Notes under the pieces: generated by a model
Databases searched by the model: none
Seen by the model: only the letters and a program-made list of their open reading frames with translations
Told to the model about the DNA's origin: nothing
Made by a program: the position numbers and the translations under genes
Origin: a virus
Length of the DNA: 42,723 nucleotides
IMG/VR virus record: IMGVR_UViG_3300010150_000040
Coordinates: 1 to 42,723 of that record
Reading direction: 5' to 3' (one strand)
Shown: positions 1 through 42,723 of the stretch, one piece after another
Position numbering within the stretch: the first letter of the stretch is position 1
How the letters are laid out: every line of letters starts with the position of its first letter

Positions 1-249
1 AAAGTGTCTACGTGGATTAGATTCGTGTGCAACGTCACTGATAACAACAGTATCAAAACAGTATTCATGCATCTTGGAATCAATACTGTCTTTAAGATAT
101 GCAAACGTACCCGAATCAGTAATGAGACAGGTACTATTGTTTTTCATATTTCGTTTTACGTGTGCGGCTGCAAAGTGTGCTAATTTAACATAATCAATCT
201 TGTTGTTGTTATATGCAAAGAAGCATGTGCCTTTTTCTTCTTCGCTCAT
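1..249 (-). CDS. Conserved hypothetical protein, N-terminal part (runs off the left edge)
   Basis: The frame is open on the minus strand from an ATG at 247-249 to the window edge, giving 83 residues that begin MSEEEKGTCFFAYNNNKIDY. The visible part (FFAYNNN, DYVKLAHFAA, CLITDSGT) resembles the N-terminus of a conserved marine T4-like phage protein, perhaps of nucleotide-sugar-transferase type; that is recollection, not demonstrated here, and no catalytic motif is in view. Its ATG overlaps the TAA of the upstream 115-residue gene by one base (TAATG), so the two are probably translationally coupled and share the sigma70-like promoter at 623-651. Confidence 0.75.
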   Translation of the reverse strand, partial: MSEEEKGTCFFAYNNNKIDYVKLAHFAAAHVKRNMKNNSTCLITDSGTFAYLKDSIDSKMHEYCFDTVVISDVAHESNPRRHF

Positions 250-596
250 TACCAATCCATAAGTTTCTTAATGTTTCTTGCTTTTTTTAGCTTATCCATT
301 TGTACTTTGTATTCATTAACACCCTCGCTGTAGGCACTAATAAGTAATTCCATAAACTCGTCTAAGTTAGGTATTTCAATAGGGTTTTCTTTAGTATCAA
401 GAATAACACCCTTTGCTTTTCCTTGTTGTATTAACGCCTGTACAAAGCTAATAGTTACCGGATTAGCTTTGAAGGAACCTCCTTCATGATGCACAAGTTG
501 CAGTGTTTGCATACGTGCAATAATGTTTTTCTTTTGATTACTTAACGTTGTGCGATAGTTTCCGAATTCCAGCGCTCTTTCAAGTCTCTCATCCAT
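249..596 (-). CDS. Conserved small protein, function unknown (115 aa)
   Basis: The 115-residue ORF starts MDERLERALEFGNYRTTLSN, an N-terminus I associate with small conserved proteins of marine T4-like phages. It is mostly charged and probably helical, with a basic C-terminal stretch (KLKKARNIKKLMDW); no catalytic motif or membrane segment is visible. An AGGAG ribosome-binding site (complement of 605-609) lies 8 bases before the ATG, which supports this start. It is the first gene after a sigma70-like promoter and is followed with one-base overlap by the partial gene at the left edge. That suggests a short unit expressed separately from the late virion genes upstream. Function unknown. Confidence 0.8.
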   Translation of the reverse strand: MDERLERALEFGNYRTTLSNQKKNIIARMQTLQLVHHEGGSFKANPVTISFVQALIQQGKAKGVILDTKENPIEIPNLDEFMELLISAYSEGVNEYKVQMDKLKKARNIKKLMDW

Positions 597-622
597 ATGA
601 GTTTCTCCTATAGTTATATGCT

Positions 623-651
623 AGTATAATTATTTATCGGTAAAAAGTCAA
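623..651 (-). promoter_or_regulatory. Sigma70-type promoter for the two leftmost genes
   Basis: On the minus strand TTGACT (646-651) is followed after 17 bases by TATACT (623-628). The start codon at 596 lies about 27 bases beyond the -10 box, with an AGGAG site between. The spacer also contains GATAAATA, close to the T4 late box TATAAATA, so the site could be read by host sigma70, by gp55, or both. Expression is inferred. Confidence 0.65.
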
Positions 652-659
652 GTGTTTTT

Positions 660-1784
660 TTAGCCATCATCTGCGGTTTGCAGATTATTCACTATTGAAA
701 ACACTGGATCAGGGGTGACATCAAAGGTCGCATCGTTTTTTGTGATAACATCTGGCATTAGATAACTACATGTTGCTTCTAGTTGTCCATCAGTAACTTG
801 AGCAAATGCTGTGTCGTCTAATGTAATTTTAAAATCTACATCTTTACCGTTATCTGCCCATTTTCCATACAATTTCATATAACGGTTAGCGTAACCGCCA
901 TATCCGTACCCGTAGCCGTATCCATATCCATATCCATATGCACTACCTGCATCTCCCAGTGGAAGTTGGCTTTCAAATGCATTTTCATGTACATACAAGC
1001 CTGCTTGTTGATACCCGTAACCATATCCATAACCAGTTGGCGGTGCAGTAACACCACTACTAGTAAACAATAGTTGATATGTGTTGGTTAAATCATAAAA
1101 ACCTTTGCCTTCACTAGTACCTTGTGTAATACTACTACTCTGAAATGTATTATCCCATGTAAAGCTCAATACACCAATTTCATTAATAATGTCTGCCCAG
1201 TTGTAATAACCAGCAGTACTACCTCCAGACATTTCCATGTTTAAGCGTAATTGCCCACCACTATTAAAAAAGTAACGAGCATGGTTATAGCTATCAAATG
1301 TCCATTTGTGTTCGCCAATTATCTGGTCTTGCCATAATGCAGTACGCTCATATGGCTGAGCTGGGTTTGCAATATATGAGTTAGCATTTGTTGGATCAAT
1401 AGTAAGGTGTGTTCCAGCATTTATTATACTGTTTAATAATTTTGATTCAACAATGTTAAGGTCTTCTGCACGTATTAGTGTTCTAGCTAGTACGTCTGTA
1501 CGATTAGACGGAACACTAAAAACTAAAATAGTATCGTTAATATTAACATGATCCACCATAACGTTAGTGCGGTTAATCATACTTTGTAGTCGTTCAGCAG
1601 TAATCAGTGTACCATTAACAAGTGCATCTTCTATATTAACAGCTCCCCAACCAAATTTATGGTCAGATCTGTCAGCATCAGTGACAAGCACTGCGGAATA
1701 TTTGTCACCAAAAATTTTGTTGACAAGTTCTGCAACTGTGTTATATTCACTGGCTAGTACTACTGTACCTGCTGATACCGCCAT
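660..1784 (-). CDS. Virion structural protein with Tyr-Gly repeats (374 aa)
   Basis: The 374-residue protein begins MAVSAGTVVLASEYNTVAEL. This type of start (short Ala/Ser/Thr lead followed by ASEYN) is familiar from structural proteins of marine T4-like phages. Two low-complexity Tyr-Gly runs lie at about residues 251-258 and 283-296. The rest is Asn/Thr/Ser-rich with no catalytic motif. The start has an AGGAG site and lies one base past the stop of the upstream 305-residue gene, so it is the last gene of the long late virion operon. A tail-fibre or baseplate-periphery role is inferred from position only. Confidence 0.7.
   Translation of the reverse strand: MAVSAGTVVLASEYNTVAELVNKIFGDKYSAVLVTDADRSDHKFGWGAVNIEDALVNGTLITAERLQSMINRTNVMVDHVNINDTILVFSVPSNRTDVLARTLIRAEDLNIVESKLLNSIINAGTHLTIDPTNANSYIANPAQPYERTALWQDQIIGEHKWTFDSYNHARYFFNSGGQLRLNMEMSGGSTAGYYNWADIINEIGVLSFTWDNTFQSSSITQGTSEGKGFYDLTNTYQLLFTSSGVTAPPTGYGYGYGYQQAGLYVHENAFESQLPLGDAGSAYGYGYGYGYGYGYGGYANRYMKLYGKWADNGKDVDFKITLDDTAFAQVTDGQLEATCSYLMPDVITKNDATFDVTPDPVFSIVNNLQTADDG
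897..938 (-). repeat. Hexanucleotide TAYGGN repeat encoding (Tyr-Gly)7
   Basis: Seven consecutive Tyr-Gly dipeptide codon pairs (TAT or TAC followed by GGN) occupy 897-938 on the minus strand. A second four-unit run lies at 1011-1034. The four units nearest 938 are almost identical at the DNA level, so copy number could change by slippage while staying in frame. Confidence 0.85.
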
Positions 1785-1785
1785 G

Positions 1786-2703
1786 TTACTTTGCTCCTAC
1801 TACTACTTCGATTAAACCTTCACCGTCATCGGTTTTATCTGCAAGAGCTCTCCCAATAATAATTCTATAATCTAATATATCCGTCATATGCGCTGCTTCA
1901 GCATGTCCGGCGACCAAACTAGTAACCATTCTATCGCCCTTTTTAATAATTCCAACTACTTTACAAGGTACACGCCCTGCTAATGCCACAAACGGATGTG
2001 TATCATCACTACCAGCTGCACTATTCATTTCAAATCCTGGTGCTGTAGATATAATACCAAATACTTCAGGATCACCATGGTTATAAGTTTGTGTAATTTC
2101 TTTCATTCCACCAATTCTTACTACTGTACCTGGTTCATATACTTCGTCTGATTCATAACGCTCTGCAAGGTCAGCATATTCAGCACTTGTGGCAATGCCT
2201 CTAAACTTAAAATTAGTTGTTGTATTCATGTTTACGCCAGACTGGATAACTGGAAATTGTGTACTTAATTCAGTTACACCATCTTCCAAATATTCTGTTG
2301 ACGCAGGTGTCCAAGCGACAGTGTCATCTACAAGTATAGTAACAATAACACTATCAACAATATTTTCTATAGTATAGTGCGAAACTCCATTGGTGTCAAG
2401 CCTTACTCTTACTTCCATTCTAGTATTACCAGCTGGTGATCCAATGGTATACCACTTGCCACTCTCGTATATTTTTAAGTAGCTTTCACTTGTGTCGTAC
2501 CAAAGTTGTCCCTCAGTTGGGTTTTCTGGTGCAGTTGTTCCTGCAAAATTTTCTAATAAGTGTAATAAGTCTTCATTAAGATACTCACCAAACCTATTAT
2601 AGTTCTTACCTATTAGTTTTAAACTAGTACTTGTATCAACAGTAGCGTCATTTACTACTATTGGTGTCTTACCAGTCTCTGAATAATTTACTGTATATGG
2701 CAT
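1786..2703 (-). CDS. Virion structural protein, tail-fibre/baseplate associated (305 aa)
   Basis: The 305-residue protein contains, around residues 30-75, the segment LIGKNYNRFGEYLNEDLLHL followed by a PTEGQLWYDT motif, which I recognise from structural proteins common in marine T4-like phages. The C-terminal half (about 160-305, beginning FKFRGIATSAEYADLAERYE) is rich in short beta-like segments and resembles phage adhesin or fibre tip regions. There is no enzyme motif. A GGAAAAG site precedes the ATG, and the gene sits between the 199-residue and 374-residue structural genes in the same direction. Assignment to the virion is from context and this motif; the precise location is unknown. Confidence 0.7.
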   Translation of the reverse strand: MPYTVNYSETGKTPIVVNDATVDTSTSLKLIGKNYNRFGEYLNEDLLHLLENFAGTTAPENPTEGQLWYDTSESYLKIYESGKWYTIGSPAGNTRMEVRVRLDTNGVSHYTIENIVDSVIVTILVDDTVAWTPASTEYLEDGVTELSTQFPVIQSGVNMNTTTNFKFRGIATSAEYADLAERYESDEVYEPGTVVRIGGMKEITQTYNHGDPEVFGIISTAPGFEMNSAAGSDDTHPFVALAGRVPCKVVGIIKKGDRMVTSLVAGHAEAAHMTDILDYRIIIGRALADKTDDGEGLIEVVVGAK

Positions 2704-2712
2704 GTCTTTTCC

Positions 2713-3312
2713 TTAAACGTCACTATACGATGTTCGTAGTCTGAGCGTATATATAACTTGTATTTTTCTATTGGCACTTTTTTGTACTGGATGGAAAATT
2801 ACATGTGTTAACAAATCATCATTAGCACTGTACAGTGCTAGTTCGTCAAATACATATGTTCCGTCCATGTTGGTTGCAGTGTCTGTAGCATCTTGTCCAC
2901 TAGGTTCACCATAGTCTAATGTACATGTTACAATTACATCGCTAAACAAATTTGTAGCAGTATGTGATACTTCTACACTATTTAATGCTGATCCTGTAAC
3001 TGCTTCATCTACTGCCTTGCTAAACGTTTGGTTGTATAGTGCACCAGTTGACAACGTTGTATTAGTAGCTTTGTATGTTACTGCACCTACTCCGTCAATT
3101 GTTGTACCAGCATTACCAAACTTCATCGTACCAATGTGATGAGATCCAGTTGCACCAGCTTCGTTTGCTAATAGATTAGCAAGAGCTACGCTCATATTTT
3201 CAAAGTTGATAGCATTGCGGCGGCGAGTAAATACATCGCCGTTTTCGGGATCCCATATTGTAATGTGACCTTCTACGCCTATCATTGTTTTTTCAATTTT
3301 ATTAACACTCAT
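2713..3312 (-). CDS. Virion structural protein (199 aa)
   Basis: I place the start at the ATG at 3310-3312 (MSVNKIEKTMIGVEGHITIW) because a GGAAAAG site lies just before it and an exact late promoter box TATAAATA lies 19 bases upstream. An in-frame ORF extends 29 codons further but would run back into the giant gene and through the promoter. The protein has an IWDPENGDVFTRRRNAINFE segment near the N-terminus, followed by beta-rich sequence without enzyme motifs. Similar proteins accompany the giant structural gene in marine T4-like phages. Probably a tail-fibre or baseplate accessory; not firmly identified. Confidence 0.72.
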   Translation of the reverse strand: MSVNKIEKTMIGVEGHITIWDPENGDVFTRRRNAINFENMSVALANLLANEAGATGSHHIGTMKFGNAGTTIDGVGAVTYKATNTTLSTGALYNQTFSKAVDEAVTGSALNSVEVSHTATNLFSDVIVTCTLDYGEPSGQDATDTATNMDGTYVFDELALYSANDDLLTHVIFHPVQKSANRKIQVIYTLRLRTSYSDV

Positions 3313-3331
3313 GATTCTTTTCCATTTATAA

Positions 3332-3339
3332 TATTTATA
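3332..3339 (-). promoter_or_regulatory. T4-type late promoter (TATAAATA)
   Basis: An exact TATAAATA on the minus strand lies 19 bases before the ATG of the 199-residue virion gene. It spans the TAA stop of the giant gene (3335-3337). T4 late promoters need only this -10 element, read by gp55-bound polymerase. It would let the last three virion genes be transcribed independently of the 11.4-kb gene upstream. Confidence 0.65.
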
Positions 3340-6300
3340 TCGATCCTGAACCCGCATTTCTAATGAAAGCATGTTCTGTAGAAGTACCTGCATCGGCAAG
3401 GCTTACACCACTATCGTTATAGGCTAGTCTTAAATTATCACCATAATGACCAAAATTATCTAGTATTGGTACACGTGGTTCGTAATTAACTACGGCATTT
3501 ATGGCATGTGCTTGTGCACTCGTGCCTCTTGTTCCTCTTGTGCAATATCTCAAGTTGCCGCCCTCGTATGCACCATATTCTATTCTTTCAGTTCCTATCC
3601 AAACAACTCCGCCGCCTGCTGGCATATTTGCAAAAATTTGATTTAGCGAAATTGTAGTATCAGTTGCAGTACAACCTTGAGCTAAGAATGTTTTAGTTGC
3701 ATCAACAATAACTGAACTCTCGTACAAGCGATATGTTTCCCAAATATTCATACGGAACGAGCGTGTATCGCTACCAACACCCCAGTTTGAAGCAAACGAA
3801 AGTCTTACGTCCCAGTAGTTGGACATTCCATTTGGTGAGAAGTTAACTGCCGTACTTGCATCATATTCAACAAACACACCTGTTTTACCGCCGTCTACTA
3901 CCAGCAACGGAGTAAGATCTTTCGATGTTAGTACTGTACTAGTTGCGTAGTTTGGACTGTCAGCACCACCAAATTCGCCAACTCTAAATGTTGATCCATC
4001 GTCAAAGCTAATGTCGATATATTCGGCATTGGTTGCAAAATCGCCTCTGAATTCACACTTCGTAAGACTTGCATTATCAGGCACTCCACCCATCATTGTT
4101 TCTAAATCAACAAATCGGCGTACTAGAGCATTACTTGTTGTTCCAGTTGTATAAGCGGCTGTACGTACTTTGTCAGTTTGTACTAGTATGCTGATGTTCT
4201 CGTGAACATCCATTGGTAAAAATTCTGCTCCCCAACCTTCTTCAGTTGACTGTTGGAATATATTGGCATCGTATATGTACTCAATGTCGCCATCAACTGT
4301 AGTAAATGTTATTGCATCAACATTGTCAGGTGCAGTAGTAAATGTACCACCTTCAAGTACAGTGTCTCCTGCCCATATTCTTGTGCTACGATGATCTTCA
4401 TACTTCATTGTGATATCTGTCTTACGATCATTATCGTCTATTTCGGTCGTCCAAGATTCTGCAAACGTATTACGGTCTGCTGTACTGTGTAACTTGGTAT
4501 GGAAAGGCTTGATTGTATTAAAGAAGTCTTCAATAACATTTACACTATAGTTTCCATATCGTTTTTTAGCTGTTAGTAGCGGATGATCTACATTTAATTT
4601 TACAAACGTAGTTTTAAATGCAAAGTCATCAGCAGCATTATCTGCAATTGACTGATACAAACACTTAAACCATAGTTTGTTATATTTAACTTTGTGTTTA
4701 CCTACAAAAATGCGATTACGTAAACCATCAAATATGTTACTTAGTATTCCATCAACAGCGTTATCAAATCCGTCAGTATCAAATCCACCTAGATCAAATC
4801 CTAATCCAAACTTTTCATTGTTCCAAAGTTCTTCGCTTAAACGTATAGCACCTTTAACTTTGTATTCTAGTACCCACTCATTATTGATACGTGAATAAAT
4901 TTCTGGTCTATTAACACCATCATTGTGTATAACTGTGTTTATTTTTAATGTATCGCCATTTTTATATATAAACGGAACACCCAACTCTCCCATTAACTCT
5001 GTACGATCATTTGCAACGTACTTTGGTTCAATTGCTGTATTGTATTCGTATGTTAGGCTGTCATTATTATCATATGTTCGACGTACATAGTCAGTGTACC
5101 CCCAGTAAGGCGACACATCATATGTCACTTCGCCTTCAACATATGTCTTATTCATAACTGTTTCCCAATTGTCTATAGGACTTCCAGCTAATGGAATGTC
5201 AGCTAGTAAATTGTTAGCAGTTTCAACAAAGTTTTGTCTTGCGATTAGTATATTTCTAAACAAGCTCTGTCTTGGACGTATAAGATGACCATAACGAGCA
5301 TATTCGTGTAAGTTTAAGTCAGGCAATGCATGTGGACGCAGTACGTCAATATCAGATTCTGGTGTGCCTTCTGGTAATGAGTAATCATAAATTCTAGCCC
5401 ACAACTCCATGCCTGTGTCTAAACTAGGCTGGTTACCAGTATTTCCTTCTACTAAACAAATGTAAAATAAGTTGCCTTCTTTTACAACTGCATTTAGCGG
5501 ATACACTGCACTATTGTTCCAATCTGTATATGTATATCTTACAGTATGTCTATTATAACCTGTTAAACTATCACGCATTTTAATATGTAACTGTTCAGGA
5601 ATAATACTTGCTGGATCATTCTCTGATAATAGTGTCCATTCACTAAGTGGCAACGCATTACTGTCAACACGTTGATTAACTTGTACAACAGTGTTGTTTG
5701 TGATAAACGAGTCAATGTTTGTCATAAGCAATTCATTATTGCCTGCCGCAGCCGCCCAACTAATATCAAATGCACTTGGATTTTCTAGTAATCTAGCTAA
5801 CTGATAAGTGTTGTAATTACGATTTGACCCTGTGTTGTTTTGTTTATCTTTAACCCAAAAGTAGTAGCTTTTTTCAGTACGTTTAGTTTTACTGTTATAG
5901 AATATTTCTTCTGTCCAGTTGTAAACAACTTCATTGTCAATAATTGATGATAATGGTACACCAGTTGCTGGGCTTCCGTCAACAACGCCCTTGCGAAGTA
6001 CAAGTTCTTGCCACTCTTCTGGTGGTACACTACTTCTGGTCCATTCGTATACATCAATACTTGCACCATCAAATAATCTTGCCCAATATGCTTGTTTATA
6101 ATCAATACTACTTTGTTCATAGTCTACATAGATTGCGGTATTGATATCCCACCAGCGCACACCTACTTCATTACTTGTCCAAGATTTGGTATTTTCAGTA
6201 AAGCCATCAATTGAATTGTAATTATATACTGCAATATCTGCTGTTAGTGTAAAGTCTATTTCTTCATCAATGAATCCAGGTATAATTCCTTTTGCTGGAT

Positions 6301-9300
6301 CAAATACTTCAAGCTGTGCAATTGTACTGCGTGTATATGCATCATATAGTTTAACACTTTCAACTAAGTCATTACGTGCTTGTGCAGTACTAGTTCTAAC
6401 CTTGACCCAATTTCCGCCAGTGTGTCCTGTACTATTAGTAAACGAACCATTCCACGTATAAACGCCTGGCGCACCAGTTCCATCATCATCAACAAATGCA
6501 TATATTGGTGATTGTAAATTATCTTGTCTAACACGCTGGAAGTTGTATTTGAATAACCCGTTTACAGTTGCGTTTGTTTGACTATTAAGTGTATTAAAAT
6601 CAGGGAATCGAACATTGCGTATTGGATAAACATTACCTGCGTTTCCTTCTTCTTGGATATATTCGTCGATAAAGAAACTAGCAGTATTTGCAGAGCTTAC
6701 ATCTGTTACAAGATGAATACCATCAATATTTGGTACTGTGTTACTACCTGCAATTAATACATAGTCTCCAGCAGTAAAGTTATGTGTATTTACAAAGTGA
6801 TCTTCAACTTTAATATTAATTAGTGCATCATCTGCATCATTATTACCAGCACATGCTTTCTGAATGTGCATACCAAAGTCCATAGTTTGATAAACACCAT
6901 ACCCACTTGTACTACTGTCATCATCTCCAACATTGTCTGCGACCCAAATACTAAACACATGCGGGTCATTTTCCATTTGTTGGAATACTTGGTTGCCGTC
7001 ACTACCAACAAAAGCATTAAACACGTTACTTGTTTGTGTTTGTGTAGCACTAATTGTTCCTGCTGTTAGTCCTACTATACTATTAGCAGTGCCGCCACCA
7101 ATAACAAGTGTACTGTTGGTACTTGTTAGTTTTAAACGATTGTTACTGTTACTAGCACCAATGCCACTAATTGCTGCATCATTAATAATATTAATGATTG
7201 AGTTTAAGTCAACACTACTACTAACAGTAGTAGTTGTAATTGGTGCATTTGTAACACCACTGCCTAGTCCAATTATACTATTAGCAGTACCACTGCCAAT
7301 ATAAAGTGTTTCATTGTTACTGTTAATTTGTAATACATTAAGGTTAACACCGCCTGCTTGTGCTGTAACACCACTGATGTTTGCATTGTTGATTTGATTT
7401 ACAACTTGTGTTATAGTTAAATTTGGACTACTTAGGTTAATAGAACCACTACTTGTCTCAGTTTGTGAACCAATTGTACTAAACCCAACATCTGCATTTG
7501 CAGATGCAACACTAATTGTTAGTGTAAATGGATTGCTTGGTGTATTTGTTGTTTTTGTAATTGCAATACGATTTTGTGCCGTTGCAGTTGCTAATACATT
7601 TGGAATACTTTGATCATTGATTTTGTTAATAATTTCAGCTACATTATATATTTTAAATCCAGATGTGCTAATTGTATCAATAATAGTTGAATTTGAAATT
7701 ACACTTGGTGAAAACGTACCTTTTACATATGTGTTCCAAGCTGCTATATATGTACCGCCACCAACTGCACTCTGTGTTGCAGTAATATCAGGTGTTGTAA
7801 CTACTTCTGTTCCAGCAAGAACGTCAGCTGGAACATAACTTGTTCCACGTACTGCATTGATAATGTTTACATCGCTAGTAATTAGATTTCCAACTGCACT
7901 ACTATAAGCATGACCAGCACCGTATTCTGACAATGCAAATGTAAGGTTAAATCCTGCGGCACTACTTGTATATGAAGTCCACCAAGTATTCCAGTTTGCT
8001 TCACTGTCAACAAGTAAAAACTCAGTTCTAAGATTACTAGTTGCTGTAATTCTAGCACTAGCTAATGAAGGAATGCTTCCGCCAGCACCAGCAATTGTTA
8101 GTGCATCTTCCCAAACACTTAGTGCAGAAATATTAGTTGTAGTAGATTCTAATTCATTGAATAGTATACTTTGACTTTCAATAATAAGCTCTTTAGTAGA
8201 ACTACCAGTGATTGACGGGTTACTAGTATTACCAACAATACTAACATCATTATATGTTGTTGTAGTAACTGTACTATCAAAAGTAACTGTACGTGCGTTT
8301 GTACTACTTGATCCTAATATAAGTGTAGAGTTATCAGGAACAACATTACTATCACCAATATTATTTGAACCAGTAACATTGATAATACCAAACGTGGTTG
8401 TATCAGTTGTTTGTTCTAGCTCTACATCGATACCATCAATTGTAATGATTTTAGTTTCTTCATTAGCTCGTATAGATGGTAATGTTACAGTTGCAGTTAT
8501 TTCAATAGGGTCGTTTGGTTTAGTTAATCCACTTGTTCCATCTGGATCAAGCATTTCCCATACACGCCCTGCATATATAACACGGTCTTTATATTTGTAT
8601 GCTGTCTTATTATCCCATTGCTTAATAGTTTTCCAGTTACCATCAAACTTGTATGCTGGCTTTACTTCTTGTGGAAACTTAGCAAAATCTTCTTTGTTTA
8701 GTACACGATAATCTGTCTCAGTTAATAATGGTAATCCTGCTGTAACAAAGTCATTTGCATATATATTTTCTTGTTCAATAGTTGTGTAGTTAAACGTTTT
8801 AGGAGGTCTAGTTGTAAAGTTATTGCCTGGTATTCCGTTAACCAATAGTGGGCTATTAAAATCTACATCAATAACAATGTCACTTAGAACGTCATTTAGC
8901 TCCGTGGAGCTAAAGCGAACTGGTTGTGGATTAGTTTTAAGTAAATCTGTTGTTAGTTCAAACTCTAGTGTGTTTCTACTACGGGTGTCACCATAGTCTG
9001 CTGTACGTATTGCCCATTCTTCATGAACAGTTGCCGTACTTAGGGTACCAAATAGTCCAGTGTTGCGCATAAATGCGTTAAGAGCATGTCTTGTACCACG
9101 ATATTTGCGTGAACCTTTAACAAAGTTAAACAATGTGTCGTCGTCTAAACCAACAACTTCGTTCCAAATTGGCTTGTTGTATCCAGTATTAAATCTTGCG
9201 GCGTCCACTTGCTGTTGATTGCTTAGTGTATTACCTGCACCATAATACTGATCTATTTCGTTTGCAACTGTATCAAAGTTTGGAACAACTGAGCTAGAAT

Positions 9301-12300
9301 TTACAATATAACCTGGTGCAAATAATTTACCGTTCCAATTTTTAGTACGGCTACCTCTCCAAATAACTCTTTTGTGGCGTAGCCCAAGTGCTGGATCATA
9401 AATTAAATCATCAAAATTTGACTGATTGTCAATAATTAACATGTGTTCAATTTCCACACGATACAATCGTATACCATATATCTCTGTACCATTTTTAGCT
9501 TCAATAACAGTAACACCGTCATCCTCACCAATAACGTCACGAGTAATAGTAAGTTTGTTATTTAAAATTTGTAAGCCAGCTTTGCTAATTATATTATACT
9601 GTCCGTCAAACTTATTGTTAATATTACTAAAGTATCCGTTGTTGTTTTCAAGGATCTCTATTTTTGTTGTGTTTGGTATAGTATAATGTATATCTGTTAG
9701 TTCAGCAGTTTGTGACCAAATAACTGTTTGTGCGGCGGTACTAGCCCAACTATCTTTCCATCCTTTGCTTTGTAGATATTCTCCATAACCAATAATAAAA
9801 TCGTACAAGGATTGAATATCACCAAAAATAGTATTGTAATCTAATATACTATCACTATTACTATGGTACTTGTATTTGTTAAGTTGTTGACTACCAGCAA
9901 TTGTTATTACAAATCCATCATCTTTTTGTGGTTTGAAGTATGTAAAATATTCTTTAGTTGTATCATAACCAGATACTTTATATCCAGTTGCTACTTTTGT
10001 TACTTTAACTGCACCAAGGAATAGTTCTTCTTTTGGTTGACTTGTATAAAGAACAGTGCTAATATTCTCTTCTGGTATGTTAACACGGCCCTTGTCTTGA
10101 CTACTTTCTAAGATAATCTCTTGGTTGTTGTTAACAAACCCACCTGCTTTGATAATAGGATTAGTACTATAATTTTTAAAACGTGTTTCAATAGTGTCAA
10201 CTTTAGTTGAATTGTGCTCTGCAAAGTTAACAAGTGCATTGTTTAGTCCATCAATATAACTCTTAACATCTGATGCTAGGATAACTGTAAATTTTGTAGT
10301 ACCAAGATCAGCAGGTATGATTGAAGGTGTTGTTTGATAATTGCCACCTGGGTCAACTACTGCTACACTTGTAATACTGCCACTATCAACTGTTGCTTGT
10401 AATTTTACACCGCTACCGAAGTTGCTAAACACATTAAGTTGTGGTGCTGATGAATATCCAGTACCACCGTCAACAACATTTACAAGTTCAACAATATTTT
10501 CATCGTATTCTTTGTTTGTTAATTTAGTTAACTTGTTGTTTCCAAGATCATTTGTATCACTAAACAACACCTGTACAGTATTAACATTATCAAGTTTAGT
10601 TCTTGTGTTACTACGGAAGTAATCATTTGTTATACGTAGCGGTCTTAGTTTAAGTAATGCATGAAATAATGCTATTTTATAATCACTTGATTCTCTCCAA
10701 GTGTTTTCTATAGTTCCCCAATCACCATATACAAAATCGTTAGTTGTTGTATATAATGGTGTTCCTCCTACTACATTGGCAGTATCTGGATCGTTAAGTA
10801 CTCCTGCATTTGTTACAAGTGTGTCTATATCCCAATTATATGCACTGTATGCATATGTTATATTATACTTTTTAGGACTAATTGTAGGGTCACTATACTG
10901 TCCTGTTTTTAACGCTCCAATAAGTGCGGCACGTTTTGCAGCATCTGTCCAACTGTAAGACGCATCCCACCAAGTTGGTTTTTTATTGTATCCCAACATC
11001 TCCCAAGGATGTGTATCTGGACGATATGTATTGAAGTAATATGTGTATAAGCCTCTCCAGCCGCCAATGCCTGGTGCCATACTACTGTAGTTCCAAGTAA
11101 ACGGGTCACTTGCTGAGTATTCTGTTGCATCATGTAATACAGTAACGTTATTACGTATTTTCCATTTGTTAAAGCTAGTATGAAGTGCATTGTTTAAATC
11201 TTCCCAAGTATTTCTATTTGGAAGACTTGCTGACGGCATTATTTCTTTGTAATCAACAATATCAATATCAGTTAAGTTATTGTATATACGAGTTTCAATT
11301 TCAAATAATACTGCATCTTGAATGTTAAAGCCAGCTACATTACGATTGTAAAGTTCATTACCTAAACGTAGTGTTCTTGATCCATCATGCCCCACAATTT
11401 CAGTTGAAGTAGCTTCAATTGCAGTTGGTTTCATTAGCCCTAATTTAACTGCACTTGGTGGAACCCAACTTGGACTAGTAACTGAAAACCATCTGACATT
11501 AAGTAAAACTTGACCATTACTGTCATATGTAACACTAGTAGTAATAGTTAATTTGTTTTGTGTAACAGTATATTCTTGGTCTTTAATAAGTGGACGCCAG
11601 ATTGTATTACCGGATCCGTCATCTTCACGTATAAACACTTGTATATGATTTTTTGTATCATCATATGTGTTAACAGTTTGTGGTAAATCAAAAACAGGTG
11701 TGTCACTTGCTGTCCAACTACTGTTAAGTTCTTCAAACTCTTTAAATTTTAACATTTGACTATTGGCAAATAAATCAACACGTGATTTACCAATATTCAT
11801 ACTCTTTAGTGCTTCGTCTACTAGCGTAATAACACTAGCAGAACTGTTTAATGTGTTGTGTAATTGCTTACATTTTTGTATAAACTGTCGCTTAAAATTA
11901 CTATAACTTTTTGTTGCAAAGTTTAAACTACTAAACAGATTTGTGTCTGTAAACATAGATGTCTGTGTTAAAAGTTCTGTTGAGTATGCTTGTTTTCTAA
12001 TAGTACCGCCAAACTCATGTACTCTTGGTAAGTTTCTATAATTGTTAATACCATAAAAATCACCAATTAGACCAGGTATACCAGTTATTTGCTGTTTCAT
12101 GTGATTTAGTATGTCACCAAAACTAACTTGTGATAGAACTTCATTTTGTGGATTTAGTATATGTGTATCAGCAGGTGTATCAGATCCCAGTGTGTTATCC
12201 AATGTATGCCATTCAATATCAATTAAGTCGTCAGTAGCAAGTATACCATTTGAAATAGTTACTTTGTTATTAGCTAATGTAAATGCAGTAAATGGTTCAC

Positions 12301-14716
12301 CATTTTTTGTAATGGTTAGGTTGTCTGCAATGCTATTACTGTTTACATAAATGTATCCATATACGTTTACATCACTAACACGACGATATAAGATAACAGC
12401 ATTAAAAAATGTATCTGGAACCAATAGTGTGCGCTCGTTATTAGATGGTGTGCTTAACGATATATTTTGTGCAACTGTAAATGCTGTTCCGTCTGGATTT
12501 AAAAACTCTAGATCGTATATATCAAAATTTGTAACAATATTATATGTCTTGTTTCTATCAATAAACAATCTTGGATTAAGTCCATTAACACGTATAGAAT
12601 CAGAACGTGTATGTGTTTTGTTATACTGATGCACTTGCAACTTGTTTTTGCGCTCTGACCATTTAAAGGTATCGTATGACTCAATGTCTGTAGTGCCAAT
12701 ATCAATAACAAGTGGTTTACTTACATTAGTTGCTACGTGTTGTATATGTTGCTTAACTGGTTGTTGGTCTCTAACTTCGCTCCAGCCATTGTAATACTCA
12801 TCATCTTTTTTGTAGTAGTAAAATCCTGTTATTTCGTTAGTGTTACTTGCATCGTTATTTGTTGGGCTATCAACTGAGTTAAACTCAACATAGTTATAAC
12901 GTTTACTTCCAAGATCTATATCAAAACCTAGTCCTGGTGTGTTGCCGTAATCTACATAACGTGGGCTAAATCCTAGTGCAATATCTTGTTTTGTATTACT
13001 AGTACCGTAGTTAAAAATATTATCGCCTGCAAACGTACTATTTGGATATTTTGTACTATTGTCCAAAGGTGTTAGTGTTGTATCATATAAGTTAAACTTG
13101 ATACCTTGACTGCGATATGATTTTTGTTGTGCATAAATCCACTCGTTACCGTCCCAGTACCATTCACTGCCACTGTAAATGTTGTTTGGATATGTTTCGC
13201 CTAATACGTTGTTGTAACCTATACGTACATTAATACCTGCTTTAACCGGTACAGTGGTTGCACTTGGTCCATAAATTTGTGTTAGCCCGGTAACTGTGCC
13301 GCCGCTGTTTACTTGTACACTATAAATGTTGTTGTTAAATCCAACTGATGAATTTAAAAACAGTATAGTATCGCCATCCGCCAAGTTACGTGCTTCAACT
13401 TTGCTCCAATATTGTGCATTTTCAACATAGCTTGGGTTTTTAGATGTAGTGTGTGTTTTAATACAGTTCCAAAAACTATCTACACCATTACTTGTGAGCT
13501 TTACACTTGATCCATATTCAAAGCCCTGGCTAGTCCAAGATGCTGTAATAGTTTGTACTGCTAAGTTCCAGTTTGTTTGTCCTATAATCTCACCAAAAGG
13601 ATCAGCAACATTATCAACAATGTGTGTTACACTACCTAAACTACTAGTTGCAAAGTTATACTTTTCAATACCAGCTTTGAATTCAATAATAGGACGAACA
13701 CCACGGAAATTGTCTTGTAAGTATGTCGATGCTGTAACACCAGGATGTTGATAGTCAGTGTAGTCTGCAATAATTTTAACTACATCTTCATGTATCCAGA
13801 GATTACGTCTACTCCAAACACTTTGATCTGGACTGTTTCTTTCCTCTACTACATAATCTCTACTTAATACATCATAAGATGTGAAGTCATATGTTGGGTA
13901 AGTAAAATCATAATCATCAGTATCCCATTGGCTAGGCTCTTGTGCACCATATACTGTGTCGTTAAACCAAACACGTTTTCCAAAACCATATGTTCCAGGA
14001 CCTTCAAACTGCTTTGTTAGTGAGATACCAGTGCCAACACCGTCTACAATATAAGTGTGGTCTTTGTTATACTCTGAACTACCACTTGCATCTGCACCAG
14101 TAAATCGTACACGCATTCCGTTTTGGAATGCCAACTGTTTTCCATTTGACAGTGTAGGTGTTTTATAATATGGTAAGCCAATGATATCAGGAATATGAAT
14201 AGGATCAGCTGCGGTTACTGGAATTGTACATACTGGTAAAAAGTCTACTAACCAAAAGTAGTGATGATGGTTGATAAACATGTCATAGTTAATTGGCAAA
14301 TCAAGTGTGTAGCCTGGTTCGTTTAATATGCGGTTTACATTTGTAGTATCTACTTCATTAAACTTTAACATATCAATCAAGTCATCATATGAAATTGCTT
14401 CTATAATATTATCTTGATTGTCACGAACAACTCCCCCTGGTACAACCTGATGTTGGTCTGCACTACGGCCGTCTGTTAAAAATCTGTCACTAGTAACATC
14501 TTTATTTTTGCGATCACCTACATAGTAATTAACCGCTTCCATACTACCACTTGACATTAACTGTTCAAGTGTGCTGTTTAAAAACTTTTTGTTAACGCTT
14601 GTTTGAAAGATTGCTGGTAATAAATCTACAGTATTACGTGTTCCGACATATTCAGAACTTTCACCTGGTCTAGTAGATTTTTTAGCTACTATCGGTTTAG
14701 CATGAAACTTACTCAT
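3335..14716 (-). CDS. Giant baseplate/tail structural protein (3793 aa)
   Basis: This single uninterrupted frame takes up over a quarter of the window. The N-terminal 160 residues (LLPAIFQTSVNKKFLNSTLE, then an INHHHYFWL segment) match the pattern of a very large structural protein found after gp6 in marine T4-like phages. Visible regions: a GIPGLIGDFYG segment near residue 870; a GGTGYSSAP beta module near 1415-1460, also seen in gp6; three tandem repeats at about 2349-2562 resembling flagellin-hook IN motifs; and a C-terminal WIGTERIEYG...RGTRGT module near 3725. The ATG overlaps the gp6 stop (ATGA), so it is translationally coupled to gp6. A wedge-linked fibre or tail-plate scaffold, functionally in the place of T4 gp7-gp10, is inferred. 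No enzyme motif was recognised. Confidence 0.85.
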   Translation of the reverse strand: MSKFHAKPIVAKKSTRPGESSEYVGTRNTVDLLPAIFQTSVNKKFLNSTLEQLMSSGSMEAVNYYVGDRKNKDVTSDRFLTDGRSADQHQVVPGGVVRDNQDNIIEAISYDDLIDMLKFNEVDTTNVNRILNEPGYTLDLPINYDMFINHHHYFWLVDFLPVCTIPVTAADPIHIPDIIGLPYYKTPTLSNGKQLAFQNGMRVRFTGADASGSSEYNKDHTYIVDGVGTGISLTKQFEGPGTYGFGKRVWFNDTVYGAQEPSQWDTDDYDFTYPTYDFTSYDVLSRDYVVEERNSPDQSVWSRRNLWIHEDVVKIIADYTDYQHPGVTASTYLQDNFRGVRPIIEFKAGIEKYNFATSSLGSVTHIVDNVADPFGEIIGQTNWNLAVQTITASWTSQGFEYGSSVKLTSNGVDSFWNCIKTHTTSKNPSYVENAQYWSKVEARNLADGDTILFLNSSVGFNNNIYSVQVNSGGTVTGLTQIYGPSATTVPVKAGINVRIGYNNVLGETYPNNIYSGSEWYWDGNEWIYAQQKSYRSQGIKFNLYDTTLTPLDNSTKYPNSTFAGDNIFNYGTSNTKQDIALGFSPRYVDYGNTPGLGFDIDLGSKRYNYVEFNSVDSPTNNDASNTNEITGFYYYKKDDEYYNGWSEVRDQQPVKQHIQHVATNVSKPLVIDIGTTDIESYDTFKWSERKNKLQVHQYNKTHTRSDSIRVNGLNPRLFIDRNKTYNIVTNFDIYDLEFLNPDGTAFTVAQNISLSTPSNNERTLLVPDTFFNAVILYRRVSDVNVYGYIYVNSNSIADNLTITKNGEPFTAFTLANNKVTISNGILATDDLIDIEWHTLDNTLGSDTPADTHILNPQNEVLSQVSFGDILNHMKQQITGIPGLIGDFYGINNYRNLPRVHEFGGTIRKQAYSTELLTQTSMFTDTNLFSSLNFATKSYSNFKRQFIQKCKQLHNTLNSSASVITLVDEALKSMNIGKSRVDLFANSQMLKFKEFEELNSSWTASDTPVFDLPQTVNTYDDTKNHIQVFIREDDGSGNTIWRPLIKDQEYTVTQNKLTITTSVTYDSNGQVLLNVRWFSVTSPSWVPPSAVKLGLMKPTAIEATSTEIVGHDGSRTLRLGNELYNRNVAGFNIQDAVLFEIETRIYNNLTDIDIVDYKEIMPSASLPNRNTWEDLNNALHTSFNKWKIRNNVTVLHDATEYSASDPFTWNYSSMAPGIGGWRGLYTYYFNTYRPDTHPWEMLGYNKKPTWWDASYSWTDAAKRAALIGALKTGQYSDPTISPKKYNITYAYSAYNWDIDTLVTNAGVLNDPDTANVVGGTPLYTTTNDFVYGDWGTIENTWRESSDYKIALFHALLKLRPLRITNDYFRSNTRTKLDNVNTVQVLFSDTNDLGNNKLTKLTNKEYDENIVELVNVVDGGTGYSSAPQLNVFSNFGSGVKLQATVDSGSITSVAVVDPGGNYQTTPSIIPADLGTTKFTVILASDVKSYIDGLNNALVNFAEHNSTKVDTIETRFKNYSTNPIIKAGGFVNNNQEIILESSQDKGRVNIPEENISTVLYTSQPKEELFLGAVKVTKVATGYKVSGYDTTKEYFTYFKPQKDDGFVITIAGSQQLNKYKYHSNSDSILDYNTIFGDIQSLYDFIIGYGEYLQSKGWKDSWASTAAQTVIWSQTAELTDIHYTIPNTTKIEILENNNGYFSNINNKFDGQYNIISKAGLQILNNKLTITRDVIGEDDGVTVIEAKNGTEIYGIRLYRVEIEHMLIIDNQSNFDDLIYDPALGLRHKRVIWRGSRTKNWNGKLFAPGYIVNSSSVVPNFDTVANEIDQYYGAGNTLSNQQQVDAARFNTGYNKPIWNEVVGLDDDTLFNFVKGSRKYRGTRHALNAFMRNTGLFGTLSTATVHEEWAIRTADYGDTRSRNTLEFELTTDLLKTNPQPVRFSSTELNDVLSDIVIDVDFNSPLLVNGIPGNNFTTRPPKTFNYTTIEQENIYANDFVTAGLPLLTETDYRVLNKEDFAKFPQEVKPAYKFDGNWKTIKQWDNKTAYKYKDRVIYAGRVWEMLDPDGTSGLTKPNDPIEITATVTLPSIRANEETKIITIDGIDVELEQTTDTTTFGIINVTGSNNIGDSNVVPDNSTLILGSSSTNARTVTFDSTVTTTTYNDVSIVGNTSNPSITGSSTKELIIESQSILFNELESTTTNISALSVWEDALTIAGAGGSIPSLASARITATSNLRTEFLLVDSEANWNTWWTSYTSSAAGFNLTFALSEYGAGHAYSSAVGNLITSDVNIINAVRGTSYVPADVLAGTEVVTTPDITATQSAVGGGTYIAAWNTYVKGTFSPSVISNSTIIDTISTSGFKIYNVAEIINKINDQSIPNVLATATAQNRIAITKTTNTPSNPFTLTISVASANADVGFSTIGSQTETSSGSINLSSPNLTITQVVNQINNANISGVTAQAGGVNLNVLQINSNNETLYIGSGTANSIIGLGSGVTNAPITTTTVSSSVDLNSIINIINDAAISGIGASNSNNRLKLTSTNSTLVIGGGTANSIVGLTAGTISATQTQTSNVFNAFVGSDGNQVFQQMENDPHVFSIWVADNVGDDDSSTSGYGVYQTMDFGMHIQKACAGNNDADDALINIKVEDHFVNTHNFTAGDYVLIAGSNTVPNIDGIHLVTDVSSANTASFFIDEYIQEEGNAGNVYPIRNVRFPDFNTLNSQTNATVNGLFKYNFQRVRQDNLQSPIYAFVDDDGTGAPGVYTWNGSFTNSTGHTGGNWVKVRTSTAQARNDLVESVKLYDAYTRSTIAQLEVFDPAKGIIPGFIDEEIDFTLTADIAVYNYNSIDGFTENTKSWTSNEVGVRWWDINTAIYVDYEQSSIDYKQAYWARLFDGASIDVYEWTRSSVPPEEWQELVLRKGVVDGSPATGVPLSSIIDNEVVYNWTEEIFYNSKTKRTEKSYYFWVKDKQNNTGSNRNYNTYQLARLLENPSAFDISWAAAAGNNELLMTNIDSFITNNTVVQVNQRVDSNALPLSEWTLLSENDPASIIPEQLHIKMRDSLTGYNRHTVRYTYTDWNNSAVYPLNAVVKEGNLFYICLVEGNTGNQPSLDTGMELWARIYDYSLPEGTPESDIDVLRPHALPDLNLHEYARYGHLIRPRQSLFRNILIARQNFVETANNLLADIPLAGSPIDNWETVMNKTYVEGEVTYDVSPYWGYTDYVRRTYDNNDSLTYEYNTAIEPKYVANDRTELMGELGVPFIYKNGDTLKINTVIHNDGVNRPEIYSRINNEWVLEYKVKGAIRLSEELWNNEKFGLGFDLGGFDTDGFDNAVDGILSNIFDGLRNRIFVGKHKVKYNKLWFKCLYQSIADNAADDFAFKTTFVKLNVDHPLLTAKKRYGNYSVNVIEDFFNTIKPFHTKLHSTADRNTFAESWTTEIDDNDRKTDITMKYEDHRSTRIWAGDTVLEGGTFTTAPDNVDAITFTTVDGDIEYIYDANIFQQSTEEGWGAEFLPMDVHENISILVQTDKVRTAAYTTGTTSNALVRRFVDLETMMGGVPDNASLTKCEFRGDFATNAEYIDISFDDGSTFRVGEFGGADSPNYATSTVLTSKDLTPLLVVDGGKTGVFVEYDASTAVNFSPNGMSNYWDVRLSFASNWGVGSDTRSFRMNIWETYRLYESSVIVDATKTFLAQGCTATDTTISLNQIFANMPAGGGVVWIGTERIEYGAYEGGNLRYCTRGTRGTSAQAHAINAVVNYEPRVPILDNFGHYGDNLRLAYNDSGVSLADAGTSTEHAFIRNAGSGSI
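7030..7670 (-). repeat. Three tandem IN-type repeats inside the giant structural gene
   Basis: Residues about 2349-2562 contain three diverged repeats of roughly 60-80 residues. Each has an INxIxxxxIxxV/I helix-like start, an NxLxIxxxN strand pair and, in the second and third, a GTANSIxGL ending (IGSGTANSIIGLGSG and IGGGTANSIVGLTAG). The layout resembles the flagellin hook IN motif family. The call rests on eye alignment. Confidence 0.55.
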
Positions 14717-17700
14717 TTAATGTTAACTCCACTGTTTGCTGCAATTGATGTAGGATTATATGCTGTACTCTTGTTTACAGTTATATCGCCTATTGTTATT
14801 ACTGGTAGGAACAGTTCATCACTGTCACTAATTATCTCAAATAATGCATTAGTACTTGCTTGGTTATCAACACTCTCAATACCAACTTGTGCAACTTGTC
14901 CAACTGTGTTGTTGTGTATATATGCTGCTAATTCAGTAAAGTAAAAAGTTTCTCCAAAGTCCCAATTATCAACATTAAAATATTGATCGATCAAACGTAT
15001 TATTTCTTGTTTAATTTCAGTATCACTTAGTGTACAGTTGGTAGTTTTGGTTATGTTAAATTTAGCTTGTAGTTCACTACTTGCCAAGTTTCCAAATAAT
15101 ATTTTATATTTGACTGGTCTGTATATAACTTGATCACTGATTGATTTTTTGTTGTCTAAACGCTTAAACAAGTCGTTTAAACTACTGATAGTAGGCGTTT
15201 GTGGTTTAGTATAACCACGTCCGTCATATTTTGCCCACGATCTAAATAAGTTCTCATAGCTTGTTAATAGTACGTATGTATCAATAATATTAGTTGTAGC
15301 TGGGTCAATAACTTGGTTTACATCAGCAATACGACTGTATTTGCTTGACAAGTTGCCTCGGCCTGGTACAGTATTACTGCCACTGTCGTCACGTACTTCA
15401 TATGTAAATCCGTCAACAGTTTTTGTACCTAAGTTAATATTTTCGTCTCCAACAATGTCATGGAAGGCGCTTGGATTAATTGGGTATCCATCATTAGTAG
15501 GACTCGACAGTGTCAACCTAATTTTATTAGGATCTGTGTAGCCGTCTGGATATGTAAAGTATCCAAATGCATTCATTGTATAATCTGTGCCAAGTGGCAA
15601 ACTATTGGATGTACTTTTTGTGTTAATGCCCAATACTTTAATATTGTCTTGACTTGGTTTAAGTGTTTCGCTACTAAATGTTTCAGCAAAATTTAAGTTT
15701 GCAAAAGTAATTTGTTCATCACTACCAAATACATAACGTGTTTTACGTGTTACAATTTCCCATTGTGATGCAGTGTAGTTAAGTCTTATAATCCAACTGT
15801 TATCAAGTCCAGTACCATTAGTGTCGCCTTCGTATGTTCGATTCCAACTACTTGGATCATTGTTAGTTAAACTACTAGTAACTAAGTCACTACCATCAAC
15901 TATTGCCCATTCCTGTGTTGTTGCATCGTAACGTAATCCAAAACTGTTATTGTTTGTTAATAATGTTAGGACATTTGTTTTTACTGCGCTTGTTAAATCG
16001 TTACTCCAACTTGGAATAATACGTTTAATACGTGCACCACTAGGAATAACACCACTAAGTGTAATACTGCCTCTTCCCAACATATCAATACCAGTTGGTG
16101 TACCAGTGTTATTATCAATACCCAGTCCATCATTGTAAATGCCAGTTACTCTTACCCATTGTGTGTTTGCACTTTTAACTACGGCTGTTGCTGTTGCTTG
16201 TACACTTGCTCCACCGCCGCTAAGTGTAATACTAGTTGCACTATCGTAACCTAATCCTGCATTAGTAATGGTTATACTAATTACACTGCCGCTTCCGTCA
16301 ATATTTGCAGTACCAGTTGCGCCTGTTCCTGCACCAGTAATAGTAACTGTTGGTGCACTAGTATAACCTGTGCTACCATCTACAATTTTAATACTGTTGA
16401 TATATCCAATTTTATAAGGTGGAGTAACAAACTCAATAATTGAGTTTATATCAATTTTGTCCATTGGTGCAATACCATTTGACTTAACTCGTTGTATAGT
16501 ACTTGTATCATCAGTAAGATAGCCAGTGCTTGTATCAGCACCTTTGGTAACTTGGTTCCAACGAAATGCATCTGTTGCACTACCATTAGCATTGTAGTAA
16601 ACAATGTTAGCAGTTGTATTAGTATATTGTGTTGCTGGTGCATAGGCTCCGTCTGGACCATAATACTGTCTATCATAAAAGAAGTTTTTAACTTCTGGGT
16701 TGTCTAATAGTGGCTTAATGTACCTGCTGTAAGTTTGCTCACTGTTTAAATTTGTAGGCAAACTAACTACATTACGTGCCGCAATGTCTTGTCTATATAG
16801 ATAACCATCATCCAAGAACTGCATAGCATCGCTATAACTTCCAGTTGGATCATTGAAATCTCTAAATCTACTGTGTCCACTATGTACACGGTTCACGCTT
16901 TTAATTTTGCGGATATTTTCACTAACAGTTAATGGGAAGATACTGTAATCTTCTGCTGTTACTAGTCTATCCTGTGTACTAAAGAACCGGCCTGCGTTGT
17001 CTTTAATACTTTGTAAACTTTCACGTTCACTTGCATTGCTTACTCTAGATTTTAAACTTGCAGTAAACACAGCACGATACGTATTTCCATCATTGCCTGT
17101 GTAATTAAAGTTGTATGTTGTTTGTCCAAAACTTTCAGGGTTTAGTGTGTAACTACGGTTAAGACCTGTACGATACCAAACTCTAATAATACCACGTGGA
17201 ATATTACCATATAGCCCGTCACCAAACACAATACTAATTTTATCATCTTCTCTGCTACTTACAGTATAGATGTTTCTAAAGTTATTGTTGAGATTATTAT
17301 ATATTGAGTTAAGTCCAAAAATACGATCAACTTGGCTCCAATTAGTTATTACTTGTCCAAGTTCGTCCACGTTTTGTACCCAAATGTTTCCGTTTGCAAC
17401 ATTTATATCGTCAATATCAAGTACAAGGTTAGGAAGTCCATCAGTGATTTCAAAGTCCCTAAATTGTAGTGTACCCTGTTTGAATCCTAAAAAGAATCCA
17501 GTGTCTGGTGAGCTAAATCCACCATTGTCATTACGGTATAGAATATCAAGGGCGCCGTAGGGATCAGGAGTTTTTTCTTGTATACGGTTTGCATTGCTGT
17601 CATAATATAAACTGTGCGCACCAAATGTACTACGTGCACCTGTAATAGTTGCACTAAATTCTGATGAAGGACTTTGTCCTGTACTAGTAGTACGATAAAT

Positions 17701-18255
17701 TTCATTAGTGATACCGTCACGTAAACTTTTACTAAATGGTGTACCAAATTGGTTACTACCTATAAACACTGCATTCATTACTGTAATAAAGTTTTGGTAT
17801 GCCGCTGGATCTGTTACATCTTCAAACTGCAAGTCAACATTTGCAAGACTGTTTCCGTCTACATCATATACTGTTTCACTTGTTTTGATGGTATCAATTT
17901 TTAAGTAGCCGCTTGCTACAACATTACGTGTTGGATTATAACCCAAGAACTCAGCAATACGGAGGGCGCTATCTCTACGTTCTGCTGTGCTTAAATAATT
18001 TTCACGTGAGTTAAGGTCGTTACGGAACGCTAAGTTGTGTCCCAAAAATGCCATAAGTTCTAATAAACTAGTAAACTCACTTGAACTAATCCAGTCGTTA
18101 AAGTTTTCTGGATAGTTAGTATCAATGTACTCCACCATTGCATTTTTGATTGTGTCAAAGTCATATGCTTGAAAGTTTGCTTGTGCAAAGCTCTCATAAA
18201 TCACACTAAAATCTTCAGCTGCAAATAAACTGCTTTGTCTTGCGCCCTGTGCCAT
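14713..18255 (-). CDS. 6: Baseplate wedge subunit gp6 (1180 aa)
   Basis: gp6 forms the dimeric core ring of the T4 baseplate wedge together with gp7, gp25 and gp53. The N-terminal sequence (ENFNDWISSSEFTSLLELMA, FRNDLNSRENYLSTAERRDS, AEFLGYNPTR) is the characteristic gp6 / baseplate J-like signature. At 1180 residues it is much longer than T4 gp6 (about 660), as is usual for marine relatives. An extra beta-rich module with a GSTGYTSAPTVTITG start sits at about residues 612-695. The start overlaps the gp25 stop by one base (TAATG) and the end overlaps the giant gene by four (ATGA), so gp25, gp6 and the giant protein form a coupled set. Confidence 0.92.
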   Translation of the reverse strand: MAQGARQSSLFAAEDFSVIYESFAQANFQAYDFDTIKNAMVEYIDTNYPENFNDWISSSEFTSLLELMAFLGHNLAFRNDLNSRENYLSTAERRDSALRIAEFLGYNPTRNVVASGYLKIDTIKTSETVYDVDGNSLANVDLQFEDVTDPAAYQNFITVMNAVFIGSNQFGTPFSKSLRDGITNEIYRTTSTGQSPSSEFSATITGARSTFGAHSLYYDSNANRIQEKTPDPYGALDILYRNDNGGFSSPDTGFFLGFKQGTLQFRDFEITDGLPNLVLDIDDINVANGNIWVQNVDELGQVITNWSQVDRIFGLNSIYNNLNNNFRNIYTVSSREDDKISIVFGDGLYGNIPRGIIRVWYRTGLNRSYTLNPESFGQTTYNFNYTGNDGNTYRAVFTASLKSRVSNASERESLQSIKDNAGRFFSTQDRLVTAEDYSIFPLTVSENIRKIKSVNRVHSGHSRFRDFNDPTGSYSDAMQFLDDGYLYRQDIAARNVVSLPTNLNSEQTYSRYIKPLLDNPEVKNFFYDRQYYGPDGAYAPATQYTNTTANIVYYNANGSATDAFRWNQVTKGADTSTGYLTDDTSTIQRVKSNGIAPMDKIDINSIIEFVTPPYKIGYINSIKIVDGSTGYTSAPTVTITGAGTGATGTANIDGSGSVISITITNAGLGYDSATSITLSGGGASVQATATAVVKSANTQWVRVTGIYNDGLGIDNNTGTPTGIDMLGRGSITLSGVIPSGARIKRIIPSWSNDLTSAVKTNVLTLLTNNNSFGLRYDATTQEWAIVDGSDLVTSSLTNNDPSSWNRTYEGDTNGTGLDNSWIIRLNYTASQWEIVTRKTRYVFGSDEQITFANLNFAETFSSETLKPSQDNIKVLGINTKSTSNSLPLGTDYTMNAFGYFTYPDGYTDPNKIRLTLSSPTNDGYPINPSAFHDIVGDENINLGTKTVDGFTYEVRDDSGSNTVPGRGNLSSKYSRIADVNQVIDPATTNIIDTYVLLTSYENLFRSWAKYDGRGYTKPQTPTISSLNDLFKRLDNKKSISDQVIYRPVKYKILFGNLASSELQAKFNITKTTNCTLSDTEIKQEIIRLIDQYFNVDNWDFGETFYFTELAAYIHNNTVGQVAQVGIESVDNQASTNALFEIISDSDELFLPVITIGDITVNKSTAYNPTSIAANSGVNIK

Positions 18256-18620
18256 TATTCTGTCTCACTTGTGTATGTTAGATATAATTCTTCAGCTAGT
18301 CCTGTATCATCGTAAACAACACGTACTCGTATGTCTAACTGATGATCAGTCGGTTTGCTTAAATTTACTTCACTAAAGATCCATCTCGGATCACTGTCAA
18401 CGATGTTTTGTACATCTTCTTCTGCTAGACGTTCAGTAGCAGCGTCTAACGGATCAAAAACTAAATCATGTAGTATAGATCCAAAGTTTGGATTCATTAC
18501 CCGTTCACCTTTACGAGTGTAAAAGTGATTCATCAAGTCACGAAGTGCCAAGTCCTTGTCAGTAAGAACTGAGTTTATATCTGTACTATCTATTGTGCTA
18601 TATCCAATGTATGTAACCAT
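18255..18620 (-). CDS. 25: Baseplate wedge subunit gp25 (121 aa)
   Basis: gp25 is the small wedge protein that contacts the sheath and gp6/gp53 in contractile tails; homologues occur in all contractile injection systems. The segment YTRKGERVMNPNFGSILHDL followed by VFDPLD is the standard gp25 signature (TRKG...PxFG), and the length (121) is close to T4 gp25 (132). Upstream of the ATG there is no Shine-Dalgarno-like sequence. Instead an exact late promoter TATAAATA ends only five bases before the ATG, which would start the message at or next to the start codon. The stop overlaps the gp6 start by one base. Confidence 0.92.
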   Translation of the reverse strand: MVTYIGYSTIDSTDINSVLTDKDLALRDLMNHFYTRKGERVMNPNFGSILHDLVFDPLDAATERLAEEDVQNIVDSDPRWIFSEVNLSKPTDHQLDIRVRVVYDDTGLAEELYLTYTSETE

Positions 18621-18625
18621 ACTGA

Positions 18626-18633
18626 TATTTATA
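18626..18633 (-). promoter_or_regulatory. T4-type late promoter directly before gp25
   Basis: An exact TATAAATA on the minus strand is separated from the gp25 ATG by only TCAGT. In T4 the late transcript starts about six bases past this box, which here is the A of the ATG. The site is intergenic, between gp25 and the 294-residue gene. Either it gives a leaderless gp25 message or the match is chance in AT-rich DNA. Confidence 0.5.
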
Positions 18634-18653
18634 GCAAAATTAAATACTATGTT

Positions 18654-19538
18654 TTAGATTTTTGTAGTAAAACGTATGATATCACCAGCTTTTAGTGATT
18701 TTGTTATAGTAATAACGTTATTAAGTAAAGTAAAGTCAAAAAAGTGTTGGATTGTTTGTCCATTAACCTCAACTAGTAATTTTTCAACTGGTTCCATACT
18801 TGGGGTATCTGTTATTGTAAAGACATTAGTGTCACTATATGTAAACTGTTCAACAACTATTGTGTTCTGATATGCTTTTGCGATAGTTCTTTTTATACCT
18901 TCGGGTGTTTTAGGAAGGAAACGTAGTGTTTCTGCATAGTATGCAAAACGTGCTCTTTGTAACTCTCCTTCATCTAATAAGCCAACTTCGTTTTTGTCAC
19001 GTATATTAAATATACCATTTTGGCGCATCCAGATACGAGATTTTGATTTTCCATAGTCACTCAATCGTATAATACTTGCGGCTGTAATACAAAAAATCCT
19101 GTTAAAATTACTACGCTTAATCATACTAGCAACTGTGGACCAATCTTGATTTACAATACTATCACGCAGTTCATATAGACCTTCATCCGAGTCTACATAC
19201 AAAATATCACCGTTAATGATGTAATATAATAGTAATCCATCATATACGCATTGTGGTATACTTGTCAAGCCAAATGATTTAAGTTGTCTTAATAATGTTC
19301 TTTGATTACTTTGAAAATCAGTAATCCAAATATTATATGCTTGTTGTTCAGTAATACCCTGATTAACTGTACCAACACCATAACCAGTTTGATTATAACC
19401 ATTATACCGTGACATATTAAGAGTGACCAACTGTACACGGTCACTTGCAGATATGGTTTCAATATCAAGTAATGTGTTCCAGTCTGGATCTTTAAGAACA
19501 AATTCATTCCAGTCAGTATTAAATTTTTCCAATATCAT
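18654..19538 (-). CDS. Conserved baseplate-region protein, unrecognised (294 aa)
   Basis: The 294-residue protein lies between gp5 and gp25, overlapping the gp5 stop by four bases (ATGA), so it is co-translated with baseplate proteins. It has a mixed helical middle (about 80-190: SIPQCVYDGLLLYYIINGDI, then DWSTVASMIKR, ASIIRLSDYGKSKSRIWM) that vaguely recalls the helical lobe of phage lysozymes. I see no convincing catalytic glutamate. The C-terminal 65 residues (FTITDTP...VEVNGQTI...ITKSLKAGDIIRF) look like a small beta domain also found in large phage structural proteins. A structural baseplate role is likely from context; lysozyme activity is only a possibility. Confidence 0.75.
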   Translation of the reverse strand: MILEKFNTDWNEFVLKDPDWNTLLDIETISASDRVQLVTLNMSRYNGYNQTGYGVGTVNQGITEQQAYNIWITDFQSNQRTLLRQLKSFGLTSIPQCVYDGLLLYYIINGDILYVDSDEGLYELRDSIVNQDWSTVASMIKRSNFNRIFCITAASIIRLSDYGKSKSRIWMRQNGIFNIRDKNEVGLLDEGELQRARFAYYAETLRFLPKTPEGIKRTIAKAYQNTIVVEQFTYSDTNVFTITDTPSMEPVEKLLVEVNGQTIQHFFDFTLLNNVITITKSLKAGDIIRFTTKI

Positions 19539-21016
19539 CTCGGCTGTCTCCGTTCAACAGAGCTAGGGTCAGTGGCATTTGTTGCACCAGCTTGTCCAGA
19601 CGACATTGAACTTCCATTTCTTTTATCCACAACTTGATTACGCCGTGTTGCAATTTCACCAGTTTTATCTTCTTCAGCATTACTATTACCACTATAATAT
19701 TGAGGAAGTTTTTTGTCTGACTTTGGTTGTGTTAAATTAGATGTATCATAATCTTTTGTGCTTGTTCGTGCACTTGATGGTGCTTGTGCGGCTACTTTAC
19801 TTCCTTGTGCACTGTGTCCTCCCCAAGGTTCGTGTTCTGGCACTCTTGGGTTGATACTAGTTTTAACGGTACGGTTTACACCTATATTGCCAGCTGTTGG
19901 ACCAACTGCGCCAAATGCTGATGGACCGTTCAAGTCTAACATACCTTCAGTACTAATTCTACCAAAGCCTGCAGCCTTGAGTTGTAAGTTTAAGTCAGTT
20001 GTTAGACGTATATCTTTATTTGCTTTAAGTTGTATTGGACCTGTTGATGTTTCCGCTTGTATACCAGCAGCACCACGTGCCATAATATTGAATGTATCAG
20101 CATCCATATTAATGTCACCTCCAGCATAAAAGTTAAAGTCTTTTTCTGCATGATAACTTACACTGCCTGCCGCATATACATCTACATTACCCTCGCTGTC
20201 CAATTGCATCCAACTAGTGCCTTTTTGGTTTGTTATGTATACAATACCTGCACTGTCGTTTAGTAGCATTTGCGCACCGCCTGCACTACGTAAGCGAATT
20301 AAATTATCCATTCCTTCTTCACGTGATTGGTCTGGAACATAGTTTTCACCTTCTTTAAATGCAACTGTGCCATCATCCATTACAAAACTGTGTCCTGCTG
20401 GTGTTAAAAATCCTGCTACATTGCTTGGAGATTCTCGTCTACCACCACTACTGCCAATACCACGTATTGGGTCTAATCCTGTACCTTGACCGGCAACTGC
20501 ATTTGCAACTGGATGTCTTGGTCTAGAATTTTGCTGTTGTTTTTGTCCAGGATCAATACTGGGACCAATTGTATCTTCGTTTTCGATTTTGCTAGCTGGT
20601 AAACCTGGTACTGCACTGTTTTTGCCAACAGTTGGCAAAACGCCAAGTAAAAACCCAGTTACATCATCACCAGTAAATGCAACAAGTACCTCAGTACCTG
20701 GTGCTGGTGGAGGGAAGGATGCACCATATGTAACTGTAGCATCTAGCATACTAATTGAACCACCAAAAGGAGAAACAGTTCTTACTTTTGGAAATAGTTG
20801 TCTTTGCTCTCGAGTGTCTGTATCTCCAAATCTGTGTGATCCTAAAATTTGAACATATATTGCACCGCCATAATCTGCATCCGAAATTTCAATAACCTTA
20901 GCACTATATACACCATTTGGCATACCCATGCCGCTTCGGTTCCCGCTTGTATATGCTGCAGGAACACCGATACTTTCACGGTTTAAATTTGTTGATCTAT
21001 TTTGCTCTTTTGACAT
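19535..21016 (-). CDS. 5: Baseplate hub / central spike protein gp5 without lysozyme domain (493 aa)
   Basis: gp5 forms the trimeric needle that pierces the outer membrane. The N-terminal OB-fold is visible at about residues 30-160 (NGVYSAKVIEISDADYGGAI, then FPPPAPGTEVLVAFTGDD). Next come a linker with GRRESPSNVAGFLTPAGHSF and a C-terminal repetitive beta-helix-like region at about 240-390 with many Ala/Asp/Gly turns (AGGDINMDADTFNIMARGA). The T4 lysozyme domain normally between OB-fold and spike is absent: the linker is only about 40-60 residues. An AAGGA site precedes the ATG. The neighbouring 950-residue hub-like protein carries a peptidase-like domain that may supply the missing wall-cutting activity. 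Confidence 0.85.
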   Translation of the reverse strand: MSKEQNRSTNLNRESIGVPAAYTSGNRSGMGMPNGVYSAKVIEISDADYGGAIYVQILGSHRFGDTDTREQRQLFPKVRTVSPFGGSISMLDATVTYGASFPPPAPGTEVLVAFTGDDVTGFLLGVLPTVGKNSAVPGLPASKIENEDTIGPSIDPGQKQQQNSRPRHPVANAVAGQGTGLDPIRGIGSSGGRRESPSNVAGFLTPAGHSFVMDDGTVAFKEGENYVPDQSREEGMDNLIRLRSAGGAQMLLNDSAGIVYITNQKGTSWMQLDSEGNVDVYAAGSVSYHAEKDFNFYAGGDINMDADTFNIMARGAAGIQAETSTGPIQLKANKDIRLTTDLNLQLKAAGFGRISTEGMLDLNGPSAFGAVGPTAGNIGVNRTVKTSINPRVPEHEPWGGHSAQGSKVAAQAPSSARTSTKDYDTSNLTQPKSDKKLPQYYSGNSNAEEDKTGEIATRRNQVVDKRNGSSMSSGQAGATNATDPSSVERRQPR

Positions 21017-21030
21017 TTTAATCCTTTTAC

Positions 21031-23883
21031 TTAGTTCGTTGCATTATACATATTTACTAGCCAACTTGGTGTGCTATGGTCTCGTGTATCACCAGATCCG
21101 CCCCAATAGGGTGCAGCATTTGAACTTAGGTTTGCACCAATTCCTGGTGTCATCGCAATATCATAATGATGTACTACACCACTCATATACAGTTCTCTTC
21201 CAGTTCCTTCATTAGGATTGGCAATACCAACACTTGGTGTTAACCCGTTTGCACGAGTGTCATTTAAGAAGTTTTGTGTATAGTTTTGTATAAGAGCAAG
21301 ATCAGCAGGATTTTCCACAGATAATAATCTATTACCATCATAAAGACTAATGTCAGCTGCATACCCATTATGTCTGCCACTTCCGCCAGGTCCTCTATTT
21401 CCGCCTCTTGGTGATATAACACCAGTTAGACCAGTTGCTGCTGCCGCCGCTTCCATAGAACTCAATAATCGAGGATCTATATTAGATGTAGATCCTGTCG
21501 TATTATTACTACCAGTTATAGTACCATTGCCAGATCCAGTTGCATTTGGATCAAGTGTTGTGCTAGTATCAGGTTGTTGTTGACTAGCAACTTCATTTGG
21601 TAGTACATCATTCTCTGGGTCTGGGTTAGGTCCTTGATAACCTTGCTTCAACGTTCTAGTTGGTTGTCCAATTACTCTTCCTTCTAGTAGTTGGTCCAGC
21701 AACTCTTCATTATTTGTATTTGTATCTCTAAAACTTTCAAGTGTTTGTTTAAACTCTCCCATCATGTATGTACTAGTTACTGTGATAACACGATAAAGTG
21801 CAGTTATACTAAAATTAGTAAGCTCTTGATTCATAAAGCCTTCTTCATTTTCATAAACTGGCAAACGTACATTTAGAAAGTATCCAACACCACCAACATC
21901 ATAGTCTGCTTGATTACTATTTGAAATACTGGCTCCTTTTGGTTTACCTAACCAGTATGGATCTCCACGTATTTCAAGTCTTTGATCAACCATTTCACCA
22001 GTTGCATTAAGATTAAGCTCTAGTGCACCAAGCATTGCAGTTCCAGGGTCATCCAGTGTATCAGCACCACTAGCTGCTAAACTATCTCCTACTGTACGAT
22101 AATCAAATTGCATAGATTCGTTAAGTTCATTTTGTACTTTTCGTTCTCGATGTGATCCAGCAAAAACATCACTTTGTGTTATATACCTATTTGTTATAGG
22201 ATTAAGTTTCAATTCCGCTGGATTGGCTGTTCGTTCACGTAGTTCTGCCCCTGCTTCTTGTGCTGTTTTTTCAGTCGAAATCACCTCCTTTTTGGCGGCT
22301 TCTAGTTGGCTTTTATTGTCTTGAATTTGTTGTTGTACAAAAAAATCTTCATTTGGTGAAACGTTAACTCCTATATCCGTCTTCGCTTCTAATCGTTCAA
22401 TCTCACGTTTTATACTTTTAACCCGATTAACAGCATCAACGTATTGTGCTTTTGCTTCGTAACTTCTTGCTTCTGCGGCATCCAGTCCTGGAAAGGATGC
22501 ATTTGTGCCAAGTGATCCGCCAGCAATAGGTTGCGTAACAAAAAACAAAGTGTTAAAACTTAAATCTAAATTCAGTACTTCACTATTAAGTCCAGTGTAT
22601 GTGTAGTCATAACGTTTTTTTAGTAGACCATGGGTAAGTATATTGTTTAATCTTTTCTGTTGTAACTCAGAATCTTGTGTTAGTTGACCAAAACTTACAG
22701 GATCATGTATACCCTCTGGTGTAATATAAGCCTGAATGTTGTATATAAATTTACGCTGATAGCTTTTAGCTACTGGATCATAATTATTTTTATACTCAAC
22801 TTCTGTTTTAAATGAAAACCATTTTAACATATCTGCCAATTTAGTAGATTTTGCTATGCCGTCATTGGCATTTGCTTTGGCAAATTGGTTTCTTCCAACA
22901 ATTGGTATCTTTTTAAATTCTTTTGTTTGTAGTACTGCCGCTGCAACGGCTGCCGTCATACTTGTTCCTTTGTGTAACGTAAATTCAATAACATTACCTG
23001 CCGCTGACATACTAACGTTGCGACTTTCTTCAATATGTTCACCAGTAACAGCATCAAACACCCAGTCACGCCACTGGTCAGTTTCATCTATCGTTCCAAA
23101 CTCATATATACTTGGATACATTCTAGCAATAGTTGTATCACAATGTTTCTCACATTCTCTGTTAAGTTCTGTTGTAAAGTTATCTAAAAATTCTCCAAAC
23201 GTTGCAGCACGTACACTTATATCTGATTTCAAGTGAAAGTCCATACGATTATATGCAGAATATTCAGTTTCAATAAATGTAACTTGATAATTTGTTGCAC
23301 TATCAGTATGTTTTATTTGAAAGTCTGTAATGTCAGTAACATAGTAAAACGGTCCTACCTCTTTGTCTGCCATTGCACTGCCGTCTTGATTCCACCCACG
23401 GAAGTTTAGCTCAAGCAAATATGTTGCTTCTAAGTGATTTTCAAGTTTTAGTTGTTTGGCTGCTAGTATTATACGATTATAAAATGTCATACCAAGAACT
23501 TCAGTGAATGTAATATCAAAACTATTAGCTACTGCATTTCTATTTTCTTTTGCAAATGCTAACTGTGTTTGCTGTATTACATTTTCAATACTAATCTCAT
23601 TTTCAACACCTGTTTCAGCAAGTGTAATAAATTCTTTATTGTCAAGATTTTCTTCAAATTGTTGGGCTTTGAGTGGACTAATCATATGGATTGCCCAATT
23701 ATAAGTGTAGGTATCGAATTGATTTAAAACATTTGGTTGATATTTACTTGCACTACTTCTAACAGCATCTCGAGTTTCGAGACTTGCATTTCTAGCGGCT
23801 TCTTGAGCGGCGGCAAAATTTCTTTCTGCTATTCGATCCAATGCACTAAGTTCACCACCATTGGTGTTATTTCTGATTGGCAT
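21031..23883 (-). CDS. Baseplate hub-like structural protein with C-terminal M15-type peptidase-like domain (950 aa)
   Basis: The protein sits between gp53 and gp5, the place for a hub component of gp27 type. The N-terminal approx. 300 residues (VLNQFDTYTYNWAIHMISPL, LNFRGWNQDGS, FYYVTDITDFQIKHTDSATN) look like a beta-rich tail hub module known from marine T4-like phages. A charged coiled-coil segment follows (about 470-550), then a Ser/Thr/Asn-rich linker. The last 150 residues contain GSGRHNGYAADISLYDG (His838, Asp844) and, later, VVHHYDIA (His905/906), the order of metal ligands in phage D-Ala-D-Ala carboxypeptidase/M15-like domains. GGAG before the ATG and three bases between genes fit coupled translation. 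Identity as a hub is inferred; the peptidase-like domain is fairly convincing but spacing around His838 is one residue shorter than in classical M15. Confidence 0.7.
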   Translation of the reverse strand: MPIRNNTNGGELSALDRIAERNFAAAQEAARNASLETRDAVRSSASKYQPNVLNQFDTYTYNWAIHMISPLKAQQFEENLDNKEFITLAETGVENEISIENVIQQTQLAFAKENRNAVANSFDITFTEVLGMTFYNRIILAAKQLKLENHLEATYLLELNFRGWNQDGSAMADKEVGPFYYVTDITDFQIKHTDSATNYQVTFIETEYSAYNRMDFHLKSDISVRAATFGEFLDNFTTELNRECEKHCDTTIARMYPSIYEFGTIDETDQWRDWVFDAVTGEHIEESRNVSMSAAGNVIEFTLHKGTSMTAAVAAAVLQTKEFKKIPIVGRNQFAKANANDGIAKSTKLADMLKWFSFKTEVEYKNNYDPVAKSYQRKFIYNIQAYITPEGIHDPVSFGQLTQDSELQQKRLNNILTHGLLKKRYDYTYTGLNSEVLNLDLSFNTLFFVTQPIAGGSLGTNASFPGLDAAEARSYEAKAQYVDAVNRVKSIKREIERLEAKTDIGVNVSPNEDFFVQQQIQDNKSQLEAAKKEVISTEKTAQEAGAELRERTANPAELKLNPITNRYITQSDVFAGSHRERKVQNELNESMQFDYRTVGDSLAASGADTLDDPGTAMLGALELNLNATGEMVDQRLEIRGDPYWLGKPKGASISNSNQADYDVGGVGYFLNVRLPVYENEEGFMNQELTNFSITALYRVITVTSTYMMGEFKQTLESFRDTNTNNEELLDQLLEGRVIGQPTRTLKQGYQGPNPDPENDVLPNEVASQQQPDTSTTLDPNATGSGNGTITGSNNTTGSTSNIDPRLLSSMEAAAAATGLTGVISPRGGNRGPGGSGRHNGYAADISLYDGNRLLSVENPADLALIQNYTQNFLNDTRANGLTPSVGIANPNEGTGRELYMSGVVHHYDIAMTPGIGANLSSNAAPYWGGSGDTRDHSTPSWLVNMYNATN

Positions 23884-24183
23884 TTAACTTGCTCCGAATG
23901 CTGTTGACTTTGATGGTACTTTAATTTCTAAACCTGCTACAAAGTCATTAATTGGATCTCTTAGCTTATCACGATTATAGTGTACAAACACCCACCAGTA
24001 TCTCGAGTTGCCGTAAATTTCAAATGCAAATAAGTCAGGTCGTTTGTGATAACGATTGTCAATTTTAACCAGTTTTACTTGCTGACTAAGGTTGGCGTTT
24101 TTTAATTTTGGGTTATATATGTTCAAGTACTTTTTGTTTTGTGTAGTTTGCGCATAGTTACTAGAGTTTGAATAATTTGCCAT
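23884..24183 (-). CDS. 53: Baseplate wedge subunit gp53 (99 aa)
   Basis: gp53 clips wedges together in the T4 baseplate. The segment RPDLFAFEIYGNSRYWWVFV followed by HYNRDKLRDPINDF and GLEIKVP (about residues 50-92) is the characteristic LysM-like core of phage gp53/baseplate proteins. At 99 residues it is about half of T4 gp53 and consists of little more than that core, as in some marine relatives. The ATG overlaps the stop of the upstream gp48/54-like gene (TAATG), and the last codons supply the ribosome-binding site for the next gene. Confidence 0.82.
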   Translation of the reverse strand: MANYSNSSNYAQTTQNKKYLNIYNPKLKNANLSQQVKLVKIDNRYHKRPDLFAFEIYGNSRYWWVFVHYNRDKLRDPINDFVAGLEIKVPSKSTAFGAS

Positions 24184-24791
24184 TAGATAAATCCTTTTCC
24201 GTATGCTGACCCACTAATAAAATCGTGTTTGCTAAAATCCTTTTTTTGCTTTGCTGGGTTAACTGAAACTAATAAGTCTAGAGCAATAGTTTGTACTGCT
24301 GGCAATGCTTGCGGTTTACCGCTTGTGCCAATCACTTCAACTAAATCAGTGTCACTTTGAAACGGTATACTTACATTTCCTAGTAGCACAGGTATATTGT
24401 TAAACATTTGTTCTCCAAAACTACTAAAATGTAAAAGAGGAGGTGGTGTGCCTGCAACTGGTGATAGGTTAGCATCTGTAAACCCATAATACATTTTTGA
24501 TACACTACGTAAGAAGTGAATAACTCCTTGTGTATAAAGATGTTCTTCTTGTGTAACATTACTAAATTGTGCTGTTACTTGTATAGTTGGACTGGGGGTT
24601 CCACTGTATGCATATGTTGTATAATTTGTATGAGTTAAATTATAGGGTGTATAATTTACTGCTTGGTTATATACAATATCCGGCTGAATAGCAAATACTA
24701 TACCGTCAGTATTACTTAATTCCGCCGCAGGGCCACTATAATAGCTTGCTGGACCAGTTAGTTTTGTTCTTGCTTCATTAGACACTGCCAT
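24183..24791 (-). CDS. Baseplate / tail-tube junction protein, gp48- or gp54-like (202 aa)
   Basis: The 202-residue protein contains YTPYNLTHTNYTTYAYSGTP followed by QVTAQFSNVTQEEHLYTQGV and a FLRSVSKMYYG segment. This pattern is found in marine T4-like phage proteins annotated as the gp48/gp54 tail-tube cap or initiator. It is shorter than T4 gp48 (364) or gp54 (about 320), so I cannot choose between them. The gene overlaps the nucleotidyltransferase upstream by 14 bases and gp53 downstream by one. An AAAGGA site precedes the start. Confidence 0.65.
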   Translation of the reverse strand: MAVSNEARTKLTGPASYYSGPAAELSNTDGIVFAIQPDIVYNQAVNYTPYNLTHTNYTTYAYSGTPSPTIQVTAQFSNVTQEEHLYTQGVIHFLRSVSKMYYGFTDANLSPVAGTPPPLLHFSSFGEQMFNNIPVLLGNVSIPFQSDTDLVEVIGTSGKPQALPAVQTIALDLLVSVNPAKQKKDFSKHDFISGSAYGKGFI

Positions 24792-25368
24792 TTAGTTTAT
24801 CCTTTATAAATTCATATACTTGTGGATTAAATGTACCAAAGAAATCTGTAAATGCTTCTTGTCTTTTCTTTTCTTCTATACCATCCATCCGCATTACATT
24901 TCTAAACGTAGTAGCACTACGTCCATCATCTTCTACTGGAACAGTGTAAATATATCCAGCTTCGTCACTACTTACTAATGGTTTGCCGTCTTGATACATA
25001 CGTAAATATCCACCAGTTTTTAAACGTCCTGCATCCTTTTCACTAAACACCAGTAGTACCGCAGTATTATTTGGATCTTTGTTAGTTAAGCTAATGTCAG
25101 GTTGATATGGACTAGTGCGTACAATTTTGTCAGCAGGTATACCAAACATGTCTGTCATAATGCCTGTCTTTTCCTCATAACTAAACGGATCCTTTTCAGG
25201 TTGCGCATTTTTAGCAATTGTAGTAGCGATAAATACATTAGAGGAACCAAACTTACGAACAAGGTTCATGTAAACTTTATGATGACCACTGTGCATAGGC
25301 TGAAATCTACCTCCGTACATAACGGCAATATCAGTTGCTTCAGCTTCTGTAAGTTGTGAGTATCTCAT
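24778..25368 (-). CDS. Nucleotidyltransferase of the HxGH (NadM/cytidylyltransferase-like) superfamily (196 aa)
   Basis: Nucleotidyltransferases of this fold join an NTP to a small phosphorylated acceptor (nicotinamide mononucleotide, phosphopantetheine, glycerol-3-phosphate). The signature is at residues 20-31 (GRFQPMHSGHHK, with His26 and His29), and a second motif RSATTFR at 150-156 corresponds to the ISxTxxR loop that binds the NTP phosphates. The substrate cannot be told from sequence. The start is backed by AGGAG and by an exact late promoter TATAAATA just upstream. It is therefore the first gene of the late baseplate operon, an odd place for a metabolic enzyme; a role in virion assembly or modification is possible. 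Confidence 0.82.
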   Translation of the reverse strand: MRYSQLTEAEATDIAVMYGGRFQPMHSGHHKVYMNLVRKFGSSNVFIATTIAKNAQPEKDPFSYEEKTGIMTDMFGIPADKIVRTSPYQPDISLTNKDPNNTAVLLVFSEKDAGRLKTGGYLRMYQDGKPLVSSDEAGYIYTVPVEDDGRSATTFRNVMRMDGIEEKKRQEAFTDFFGTFNPQVYEFIKDKLNGSV

Positions 25369-25387
25369 GTCTATTCTCCTATCATAC

Positions 25388-25395
25388 TATTTATA
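25388..25395 (-). promoter_or_regulatory. T4-type late promoter of the baseplate operon
   Basis: An exact TATAAATA on the minus strand lies 19 bases before the ATG of the nucleotidyltransferase gene, with an AGGAG site in between. It is the only late box seen at the head of the baseplate operon and is back to back with the sigma70 promoter of gp55. Confidence 0.75.
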
Positions 25396-25428
25396 GCACC
25401 AGTAAACTACAACTATAACCAGAAGAAC

Positions 25429-25456
25429 TTGACATTATATCTAGATGTGTTATAAT
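25429..25456 (+). promoter_or_regulatory. Consensus sigma70 promoter of gp55
   Basis: TTGACA (25429-25434) and TATAAT (25451-25456) are both perfect matches to the bacterial consensus, spaced 16 bases apart. The gp55 ATG is 22 bases beyond, with an AAGGA site before it. This should be read directly by the host polymerase. Confidence 0.85.
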
Positions 25457-25478
25457 AACACTAATTTAAGGAAAAACT

Positions 25479-26357
25479 ATGAGAAAACAGAATTATCTTA
25501 ACAACAAGGATATGCTGAAGGAAATACATAAAAGTAAACTAACCTATTGTCACTCAGTTGATGACGAATATGGTAGATTTGATATCATTGTAGACAACTA
25601 CGAAGATATTTTTGATCCAGATATTATCCAACAAGCAAGAGAGAACAGAGCTAGTGTATTAAGTTCACAAGGTTATGAGGAATCATACAAAAGATGGCAA
25701 GACGCTGGCAGACGTACAAAAGATAAACCAAAGCAAGCTGAAACAAGAGTACAACCTGAAGAAATTGATCCAGACGACTTAATCTTTAGATTAATGACAT
25801 TTGAACATGTACCTGGTGATTCAAAACGTAAGACTAACCCTAAAACAGAAGCAGATCGTCACGTTAAAGTTAACTTTCCACCATTTAAACACTATGCAAA
25901 ACGTGATGGTGAAACACAAGAAGTAGTACGAAGCCACTGGGAAGGTGGGATCGACAACGGAAAATTTAGCACAACACATGGACACACAACAAATGAATTA
26001 GCAAAGATGTATATTAAACTATGTGAGCGTTATAGTATGCGCAGTAATTGGCGAGGATACACGTATGTAGATGAAATGCGTAGTCATGCACTAATGCAAC
26101 TATCTCAGATAGGTTTAAAATTTAACGAAGCAAAGAGTCAAAACCCATTTGCGTACTACACAGCAGTTGTTACAAATAGTTTTACAAGAGTTCTTAATCT
26201 TGAAAAGCGTAATCAAAATATACGTGATGATCTGTTACAAGAGAACGGGTTTAATCCTAGCTTTAGTAGACAACTTGACCATGAAGCAGCGTCCAAAGCA
26301 AAATGGGACGAACAAATGGAAAAAGATCGCAAAGAGGCAACTGGAACAAATTTCTAG
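25479..26357 (+). CDS. 55: Late-transcription sigma factor gp55 (292 aa)
   Basis: gp55 replaces the host sigma factor on core polymerase so that TATAAATA late promoters are read. The signature lies at about residues 165-250: ELAKMYIKLCERYSMRSNWR, then GYTYVDEMRSHALMQL, NPFAYYTAVVTNSFTRVLNL and EKRNQNIRD, which is the region-2-like core of phage gp55. The protein is longer than T4 gp55 (185) because of a charged N-terminal part of about 160 residues with no clear family. A perfect sigma70 promoter lies upstream. The five exact late boxes in this window are its expected targets. Confidence 0.9.
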   Translation: MRKQNYLNNKDMLKEIHKSKLTYCHSVDDEYGRFDIIVDNYEDIFDPDIIQQARENRASVLSSQGYEESYKRWQDAGRRTKDKPKQAETRVQPEEIDPDDLIFRLMTFEHVPGDSKRKTNPKTEADRHVKVNFPPFKHYAKRDGETQEVVRSHWEGGIDNGKFSTTHGHTTNELAKMYIKLCERYSMRSNWRGYTYVDEMRSHALMQLSQIGLKFNEAKSQNPFAYYTAVVTNSFTRVLNLEKRNQNIRDDLLQENGFNPSFSRQLDHEAASKAKWDEQMEKDRKEATGTNF

Positions 26358-26363
26358 TTATAC

Positions 26364-26392
26364 TTGACAAATCCTAACATAGAGTATATTCT
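26364..26392 (+). promoter_or_regulatory. Sigma70-type promoter directly before gp47
   Basis: TTGACA (26364-26369) is followed after 17 bases by TATTCT (26387-26392); TATATT at 26385-26390 is an alternative with a 15-base spacer. The gp47 ATG begins only 6 bases past the -10 box, so the transcript would start at or beside the start codon. Confidence 0.6.
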
Positions 26393-26398
26393 AACTAC

Positions 26399-27406
26399 AT
26401 GACATTTTTTAATAAAGCGGCGTGTTTTACTGACATTCACTTCGGAAACAAGAATAATAGTAAACAGCATAACAAAGACTGCGAAGATTTCGTAGATTGG
26501 TTTATTGCGAACAGCAAAGACTGTGAAACTTGCATATTTTTAGGCGATTGGCACCACCACAGAGCTGGTGTTAACGTTAGTACACTGAATTATAGTGTAA
26601 ACAATGTAAGGAAACTAAGCGAAAACTTTGAAAAGGTGTATATGATTATGGGCAACCATGATTTATACTATCGTGAGAAACGTGAACTTAATAGTTTGCC
26701 ATATGCGGGCTTATTTGATAACGTTACCTTAGTTGAAGATGTATTTCAACAAGATGATGTTGCATTAATACCCTGGCTAGTGGGAGACGAGTGGAAACAC
26801 ATCAACAAAATAAAAGCACGTTATATGTTTGGGCACTTTGAGTTGCCACACTTCAAGATGAACGCAATGGTAGAGATGCCTGATCATGGTGGTATTAATG
26901 AAAGCCACTTGCACGGTCCTGAATATGTATTCAGTGGACATTTCCACAAGCGTCAGCACAAAGGTAACATTCATTATCTAGGGTCACCATTTCCGCACAA
27001 CTATGCTGATGCATGGGACGATGATAGAGGAATGATGAAGTTAGAATGGGGCGGTAAGCCAGAACATTTAAACTTTGATGGTCCAAGATATCGAACTGTG
27101 CCACTGAGTAAGCTAATTGACGATGCTGACTCTATTTTAAATCACAATACATACTGTCGTGCTGTACTAGATGTGAATATTACGTATGAAGAAGCAAACT
27201 TTATTAAGGAAACGTTTGCGGCACAATATCAATTACGTGATATTACACTAATGCCCAGTAAAAAAGAAGAACATGCACAAGATTGGCGGCAAGTAGACGA
27301 TTTAGAGGTTGAAAATGTAGACCAGATAGTGTATAATAGCTTAAATGCTGTAGACAGTGAAATGATAGACAAAAAGTTATTAGTGGATATATACAACAAC
27401 CTATGA
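26399..27406 (+). CDS. 47: Recombination endonuclease subunit gp47 (SbcD/Mre11-like, 335 aa)
   Basis: gp47 is the nuclease half of the phage Mre11-Rad50-type complex, which trims DNA ends for recombination-dependent replication and degrades host DNA. Metallophosphoesterase motifs are all visible in order: DIH (Asp12, His14), GDWHH (Asp50), GNHD (residues 85-88), GHF (145-147) and GHFH (His181, His183). Length is like T4 gp47 (339). No Shine-Dalgarno site is seen before the ATG, and a sigma70-like promoter ends six bases upstream, so translation may be leaderless. The stop overlaps the gp46 start (ATGA). Confidence 0.93.
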   Translation: MTFFNKAACFTDIHFGNKNNSKQHNKDCEDFVDWFIANSKDCETCIFLGDWHHHRAGVNVSTLNYSVNNVRKLSENFEKVYMIMGNHDLYYREKRELNSLPYAGLFDNVTLVEDVFQQDDVALIPWLVGDEWKHINKIKARYMFGHFELPHFKMNAMVEMPDHGGINESHLHGPEYVFSGHFHKRQHKGNIHYLGSPFPHNYADAWDDDRGMMKLEWGGKPEHLNFDGPRYRTVPLSKLIDDADSILNHNTYCRAVLDVNITYEEANFIKETFAAQYQLRDITLMPSKKEEHAQDWRQVDDLEVENVDQIVYNSLNAVDSEMIDKKLLVDIYNNL

Positions 27407-29178
27407 TTATTATTAAAGACATCACAATCAAGAATTTCATGAGTGTGGGTAATGTTACTCAGGCTGTACGATTTAACGACAATGGACTTACACTTGTACT
27501 GGGCAACAATGTTGACTTAGGCGGAGATGGTAGCCGTAATGGCACTGGTAAGACAACAATAATCAATGCACTATCATATGCAATGTATGGTAATGCACTT
27601 ACTAACATACGTAAAGACAACCTTATCAACAAAACAAATGGTAAAGGTATGATAGTTACACTGGACTTTGAAAAAGATGGTGTTAACTATCGTATCGAAC
27701 GAGGTCGCAAACCTAACCTTTTTAAATTTTATGTTGACAATATCGATACTGACGAAGGCAACGAGGCACAAGGTGAGAACCGCCAAACACAAGAACAAGT
27801 GGATAAACTGTTCGGGATGAGTCATGATATGTTTAAACATATTATCGCCTTAAATACATATACAGAGCCCTTCCTTAGTATGAGAGCAAATGATCAAAGA
27901 GCGATCATTGAACAACTACTTGGTATCACTATGTTAAGTGAGAAAGCGGAGGCTCTTAAAGAACAACAAAGGTTGAATAAAGATGCAATCAAAGAAGAAG
28001 AGTATCGAATTAAGGCAGTTGAAGATGCAAATCAAACAATTGCGAAGAGTATTAGTGACCTTGAGCGTCGACAAACCCTCTGGCAAACGAAAAAACAAGA
28101 AAGCCTGCAAGAACTAGAAATAGCTATCAACGTATTAGATAAAGTTGATATTCAAGCAGAGATCGCAAAGCATAAAGAACTAGCTGAGTACTTGTCAAAG
28201 AAGAGTCGGCTAGACGATGCTAACCGCTGGATCTCCAGAATAGATGCTGATACTAAAAAACTAGATAAACAAATTATCAAACTAGAAAAAGAGATAGTAC
28301 TACTTAAAGATGAAAAATGTCATGCATGTGGACAAGAGTTACACGATAACAGTCATGAAGAATTGCTACGTAATAAAGAAGACCAACTAGCTGATGCACG
28401 TATGCAAATTTTAGCTAACGGTTCGCAAGAGCAAGAACATACAGAAGTGATTGCTGAAATAGGCGAACTAGGTCAACTACCAAGTACACTATATAATACA
28501 GAGCAAGAAGCGTTTCAACACCAGAACCAAGTTGATAAATTACTTACAGAATACGGAAACAAACAATCCGAAACAGATACATATCAAGAACAAATTGACA
28601 GTCTAAAGGAAACTGCACTACAAGAAGTTAGTTGGGATAAGATGAATGAACTTGTGCGTATAAAGGAACACCAAGACTTCCTGTACAAACTGTTAACAAA
28701 CAAAGATAGCTTTATACGTAAACGTATTATTGAGCAAAACTTACAGTATCTAAATTCTAGACTTGCATACTATTTGACTAAACTGGGACTTCCACATGAA
28801 GTTTCGTTTCAACCAGATCTCGCTGTAGAAATTACAGAACTTGGTCGTGAACTAGACTTTGACAACTTATCTAGAGGCGAACGTAATAGGCTAATACTTG
28901 GACTTAGTTGGAGTTTTAGAGATGTATTTGAAACTATGAATACGCCACTTAACTTCCTTGCTATTGATGAACTTGTTGATAGTGGAATGGATACTAATGG
29001 TGTTGATAGTGCACTCAGTGTACTTAAAAAAATGGAAAGAGAAAGAGGCAAAAACATTTTCCTCATCTCACATCGAGATGAACTGCAAGGTAGAGTTAAT
29101 ACTATCTTACAAGTTATTAAAGAAAATGGCTTTACATCATTTAGTGTAGACACGGAGATTGTCGACATTGCTGGATGA
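27403..29178 (+). CDS. 46: Recombination endonuclease subunit gp46 (SbcC/Rad50-like ATPase, 591 aa)
   Basis: gp46 is the ATPase that drives gp47. The Walker A motif is at about residues 44-51 (SRNGTGKT). A zinc hook CHAC (Cys306, Cys309) lies between two long coiled-coil arms (about 180-300 and 315-430). The ABC signature is LSRGE (489-493), and Walker B is FLAIDE with Asp522 and Glu523. Length is close to T4 gp46 (560). It is coupled to gp47 by a four-base overlap. The 3' end overlaps the start of the next small ORF. Confidence 0.94.
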   Translation: MIIIKDITIKNFMSVGNVTQAVRFNDNGLTLVLGNNVDLGGDGSRNGTGKTTIINALSYAMYGNALTNIRKDNLINKTNGKGMIVTLDFEKDGVNYRIERGRKPNLFKFYVDNIDTDEGNEAQGENRQTQEQVDKLFGMSHDMFKHIIALNTYTEPFLSMRANDQRAIIEQLLGITMLSEKAEALKEQQRLNKDAIKEEEYRIKAVEDANQTIAKSISDLERRQTLWQTKKQESLQELEIAINVLDKVDIQAEIAKHKELAEYLSKKSRLDDANRWISRIDADTKKLDKQIIKLEKEIVLLKDEKCHACGQELHDNSHEELLRNKEDQLADARMQILANGSQEQEHTEVIAEIGELGQLPSTLYNTEQEAFQHQNQVDKLLTEYGNKQSETDTYQEQIDSLKETALQEVSWDKMNELVRIKEHQDFLYKLLTNKDSFIRKRIIEQNLQYLNSRLAYYLTKLGLPHEVSFQPDLAVEITELGRELDFDNLSRGERNRLILGLSWSFRDVFETMNTPLNFLAIDELVDSGMDTNGVDSALSVLKKMERERGKNIFLISHRDELQGRVNTILQVIKENGFTSFSVDTEIVDIAG

Positions 29179-29341
29179 TATTGATAAAGATTTACTACAA
29201 AGCCTAGGAGGCATGATATTTGAGTCTCCTGATAAAGGCAAAACAATACGTAGTAGACCTAGTCCTGAGCATCCAATCTTTCTACTTTCTAACGGAATAC
29301 TACCAATCGATATTTGGTACAAAATATACGGAGACGGATAA
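29159..29341 (+). CDS. Small protein with LPIDIW motif, non-ATG start (about 57-60 aa)
   Basis: The frame is open from 29159 to 29341 and has no ATG near its start. TTG at 29159 or TTG at 29168 are the candidates; GGAG at 29154-29157 is 10 bases before the second, which makes 29168 attractive. The protein ends in LPIDIWYKIYGDG, nearly the same as the C-terminal LPIDIWAKMYNNG of the next ORF, so the two are related. The stop overlaps the next ATG by one base (TAATG). Conservation of the motif and the overlaps on both sides argue that it is real. Function unknown. Confidence 0.6.
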   Translation: MSTLLDDIDKDLLQSLGGMIFESPDKGKTIRSRPSPEHPIFLLSNGILPIDIWYKIYGDG

Positions 29342-29613
29342 TGGGAGACGACTACTTAGGGACATCATCAACCTACACTATTACTACTGATAGCGATATT
29401 AGCGGCGATTACAGTATTGATTTGTCTGATGTCACCGATCTTGGTGCAAGTACTACTACGTTATCAACCGGGACTTATATTGGTTCAAACCTGTCAGGAA
29501 TCACATTTGGTGAATATGAAGATACGTCACGTAAAAAATTACGTGATGAAGGCGAATTACCGATTGACATTTGGGCCAAAATGTATAATAATGGAGTTAT
29601 AGATGACGACTAA
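29341..29613 (+). CDS. Small protein with LPIDIW motif (90 aa)
   Basis: I start at the ATG at 29341 (MGDDYLGTSS), which overlaps the preceding stop and has GGAGACGG just upstream; the frame extends nine codons further without a better start. The first half is Ser/Thr/Asp-rich and beta-like. The second half ends in LRDEGELPIDIWAKMYNNG, matching the end of the preceding ORF. The stop lies inside the next gene (11-base overlap). The function is unknown; the repeated C-terminal motif suggests a shared partner-binding peptide. Confidence 0.7.
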   Translation: MGDDYLGTSSTYTITTDSDISGDYSIDLSDVTDLGASTTTLSTGTYIGSNLSGITFGEYEDTSRKKLRDEGELPIDIWAKMYNNGVIDDD

Positions 29614-30334
29614 TTATATTTTTGATCTCGATGGCACACTAACTAATGCTCGAGAGCATATTGACACACAGTTTAAAGATTTTATGCATGAGTTTACTGA
29701 CAAGTACTCGTGCAGTATCTGTACTGGCAGTGACTATGCAAAGGTTGAACAACAACTTGGAAAAGAACTTACTGATAAATTCGATACACTATTTTTAAGT
29801 AGTGGCAATCATGTCATGCAAGATGGTGAAGACAAGTACAAAAGTACATGGAAGTTATCAGGAGAAGAATATTGGTTTTTGATGGAAAAAGCTGAAGATA
29901 GTAAGTTTTTTGATAAGACAGTTAGTCAACATCACAATATAGAACAACGAATTGGCTGTGCAAACTTTAGTGTTATTGCAAGAGACAGTAGCTTAATGGA
30001 CCGCCAAGCATATCACAATTGGGACAATGATCGTAATGAACGTAAATCAATTGTAAAACAATTTACCGATCTATTTGGCTACAAATCATCTGCAGTGGTT
30101 GGTGGCAAAGTAAGTATCGACATAATACAAAAAGGCAAAGACAAGGCACAAATACTACAATACTTCGAAACATCAGATATTATACACTTTTTTGGCGATA
30201 AAATTACACCCAATGGCAACGACTACACACTAGCAATGGCAATTAACGAACTTGATAATGGCACCTCGCACAATGTAACTAACTGGCAAGAAACACACGA
30301 AATACTTCAAAGGCACATAAAACGGCATTTTTAA
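29603..30334 (+). CDS. HAD-family phosphatase, eukaryotic-type phosphomannomutase-like (243 aa)
   Basis: Phosphomannomutases of the eukaryotic (HAD) type interconvert mannose-6-P and mannose-1-P, feeding GDP-mannose synthesis. The catalytic DLDGT (Asp8, Asp10) is at the N-terminus. Further PMM-like motifs are GCANFSVIARD (about 118-128), VGGKVSIDIIQKGKDK (166-181) and FFGDKITPNGNDY (196-208), in the order and spacing of human PMM2 (GGxxSxDxxPxGWDK, FFGDKTxPGGND). The Trp of the GWDK motif is Lys here. Length (243) is similar to PMM2 (246). Mutase versus phosphatase activity cannot be decided. A role in glycosylation or carbohydrate supply is inferred. Confidence 0.75.
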   Translation: MTTNYIFDLDGTLTNAREHIDTQFKDFMHEFTDKYSCSICTGSDYAKVEQQLGKELTDKFDTLFLSSGNHVMQDGEDKYKSTWKLSGEEYWFLMEKAEDSKFFDKTVSQHHNIEQRIGCANFSVIARDSSLMDRQAYHNWDNDRNERKSIVKQFTDLFGYKSSAVVGGKVSIDIIQKGKDKAQILQYFETSDIIHFFGDKITPNGNDYTLAMAINELDNGTSHNVTNWQETHEILQRHIKRHF

Positions 30335-30378
30335 TACCATAATCAGTAGATTTTGATGATAAATGATATATAGTACGT

Positions 30379-30819
30379 ATGCATTGGACACACCATGGTA
30401 TCATTGTTGAAGAGATACCAGACGATTATATTGGTTTTGTATACATCATTACAAATCTGACTAACGATAAAAAATACATAGGCAAAAAATTAGCCAAGTT
30501 CAAAAAAACTAGGCCACCACTTAAAGGCAAAAAGAGAAAAAGAAAATCATTAGTAGAAAGTGATTGGCGAGACTATTGGGGATCGTCAGACAAACTACAG
30601 GCAGACGTAGACGAATTAGGCCCAGAAAACTTTAGTAGAGAAATCTTATATTTTTGTACAACACGTGGTCAACTTTCCTACCTTGAGGCAAAAGAACAAT
30701 TCGACAGAGAGGTTTTACTCACTGATGAATACTATAATGGCATAATAAATGTCCGCATCGGCGGATCTCAGGCTCTCAAAGAATCACTAAAAAATAACAT
30801 ACCCTCCTTGAAACCATAG
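30379..30819 (+). CDS. GIY-YIG endonuclease (146 aa)
   Basis: The N-terminal core shows the GIY-YIG pair as VYIITNLTNDKKYIGKK (residues 21-37), followed by a lysine/arginine-rich loop (KGKKRKRK) and a conserved-looking DWRDYWGSSD block. A later Glu (YLEAKEQF) fits the metal-binding glutamate of the fold. Such small nucleases in T4-like phages are often free-standing homing enzymes or host-DNA nucleases. No Shine-Dalgarno site is obvious upstream. The 3' end runs directly into the structured intergenic region described separately. Confidence 0.8.
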   Translation: MHWTHHGIIVEEIPDDYIGFVYIITNLTNDKKYIGKKLAKFKKTRPPLKGKKRKRKSLVESDWRDYWGSSDKLQADVDELGPENFSREILYFCTTRGQLSYLEAKEQFDREVLLTDEYYNGIINVRIGGSQALKESLKNNIPSLKP

Positions 30820-30824
30820 TATTG

Positions 30825-31215
30825 AGGGCTAGAGAAACACTAGCTCGGAATCTTACTTGAGGGCGAACAAACCAAATGACCAGGCTCTGTTGAGCTATTA
30901 CAACCTGGAAGTATTTCTGAGTACGTAGCCTTTATTGCGACTCAGTAGCTTGCGTTGAAAGCAGCATGTAAAGGGGTACAGCACAACCGCCTCTGCTAGT
31001 TTACTAGTTTTGCTATAAAGGTGTACAAGGTGACTGGTAATATCAGAATCTTTTGTCGTGCTTGGCCGTATCAGGCTAAGTGCGACTTTAGATCATGGTA
31101 ATAATCAATTATATCAATCATGATATAATATACGTTTTCTAATGTTATCGAATGAAATAATTCAATCGAACGATAGTGAAGATTGATGATGTCGTAAGAC
31201 ATCAGATAAAGATAA
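30825..31215 (+). ncRNA. Candidate structured non-coding RNA downstream of the GIY-YIG gene
   Basis: No plausible ORF lies here, but there are many stems. The best is a 13-bp helix (31055-31067 with 31074-31086, six-base loop) containing three G-U pairs that are stable only in a plus-strand RNA. Others are a 7-bp hairpin closed by a GUAA tetraloop (31187-31193 with 31198-31204), CTGAGT/ACTCAG (30917-30922 with 30940-30945), CCAGG/CCTGG (30880-30884 with 30904-30908, enclosing a GCTC/GAGC hairpin) and a GCTAG/CTAGC hairpin near 30838. TTGAGGGC occurs twice near 30833 and 30858. No match to tRNA, tmRNA, RNase P or group I intron cores was recognised. Ends are approximate and no promoter was found. 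Could also be a 3'-UTR structure of the endonuclease message. Confidence 0.55.
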
Positions 31216-31235
31216 AACTTACATAGATATAAATG

Positions 31236-31265
31236 AACACTTCAGATTAAAATTTTCGAGTGTTT
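31236..31265 (+). terminator. Weak terminator-like hairpin between converging transcripts
   Basis: AACACT (31236-31241) can pair with AGTGTT (31259-31264), followed by T's, around a 17-base loop containing AAAATTTT. It would end plus-strand transcription coming from the endonuclease/ncRNA region. The stem is short and overlaps the stop of the minus-strand 78-residue gene, so the call is weak. Confidence 0.35.
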
Positions 31266-31483
31266 TTGCTTTGCATGGCGTCTATTGCTTCTTTTTCTTT
31301 TTCCCTTTTCTCTGTGAATGCGTCCATAATTTCACTTAGTTGGGATAATGGCATCTGGTACAATTCGTCTACTCTAAATGCACCTTCACTGTACAATACA
31401 ATATCATATAATTGTTTTCGTAGGTCTCGATTTGCTTTGGTCATTTTATCAACCATACTTTGCGCCGATTCTGGGCTAATCAC
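31247..31483 (-). CDS. Small protein after gp26, possible gp51-position hub assembly factor (78 aa)
   Basis: The start is GTG at 31481-31483, overlapping the gp26 stop by four bases (GTGA), which supports coupled translation. The 78-residue product is charged and probably all-helical (KMTKANRDLRKQL, then EIMDAFTEKREKEKEAIDAM), with a SEGAFRVDELYQMPLSQLSE centre. In T4, gp26 is followed by gp51, a small hub assembly catalyst, so position suggests a similar role. I cannot see real sequence similarity to gp51 and name it only as a possibility. Confidence 0.7.
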   Translation of the reverse strand: MISPESAQSMVDKMTKANRDLRKQLYDIVLYSEGAFRVDELYQMPLSQLSEIMDAFTEKREKEKEAIDAMQSKNTRKF

Positions 31484-32319
31484 GAGTCGTTTGTGAAAAA
31501 AAAAGTTGGGTTAAATTCCACTGCACTTTTAAACTTTTTACCACATTCTTCATTACTACATTCAAACTTAAACTCCTTGTCAATACCATTGGCATTGATC
31601 TGTTGGTTAATTTCTTGTAGTTTTTTGATTGTTACGCTGTCACTATTAGATAGCCAAGCAAGTATTGATGTTATATTGTCAATAACTTCAGTGGATGGTG
31701 TGATAATTTTTTCGATACTGTCTGCGAGGATCATCATACTTGCTGCTGTTGATCGCTCTAAACTTTGCTGAAAGATTTCATGCTGTTTTAATTGATCAGT
31801 TTCGTTTTCTAACTGTTGTAGCAATTGTGCATTTTCAGTTATCCTGATCTGATTACTTGTTATAGATTTCAAACTATTTGGTTTAAAAACAATAGTTAGT
31901 CCGTTACTAAGTTCGATCTCAATACCGTTTACTGGTTTTATTTGATTGAGGATGTTTATTATTTTTATCTCATATTCTTCAGTTGATTCACAGTGTGGGC
32001 ATTTTGCTTCTGTTCTGAGTGTACCTTCTTCGTTATTATTAATTCGGCTTGCCAATAAGATAACGTCTACATCTGGTAGCATGATCTCATATGGATTTTC
32101 CATGTCAGGTACAATACTTTTAAGTATCTCAAATAAACTTTCGCCGTTATATACACTATCTGGAATACTCAGTAACATTTCGTCTTTGAAGCTCAAAGGC
32201 ATAACACCAATCTCATTTTGATCGGACATTTTAATGTTAGATGTGTACCATTTACCCTCGGTAGGCAGTTTTATGTACATCTCTTTGTGTCTGTAAAAGT
32301 CTAGTAGTGGGTCTGTCAT
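31480..32319 (-). CDS. 26: Baseplate hub subunit gp26 (279 aa)
   Basis: gp26 is a hub component needed for T4 baseplate assembly. The N-terminal part (EMYIKLPTEGKWYTSN, then GVMPLSFKDEMLLSIPDSVY, LPDVDVILLASRI) follows the pattern of marine T4-like gp26 proteins. Four cysteines form a likely zinc site: CPHC (Cys107, Cys110) and CSNEEC near the C-terminus (Cys254, Cys259). The middle is helical. A near-consensus late box (GATAAATAA, 32346-32354) lies upstream on this strand. This two-gene unit is isolated on the minus strand between plus-strand blocks, unlike its place inside the tail cluster in T4. Confidence 0.82.
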   Translation of the reverse strand: MTDPLLDFYRHKEMYIKLPTEGKWYTSNIKMSDQNEIGVMPLSFKDEMLLSIPDSVYNGESLFEILKSIVPDMENPYEIMLPDVDVILLASRINNNEEGTLRTEAKCPHCESTEEYEIKIINILNQIKPVNGIEIELSNGLTIVFKPNSLKSITSNQIRITENAQLLQQLENETDQLKQHEIFQQSLERSTAASMMILADSIEKIITPSTEVIDNITSILAWLSNSDSVTIKKLQEINQQINANGIDKEFKFECSNEECGKKFKSAVEFNPTFFFTNDS

Positions 32320-32327
32320 AATCTTCC

Positions 32328-32335
32328 TATAAATA
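32328..32335 (+). promoter_or_regulatory. T4-type late promoter of the tape-measure gene
   Basis: An exact TATAAATA on the plus strand lies 37 bases before the ATG at 32373. It sits in the 53-base gap between the divergent gp26 and tape-measure genes. Confidence 0.7.
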
Positions 32336-32345
32336 CATATATAAG

Positions 32346-32354
32346 TTATTTATC
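32346..32354 (-). promoter_or_regulatory. Near-consensus late promoter for gp26
   Basis: GATAAATAA on the minus strand differs from the T4 late box only in its first base, and lies 26 bases before the gp26 ATG. With the exact box on the other strand it would make a compact divergent late-promoter pair. Confidence 0.4.
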
Positions 32355-32372
32355 TAATAAAGTGAGTAGTTA

Positions 32373-34313
32373 ATGGCAATAGTAAATATACCTTTTGGTG
32401 GGCAGAGTGTTCCGGTTACAGTACCGGATTTTGCTATGGAAGCAACACAACAAGATGTACTAATCCAATCACAAAAACAAACAGATGCTCTTCAACAAAT
32501 TGCATCTAAAATGGGAATCAGTCTATCAAACGATCAGAATGAAATAAAAAGCAACAAGCAGTTAACTAGCCAAATACAAAAGAACGCCAAACAACAAGAA
32601 AATCAAAATAGAAGGCTTGAGTTGTCACTGGATACACTTGGACGTGGAGCAAGCAATACAGTTAATGCTATGCAACAAGCCGGTGATACTGGTAAACTAT
32701 CTGACATGATCGGTAAACAAGGATTGCTGGGCAATATGGGTTTTGCCGCAATGGGTGCACAACTTGGTACACTGTTTGGTATCATGGAAGAGTTTGGAGA
32801 TGCACTGGGCGCATTACGTAGAACTGGTGCTGGATTGGGTGCTGACTTGGTTGAACTCCGTGGAGCCGCCGCCGCAGTTGGTCTTGACATGCAAACACTT
32901 AGTAAACTTACTGTTGAGAATGGTGCGGCAATCAGATCATTAGGTGAAAACAGTAAACAAGGCACAAATGAATTTTTGCGATTAAACCATTCTCTGCGTG
33001 AAGCGTCAAGAGATATGGGCTTCTTTGGCATGGGCACAAAAGAAATGAGTGCTTTGTTGGTGGATGAAATTGAACTCAGACGTGCTACTAGAAATGAAGC
33101 CTTTTTGGAAGAAGGTGCTAGATCTGGCATGATTGATAGTATAAAAGAAAACATGAAGCTAAATGAAGTTATGGCTGGACTAACAGGCCAAGATGTCCAA
33201 GACCGAATTAAAGCACGTAACGAGTTTAGAAAAGATGCTGTTAATGCCGCCGCAATGTCTAGAATGAATGAAGGCCAACTAGAATCACTTAAATCACTTA
33301 CTGAAGGCATGAGTCAAATGGGTACCACAGCGCAGCCATTAATGATGCAAGCAGTTAAAAACTTAATGGCTGGTGTTCCAATAGATAAATTTAACGAAGG
33401 ATTTACACAATTAGCAGCCGCCGCTGGCGCTGAAGGTATTAATTTACGTGGTAGTATTGAAGATATGGCAGCTATGGTACAGGCCGGTGCTAATCCTACT
33501 GAAATCGCCGCCGCCGCAGATGCATTAGCTGGTCAATTTAAAAACATACAAGTTGATGACGGAATTTTAGCACGAGCCGCCGCCGGGCAAGAGGGTGCAA
33601 TAGCATTATTAACAGCAAGAATGGAAGTATTTGCATCAAATGCAGACTCACAAGCTGAATCCTCTACATTAGTTAATGATAACTTGGAAAAACTCAATTC
33701 ATCACTTGCAAGAGGTGAAGCTGTACTATCTGGTATCGCTAACCAACTTACAGTAACATCACAAAAAATCAAAGACAACTTACTAGATGGTTATTTAAAG
33801 GCGTTTGATATTAATCCAAACGATCCAAATAAGTTTGCTAATTTTATTAATCAGCTAGAACGGTTGCCAGACTCAGAAAAGTTTCAAACATTTATGAACG
33901 GTTTAATTGAGTTTACTACTGCATTAAGTGGTGCACAAGGTGTCTTATCATTGTTAGACGTGGACGGTTCGGGTAAATTAGAACGTGGTCTTAATATTGG
34001 ACTATTGGTAGCGGCAATTGCAAAACAACTAGGCGTTACTGGTGTTGCTGCAGGTGCTATTCCTGGATTACGCAAAGGTGGCGCAACCGGACCTGATCAA
34101 GCCCGTAGACAGATGGATCCGAGTACTCTTAACGGTATCGGACTCAATGCTTTATTCGCCACTGGAGGCGCACTTGCGGCTACTGTTGCAATGAAAACAA
34201 CAGATGGTAAAGAAATCGGACCTGAGAACCCTATGCCAGTAACAATTATGAAAGTTGAAAATGGTGCATTTTCTCAGGTAACTATCAAAACTAGTACAAC
34301 AAGTTCTAATTAA
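32373..34313 (+). CDS. Probable tail tape-measure protein (646 aa)
   Basis: The protein is long, largely alpha-helical and Ala/Gly/Gln-rich, with a Gln/Asn-rich coiled-coil start (residues about 30-95), a hydrophobic Gly/Ala/Met segment (GLLGNMGFAAMGAQLGTLFG, about 118-137) and long helices after that, typical of tape-measure proteins that set tail length. T4 gp29 is 590 residues. A short EF-hand-like loop DVDGSGKLE starts at Asp529. The C-terminal part (MKTTDGKEIGPENPMPVTIM) is beta-like. It has an exact late promoter upstream and lies directly before gp20. Identification rests on composition, length and context, not on clear sequence similarity. Confidence 0.6.
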   Translation: MAIVNIPFGGQSVPVTVPDFAMEATQQDVLIQSQKQTDALQQIASKMGISLSNDQNEIKSNKQLTSQIQKNAKQQENQNRRLELSLDTLGRGASNTVNAMQQAGDTGKLSDMIGKQGLLGNMGFAAMGAQLGTLFGIMEEFGDALGALRRTGAGLGADLVELRGAAAAVGLDMQTLSKLTVENGAAIRSLGENSKQGTNEFLRLNHSLREASRDMGFFGMGTKEMSALLVDEIELRRATRNEAFLEEGARSGMIDSIKENMKLNEVMAGLTGQDVQDRIKARNEFRKDAVNAAAMSRMNEGQLESLKSLTEGMSQMGTTAQPLMMQAVKNLMAGVPIDKFNEGFTQLAAAAGAEGINLRGSIEDMAAMVQAGANPTEIAAAADALAGQFKNIQVDDGILARAAAGQEGAIALLTARMEVFASNADSQAESSTLVNDNLEKLNSSLARGEAVLSGIANQLTVTSQKIKDNLLDGYLKAFDINPNDPNKFANFINQLERLPDSEKFQTFMNGLIEFTTALSGAQGVLSLLDVDGSGKLERGLNIGLLVAAIAKQLGVTGVAAGAIPGLRKGGATGPDQARRQMDPSTLNGIGLNALFATGGALAATVAMKTTDGKEIGPENPMPVTIMKVENGAFSQVTIKTSTTSSN

Positions 34314-34321
34314 TAGATACC

Positions 34322-34350
34322 TTGACAACTGGATAAATACATGTTACAAT
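34322..34350 (+). promoter_or_regulatory. Sigma70-type promoter of the portal gene, with an embedded late-like box
   Basis: TTGACA (34322-34327) is followed after 17 bases by TACAAT (34345-34350), 23 bases before the gp20 ATG. The spacer contains GATAAATA (34332-34339), one base from the T4 late box. The portal gene may thus be readable by both host sigma70 and gp55 polymerase. Confidence 0.65.
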
Positions 34351-34372
34351 ACAAGAAATATAGGACAAATCA

Positions 34373-36055
34373 ATGAGCTGGAAAAAGCACTTTACAGTAT
34401 ACCAAGGACAAAGTCAAGAAATGAAACCTAGCACGTCTAGTCGTTTCCAAAGCTGGCTACCTGAAGTATACAGCGGTCAACCTAACCGTGTTGAACGTTA
34501 TTCACAATATGACCAAATGGACATGGATAGTGAGGTAAATGCTGCACTTGATATTATCAGTGAGTTTAGCACACAAACGGACGAAACAACACAACTACAA
34601 TTTAGTTTAAAGTATGTTGGTGATGTTACTGAAAGCGAAACAAAGATTCTAGAGCAAACACTACGACAATGGTGTAAGTTACAAGACTGGGATAAACGAA
34701 TTTTTAGAACATTCCGTAATGCAGTTAAGTATGGTGATCAATTTTTTATCCGTGATCCAGAAACTTGGGAAATGTATTATGTAAATCCAGTTGATGTTAC
34801 TAAAGTTATTGTTAACGAAGCAAAGGGTAAAGAACCAGAGCAGTATGTTTTAAAGAACATTGATTTAAATATGCAAAACAAAACTGTAAGCGAGCCAGTT
34901 AGACACAGTGATTCTCACACTACTGTAAACAGTATGATGCGAGGACAAACTATTGACCGTAACGGCTATGGTGCAAGTGGCGCAGAGTATGCTAACAGTT
35001 TAGGAAACATTCAAGAATATAACGTTGATGCAACACACATTGTACATGCCGCATTAACAGAAGGTATGGATAGCGAATTCCCATTTGGTGCAAGTATCCT
35101 AGATCCTATCTTCAAAACTTATAAACAAAAAGAACTACTGGAAGATAGTATTATTATCTATAGAGTGCAACGTGCACCTGAACGCCGTGTGTTTTATGTA
35201 GACGTTGGTAATATGCCACCAAACAAAGCTATGGGTTTTGTTGAACGTGTGAAAAACGAAATACATCAAAAACGTATTCCAAGTAAAACAGGCGGTGGTA
35301 GTAGTATTATGGATGCAGCGTATAACCCGCTGTCAATCATGGAAGATTACTTTTTTGCCCAAACAGCAGAAGGACGTGGATCTAAAGTTGAAGTTTTACC
35401 AGGTGGTGAAAACTTAGGACAGATTGATGACTTACGTTACTTTACAAACAAAATGCTTAGAGCATTGCGTGTGCCTAGCAGTTACCTACCAACTGGACCA
35501 GAAGATGGCACAGCAAGTTATGTAGATGGTAGAGTAGGTACAGCATTTATTCAAGAGTACAGATTTAACCAATATTGTCAGAGACTACAAAACATCATTG
35601 TACCAGTATTTGACAACGAGTTTAAACTGTTTATGAAGAACAAAGGTATTAACATTGACAGTAGTATCTTTGAACTTAAATTTGTAGAACCACAGAGCTT
35701 TAGTGAATACAAAGAAATCGAAGTACATGCTGCCAGAGCAAATGTATTTGGTTCACTTGAAGGTGTAGATTATCTAAGTAGACGATTTATGTTAAGCAAG
35801 TACCTTGGTCTTACAGAAGATGAAATCCTCAAGAATGAAGAAATGTGGATGGAAGAAAACAAATCAGGAGTAACACCGAGTGCAGAAAGCGATCCAGGTC
35901 TTGGAAGCGTAGGCGTGCGTGGATTTGACATTGGTGGTGACGAAGTACCTGATATGGGTGATATAGAAGCTGGCGATACAGAGTCTGGCGAATCACCAAT
36001 TAGTGGTGTAGAAAATACAACAACACCAGCAGGAGGAGATGACAATGCGCAGTAA
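34373..36055 (+). CDS. 20: Portal vertex protein gp20 (560 aa)
   Basis: gp20 forms the dodecameric portal at the capsid vertex through which DNA is packaged and ejected, and it starts prohead assembly. The N-terminal segment (SRFQSWLPEVYSGQPNRVER, MDMDSEVNAALDIISEFS) and the central blocks (VQRAPERRVFYVDVGNMPPN, SIMEDYFFAQTAEGRGSKVE, LRALRVPSSYLPTGPEDGTA) are unmistakable for T4-like portals. Length is close to T4 gp20 (524). The C-terminal tail is acidic and Gly-rich. An AGGA site precedes the ATG. The stop overlaps the start of the next small gene, which uses GGAGGAG inside gp20 as its ribosome-binding site. Confidence 0.95.
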   Translation: MSWKKHFTVYQGQSQEMKPSTSSRFQSWLPEVYSGQPNRVERYSQYDQMDMDSEVNAALDIISEFSTQTDETTQLQFSLKYVGDVTESETKILEQTLRQWCKLQDWDKRIFRTFRNAVKYGDQFFIRDPETWEMYYVNPVDVTKVIVNEAKGKEPEQYVLKNIDLNMQNKTVSEPVRHSDSHTTVNSMMRGQTIDRNGYGASGAEYANSLGNIQEYNVDATHIVHAALTEGMDSEFPFGASILDPIFKTYKQKELLEDSIIIYRVQRAPERRVFYVDVGNMPPNKAMGFVERVKNEIHQKRIPSKTGGGSSIMDAAYNPLSIMEDYFFAQTAEGRGSKVEVLPGGENLGQIDDLRYFTNKMLRALRVPSSYLPTGPEDGTASYVDGRVGTAFIQEYRFNQYCQRLQNIIVPVFDNEFKLFMKNKGINIDSSIFELKFVEPQSFSEYKEIEVHAARANVFGSLEGVDYLSRRFMLSKYLGLTEDEILKNEEMWMEENKSGVTPSAESDPGLGSVGVRGFDIGGDEVPDMGDIEAGDTESGESPISGVENTTTPAGGDDNAQ

Positions 36056-36248
36056 TGAATTTTTAGTAGAGTATTACGAAGCAGAAGATAACGAGTATTC
36101 AAATCGTAAAATAGACGATGTTCGACGCAGTAGATTAACACTAAAACATATTAATAGACTACGTAAACAACGTGAAATTCACAAGACAGAACATGCGCAA
36201 AGGACTAGTAGAGTACAACAAATCTACAAACGACCTGCAGCACAATAG
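36045..36248 (+). CDS. Small basic protein between portal and prohead core (67 aa)
   Basis: I choose the ATG at 36045 (MRSNEFLVEYYEAEDNEYSN) because AGGAGG at 36031-36036 is 8 bases away; the ATG at 36039 is too close to it. The product is acidic at the start and strongly basic after residue 20 (DDVRRSRLTLKHINRLRKQR), ending in KRPAAQ, with helical character. Small proteins of this kind sit between gp20 and the prohead core genes in marine T4-like phages, in the position of T4 gp67. Function unknown. It overlaps gp20 by 11 bases and is followed by a strong terminator. Confidence 0.78.
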   Translation: MRSNEFLVEYYEAEDNEYSNRKIDDVRRSRLTLKHINRLRKQREIHKTEHAQRTSRVQQIYKRPAAQ

Positions 36249-36267
36249 TAACAAATTTATAAAATTT

Positions 36268-36329
36268 AAGGCGTAAAAAGTACTTATCTTGGTATTTTCA
36301 CCAAAAAGTACAGTTTTTACGCCTTTTTT
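36268..36329 (+). terminator. Strong compound intrinsic terminator after the portal operon
   Basis: A perfect 12-bp outer stem (36268-36279 with 36314-36325) is stacked on GTAC/GTAC (36280-36283 with 36308-36311, two-base bulge) and an inner TTGGT/ACCAA hairpin (36289-36293 with 36300-36304), followed by six T's. It separates portal transcription from the prohead core and capsid genes. Confidence 0.85.
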
Positions 36330-36349
36330 CTATGGTAAAACGTATTGGT

Positions 36350-36357
36350 AATAAATA
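36350..36357 (+). promoter_or_regulatory. Near-consensus late promoter of the prohead/capsid genes
   Basis: AATAAATA differs from the T4 late box only in its first base and lies 50 bases before the prohead core ATG, just downstream of the terminator. Some promoter is needed here for the capsid genes, and no sigma70 pair was found. Confidence 0.45.
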
Positions 36358-36407
36358 ATACTTGTAAACCAGTAATGGTAAGCCTGAATATTTTAAGGAG
36401 ATATAAA

Positions 36408-37196
36408 ATGAGCAATCATAAGGATTCACTAGTTAAGGTCCTTGAATATCTAGTTAACGAAGATCGTGAAAAAGCGTCAGACCTTTTACACGATGTATTT
36501 GTTGAAAAAGCAAAAAACCATTGGGCGTCACTTTCAGAGAGTGATGAATCAGTGGAAGAAGATATCCAAGAAGAAGACCTAGACGAAACATATGATGTTG
36601 AAGTTGAAGAAGGCATCGACAACTACGATGCAGAAGCAGACTTTTTAGACGACATCGAAACAGCGGAAAATGAAATTGAAGCTGAAGAAGTATATGGCGA
36701 AGATGATGAGCCAGAAATGGACATGGAAATGCCAATGGGCGACGAAGGTGAAGAAGGCGAAGAAGCCGCAGAACCAGAAGAAGCTCTAGCAAATGTCGAA
36801 GACGCAATTGCAGAACTACGTGCAGCATTTGCTGACATGATGGATGAAGAACCAGCTGAAGAGCCAGAAATGGAAGAAGAAGTTGCTTTTGAATCAGAAG
36901 AGTCAGACGATGACGAAGTTGAAGCAGTTGAAGAAGGCGCATCAATGTCAGCAGTAAGTGTATCGCACTCTGCAGGCGACGACGGTGCACATTCACCAGT
37001 TGGCCCAGGTGACAAATCAATGTCAGACGCCAAGCCAGTTGACATCGCAGGTGGCTCAGCAGAAGCAGGTGGCAAAGCGCCAGCAGCTAAAGACATGGGT
37101 GTTACAGGACCACAAGAAGCAGGTTCGCCAAGTGCGGCACCAGCTCCAAAGCGTGAAACAACATCAAGCACTGGTCCAGTAAGGGCGATGAAGTAA
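36408..37196 (+). CDS. Prohead core (scaffold-associated) protein, gp67/gp68 position (262 aa)
   Basis: The start is the ATG at 36408, seven bases after AAGGAG; a longer in-frame reading from 36345 has no ribosome-binding site. The first 45 residues are helical (SLVKVLEYLVNEDREKASDL, DVFVEKAKNHW). Residues 45-195 are extremely acidic (long Glu/Asp-rich stretches), followed by a Gly/Ala/Pro/Ser-rich tail ending in TGPVRAMK. Such acidic internal proteins fill the prohead core between gp20 and gp21 in T4-like phages and are cleaved by gp21. LSE (residues 42-44 or nearby) is a possible gp21 cleavage site. Confidence 0.78.
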   Translation: MSNHKDSLVKVLEYLVNEDREKASDLLHDVFVEKAKNHWASLSESDESVEEDIQEEDLDETYDVEVEEGIDNYDAEADFLDDIETAENEIEAEEVYGEDDEPEMDMEMPMGDEGEEGEEAAEPEEALANVEDAIAELRAAFADMMDEEPAEEPEMEEEVAFESEESDDDEVEAVEEGASMSAVSVSHSAGDDGAHSPVGPGDKSMSDAKPVDIAGGSAEAGGKAPAAKDMGVTGPQEAGSPSAAPAPKRETTSSTGPVRAMK

Positions 37197-37197
37197 T

Positions 37198-37836
37198 ATG
37201 TCAGCAATTATTGAGCACCTAACATTTAATCAGGCAAACATTGTCACCGAAGCAATTGAAGAAGCTAACGGTGGGAAAAGCCTGTATATGAAGGGTATCT
37301 TTATTGAAGGCGATGTACGAAATCAAAACAATAGAATTTATCCAGCCAAAGAAATTCATCATGCTGTTAAAGCAATCAATGAAAAAATTAAAGGTGGATA
37401 TTCAGTATTAGGTGAAGCTGATCACCCAGACGACCTTAATATCAATCTCGATCGTGTGTCACACATGATTACAGAGATGGATGTTTCAGGTAACAACGGT
37501 ATCGGCAAACTTAAAATCCTTCCAACTCCAATGGGAAACATTTGTAAAACCCTTTTGGAGTCAGGAGTCAAACTAGGCGTGTCAAGCAGAGGCAGTGGCA
37601 ACGTAAATGAAGACGGTCATGTTAAAGAATTTGAAATTATTACCGTGGACATTGTTGCTAATCCAAGTGCTCCAGATGCTTATCCCGATCCAATTTATGA
37701 AAGAATTATGAATCATAAACGGGGTAATGTGTTACTGGATGTTGCTTCTGCAGTTAAGCACGACGATCGAGCACAGCGTTACCTCCAAGAAGAAGTGACG
37801 CAATTTATAGAGAACCTAAGGTATAGGAGAGATTAA
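37198..37836 (+). CDS. 21: Prohead core scaffold and protease gp21 (212 aa)
   Basis: gp21 is the serine protease that matures the prohead by cutting scaffold and capsid proteins after (Ile/Leu)-x-Glu. The family signature is clear: YMKGIFIEGDVRNQNNRIYP near the start, GEADHPDD with catalytic His76, and LGVSSRGSG with catalytic Ser129 or Ser130. Length (212) equals T4 gp21. FIE near the C-terminus could be a self-cleavage site. It begins two bases after the prohead core stop and is followed at once by gp22. Confidence 0.94.
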   Translation: MSAIIEHLTFNQANIVTEAIEEANGGKSLYMKGIFIEGDVRNQNNRIYPAKEIHHAVKAINEKIKGGYSVLGEADHPDDLNINLDRVSHMITEMDVSGNNGIGKLKILPTPMGNICKTLLESGVKLGVSSRGSGNVNEDGHVKEFEIITVDIVANPSAPDAYPDPIYERIMNHKRGNVLLDVASAVKHDDRAQRYLQEEVTQFIENLRYRRD

Positions 37837-37837
37837 T

Positions 37838-38929
37838 ATGGCTCACTCAATAGATGAACTATTAAGCTCCGGAAAGCTCTCGGAAGAGGTTAGATCTTCA
37901 ATTTCAGAGGCTTGGGAAACTAAGCAATCTGAACTACGTGAAGAAGTTGCTTCAGAACTACGTGAAGAGTTTGCAGAACGTTATGAAAATGACAAATCGC
38001 AAATCGTAGAAGCAATGGATACAATGATTGGCGAAGTTATTGCAAAAGAACTTGAAGAGTTCCAAGCAGACAAAGCTAAGTTAGCTGAGGATCGTGTTGC
38101 ATATCGCAAACATATGACGGAACATTCAAATGTTCTTGATGATTTTGTGATGGAAACACTTCGCAAAGAAATTAATGAACTTCGCGAAGACCGTGAGGCA
38201 CAAGACAAGAACATGGCACAGTTAGAAGGCTTTGTTCTAGAACAACTCACAAAAGAGCTAAACGAGTTTCATGAAGACAAACGCTCACTAGTTGAAGCAA
38301 AAGTCAAAATGATAAAAGAAGGCAAAGAAGTCATCGAACAAACTAAACGCAAGTTTATTGAAACTGCGGCAAATAAAGTGGAAAACATTCTCGAGTCGAC
38401 AATTAAGACTGAGTTAACATCGCTTAAAGAGGATATACAAGTTGCAAAAGAAAATTCTTTTGGACGTAAGATATTTGAAACGTTTGCTGGAGAGTTCATG
38501 GGCAGCTACCTAAATGAAGGTACCGAAGTTGCTAAAATGAACAAAGAAGTAGACGAGTTAAAAGCAAAACTTGATGAAACAAACAAGGCCGTTGCAGAAA
38601 AAGAAGTTCAGCTTGCAGAATCAGCACGTACAGAACGTATGGCTGTGGATAAAGCAGAGCGTAAGCTAATCATGAATGAGATGATGGCACCGCTTTCAAA
38701 ACAACACAAATCAGTAATGAATGCATTGCTGGAATCTACCAAGACGGCAGATTTACAAAACGCATTCAACAAGTATCTTCCTTCAGTACTGAATGAAGCT
38801 ACAAAAACTAAAACTAAGAAGGTATTAAGTGAATCTTCAAAAGAGATCACTGGTGGTAAGGCAACAGTAGCAGAAGCTAATGTTGATGCTAACATTGTCA
38901 ACCTTCGAAAATTAGCCGGTATACAATAA
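37838..38929 (+). CDS. 22: Prohead scaffolding core protein gp22 (363 aa)
   Basis: gp22 is the main internal scaffold on which gp23 assembles and is later degraded by gp21. The sequence is almost entirely charged helix and coiled coil (about 1-270), with Glu/Lys-rich heptads and the conserved FAGEFMGSYLNEGTE segment near 215-235. LNE, LSE and similar triplets are candidate gp21 sites. Length is somewhat more than T4 gp22 (269). AGGAGAG precedes the ATG. It lies between gp21 and gp23 as in T4. Confidence 0.9.
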   Translation: MAHSIDELLSSGKLSEEVRSSISEAWETKQSELREEVASELREEFAERYENDKSQIVEAMDTMIGEVIAKELEEFQADKAKLAEDRVAYRKHMTEHSNVLDDFVMETLRKEINELREDREAQDKNMAQLEGFVLEQLTKELNEFHEDKRSLVEAKVKMIKEGKEVIEQTKRKFIETAANKVENILESTIKTELTSLKEDIQVAKENSFGRKIFETFAGEFMGSYLNEGTEVAKMNKEVDELKAKLDETNKAVAEKEVQLAESARTERMAVDKAERKLIMNEMMAPLSKQHKSVMNALLESTKTADLQNAFNKYLPSVLNEATKTKTKKVLSESSKEITGGKATVAEANVDANIVNLRKLAGIQ

Positions 38930-38945
38930 GTTAAGGAGACCGAAA

Positions 38946-40106
38946 ATGGCAGACAACCTAATGGAAAATTGGAGCGTAACTAAAGAAGCTCTAACAGATG
39001 GTCTATCTGGAACGAAGAAACAAGTAATGGAATCAGTACTTGAAAACACTAAAACCTATTTGTCAGAAGCAGCAGGTGCAGGTGCAACTCAAGCAGGCAA
39101 CATTGCTACACTAAACAAAGTAATCCTTCCAGTGATCAGACGTGTTATGCCAACTGTTATTGCCAACGAAATCGTTGGTGTACAGCCTATGACAGGCCCA
39201 GTTGGACAAATTCATACTCTACGTGTGAGATATGCTGAAACATTTGATTCAGCAACAGCAGGCGATGAAGCACTAAGCCCATTCGCAATTGCTACAGGTT
39301 ACTCAGGTAACGCAACAACTAACCGTGCAGATGCTACATCTACAATGGAAGGTCTAGCGGGTAAGAAAATGAGTATCCAAGTCCTAAAACAAACAGTTGA
39401 AGCTAAAACACGTAAGCTATCAGCACGTTGGACATTCGAAGCGGCACAAGATGCCAACTCAATGCATGGACTAGACGTTGAAGCAGAAATTATGCAAGCA
39501 CTTGCACAAGAAATTACTGCTGAAATTGACCAAGAGATCATTGCGTCTCTAACATCACTAGCAGGCACAGCGGCTGACACATACGACCAAAGTGGCGTAA
39601 GTGGTACAGCAACTTTTGTTGGTGACGAACACGCAGCTCTTGCAGTTCTAATCAACAAAAATGCAAACACAATTGCAGCACGTACAAGACGTGGCGCAGG
39701 TAACTGGGCAGTTGTTTCTCCAACAGTACTAACAGTACTACAGAGTGCAACTACATCAGCATTTGCTCGCACTACAGAAGGTCCGTTTGAAGCACCAACA
39801 AACACAAAGTTCGTAGGTACACTAAACGGAACAATGCGTGTATATGTAAACCAGTATGCAGCTAACGATGACGTACTAGTAGGTTATAAAGGGTCAACAG
39901 AGACAGACGCAGCAGCGTTCTATTGCCCATATATCCCACTAATGTCAAGTGGCACAGTACTAGATCCAAGTAGCTTTGAGCCAGTTGTATCATTCATGAC
40001 ACGTTATGGTTATGTTGAACTAAGCAACCAAGCTTCATCTCTTGGTAACGCAGCAGACTACCTAGCGAAGATTGCTGTAACATCTAATCAACTAGCATTT
40101 GCTTAA
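38946..40106 (+). CDS. 23: Major capsid protein gp23 (386 aa)
   Basis: gp23 builds the capsid shell with an HK97 fold. The N-terminal propeptide is helical, and YLSE at residues 38-41 followed by AAGAGATQAG is a good gp21 cleavage site (LxE), so the mature protein probably starts at Ala42. The conserved blocks LPVIRRVMPTVIANEIVGVQ, PMTGPVGQIHTLRVRY, LSARWTFEAAQD and the C-terminal VSFMTRYGYVELSN confirm the family. It is clearly shorter than T4 gp23 (521) and typical cyanophage gp23, with the difference in the middle of the chain. AAGGAG precedes the ATG. A strong terminator follows. Confidence 0.95.
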   Translation: MADNLMENWSVTKEALTDGLSGTKKQVMESVLENTKTYLSEAAGAGATQAGNIATLNKVILPVIRRVMPTVIANEIVGVQPMTGPVGQIHTLRVRYAETFDSATAGDEALSPFAIATGYSGNATTNRADATSTMEGLAGKKMSIQVLKQTVEAKTRKLSARWTFEAAQDANSMHGLDVEAEIMQALAQEITAEIDQEIIASLTSLAGTAADTYDQSGVSGTATFVGDEHAALAVLINKNANTIAARTRRGAGNWAVVSPTVLTVLQSATTSAFARTTEGPFEAPTNTKFVGTLNGTMRVYVNQYAANDDVLVGYKGSTETDAAAFYCPYIPLMSSGTVLDPSSFEPVVSFMTRYGYVELSNQASSLGNAADYLAKIAVTSNQLAFA

Positions 40107-40125
40107 TAGCAGTTAGTTATAATGT

Positions 40126-40155
40126 TAAAATAGGCGCCACGGCGCCTATTTTTTT
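40126..40155 (+). terminator. Intrinsic terminator after gp23
   Basis: A 9-bp GC-rich stem AATAGGCGC/GCGCCTATT (40129-40137 with 40142-40150), with a CACG tetraloop, runs into a T tract. It ends the capsid operon just before the separate promoter at 40177. Confidence 0.9.
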
Positions 40156-40176
40156 GATAATTTTTTAAAAAAAGGC

Positions 40177-40205
40177 TTGACTTTGGTATCAGAATGTACT
40201 ATATT
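40177..40205 (+). promoter_or_regulatory. Sigma70-type promoter of the post-gp23 ncRNA
   Basis: TTGACT (40177-40182) and TATATT (40200-40205) are spaced exactly 17 bases. They lie just after the gp23 terminator and lead into a region with no ORF, so the expected product is an RNA that starts near 40212. Confidence 0.75.
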
Positions 40206-40211
40206 AAGTAT

Positions 40212-40506
40212 ATAAGTTAGACGACGGTGTAACTTAGATAGTTCAAGTAATAGCAGTCTGTAGAGGTTGTAACTTGATTTGCAGTTGTAGTGACAGCGCA
40301 TGAGCATGGAGACATGAAGATGCGTATTTTGGAAGTAACTATCCGATGCAAGGTATCCTGAAATTGAGCGTGGCTCTACTAGGGATTGTTGGTATTCACA
40401 GAGTCCAACCTATCATTTTTATTTGCCAACAGGCGAAAGTATCTGTGGTGTGCTATGCCTCCCAGTTACTATAGAAGGTCTACTGTTAATTCAGTAGGCC
40501 TTTTTT
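40212..40506 (+). ncRNA. Candidate independent structured non-coding RNA (about 295 nt) between gp23 and the tail fibre
   Basis: The region has its own sigma70-type promoter, no plausible ORF, and a strong terminator. Structure starts at the predicted 5' end with a perfect TAAGTTA/TAACTTA hairpin (40213-40219 with 40230-40236). Next come a TCAAGT/ACTTGA helix (near 40243 and 40271), a two-step hairpin GCGCAT/ATGCGT (40296-40301 with 40320-40325) around CATG/CATG with a GAGA tetraloop, a GAGC/GCTC hairpin, GTTGG/CCAAC, and TTGCC/GGCGA with a U-G pair. AGTAACT (40334-40340) can close with AGTTACT (40464-40470). G-U pairs favour the plus strand. I recognise no known RNA family (not tRNA, tmRNA, 6S, RNase P or group I intron). 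A trans-acting regulator or stable RNA is inferred; function unknown. Confidence 0.7.
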
Positions 40507-40508
40507 CT
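40475..40508 (+). terminator. Intrinsic terminator of the post-gp23 ncRNA
   Basis: An 11-bp stem (40475-40485 with 40492-40502) with one U-G pair and a six-base loop is followed by a T tract (40501-40506). It separates the ncRNA from the late promoter of the tail-fibre gene. Confidence 0.88.
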
Positions 40509-40520
40509 TTTATCTTTCGC

Positions 40521-40528
40521 TATAAATA
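40521..40528 (+). promoter_or_regulatory. T4-type late promoter of the tail-fibre gene
   Basis: An exact TATAAATA lies 21 bases before the ATG at 40550, directly after the ncRNA terminator, with a GGAGAG ribosome-binding site between. Confidence 0.75.
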
Positions 40529-40549
40529 GTATTAACATGGAGAGATAGG

Positions 40550-41818
40550 ATGAGTACCAAATTTAAACAAAACCTAAATGTTGCTGGAAACATTTATTTG
40601 TCTGGTAACGTAGTGGCAGATGGTAATGTAACATTAGGTGATGCAGATACCGATAGCATCACACTAAATGCTGACATAACAAGTAGCATTATACCAGATG
40701 CAACCGATACATATGATTTAGGTACTACTGCAAAAAAGTGGAGAAACTTAGACTTATCACAAGACGCAAATATTGGTGCTGATATCAACATTGCTGGTGC
40801 AATTAATTCAACTGCGGCAGGCACACCAACTATTACAAGTTCAACAGATATTAAGTTACAAGCAGGTACTGGTGCTGAAGATAGAGTTGAAATATCACAA
40901 GCACCACTTAAACTTGCAAATTTAACAACCACAGAACGTGATACAAAAACCAGTCAAAATGGTGACATGATCTATAACAGTACTACAAACCAATATGAAG
41001 TTTATGAAAATGGTACGTGGAGATCTTTAGGAACAGATCAAGATGTTGCAGACCAAGTGGCGGCTTTAGTAGACAGTGCACCTACTACATTAGATACACT
41101 AAACGAACTAGCGGCGGCATTGGGAGATGATCCTAACTTTGCCACAACTGTTACTAATAACATTGCAACTAAATGGACACAAGATAATACTAAGATTAGT
41201 AATTGGGACACATCTTATACTTATTCACAAATTGGGCATGTTCCACTTGCTGGCGGAACTATGACAGGATTGCTTACACTGAGTGGTAATCCAACGACGA
41301 ACTTGCAAGCCGCAACCAAACAGTATGTTGATACACAACTCGCAGGAGCAGGAGGCGGTGGTACTAGTATTGAAACTAGGCAAGTAATCAGTGGCAGTAC
41401 TACTTACACAGCTTTGGTAGCTGGAACGTACAAGATTTTAGCTATTGGTAATGGTGGCAGTTTAGGAGGTGGCTCCGGTGGTGTTGCATACAGTTCGGTT
41501 TCTCTAACAGCAGGGCAAACAATCACTGTTAGTAATTCTTCAGGAACTTTTACTGTTACCTCGAGTGTTTCTGGATTTACAACGATGGTGGCTAATGCTG
41601 GAACAAATGGAGCAGGTGGCAGTGGCGGTACATCTTCGGGCGGTAATATTTTGAATTTGACTGGTGCTACTGGTTTAGCTGGTTTAGATGCCCCAGATAC
41701 TTATGGAATAACACTTTGGCTAATCCAGAACATAGGTGTAGGTAATACAGGCAGAGGTACCAATGGTTCTAGTACAAGAGCCGGCAGCGTTTATATATTC
41801 GGTTCAATAGGGGAATAA
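40550..41818 (+). CDS. Tail-fibre-like / virion appendage protein (422 aa)
   Basis: The N-terminal approx. 130 residues are short beta repeats (LNVAGNIYLSGNVVADGNVT, then IIPDATDTYDLGTTAKKWRN) typical of phage fibre shafts. A QNGDMIYNSTTNQYEVYENG block follows, then a helical linker (LDTLNELAAALGDD) and a phage tail-repeat (PLAGGTMTGLLTLSG, ATKQYVDTQL) at about 240-270. The C-terminal 150 residues are Gly/Ser/Thr-rich, like a receptor-binding or collagen-like tip. No enzyme motif. It is preceded by an exact late promoter and followed after three bases by the subtilisin-like gene. Receptor binding is inferred. Confidence 0.75.
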   Translation: MSTKFKQNLNVAGNIYLSGNVVADGNVTLGDADTDSITLNADITSSIIPDATDTYDLGTTAKKWRNLDLSQDANIGADINIAGAINSTAAGTPTITSSTDIKLQAGTGAEDRVEISQAPLKLANLTTTERDTKTSQNGDMIYNSTTNQYEVYENGTWRSLGTDQDVADQVAALVDSAPTTLDTLNELAAALGDDPNFATTVTNNIATKWTQDNTKISNWDTSYTYSQIGHVPLAGGTMTGLLTLSGNPTTNLQAATKQYVDTQLAGAGGGGTSIETRQVISGSTTYTALVAGTYKILAIGNGGSLGGGSGGVAYSSVSLTAGQTITVSNSSGTFTVTSSVSGFTTMVANAGTNGAGGSGGTSSGGNILNLTGATGLAGLDAPDTYGITLWLIQNIGVGNTGRGTNGSSTRAGSVYIFGSIGE

Positions 41819-41821
41819 CAA

Positions 41822-42723
41822 ATGAGCGAAAAATATTATACACTAGGAACACATACTACTGATCAATGGGCCGAACTACATGCCGAACTTATTGCAGACG
41901 GAAATATATATGCCAGTGTACCAAGTAGAGAAGTTACAGTAGAAGACGAAAAACTACACAGCCCAACACGTGGTAGTTACTTGCTTACACTAGAAGAAGC
42001 AACTGAATTACAAAGTGATGAACGTGTAAAGTTTATTAACGAAAGTCCAGAAAAATATCCTGAAACATACATGCCACCTTGGGAAGAATTACATTGTGCA
42101 ACCAACAATACACTAACTGACAGATGGCCAAATGCATACAACAACTATCAAATGTGGACTGTTGGTAGTGGTAGTGTACAAAGTAATTTTAGTAACGCTG
42201 AACCTACAATAAATCGTACAACTGCTTTGTATAGAATGCAAACAAAACAAAATCCTTGGAAAACTGCGACAATAAATGAAAATGTTGCTATCAGTAGTAA
42301 AGTACAACAAGTTGGTGCAGGTGAGAATGTTGATATTATTTGTGCTGACAACGCTAGTTGGATTGGACATACAGAATTTATTAATAGTGGAGTTACTAAT
42401 GCAGTAAATCCAGCAGACTATGTAGGCGGAAATGTACTTCCTGGAAATGGTATCTGTGATTGTTTAGACTTAGTATTAGACTCTCCTTATTATATTGATC
42501 CGGATTGGTTTGATGCCGACCCAACAAACAGACTGATGACACGTTGGGATGGCACAACTGTTCCTGTAGAAAGTGTTGCACGTAGTTGGTGGCAAAATAG
42601 TAGTCAACGTAGCGCAAGTTTAGCAGTATTCGGTAATATACCAGTAAGTGATAATTATACTAGAGATAGAGCCAATGGTAGTAATGCAACGTTCCCTACT
42701 ACTGGTACACACGGAACACAGTG
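41822..42723 (+). CDS. Virion protein with subtilisin-like protease domain, 5' part (runs off the right edge)
   Basis: The frame is open from the ATG at 41822 (with GGGGA upstream) through the window end, 300 codons. Residues 1-160 form an N-terminal domain (MSEKYYTLGTHTTDQWAELH; LTLEEATELQSDERVKFINE) that may be a propeptide. ENVDIICADNASWIGHTEF (about 168-186, with Asp176) fits the Asp motif of subtilases (DIxxxDxG), and TGTHGTQ (His297) fits the His motif (HGTHVAG). The Ser motif would lie beyond the edge. Similar subtilase-containing structural proteins are known in marine T4-like phages. Activity and substrate are unknown; self-processing or degradation of host surface proteins is possible. 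Confidence 0.72.
   Translation, partial: MSEKYYTLGTHTTDQWAELHAELIADGNIYASVPSREVTVEDEKLHSPTRGSYLLTLEEATELQSDERVKFINESPEKYPETYMPPWEELHCATNNTLTDRWPNAYNNYQMWTVGSGSVQSNFSNAEPTINRTTALYRMQTKQNPWKTATINENVAISSKVQQVGAGENVDIICADNASWIGHTEFINSGVTNAVNPADYVGGNVLPGNGICDCLDLVLDSPYYIDPDWFDADPTNRLMTRWDGTTVPVESVARSWWQNSSQRSASLAVFGNIPVSDNYTRDRANGSNATFPTTGTHGTQ

Follow-up and report, generated by a model that had tools for sequence, protein, structure and literature searches.

A divergent manA-family RNA with its own predicted promoter and terminator between the capsid and fibre genes of a marine T4-like phage

Introduction

The manA RNA (Rfam RF01745) was described as a cis-regulatory RNA and riboswitch candidate (Weinberg et al. 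2010, PMC2864571), a view which is kept in its Rfam label 'Cis-reg' and was repeated in PMC9964418. Both papers noted the family in cyanophages, and neither the family nor its presence in these phages is therefore new. Our literature search, with most subscription journals and all bioRxiv preprints outside its scope, retrieved no function for the manA RNA, which has carried the label of a candidate riboswitch since 2010, and no proposal that it forms an autonomous gene.

Here we report on a manA-like RNA in a viral DNA stretch of 42,723 nt (IMG/VR virus record IMGVR_UViG_3300010150_000040, positions 1 to 42,723), which is referred to as the window in the following. A preliminary description based on the letters of the window had proposed that a non-coding RNA gene, independent and highly structured, lies between the genes for the capsid and the tail fibre, at a place where no RNA was known in T4-like phages. 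The comparison with related phages adds three aspects to the known picture. Beyond the cyanophages, manA is widespread among marine T4-like phages and mostly occupies the gp23 site; a manA subtype of its own scores below the Rfam cut-off; and sequence-based evidence suggests that manA is mostly an autonomous RNA gene. While the finding as stated is thus partly known, the reinterpretation as an autonomous gene would surprise specialists.

Results and Discussion

Organisation of the window locus

The locus consists of gp23, a terminator, a promoter, the structured RNA, a second terminator, a late promoter and a fibre-like gene, in this order:

38946 to 40106, plus strand: gp23 major capsid gene, upstream neighbour (PHROG 138 major head protein, E 3e-103)
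about 40128 to 40151, plus strand: intrinsic terminator of gp23, 10-bp stem followed by T7 (hairpin of -14.7 kcal/mol and T run)
40177 to 40205, plus strand: sigma70-type promoter TTGACT-17-TATATT with an expected +1 at about 40212 (10 of 12 matches)
40212 to 40415, plus strand: conserved core of the manA-family RNA from P1 to the closing stem P2 (RF01745 match, R1 match, covariation)
40416 to 40473, plus strand: spacer before the terminator, with a homologue only in the near-identical record L243 (same phage)
40474 to 40508, plus strand: intrinsic terminator of the RNA, 12-bp stem (40474 to 40503) and U tract
40521 to 40528, plus strand: T4-type late promoter TATAAATA of the fibre gene (exact match)
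40550 to 41818, plus strand: tail-fibre-like gene, downstream neighbour (PHROG 1197 tail protein, E 1.6e-20; several tail fibre families)

All four signals which the preliminary description had named, namely the gp23 terminator to the left of the RNA, the host-type promoter, the terminator with its U tract and the separate late promoter of the next gene, were recovered. The conserved core, roughly 200 nt, is narrower than the region originally delimited. A single promoter match of this kind does not exceed chance expectation, seven sites being present between positions 38000 and 42000 compared to 9.0 in shuffled sequences, and the case for the promoter thus rests on the comparison with homologues (see below). 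With a promoter and a terminator of its own the window RNA has the layout expected of a trans-acting small RNA.

Among isolated phages, the window gp23 has its best capsid matches in jumbo phages that infect Pseudomonas (kin of PA5oct, 70%), Vibrio and enterobacteria. The manA RNA was absent from all four jumbo-phage genomes checked. ARAGORN detected no tRNA in the window, hence none close to the RNA, and the region gave no Rfam match to tRNA or tmRNA.

Identification as a divergent manA RNA

At the gathering threshold the Rfam scan of the whole window gave no match. The permissive scan of the region, however, placed the manA RNA RF01745 at 40214 to 40419 with 39.1 bits (E 1e-8), covering the full length of the model (positions 1 to 192 of 192). 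Because this score is below the gathering score of 55.2 bits, the match is a weak claim by itself. Applied to 28 other records, the RF01745 model detected manA in 16, and in five the match passed the gathering score, with a maximum of 61.9 bits. Same-site homologues that pass this score reach 56.4 to 61.9 bits, the copy of the pelagiphage Mosig reaches 64, and many related gp23 contigs carry the same RNA behind gp23.

In the opposite direction, the model R1, built only from 33 RNAs of the window type, found manA in Mosig (62 bits), in the cyanophages S-CREM1 and ACG-2014f (41 bits, E about 1e-13) and in three other cyanophages; in a search of 347 kb every match was a member of the family. The window RNA itself scores 190 bits, its sequence being included in the model. 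Based on these reciprocal matches, we assign the window RNA to the manA family as a divergent member, within a separate subtype below the Rfam cut-off. The proposal of an independent, structured RNA gene that has both a host-type promoter and a terminator of its own is supported; the accompanying statement that no RNA is known at this place in T4-like phages does not hold, since manA was known and the cyanophage S-SSM5 carries it 68 nt downstream of gp23, in the same position as in the window.

The family is common, one DNA pattern matching at least 120 stretches of viral contigs, and is both marine and T4-like according to its gp23 neighbour, its IMG/VR relatives and the isolated cyano- and pelagiphages. 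Its detection depended on the query. A cmscan over 12 whole relatives together missed homologues that were later found by sequence reading and genome search, and the DNA similarity search of isolated phages with the window sequence returned chance matches only, whereas the sequence of a relative retrieved Mosig. Pattern matches in bacterial contigs, including Photobacterium, were mostly due to chance; only three fitted R1 well, and all three resemble phage DNA binned with bacteria. In a contig labelled as a Marinifilum MAG (L333, JAOARS010000164.1), 17 tRNAs were observed within 8 kb and a manA-like RNA 14 nt before a tRNA-Trp; this contig is probably phage DNA binned with a bacterium.

Fold and covariation

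The predicted RNA from 40212 to 40508 folds with -95.4 kcal/mol (z = -4.2), and none of 200 dinucleotide shuffles was as good. The following elements of the core were assigned:

40213 to 40236, plus strand: P1 hairpin with a GACG loop element, 7 bp (40213 to 40219 with 40230 to 40236), 5' end of the RNA
40237 to 40414, plus strand: closing stem P2 (40237 to 40241 with 40410 to 40414), 100% of cells paired in alignment A2
40305 to 40316, plus strand: CAUG-GAGA-CAUG hairpin, helix 8, all four pairs covarying and 100% of cells paired
40388 to 40409, plus strand: P10 hairpin GUUGG...CCAAC, helix 11, 100% of cells paired, two-sided changes in two of five pairs

The hairpin predicted at the transcription start indeed adjoins the expected +1, and the predicted stem with the GAGA tetraloop was found as well. 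In alignment A2, comprising 33 relatives, 50 pairs are supported, 37 of them by two-sided changes, so that the covariation analysis suggested at the outset had a positive result. The proportion of paired cells was 96.3%, compared to 79.7% when the letters of the 3' strands were shuffled and 35-40% when the partners were slid; the wider alignment A1 (48 sequences) is concordant with this structure. A loop-loop pairing between P5 and P7 (40288 to 40291 with 40338 to 40341) is kept in 95.5% of the cells and is regarded as tentative, as two-sided changes occur in one pair only.

The spacer from 40416 to 40473 has no homologue outside L243, and its pairing with the core does not exceed chance. When all 297 nt are folded, the structure of lowest energy suggests a long helix that joins the 3' extension to the core; this helix is not supported, since it was matched by 17 of 300 shuffled extensions and by 13 of 300 other pieces of the window.

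This additional 3' stretch of 58 nt, the position of the window RNA in the lowest-scoring range of manA (39.1 bits) and deviations at two positions where 47 of 48 sequences have G might point to a decaying, non-functional copy. All stems are nevertheless intact in spite of the deviations, as are the promoter and the terminator. Moreover, the record L301, which derives from a different phage, shares both deviations in a core 99% identical to that of the window, while its promoter sequence, terminator and flanking genes all differ. This indicates that the conserved unit is the RNA itself and that the variant is kept rather than decaying, which makes a degenerate copy very improbable.

Coding potential

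Short hypothetical ORFs are annotated over manA RNAs in the public genomes of P-SSM4 (PSSM4_169.1), S-SSM5 (SSSM5_127), P-HM2 (PHM2_011/012) and S-SSM7 (SSSM7_180), which could speak for a short protein-coding gene that coincides with the secondary structure. PSSM4_169.1 and SSSM5_127 are both assigned to the protein cluster T4-GC 428, which is probably only the RNA. Among the relatives, however, no reading frame is kept, the RNA lengths occupy all three residues modulo 3, and the substitutions track the base pairs. Only 16 of 33 relatives have the ATG of a 42-aa frame at position 40346, and in these early stops occur. No conserved small ORF was thus found among the relatives, in line with the ORF-less transcription unit of the preliminary description, and a coding function seems hardly conceivable.

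Genetic setting in other phages

For the analysis of the genetic setting 134 phage manA instances with full flanks were gathered. A sigma70-type promoter with at least 10 of 12 matches lies just upstream of the RNA in 119 of them (8 of 134 with shuffled flanks), and 75-78 have an intrinsic terminator in the 110-130 nt behind the RNA (5 in shuffled sequences), usually about 14 nt past the closing stem. The late-promoter-like motif NATAAATA occurs within 220 nt downstream in 95 instances compared to 13 after shuffling. While gp23 is located within 1.5 kb upstream in 79 of the 134 instances, the RNA is present in only 19 of 59 gp23 relatives with sufficient flanks, which characterises it as an accessory element.

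Six cyanophage copies (P-SSM2, P-SSM4, P-SSM7, P-HM2, S-SSM5 and S-SSM7) were inspected, and in each a promoter directly precedes the RNA (TTGACA or TTGTCA, 16-17 nt, TATAAT). In S-SSM5 (L440) the preceding gene has a terminator (GAGGGTGCTTGACACCCTCTTTTTTT) whose loop and 3' arm contain the -35 box of manA, so that both signals overlap; a similar arrangement of terminator and -35 box was observed just upstream of manA in P-SSM2 (L437).

Other copies reside in tRNA arrays. In S-CREM1 and ACG-2014f a tRNA borders manA on either side at a distance of no more than 1 nt, in S-SSM7 it abuts a tRNA-Gly (0-1 nt), and in L230, L234, L282 and L293 it directly follows a tRNA and lacks a promoter.

The genes downstream of the RNA do not form a coherent set: 88 downstream proteins fell into 13 unrelated clusters, including gp32, Hsp20, rubrerythrin, redoxin, DNA ligase, a CHAP-domain protein and fibres. 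In L082, L095 and L096 the gene after the RNA encodes a fusion protein of a cytidylyltransferase and the C-terminal domain of a mannose-6-phosphate isomerase, the type of neighbour behind the name manA.

Stand-alone RNA gene or cis-acting leader

According to the published classification as a cis-regulatory RNA and riboswitch candidate (PMC2864571), the window RNA could be a riboswitch or attenuator that senses something and gates read-through of the terminator at 40474 to 40503 into the fibre gene. The terminator between RNA and gene would suit such a role. Furthermore, a terminator was not detected in 56-59 of the 134 instances, and in Mosig the rubrerythrin ORF begins about 23 nt past the manA RNA, so that read-through or leader roles are possible in such relatives. 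In the window, however, the fibre gene has a late promoter of its own, which does not place the RNA as its 5' UTR. In addition, the next genes are unrelated among the phages, and no message follows the copies in tRNA arrays. Pairing of the terminator arms is no stronger with the RNA to which they belong than with the RNAs of other instances (p 0.39-0.80), and the 3' extension of the window pairs with the core at chance level only. A first test for a terminator switch had given a signal (3/200), which disappeared within subtypes and with unique terminators. Taking these points together, a cis-acting leader appears unlikely for the window RNA.

The frequency of own promoters and terminators, far above that in shuffled sequences, argues for manA as a stand-alone gene, as do the copies in tRNA arrays, the 13 unrelated clusters of next genes, the different flanks of L301 and the lack of matching between terminators and RNAs. 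The homology of the family, its covarying structure, the conserved promoter, the frequent terminator, the variable neighbours and the tRNA-array copies are directly evident from the compared sequences. We therefore consider it probable that the manA of the window, like that of most sampled marine phages, constitutes a stand-alone gene whose RNA is expressed early and acts in trans, presumably on a host protein.

In the mechanism we propose, the host RNA polymerase with its housekeeping sigma factor would initiate at about 40212, with the P1 hairpin forming the start of the RNA. The transcript would adopt the multi-stem manA fold and stop at its own terminator, while the fibre gene would be transcribed separately from the T4 late promoter. 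The RNA would probably accumulate early in infection as a stable RNA and act in trans; copies in tRNA arrays would be released by tRNA processing instead of a terminator. The preliminary description had suggested host or phage messages, the host polymerase or a ribonuclease as regulated targets, and the RNA may regulate host messages, polymerase or a ribonuclease. Our guess is that the RNA most likely serves as a decoy or inhibitor by binding a host protein, such as a factor of RNA decay, translation or defence.

Extended to the whole family, it is conceivable, albeit more speculative, that manA is a mobile stand-alone phage RNA rather than a riboswitch, which is expressed early or processed from tRNA arrays and disarms or redirects a host protein. 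The copy between gp23 and the fibre gene would then be one cassette that is passed between marine T4-like phages with replacement of its promoter and terminator.

If most copies are autonomous or part of tRNA arrays, searches for a ligand would be misdirected. Since the isolated phages Mosig, P-SSM2, P-SSM4 and P-HM2 carry manA, the question can be tested directly.

Other RNA elements in the relatives

A short element, GGGTNG...TAATAA...CG followed by a hairpin of at least 6 bp with the loop YAYGGTYA, recurs in the relatives, often near manA-like RNAs or tRNAs. It was observed at L227:10350 (plus strand) as well as in L117, L119, L133, L143, L144, L157, L188, L230, L232, L240, L259, L263 and L293, with 15 distinct copies compared to 2 in 5.1 Mb of shuffled sequence. 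At E 0.5 no Rfam match was reported for it in L143 or L230, and it may represent a phage RNA element that has not been described. Immediately downstream of the manA-like RNA, L094, L175, L227, L240 and L273 share a conserved segment, about 100 nt long (ACACACCAGAGTAGATGCACCTGCTTTCCTGTGCATAGGAC...) and with complementary ends, which had no Rfam match in L094. Phage tmRNAs were detected at L216:1589-1892 (Pelagibacter phage Mosig), L230:6652-7022 and L094:12888-13275; they match the alphaproteobacterial and the permuted tmRNA models alike.

Comparison with known RNAs

GOLLD and ROOL are structured non-coding phage RNAs which have been reported near tRNAs and are much larger than manA; the Rfam scans detected neither of them in the window. 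The wcaG RNA (RF01761) is likewise a cis-regulatory candidate of marine T4-like phages and is located near tRNAs beside manA in S-CREM1. Its structure is different, however, and the window contains no wcaG match.

The RNAs of phage tRNA arrays (tRNAs, tmRNA and abiF RNA) have manA copies among them, some without a promoter. In contrast to these, the window copy has its own promoter, no tRNA nearby and no similarity to tRNA or tmRNA.

The closest described system is the manA RNA RF01745, with which the window RNA shares the full-length model match, the order of stems, the 5' GACG hairpin, the occurrence in marine T4-like phages and, as the S-SSM5 copy illustrates, the place after gp23. It differs in its score below the gathering cut-off, its distinct subtype, its own terminator and the late promoter of the next gene. 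If the interpretation as a stand-alone gene is correct, manA would be added to the few highly structured phage RNAs that act in trans.
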